Positions 1 to 5,952 of a DNA stretch of 5,952 nt are shown here, one piece after another; position 1 is the first letter of the stretch, and every line of letters starts with the position of its first letter. The stretch lies in assembly GCA_948759685.1 (NCBI GenBank), contig CAQBGY010000217.1:1-5952 (forward strand), in the 5' to 3' direction. Position numbers and translations under genes: made by a program. The notes under the pieces are model-generated. The model was not told the origin of the DNA. It did not search any database and saw only the letters and a program-made list of their open reading frames with translations. This stretch comes from an uncultured Eubacterium sp. Its GTDB lineage: Bacteria > Bacillota_A > Clostridia > Lachnospirales > Lachnospiraceae.

Positions 1-2
1 AG

Positions 3-86
3 GGCAACTCTGGGGATGCCTGCAAACAGCAGAGCTATCCAGTCGGGAGCGGCTCAATATACGGCTACGGATGCCCAAACTATTAG
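3..86 (+). CDS. 3' end of an unidentified gene (partial)
   Basis: This frame is open from the window edge for 27 codons to a TAG at 84-86 and reads into a glycine-, serine- and tyrosine-rich tail ending YGYGCPNY, with two cysteines. That composition resembles the C-terminus of a secreted or surface protein more than chance translation. Another frame is also open here, so the assignment is not certain. I do not recognise the family, and too little is present to name a function. The gene converges on the XRE regulator on the other strand, and its stop lies inside a small imperfect hairpin (GCCCAA at 73-78 with TTGGGC at 87-92). Confidence 0.35.
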   Translation, partial: GNSGDACKQQSYPVGSGSIYGYGCPNY

Positions 87-95
87 TTGGGCGGA

Positions 96-134
96 GCAAA
101 AGGAAACCAGAGGTCAATCCTCTGGCTCTTTTGC
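96..134 (-). terminator. Intrinsic terminator-like inverted repeat, possibly bidirectional
   Basis: CCAGAGG (107-113) and CCTCTGG (119-125) form a perfect 7-bp stem around a 5-base loop that contains the XRE gene's stop codon. An outer pair, GCAAAAG (96-102) with CTTTTGC (128-134), extends the structure with internal mismatches. Read on the minus strand, the inner stem is followed by TTTCCTTTTG, a usable U-rich tract for ending the XRE transcript. Read on the plus strand, the tract is CTCTTTTGC, weaker but possibly enough to end the gene whose tail lies at 3-86. This fits the convergent gene arrangement. Confidence 0.6.
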
Positions 135-473
135 TTTACATAGCCCGTTTACAGTTGCTTCGACAACAGACAGTTCTTTGTCATCCAGTCGGTCAAGCAT
201 AGCATCCAAACGTCTTCGGATAGAACTTTTCTTTGCTTTTTCCTCAGTATGTATATGTTCGTCAACTGATACATCAAACATTGTGATAAGTTGAAGAAAT
301 AGCTCTATGCTTGGATACTGCCCCTCATTTTCAACAGCTTGAAGATGTCTGGGATTATAATCAATAATCTCCGCAAACTGTTCTCTGGTCACGCCTTGAG
401 CTTTACGGGCTTTTTTGATTGCCAGTCCTAACGGTCTGAAATCAAAGTCAAAATCGTTGTTTCTTTTGTCCAT
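114..473 (-). CDS. XRE-family helix-turn-helix regulator, Tn916 Orf9-like
   Basis: A 119-residue cytoplasmic DNA-binding protein. Residues about 15-73 form a Cro/CI-type helix-turn-helix domain: LGLAIKKARKAQGVTREQFA, then the turn and recognition region around NPRHLQAVENEGQYPS, ending in the typical VSVDEHI. The C-terminal part (about 80-119) is a charged helical tail with DKELSVVEA. From memory, the layout and several stretches (LGLAIK.AR..QG.TREQ, VSVDE, DKELS) match Orf9 of Tn916, a presumed repressor that is also transcribed divergently from element genes. The ATG at 471-473 has an AGGTGG ribosome site (481-486) seven bases upstream. The gene is divergent from the two-component genes and probably acts on the intergenic region 474-684. 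Fold confident; target inferred. Confidence 0.9.
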   Translation of the reverse strand: MDKRNNDFDFDFRPLGLAIKKARKAQGVTREQFAEIIDYNPRHLQAVENEGQYPSIELFLQLITMFDVSVDEHIHTEEKAKKSSIRRRLDAMLDRLDDKELSVVEATVNGLCKAKEPED

Positions 474-511
474 GCGTTCACCACCTGTACTCTGAAAACT
501 TTTACCCTTAT

Positions 512-540
512 ATTTTACAGAGGTGTGGTATCCTACTAAA
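512..540 (-). promoter_or_regulatory. Candidate promoter for the XRE gene
   Basis: On the minus strand a TAAAAT -10 (plus-strand 512-517) sits 17 bases from a weak TTTAGT -35 (535-540). The spacing is good but only three bases of the -35 match consensus. One copy of the ATCCTA direct repeat (525-535) lies inside the spacer, which would suit autoregulation by a bound protein. Confidence 0.35.
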
Positions 541-557
541 CGATGTGAAATCCTATT
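522..557. repeat. Direct repeats TGTGnnATCCTA, 20 bp apart, possible operator
   Basis: GTGGTATCCTA (525-535) and GTGAAATCCTA (545-555) agree at 9 of 11 positions. The wider windows 522-537 and 542-557 agree at 12 of 16. The copies start exactly 20 bp apart, about two helical turns, so a protein could contact both from one face of the DNA. They lie between the candidate divergent promoters: the first copy inside the presumed XRE promoter, the second ten bases before the -35 of the response-regulator promoter. The binding protein could be the XRE regulator or the response regulator; the sequence does not decide. Confidence 0.5.
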
Positions 558-564
558 TGCATAA

Positions 565-593
565 TTGTTGCTATTTATATAAGCGGTTATAAT
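565..593 (+). promoter_or_regulatory. Promoter for the response regulator and kinase operon
   Basis: A perfect TATAAT -10 (588-593) lies exactly 17 bases after TTGTTG (565-570), which keeps the TTG of the -35 consensus. Transcription would start near 600 and give an untranslated leader of about 85 bases before the start codon at 685. This is the best sigma-A-type promoter in the window. Confidence 0.6.
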
Positions 594-632
594 AGATGTA
601 AATTAGCACATAAATGGATGTTCTTTCTAAAA

Positions 633-661
633 TTTCACATTCGCTCCATATTGGAGTGTTA
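633..661. promoter_or_regulatory. Operator-like element upstream of the response regulator
   Basis: The element contains CTCCATATTGGAG (644-656), a dyad with perfect 5-bp arms around TAT, followed by TGTTA. It is preceded 11 bases earlier by the related unit TTTCACATTCG (633-643). The stretch 641-661 matches 2536-2556, upstream of the ABC permease, at 17 of 21 positions. The site lies downstream of the predicted promoter, so it could repress, mark a second weaker start (TTCACA at 634-639, TGTTAA at 657-662, 17-base spacing), or act in the RNA. The shared motif suggests one regulator for both operons. Confidence 0.45.
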
Positions 662-684
662 AACTGAAAAAAGAGGTGATTTAT

Positions 685-1347
685 ATGGCGACATTACTTA
701 TTGTTGAAGATGACCGAAAAACAAATGAAGCGATTTGCGAGTATTTGAAATTAGCGGGACACAAATTAATTCCTGCGTATGACGGGGAATCTGCGCTGCA
801 ATGTTTTAGCAATAGCAGGATTGACTTAATTGTACTTGACATTATGCTTCCAAAAATATCGGGGCTTTCTGTTTTGCATGAAATCAGAGAAAAAAGTTCT
901 GTCCCGATACTTATGCTAACAGCAATAGGGGACGAATATACACAAGTTTCCAGCTTTGACGGACAGGCAGATGACTATATCGTAAAACCCTTTTCCATGA
1001 TTTTGTTAGGGCGGCGCATTACTGCACTTTTAAGAAGAAGCGGAAAGGGGATTTTACCAGATACAATCGAATTTGGAAATGTAATTGTAGATTTTTTAGG
1101 TTATACAGCAAAAGATGACAATGGAAAAATCGACGTTACTCCAAAAGAGATTGACTTGCTGAAATTGTTTGTGGAGCATAAAGGACTGGTTCTGACCCGT
1201 TCTCAGATACTTGACGATTTATGGGGCGACAGCCATCCTATTATTGACAGGACAGTAGATACTTATATAAAAAACCTGCGAAAAAAACTGCATCTTGACT
1301 GCATTGTTACTGTAAAAGGAATTGGATATAAATATGAGGTGGACTAA
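685..1347 (+). CDS. OmpR/PhoB-family two-component response regulator
   Basis: A 220-residue cytoplasmic transcription regulator that should take phosphate from the kinase encoded next to it. The receiver domain is at residues about 2-117: acidic pair D9/D10, phosphoacceptor D52 in LIVLDIMLP, T79 and K101 in the VKPF motif. The winged-helix output domain is at about 124-220, with TPKEIDLLKLF, the recognition region RTVDTYIKNLRKKL and the final VKGIGYKYE wing. All key residues are present. An in-frame GTG at 676 is part of the ribosome site AGAGGTG (672-678), so the ATG at 685, six bases further on, is the better start. The closest kinds are VanR, VncR and BceR regulators. It probably controls the ABC operon downstream through the repeats at 2517-2556. 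Confidence 0.95.
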   Translation: MATLLIVEDDRKTNEAICEYLKLAGHKLIPAYDGESALQCFSNSRIDLIVLDIMLPKISGLSVLHEIREKSSVPILMLTAIGDEYTQVSSFDGQADDYIVKPFSMILLGRRITALLRRSGKGILPDTIEFGNVIVDFLGYTAKDDNGKIDVTPKEIDLLKLFVEHKGLVLTRSQILDDLWGDSHPIIDRTVDTYIKNLRKKLHLDCIVTVKGIGYKYEVD

Positions 1348-1348
1348 T

Positions 1349-2470
1349 ATGGCACGAATAAAAATATTTCCTAAAACATTTTTATATACATTGAGCGTCT
1401 TGATATTTATTGTAATAACTGCACATGGCATCATGTATGTTCTTGCCCCGCAAATATCTTTAGGGCTTGTTGGCGAGAAAGGAATGGAACTGGACGGATT
1501 TTTCGTCAGTACGGACGTAGATGCCTCACAGTTTGTAACATTTACGATAAAACGTGCCCTGCCTGTTTCTGTTTCCTGTTGTATCGTGATTGCCATTGTC
1601 TGTGCTGCACTTTTTTCCAGAAGCATAACACGAAATATTTGTCATTTATCAGAAACAGCGCAGCGCATGACAAAAATGGATAAATCTGCGATATGTTCTG
1701 TAACTTCGGGAGATGAAATTGAAGATTTGGCAGAGAATATCAATAGCCTTTATAGGAATTTGCTGAAGGCAATCCATAATCTTGAATTAGAAAAAAAGTA
1801 TGTGCAGGAAAGCGAGAAATTGAAAATAGATTTTTTACGTGCGGCTTCCCACGAATTAAAAACGCCTGTTACTGCTTTAAACGCCACTCTTGAAAATATG
1901 ATACTTGGAGTAGGAAAATATCAAGACTATGACGTATATCTGCCAGAGTGCAAAGAAATAACAGAACAGCTTTCCGAGATGATACATGAAATTTTAGAAA
2001 CATCCAAAATGAATATTACAAATGAAGAAAAACCGACCGAAATAAATTTGCCAGAACTGCTCACAAACCTTTGTGAGCCATATAAACTGATTGCCGCTGC
2101 AAACGAGATAAATTTTTCTGTCTGCCTGCCACAACATTTTACAGTCAGTATACCCATTTCCTTATTTGAAAAGGCAGTTTCTAATATTCTTGCAAATGCA
2201 GTTGCATATACAGAAAGCGGGAAGCTGATTTCTGTTTCTATGGATGGCAGAAATCTTGTTGTTGAAAATGAATGTGTCCCTGTTCGTCAATCCGAAATCC
2301 CCCGGTTGTTTGAGCCATTTTACCGTCTTGATTATGCAAGAAGCAGAGAGCAAGGAGGAAATGGCTTAGGCTTGTATATTGTGGACACTATTTTTTCTGC
2401 ACTTTCTATTCCATATACATTTCAAGCGAAAGACAATCCGCAAAGAATGTGTTTTACTATATATTTATGA
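1349..2470 (+). CDS. Membrane sensor histidine kinase, VanS/VncS-like
   Basis: A 373-residue kinase. Membrane segments lie at about 13-34 and 72-91, with a short outer loop of roughly 37 residues. A HAMP-like linker (about 90-142) and coiled region follow. The phosphoacceptor H168 is in ASHELKTP. The ATP-binding domain has the N box around NILANA (279-284), an F box FEPFYRLD (321-328) and the G2 box GGNGLGLYIV (336-345). The G1 box is degenerate: NEC stands where a glycine-containing motif is usual. The ATG at 1349 follows GAGGTGG (1336-1342) by six bases and begins one base after the regulator's stop, so the two are translated together. The upstream in-frame TTG (1322) and ATG (1334) overlap the regulator and lack such a site. 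The short loop suggests sensing at the membrane or through the partner transporter rather than by a large outer domain. Confidence 0.93.
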   Translation: MARIKIFPKTFLYTLSVLIFIVITAHGIMYVLAPQISLGLVGEKGMELDGFFVSTDVDASQFVTFTIKRALPVSVSCCIVIAIVCAALFSRSITRNICHLSETAQRMTKMDKSAICSVTSGDEIEDLAENINSLYRNLLKAIHNLELEKKYVQESEKLKIDFLRAASHELKTPVTALNATLENMILGVGKYQDYDVYLPECKEITEQLSEMIHEILETSKMNITNEEKPTEINLPELLTNLCEPYKLIAAANEINFSVCLPQHFTVSIPISLFEKAVSNILANAVAYTESGKLISVSMDGRNLVVENECVPVRQSEIPRLFEPFYRLDYARSREQGGNGLGLYIVDTIFSALSIPYTFQAKDNPQRMCFTIYL

Positions 2471-2472
2471 TG

Positions 2473-2505
2473 AAAAACCCTCCGATGTTTCGGAGGATTT
2501 TTTTC
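2473..2505 (+). terminator. Intrinsic terminator after the kinase gene
   Basis: CCTCCGA (2479-2485) and TCGGAGG (2490-2496) form a perfect 7-bp GC-rich stem with a TGTT loop, followed by seven T residues (2498-2504) and preceded by five A residues. It begins three bases after the kinase stop. It separates the regulator-kinase operon from the transporter operon, which therefore needs its own promoter. Confidence 0.92.
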
Positions 2506-2516
2506 TTCCGTTTATT

Positions 2517-2565
2517 TTTCACAGATATTCCATATACGTTCCATATAGGAATGTTATTTTAATAT
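2517..2565 (+). promoter_or_regulatory. Regulated promoter region of the ABC operon with 11-bp repeats
   Basis: Three 11-bp units follow one another: TTTCACAGATA (2517-2527), TTCCATATACG (2528-2538) and TTCCATATAGG (2539-2549). The last two share an exact nine-base core. The third unit also forms the imperfect dyad TTCCATATAGGAA (2539-2551). A plausible -10, TAATAT (2560-2565), has no good -35: the place is taken by the last repeat, the pattern expected of an activator-dependent promoter. OmpR/PhoB-family regulators commonly bind direct repeats at 10-11 bp spacing, and the neighbouring regulator is of that family. The same motif lies at 633-661. Confidence 0.6.
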
Positions 2566-2598
2566 TGTGTTCAAAAAATAAAAAACGGAGGTATCAAT

Positions 2599-4032
2599 AT
2601 GAATTTTTTAAAACGGGCAATGTTATATGTTACTCGAAAAAAAGGGAAAAGCATAGTGCTTTTTTGTATATTGCTTATTATGGCAACCTTTGTCTTGTCG
2701 GGATTGTCTATCGGGAAAGCTACAAAACAAGCACAGCAAAATCTGCGTCAAAGCCTTGGCGGTTCTTTTCATGTCTGGACGGACTACACAGATAATAACC
2801 CCTATCTGCATAAAGAATCGGACGAGGATGAAAGTGGAGGGACTGGATATATCATGTATTCCACAGAGCAGTTATCCTCTGATATGGTGAAAAATATCCG
2901 TGATATAGCAGGAGTGAAATATTGCGATGCATTTGATGAAACATTACTGGATTTTGAACAGTTGTCTTTTTTCAAGGGGACAATTCCTTTGGAGGAAGAA
3001 TTAGGGAATAGCACGACTACGGTAAGTCTATGGCGTTCCGAAGAACACAATTTGTTTACAAATGGTGTTGTCAAACTAACGGAAGGCAGGCATATTACAG
3101 AAAAAGATACGGGGAAAGCAATTATTTGTAAAGATTTGGCTGATAAAAATGGCTTAGGGATAGGCGATATGCTGAAAACGAGGTCTATGGATGGGCGCAG
3201 CATGACACTGGAAATCGTTGGATTGTTTACAGCAATGGAAACAGAAAAAATCGGCAAGAATATAGAGGGCTATAATAAAATACAGAATCGGGTGTTTATA
3301 GATATAGCGTCGGCAATTCTTATCGAGAACACCCCTGCAGTTCAGGGATTTTCAGAAGTTTCAATTACCATAAACGACCCAGAAGAAATGGATGAAATTA
3401 TCGAAAAAGTGAAAAAGACGCCTGGATTTAAAGAGGATGGATTTACGATTGATACGGACAATGAAACTTATGAAAATACGGCTTCCTCTCTGGAAAGTAT
3501 GGATAAACTGGTGATAGGTCTGCTGATTGCGGCTATCCTTGTCAGCGTTGTAATCTTATCGCTTATTCTTACTCTATGGGGAAAATCACGTGTCCGTGAA
3601 ACAGGTGTGTTCCTCTCGCTTGGCATAAAAAAGACAGACATTATAGGGCAATATCTGACAGAAGTATTGCTGATTGCAATCGTTGCTTTTGGGATTTCCT
3701 TTTTTACAAGTAATATGGTTTCAAACCGTATCGCCGATGTGCTTTTACAGCAGGATATACAGAATAAAATAGAAGAACCGAATGACGTGCAGCAAGATGA
3801 CATTGCGATAGAATCGTTTGAAAGTACAGCATTAGGAGGTGTAGACAATATAGAATTGAGCGGTGCAGAAAATACAGATTATTTGGAAACGGATATTGAA
3901 GTTTCTGTAAGCATAGAAAATTTATTACAGTTATATCTTGTTGGATTTGTAATTATCATTGTATCTGTTATGATATCGTCTATTGCGGTCATGCGTTTGA
4001 AGCCGCGTGAAATTTTATCCCGCATGAGTTAG
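2599..4032 (+). CDS. ABC transporter permease, MacB/FtsX type
   Basis: A 477-residue membrane protein with the four-helix MacB-type plan. TM1 is at about 18-38, followed by a large extracytoplasmic domain (about 40-302), TM2 (304-327), a cytoplasmic loop containing ESLGIKK-type coupling sequence (RETGVFLSLGIKK, 334-345), TM3 (354-374), an outer loop (375-442) and TM4 (443-465). The ATG at 2599 follows GGAGG (2587-2591) by seven bases. The ATPase gene follows after 12 bases. Such pairs usually work as permease and ATPase dimers that move peptides, lipoproteins or toxins across or out of the membrane; Vex1/Vex3 of pneumococcus are similar in plan. The TM3-TM4 loop is long for this family and residues 391-440 carry 15 acidic and no lysine or arginine residues. 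The substrate cannot be told from sequence; a cationic peptide is my guess. Confidence 0.9.
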   Translation: MNFLKRAMLYVTRKKGKSIVLFCILLIMATFVLSGLSIGKATKQAQQNLRQSLGGSFHVWTDYTDNNPYLHKESDEDESGGTGYIMYSTEQLSSDMVKNIRDIAGVKYCDAFDETLLDFEQLSFFKGTIPLEEELGNSTTTVSLWRSEEHNLFTNGVVKLTEGRHITEKDTGKAIICKDLADKNGLGIGDMLKTRSMDGRSMTLEIVGLFTAMETEKIGKNIEGYNKIQNRVFIDIASAILIENTPAVQGFSEVSITINDPEEMDEIIEKVKKTPGFKEDGFTIDTDNETYENTASSLESMDKLVIGLLIAAILVSVVILSLILTLWGKSRVRETGVFLSLGIKKTDIIGQYLTEVLLIAIVAFGISFFTSNMVSNRIADVLLQQDIQNKIEEPNDVQQDDIAIESFESTALGGVDNIELSGAENTDYLETDIEVSVSIENLLQLYLVGFVIIIVSVMISSIAVMRLKPREILSRMS

Positions 4033-4044
4033 GAGGAGAAAAAG

Positions 4045-4674
4045 ATGACAACGCTAATATGTGAAAACGTAACATATCAATATGAAAAAGGCTCAAAGGT
4101 CTTAGAACATATAACAACTCAATTTGAAACAGGAAAAATGTATGCGATACTTGGCGCATCTGGTTCTGGGAAAACGACCCTGTTATCATTGATAGGCGGT
4201 CTTGATATTCCACAGGAAGGAAAAATTATGTTTCATGACAGGGATATATCGGAGCAGGGACTTGAATACCATAGGCGCAATCATGTTTCTGTCATATTCC
4301 AGAATTACAATCTTATTGATTATATGACGCCGATTGAAAACGTAAAATTGACTGCAAAACAGGACGCCCTGCCAATATTAAAGCAGCTTGGATTGACGGA
4401 GGATGAAGCAAAACGAAATGTAATGAAACTGTCGGGAGGACAGCAGCAGCGTGTGGCAATCGCCCGTACACTGGTATCGAATGCCCCTGTTATTTTAGCG
4501 GATGAACCAACGGGAAATTTAGACAAAGATACTGCCGCAGAAATTACGGGGATTTTGAAAAATTGCGCCCATCAGATGAATAAATGCGTAATTATTGTTA
4601 CCCACTCCAACGACCTTGTAAAACAAGCGGATACCGTTTTTCAGTTAAAAAAAGGCAGGTTGCTTCAAATATGA
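4045..4674 (+). CDS. ABC transporter ATP-binding protein, MacB/LolD class
   Basis: A 209-residue ATPase that powers the permease encoded 12 bases upstream. All motifs are intact: aromatic A-loop tyrosine near residue 11, Walker A GASGSGKTT (37-45), Q-loop Q86 in FQNYNLI, signature LSGGQQQR (129-136), Walker B VILADEP (149-155, with D153 and catalytic E154), D-loop GNLD (157-160) and switch H187 in VTHSND. The protein is slightly shorter than the usual 220-240 residues and ends soon after the last core strand, without an added C-terminal domain. The ATG at 4045 is preceded by AGGAGGAG (4031-4038), which overlaps the permease stop, so the two are translated in series. The stop TGA overlaps the ATG of the next gene. 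Confidence 0.96.
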   Translation: MTTLICENVTYQYEKGSKVLEHITTQFETGKMYAILGASGSGKTTLLSLIGGLDIPQEGKIMFHDRDISEQGLEYHRRNHVSVIFQNYNLIDYMTPIENVKLTAKQDALPILKQLGLTEDEAKRNVMKLSGGQQQRVAIARTLVSNAPVILADEPTGNLDKDTAAEITGILKNCAHQMNKCVIIVTHSNDLVKQADTVFQLKKGRLLQI

Positions 4675-4841
4675 AATACGAGTGGATATATTGTCCGATT
4701 TGCAAAAAAAAGACGCATAACAAATTTAGGGAAGATACTGTTTTGAAAAACTATCCGCTTTATTGTCCAAAATGTAAACGGGAAACGATAATTAACGCAA
4801 AAAATATGCAAGTATTTATCATCACAGAGCCAGACACATAG
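4671..4841 (+). CDS. Cysteine-rich KTR-domain protein, Tn916 Orf6-like
   Basis: A 56-residue protein beginning MKYEWIYCPIC, with a second knuckle YCPKCKRET at about 31-39. The two CPxC pairs are spaced as in a zinc ribbon, and a basic KKKTHNKF stretch lies between them. This is the layout of the Cys-rich KTR family, which in Tn916 includes Orf6, encoded just after tet(M). Its function is not known; zinc and nucleic acid binding are plausible from the fold. The ATG overlaps the ATPase stop (ATGA, 4671-4674), so translation is probably coupled; only a weak AGGCAGG site (4653-4659) lies upstream. A longer reading from 4584 would overlap the ATPase core and is unlikely. A terminator hairpin begins at its stop codon. 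Confidence 0.82.
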   Translation: MKYEWIYCPICKKKTHNKFREDTVLKNYPLYCPKCKRETIINAKNMQVFIITEPDT

Positions 4842-4904
4842 ATGCAGAGCCGATGAATGTGTGGAATGAATGAAACCACAGTTTATCGGCTCTGCATTTT
4901 ACTT
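4839..4904 (+). terminator. Terminator hairpin of the ABC-KTR operon
   Basis: A perfect 13-bp inverted repeat, ATGCAGAGCCGAT (4842-4854) with ATCGGCTCTGCAT (4885-4897), extended inward by wobble and A-T pairs. The 30-base interior can form its own small stem, TGTGG (4860-4864) with CCACA (4876-4880). The hairpin starts at the KTR stop and is followed by TTT and an AT-rich tract. The U tract is short, but the stem is very stable. The right arm can also pair with 4909-4917. Confidence 0.7.
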
Positions 4905-4919
4905 AATTAAATGCAGATA

Positions 4920-4956
4920 CGTCCACCAAATAAAAAAAACGGCGATTTGGTGGGCG
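4920..4956 (+). repeat. 12-bp stem-loop without U tract
   Basis: CCACCAAAT (4923-4931) and ATTTGGTGG (4945-4953) are perfect complements. Three more outer pairs, one of them G-T, bring the stem to 12 bp. The 13-base loop begins with eight A residues. No T run follows, so it is not a classic terminator; a structural, processing or protein-binding role is possible. Confidence 0.5.
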
Positions 4957-4987
4957 GTATTGCTATGCCCGAAAGACTTAACAAGCA

Positions 4988-5024
4988 CTCTCCAAACCTG
5001 TTTCAAGTTTGGAGGGATTTTTAT
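4988..5024 (+). terminator. Intrinsic terminator in the leader region
   Basis: CTCCAAAC (4990-4997) and GTTTGGAG (5007-5014) make a perfect 8-bp stem, extended by a T-G and a C-G pair, with a 9-base loop. Five T residues follow at 5018-5022. It stands 300 bases before the sigma-like gene and does not directly close any recognised gene, so it is more likely an attenuator or the end of a small transcript. Confidence 0.75.
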
Positions 5025-5166
5025 TGCCTGCAAATAGCAAATTCTATTTACATATATCATATCGGGGATGGGTGGACAGCCTGTTAAAAAAATCCTTGTC
5101 AGTGCAAGGGGGCTTTCTATCCAAGAAGTAGAAGTCAAATCTCTACATATAAGAACCAATATATCT

Positions 5167-5217
5167 AAAAACCGTAAAGGCACGACAGCCCTTGCGGTTT
5201 TTCTTTTGTCGTTTTTT
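5167..5217 (+). terminator. Intrinsic terminator/attenuator before the sigma-like gene
   Basis: AAAAACCG (5167-5174) pairs with CGGTTTTT (5195-5202). The stem continues inward through TAA/TTG and, after one mismatch, GG/CC. The right arm's own T run is followed by CTTTTG and a six-T run (5211-5216). It lies 100 to 150 bases before the start codon, as expected of an attenuator. Bases 5185-5197 of its loop and right arm can instead pair with 5229-5240. Confidence 0.7.
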
Positions 5218-5240
5218 GTCGGAATACGCCGCAGGGCTGT
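5185..5240 (+). repeat. Alternative hairpin competing with the leader terminator
   Basis: ACAGCCCT (5185-5192) and GCGG (5194-5197), separated by one bulged T, pair with CCGCAGGGCTGT (5229-5240) for 12 bp in total. Because 5195-5197 also belong to the terminator stem at 5167-5202, the two structures exclude each other. Read on the minus strand, this hairpin would form first and the terminator-like stem second, the classical antiterminator order, though no minus-strand gene is known here. Confidence 0.55.
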
Positions 5241-5266
5241 TTCTAGCGTGGGATGCCGTTCTCCGC

Positions 5267-5306
5267 CTTTCAATCTGGATTATCCAAAAAAAATTCAGAT
5301 TGGAGG
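5267..5306 (+). promoter_or_regulatory. Stem hiding the ribosome site of the sigma-like gene
   Basis: Bases 5267-5281 can pair without interruption with 5292-5306, giving 15 bp including three G-U pairs, around a 10-base A-rich loop. The core CAATCTG (5271-5277) with CAGATTG (5296-5302) is perfect. The 3' arm ends in GGAGG (5302-5306), the ribosome site of the gene starting at 5316. When folded, the site would be blocked, so translation would need opening of the stem by a ribosome, protein or alternative pairing. Confidence 0.55.
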
Positions 5307-5315
5307 TAACGGATT

Positions 5316-5741
5316 ATGGCGTACAACAAAGCCAGAGAAGAAAGAAAATGGCGGCTATGGAAAGAAGCCGAGGAAAAGCAGCTTAGGAGCTTGGGTGTCA
5401 GTGAGAACGATATTGAAAAGCTCCGTGTCCATGATTGGGCGGTATTCAATTCCGACAGACGGTACTATGAGAAATTGCAGGATGCAGGTACATATCTTGA
5501 GGAAGTGGCAGAGGACACAGCACAGCCCGAAGCAAAAACGGTTGAGGAATTTTTGGACAGTATTGAAAACCAGCGGCTCTATCAAGTCTTGATTAAGGTG
5601 GACAGGCTTACCATCCAGATTGCCTTATGGAAAATGGATGGTTACAGCAGCATGGAGATTTCAGAGAAATGCGGCTTATCTGTAAGCGCAGTCAACTTCC
5701 GTGTCTGGCATCTCAGAGAAAAATTAAAAAATATTTTATAA
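5316..5741 (+). CDS. Sigma-70 region-4-like regulator of a conjugative element
   Basis: A 141-residue, probably cytoplasmic DNA-binding protein. The N-terminal half (1-75) is charged and largely helical (EERKWRLWKEAEEKQLRSLG), with the motif RVHDWAVFNSDRRYY at 37-51. The C-terminal part, about 90-140, reads as a sigma region 4 helix-turn-helix: VDRLTIQIALWKMDGYSSME, ISEKCGLSVSAVNFRVWHLR, EKLK. There is no sigma region 2, so it is not a full sigma factor. Proteins of this size and kind are common in Tn1549-like elements of clostridia, and Tn916 Orf7 plays a comparable part next to Orf9. The start is supported by GGAGG (5302-5306) nine bases before the ATG, though that site lies in a stem. By eye its codons are more GC-rich than the two-component and ABC genes, consistent with element backbone versus acquired cargo. 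Confidence 0.85.
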   Translation: MAYNKAREERKWRLWKEAEEKQLRSLGVSENDIEKLRVHDWAVFNSDRRYYEKLQDAGTYLEEVAEDTAQPEAKTVEEFLDSIENQRLYQVLIKVDRLTIQIALWKMDGYSSMEISEKCGLSVSAVNFRVWHLREKLKNIL

Positions 5742-5772
5742 CCATCTAATATTTAGAGGGTTCCCATCGGCT

Positions 5773-5808
5773 ACTGGGTGAGAGGACAAAAAACTCTCAC
5801 CCAGTTTT
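5773..5808 (+). terminator. Strong intrinsic terminator after the sigma-like gene
   Basis: ACTGGGTGAGAG (5773-5784) and CTCTCACCCAGT (5794-5805) form a perfect 12-bp stem with a 9-base A-rich loop, followed by TTT. It lies 31 bases after the stop codon. The 95 bases beyond, to 5903, show no gene. Confidence 0.88.
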
Positions 5809-5903
5809 CCTATGTGTGGCGAAAACAGGGCAGCTCTTTGACAACCGAATATCCATTCACCAAATACATTCTCTTTGTGGCTGTAATAAGCATAAGCGTG
5901 TGC

Positions 5904-5952
5904 AGATCGGAAGAGCGTCGTGTAGGGAAAGAGTGTAGATCTCGGTGGTCGC
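5904..5952. other. Illumina TruSeq adapter sequence (artefact)
   Basis: From AGATCGGAAGAGC at 5904 to the window end, all 49 bases match the reverse complement of the Illumina TruSeq universal adapter as I know it. This is not biological sequence. It means the window's right edge is the end of an assembled contig and that no inference should be drawn from bases after 5903. Confidence 0.98.

Follow-up and report, generated by a model that had tools for sequence, protein, structure and literature searches.

We have found that the short repeats lying before the two operons of a two-component/MacB-type transporter module from an uncultured Eubacterium sp. belong to a conserved operator that is tied to the response regulator encoded beside them. 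The window, by which we mean the whole 5,952-nucleotide stretch that was analysed, carries two such sites. We put at about 0.87 the probability that these are the operator of that regulator (685-1347), which would bind them in the style of PhoB or VanR and thereby activate both its own operon and that of a MacB-fold ABC transporter. A response-regulator binding site is what the first-pass annotation had proposed here, and the proposal is supported by the way in which the motif tracks the regulator across 397 genomes, by an 11-bp geometry of the OmpR/PhoB kind and by a fixed distance to a -10-like element. The conserved operator and its tie to the regulator are real, and the mechanism is of a familiar and well-known type. 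The site family is new as described, as far as the literature searched reaches; in that literature (listings with the starts of abstracts) we found no operator for this two-component/MacB-type transporter family.

Read along the + strand, the window encodes the response regulator, a histidine kinase, then beyond a terminator an FtsX-type permease, an ABC ATPase, a cysteine-rich KTR protein and a weakly sigma-like protein (Table 1). The regulator joins a receiver domain (PF00072) to a winged-helix Trans_reg_C domain (PF00486), both above cut-off. All seven proteins of the window are encoded at 100% identity on the contig 'Eubacteriaceae bacterium isolate A29_21.EX.DSS' (L001), and Rfam gave no matches at gathering scores. 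The last 49 bases of the window (5904-5952) are adapter-like, with AGATCGGAAGAGC at 5904-5916, which we take to be Illumina adapter sequence, and are probably not genomic.

Table 1. Features of the window, with the basis for each assignment
Feature	Position	Strand	Basis
Divergent HTH regulator (HTH_3 + DBD_HTH)	114..473	-	PF01381, PF18430
P1, sigma-A-type promoter upstream in regulator operon (TTGTTG, 17 nt, TATAAT)	565..593	+	read from sequence
Operator unit 1 before regulator, TTTCACA + 4	633..643	+	window match, motif, unit scores
Operator unit 2 before regulator, CTCCATA + 4	644..654	+	window match, motif, unit scores
Extended -10 TGT-TAAACT of P2, the inferred regulator-activated promoter	657..665	+	columns kept at fixed spacing in related loci
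Response regulator, OmpR/PhoB type	685..1347	+	PF00072 and PF00486
Sensor histidine kinase, two membrane helices and short outside loop	1334..2470	+	PF00512, PF02518; hydropathy
Intrinsic terminator between kinase and permease genes	2479..2504	+	predicted; similar structures in relatives
Operator unit 1 before permease, TTTCACA + 4	2517..2527	+	window match, unit scores
Operator unit 2 before permease, TTCCATA + 4	2528..2538	+	motif, unit scores
Operator unit 3 before permease, TTCCATA + 4	2539..2549	+	motif, unit scores
Extended -10 TGT-TATTTT of permease promoter, a weak -10	2552..2560	+	motif columns in relatives
FtsX/MacB-fold permease, four membrane helices	2599..4032	+	PF02687; hydropathy; model and structure matches
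ABC ATPase of transporter	4045..4674	+	PF00005
Cysteine-rich KTR protein, start overlapping end of ATPase gene	4671..4841	+	PF14205
Weakly sigma-like protein	5316-5741	+	

The upstream promoter P1 is probably the basal promoter for the regulator, although the pattern by which it was found was derived from the same sequence and hence provides no independent test; TATAAT is aligned at the P1 position in seven of the eight HTH-bearing intergenic regions examined, near-duplicates included. It is possible that the neighbouring HTH protein regulates P1, in the way that the vanG regulator operon is under VanUG control (PMC4405338; this and the other papers cited by PMC number were available to us in extract). 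We also note that about 46 bases upstream of P1 (at about 540-560), an inverted repeat among them, are missing from the window relative to the near-identical L084 (1990-2246), the gap lengths being 211 in the window and 257 in L084.

Within the window, the permease is preceded by three units (2517-2549) and the regulator by two (633-654), TTTCACA opening both arrays, and the first-pass count of 17 matching positions of 21 between 2536-2556 and 641-661 held on recounting. The motif itself was learned from related loci. The input was drawn from 29 regulator genes (46-100% identical) and 20 permease genes, those of the window among them, and took in up to 150 nt before each start, making 49 regions, and a Gibbs sampler was trained on 46 of these; both window regions and the near-duplicate PM_L114 were left out, and some near-duplicates remain. 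Repeats or near-repeats of members (L001, L013, L014, L084, L091, L099-L102, L107 and L116) are not in the set, nor are second permeases of two-permease loci, which have no intergenic site, loci with regulators below 46% (L016-L080), or L117-L146, which were obtained later. Where unit numbers and column information are given below as non-redundant, eight further near-duplicates have been dropped.

The sampler settled on AAATTTCATACnCnTTCCACATTGnnATGnTATnCT, a motif 36 bp long with 29.8 bits, compared with 9.7-10.2 bits for six shuffled sets run with fewer restarts. Scored on the window, the motif picks out 630-665 at 37.8 bits and 2525-2560 at 28.4 bits, the next best position reaching 4.3 bits, and its maximum over 2 Mb of Markov sequence was 13.3 bits. 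The first-pass annotation had named absence of the motif upstream of homologous operons as grounds for abandoning its reading; instead, a site above 8 bits is present in 42 of the 46 related regions used for training, and in 45 of all 49. The four regions in which no site was found within up to 150 nt are the regulator regions of L082 (where 148 nt were searched), of L103 (where a zero-mismatch match starts further out, 174 nt upstream of the regulator) and of L112 and L113, whose regulators are the most distant in the set (51 and 48% identical). L012 and L015 have a diverged version of the site only.

The motif comprises two 11-bp direct-repeat units, each TTYCAYA plus four loose bases, followed at a fixed distance and without a gap by TGnTAnnnT, the last T of which is missing in PM_L009, PM_L086 and PM_L090. 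The C and the A that follows it are identical between unit 1 and unit 2 in all 40 distinct related sites, compared with agreement in 10-14 of the 40 at the four loose positions. The 11-bp period is evident from the mean unit score over 16 permease and 21 regulator sites, which is positive only at offsets 0 and +11 and next highest at offset -11 of the permease sites. An extra unit at -11 (score above 3 bits) occurs in 9 of 16 permease sites and in 0 of 21 regulator sites; for a unit at -22 the corresponding figures are 2 of 16 and 0 of 21 (non-redundant counts, the window counted in). Regulator promoters accordingly have two units, and those of permeases have two to four. The suggestion that the permease promoter is the main target gains moderate support from the -11 counts. 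L006 and L007 have four operator units in register.

Hairpins resembling terminators stand ahead of the permease gene in 16 of the 20 permease regions (shuffled mean 3.2), several of the 16 being weak (L006, L007, L082 and L086), and the permease therefore probably needs a promoter of its own. In L004, where the two operons diverge from a gap of about 150 bp, regulator and permease gene are each faced by a two-unit site of their own. Regulator and permease sites from the same locus are slightly more alike than those from different loci (16.6 vs 15.4 of 22 positions; permutation p 0.0023 over 14 loci, with relatedness still contained in the figure).

The link between operator and regulator is carried by a survey of 397 genomes belonging to the same family as G004, in which the Blautia schinkii locus L005 lies; the pattern TYCAYANNNNNYYCAYATTGNNRTGNTA was fixed before the regulator search. 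A relative of the regulator at E <= 1e-60 is encoded in 14 of the 397, and the pattern, with up to one mismatch, occurs in 10 of these 14 as against 11 of the other 383 (Fisher p 1.3e-11), or in 6 of 10 as against 11 of 383 once four genomes with an already used locus or a window-identical regulator are set aside. The reversed pattern was found in 5 of the 397 genomes. Composition alone predicts about 12 matches in an estimated total of 1.18 Gb, which places the 11 background matches near chance. Within the 14 regulator-bearing genomes, 17 of 19 matches adjoin a regulator or permease gene; by our reading of the printed DNA, the remaining two lie by a truncated regulator start (L121) and inside a coding region (L130). 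L121, where by eye the motif stands upstream of an apparently truncated start of the regulator gene, may be a decayed copy of which the operator remains.

Of the 11 matches from regulator-free genomes, two (L144 and L145) precede more distant OmpR-type regulators. These belong with a second clade of such proteins (33-37% identical), which has TTCATA-N5-TTCATA upstream of a TA-rich -10-like stretch (L092 at 2894, L096 at 1821, L144 and L145) and a recognition-helix region similar to that of the window-type regulators, so that the half-site is not exclusive to this regulator. An earlier pattern search of eight genomes had given 39 matches, with about 8 expected by composition and 1 in the reversed control. 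Given that expectation, we took as chance six of the 18 stretches around matches (L083, L087, L088, L093, L097 and L098), which have two- or one-mismatch matches and no relative of the regulator or permease. L094 presents a zero-mismatch motif (at 3991) within 7 kb that contain no relative of the regulator or permease; this motif adjoins a short frame that is Sel1-repeat-like by eye, and may be an orphan target or a relic. In L095 a third, weaker motif copy (at 6599) lies downstream of the ATPase gene and a small lipoprotein-like frame; from the translations, that locus also has a recombinase-like frame at 8089-9288.

Because a protein bound to units that overlap the -35 region could block RNA polymerase, it is conceivable, though in our view unlikely, that the regulator binds these sites mainly as a repressor and that both operons are off when it is bound. 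However, no promoter with a -35 box is predicted at either operator site in the window, and activated promoters such as those of PhoB share the arrangement seen here, an extended -10 with repeats at a constant distance from it (PMC4415409, PMC3348028). The comparable VncRS system, according to the extract of its description, is positively autoregulated and induces vex123 (PMC11034029). We consider it less likely still that some other protein binds the sites, for example the HTH regulator at 114-473, whose gene adjoins the regulator promoter in the window and in some relatives, and that the link to the response regulator is indirect. The motif is kept in L002, L003, L005, L006 and L009 even though the 5 kb upstream has no tblastn match to the HTH protein (E 1e-4), and 11-bp direct repeats are more in keeping with an OmpR/PhoB regulator than with an HTH_3 protein, for which inverted repeats are usual.

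The first-pass annotation had also drawn attention to a 13-bp dyad whose differing outer pair compensates between the two sites. The dyad is indeed present in the window, with 5 of 5 outer pairs complementary in the core before the regulator (CTCCATATTGGAG, 644-656) and 4 of 5 in that before the permease (TTCCATATAGGAA, 2539-2551), and a terminator-like stem is predicted at 2536-2554. That it is the functional part, either as an RNA hairpin or as an inverted-repeat operator, is nevertheless very improbable: complementarity is found in 100 of the 200 pair cells that the 40 distinct related sites provide, no better than in shuffles (101 +/- 3), and the dyad lies upstream of the inferred -10 and so outside that promoter's transcript. 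We have accordingly dropped it and regard the symmetry as incidental. Finally, we give almost no credence to chance or plain homology, whereby both upstream regions would be copies of one ancestral promoter without any regulator-specific signal, for although window-only statistics are weak (17 of 21 was reached by 4 of 200 first-order Markov pairs, and the observed local alignment score by 25 of 200), the flanks have lost their similarity while the motif is kept (over 35 non-redundant related sites, motif columns carry a mean of 1.00 bit and the 40 columns upstream of them 0.10), the motif goes with the regulator from genome to genome, and a motif learned without the window finds both window sites. 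It is thus the comparison with related loci that leads us to judge the repeats far beyond chance.

Having computed the sites, their spacing and conservation, the unit numbers, the terminator and the link to the regulator gene, we infer binding, its dependence on phosphorylation, activation rather than repression, and the order of affinities along the following lines. The partner kinase would phosphorylate the regulator, and a dimer of the phosphorylated form would bind head to tail on two 11-bp units, TTYCAYA-N4-YTCCAYA. The bound units would take the place of a -35 box, the regulator recruiting RNA polymerase to the extended -10 that immediately follows, TGnTAnnnT. On the promoter of the regulator itself, with its two units, this would add positive feedback to the basal promoter upstream. 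At the permease promoter, where there are three units here and two to four in relatives, the extra units may let further regulator load, and the terminator-insulated MacB-type transporter operon would be the strongly induced output. In vanA one site serves the regulator promoter and two serve the resistance promoter (PMC4405338), and this precedent suggests feedback on the regulator combined with a stronger or more switch-like output from the permease promoter.

The closest parallel in layout is the PHO box, which consists of two 11-nt direct-repeat units (PMC4415409) and overlaps the -35 region (PMC3348028). The units here likewise cover the -35 region at a fixed distance from the -10, in a gapless 36-bp motif, the layout being read from sequence and not from mapped starts. 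PhoB-type promoters of E. coli (PhoB) and B. subtilis (PhoP) have, as the extract of PMC4415409 describes them, 11-nt units of seven conserved and four less conserved positions to which the regulator binds in tandem, head to tail. The E. coli core CTGTCAT and TTTCAYA of the window have TCA in common; the core sequences otherwise differ, and the targets here are a MacB-type transporter and the regulator itself rather than phosphate genes. Nor is the regulator PhoB, its score of 175.3 bits falling below the NCBIfam PhoB equivalog cut-off of 296.2.

VanR is likewise an OmpR/PhoB regulator with direct-repeat units, and in vanG, by the same partial account, the resistance promoter has three sites and the Xre-type protein VanUG adds a second layer (PMC4405338). 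The VanR units are 12 bp long, differ in their core and precede a -35 motif, whereas those of the window recur every 11 bp, a period unlike that of VanR sites, and stand in for the -35. In addition VanRG does not bind its own promoter, whereas the regulator promoter of the window has a site of its own. Neither regulator nor kinase is VanR or VanS by NCBIfam scores (VanR-B 157.2 against 480, VanR-ACDEGLN 135.4 against 350, VanS-B 149 against 920).

L006, L007, L009, L086 and L090 form a sub-family with two tandem permease genes before the ATPase gene, and the two permeases and one ATPase of L006, L007, L009 and L086 are like Vex1-Vex3 of pneumococcus, which comprises two permeases plus one ATPase. 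By its description in extract, VncRS-Vex123 is alike also in that the two-component system induces both itself and the vex123 transporter operon (PMC11034029); the same extract states that the VncR motif is unknown, and the operators are thus not comparable. BceRS-BceAB resembles the module in that a two-component system adjoins a MacB-related transporter (PMC5985334), but BceB has ten membrane helices in that account and the window permease shows four hydropathy peaks, so that the transporter is not BceAB. The BceR motif of S. mutans, as given in the extract of PMC11034029, is the inverted repeat TTACAA-N2-TTGTAA, in contrast to the direct repeat of the window.

The four peaks correspond to four membrane helices, of which the first two are separated by a large outside domain, and the C-terminal domain is of the FtsX type; with these features the permease qualifies as that of a Type VII (MacB-fold) ABC transporter. 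Its sequence had no match in the PDB at E 0.001. A structure model of moderate quality (pLDDT 73.7, pTM 0.55, 13 sequences) matches the structures of a pneumococcal MacB-like transporter, LolCDE, HrtB, MacB and YknZ. Relatives in Gram-positive bacteria handle peptides, bacitracin or heme, according to the extract of PMC5985334, and the transporter may have a detoxifying role.

Regulator, kinase and permease 97-100% identical to those of the window occur, as far as the parts are present, in G001 and G002, which are different species from one collection, and in G160, G184 and G270, which are different species from another. Near-identical copies in different species indicate horizontal spread, and the module seems to have moved between gut bacteria, with mis-binned assembled contigs as an alternative source of the pattern. 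The permease had no match in phage records at E 1e-30, and viral contigs yielded one weak relative of the regulator. Plasmid records yielded 222 Enterococcus entries whose regulator is less than 60% identical (46.3% for the 20 listed); in one of these entries a transposase is annotated upstream, and 321 bases read by eye showed no such motif.

G002 contains the module four times, with regulators at 99.5, 86, 85 and 66% identity to that of the window and with sites of the same family in each copy. The putative recognition-helix region, DRT[VI]DTYIKNLRKKL, is nearly the same in the three closest of these regulators, the 99.5% copy being represented in this comparison by the regulator of the window. 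Since these four diverged copies each carry the motif family, we tentatively raise the idea, to which we give somewhat less than even odds, that copies of the module share one operator code and that coexisting, non-identical copies are cross-wired, such that any one sensor might switch on all of the transporters.

What emerges is an explicit operator sequence, TTYCAYA-N4-YTCCAYATTG-N2-RTGNTA, together with a minimal regulon, for the two-component/MacB-type transporter modules of gut Clostridia. With the operator defined, reporter tests of the inducing signal become feasible and cross-activation among coexisting copies can be asked about. Lastly, the occurrence of two, three or four units in 11-bp register constitutes a natural series in which unit number can be set against promoter output.
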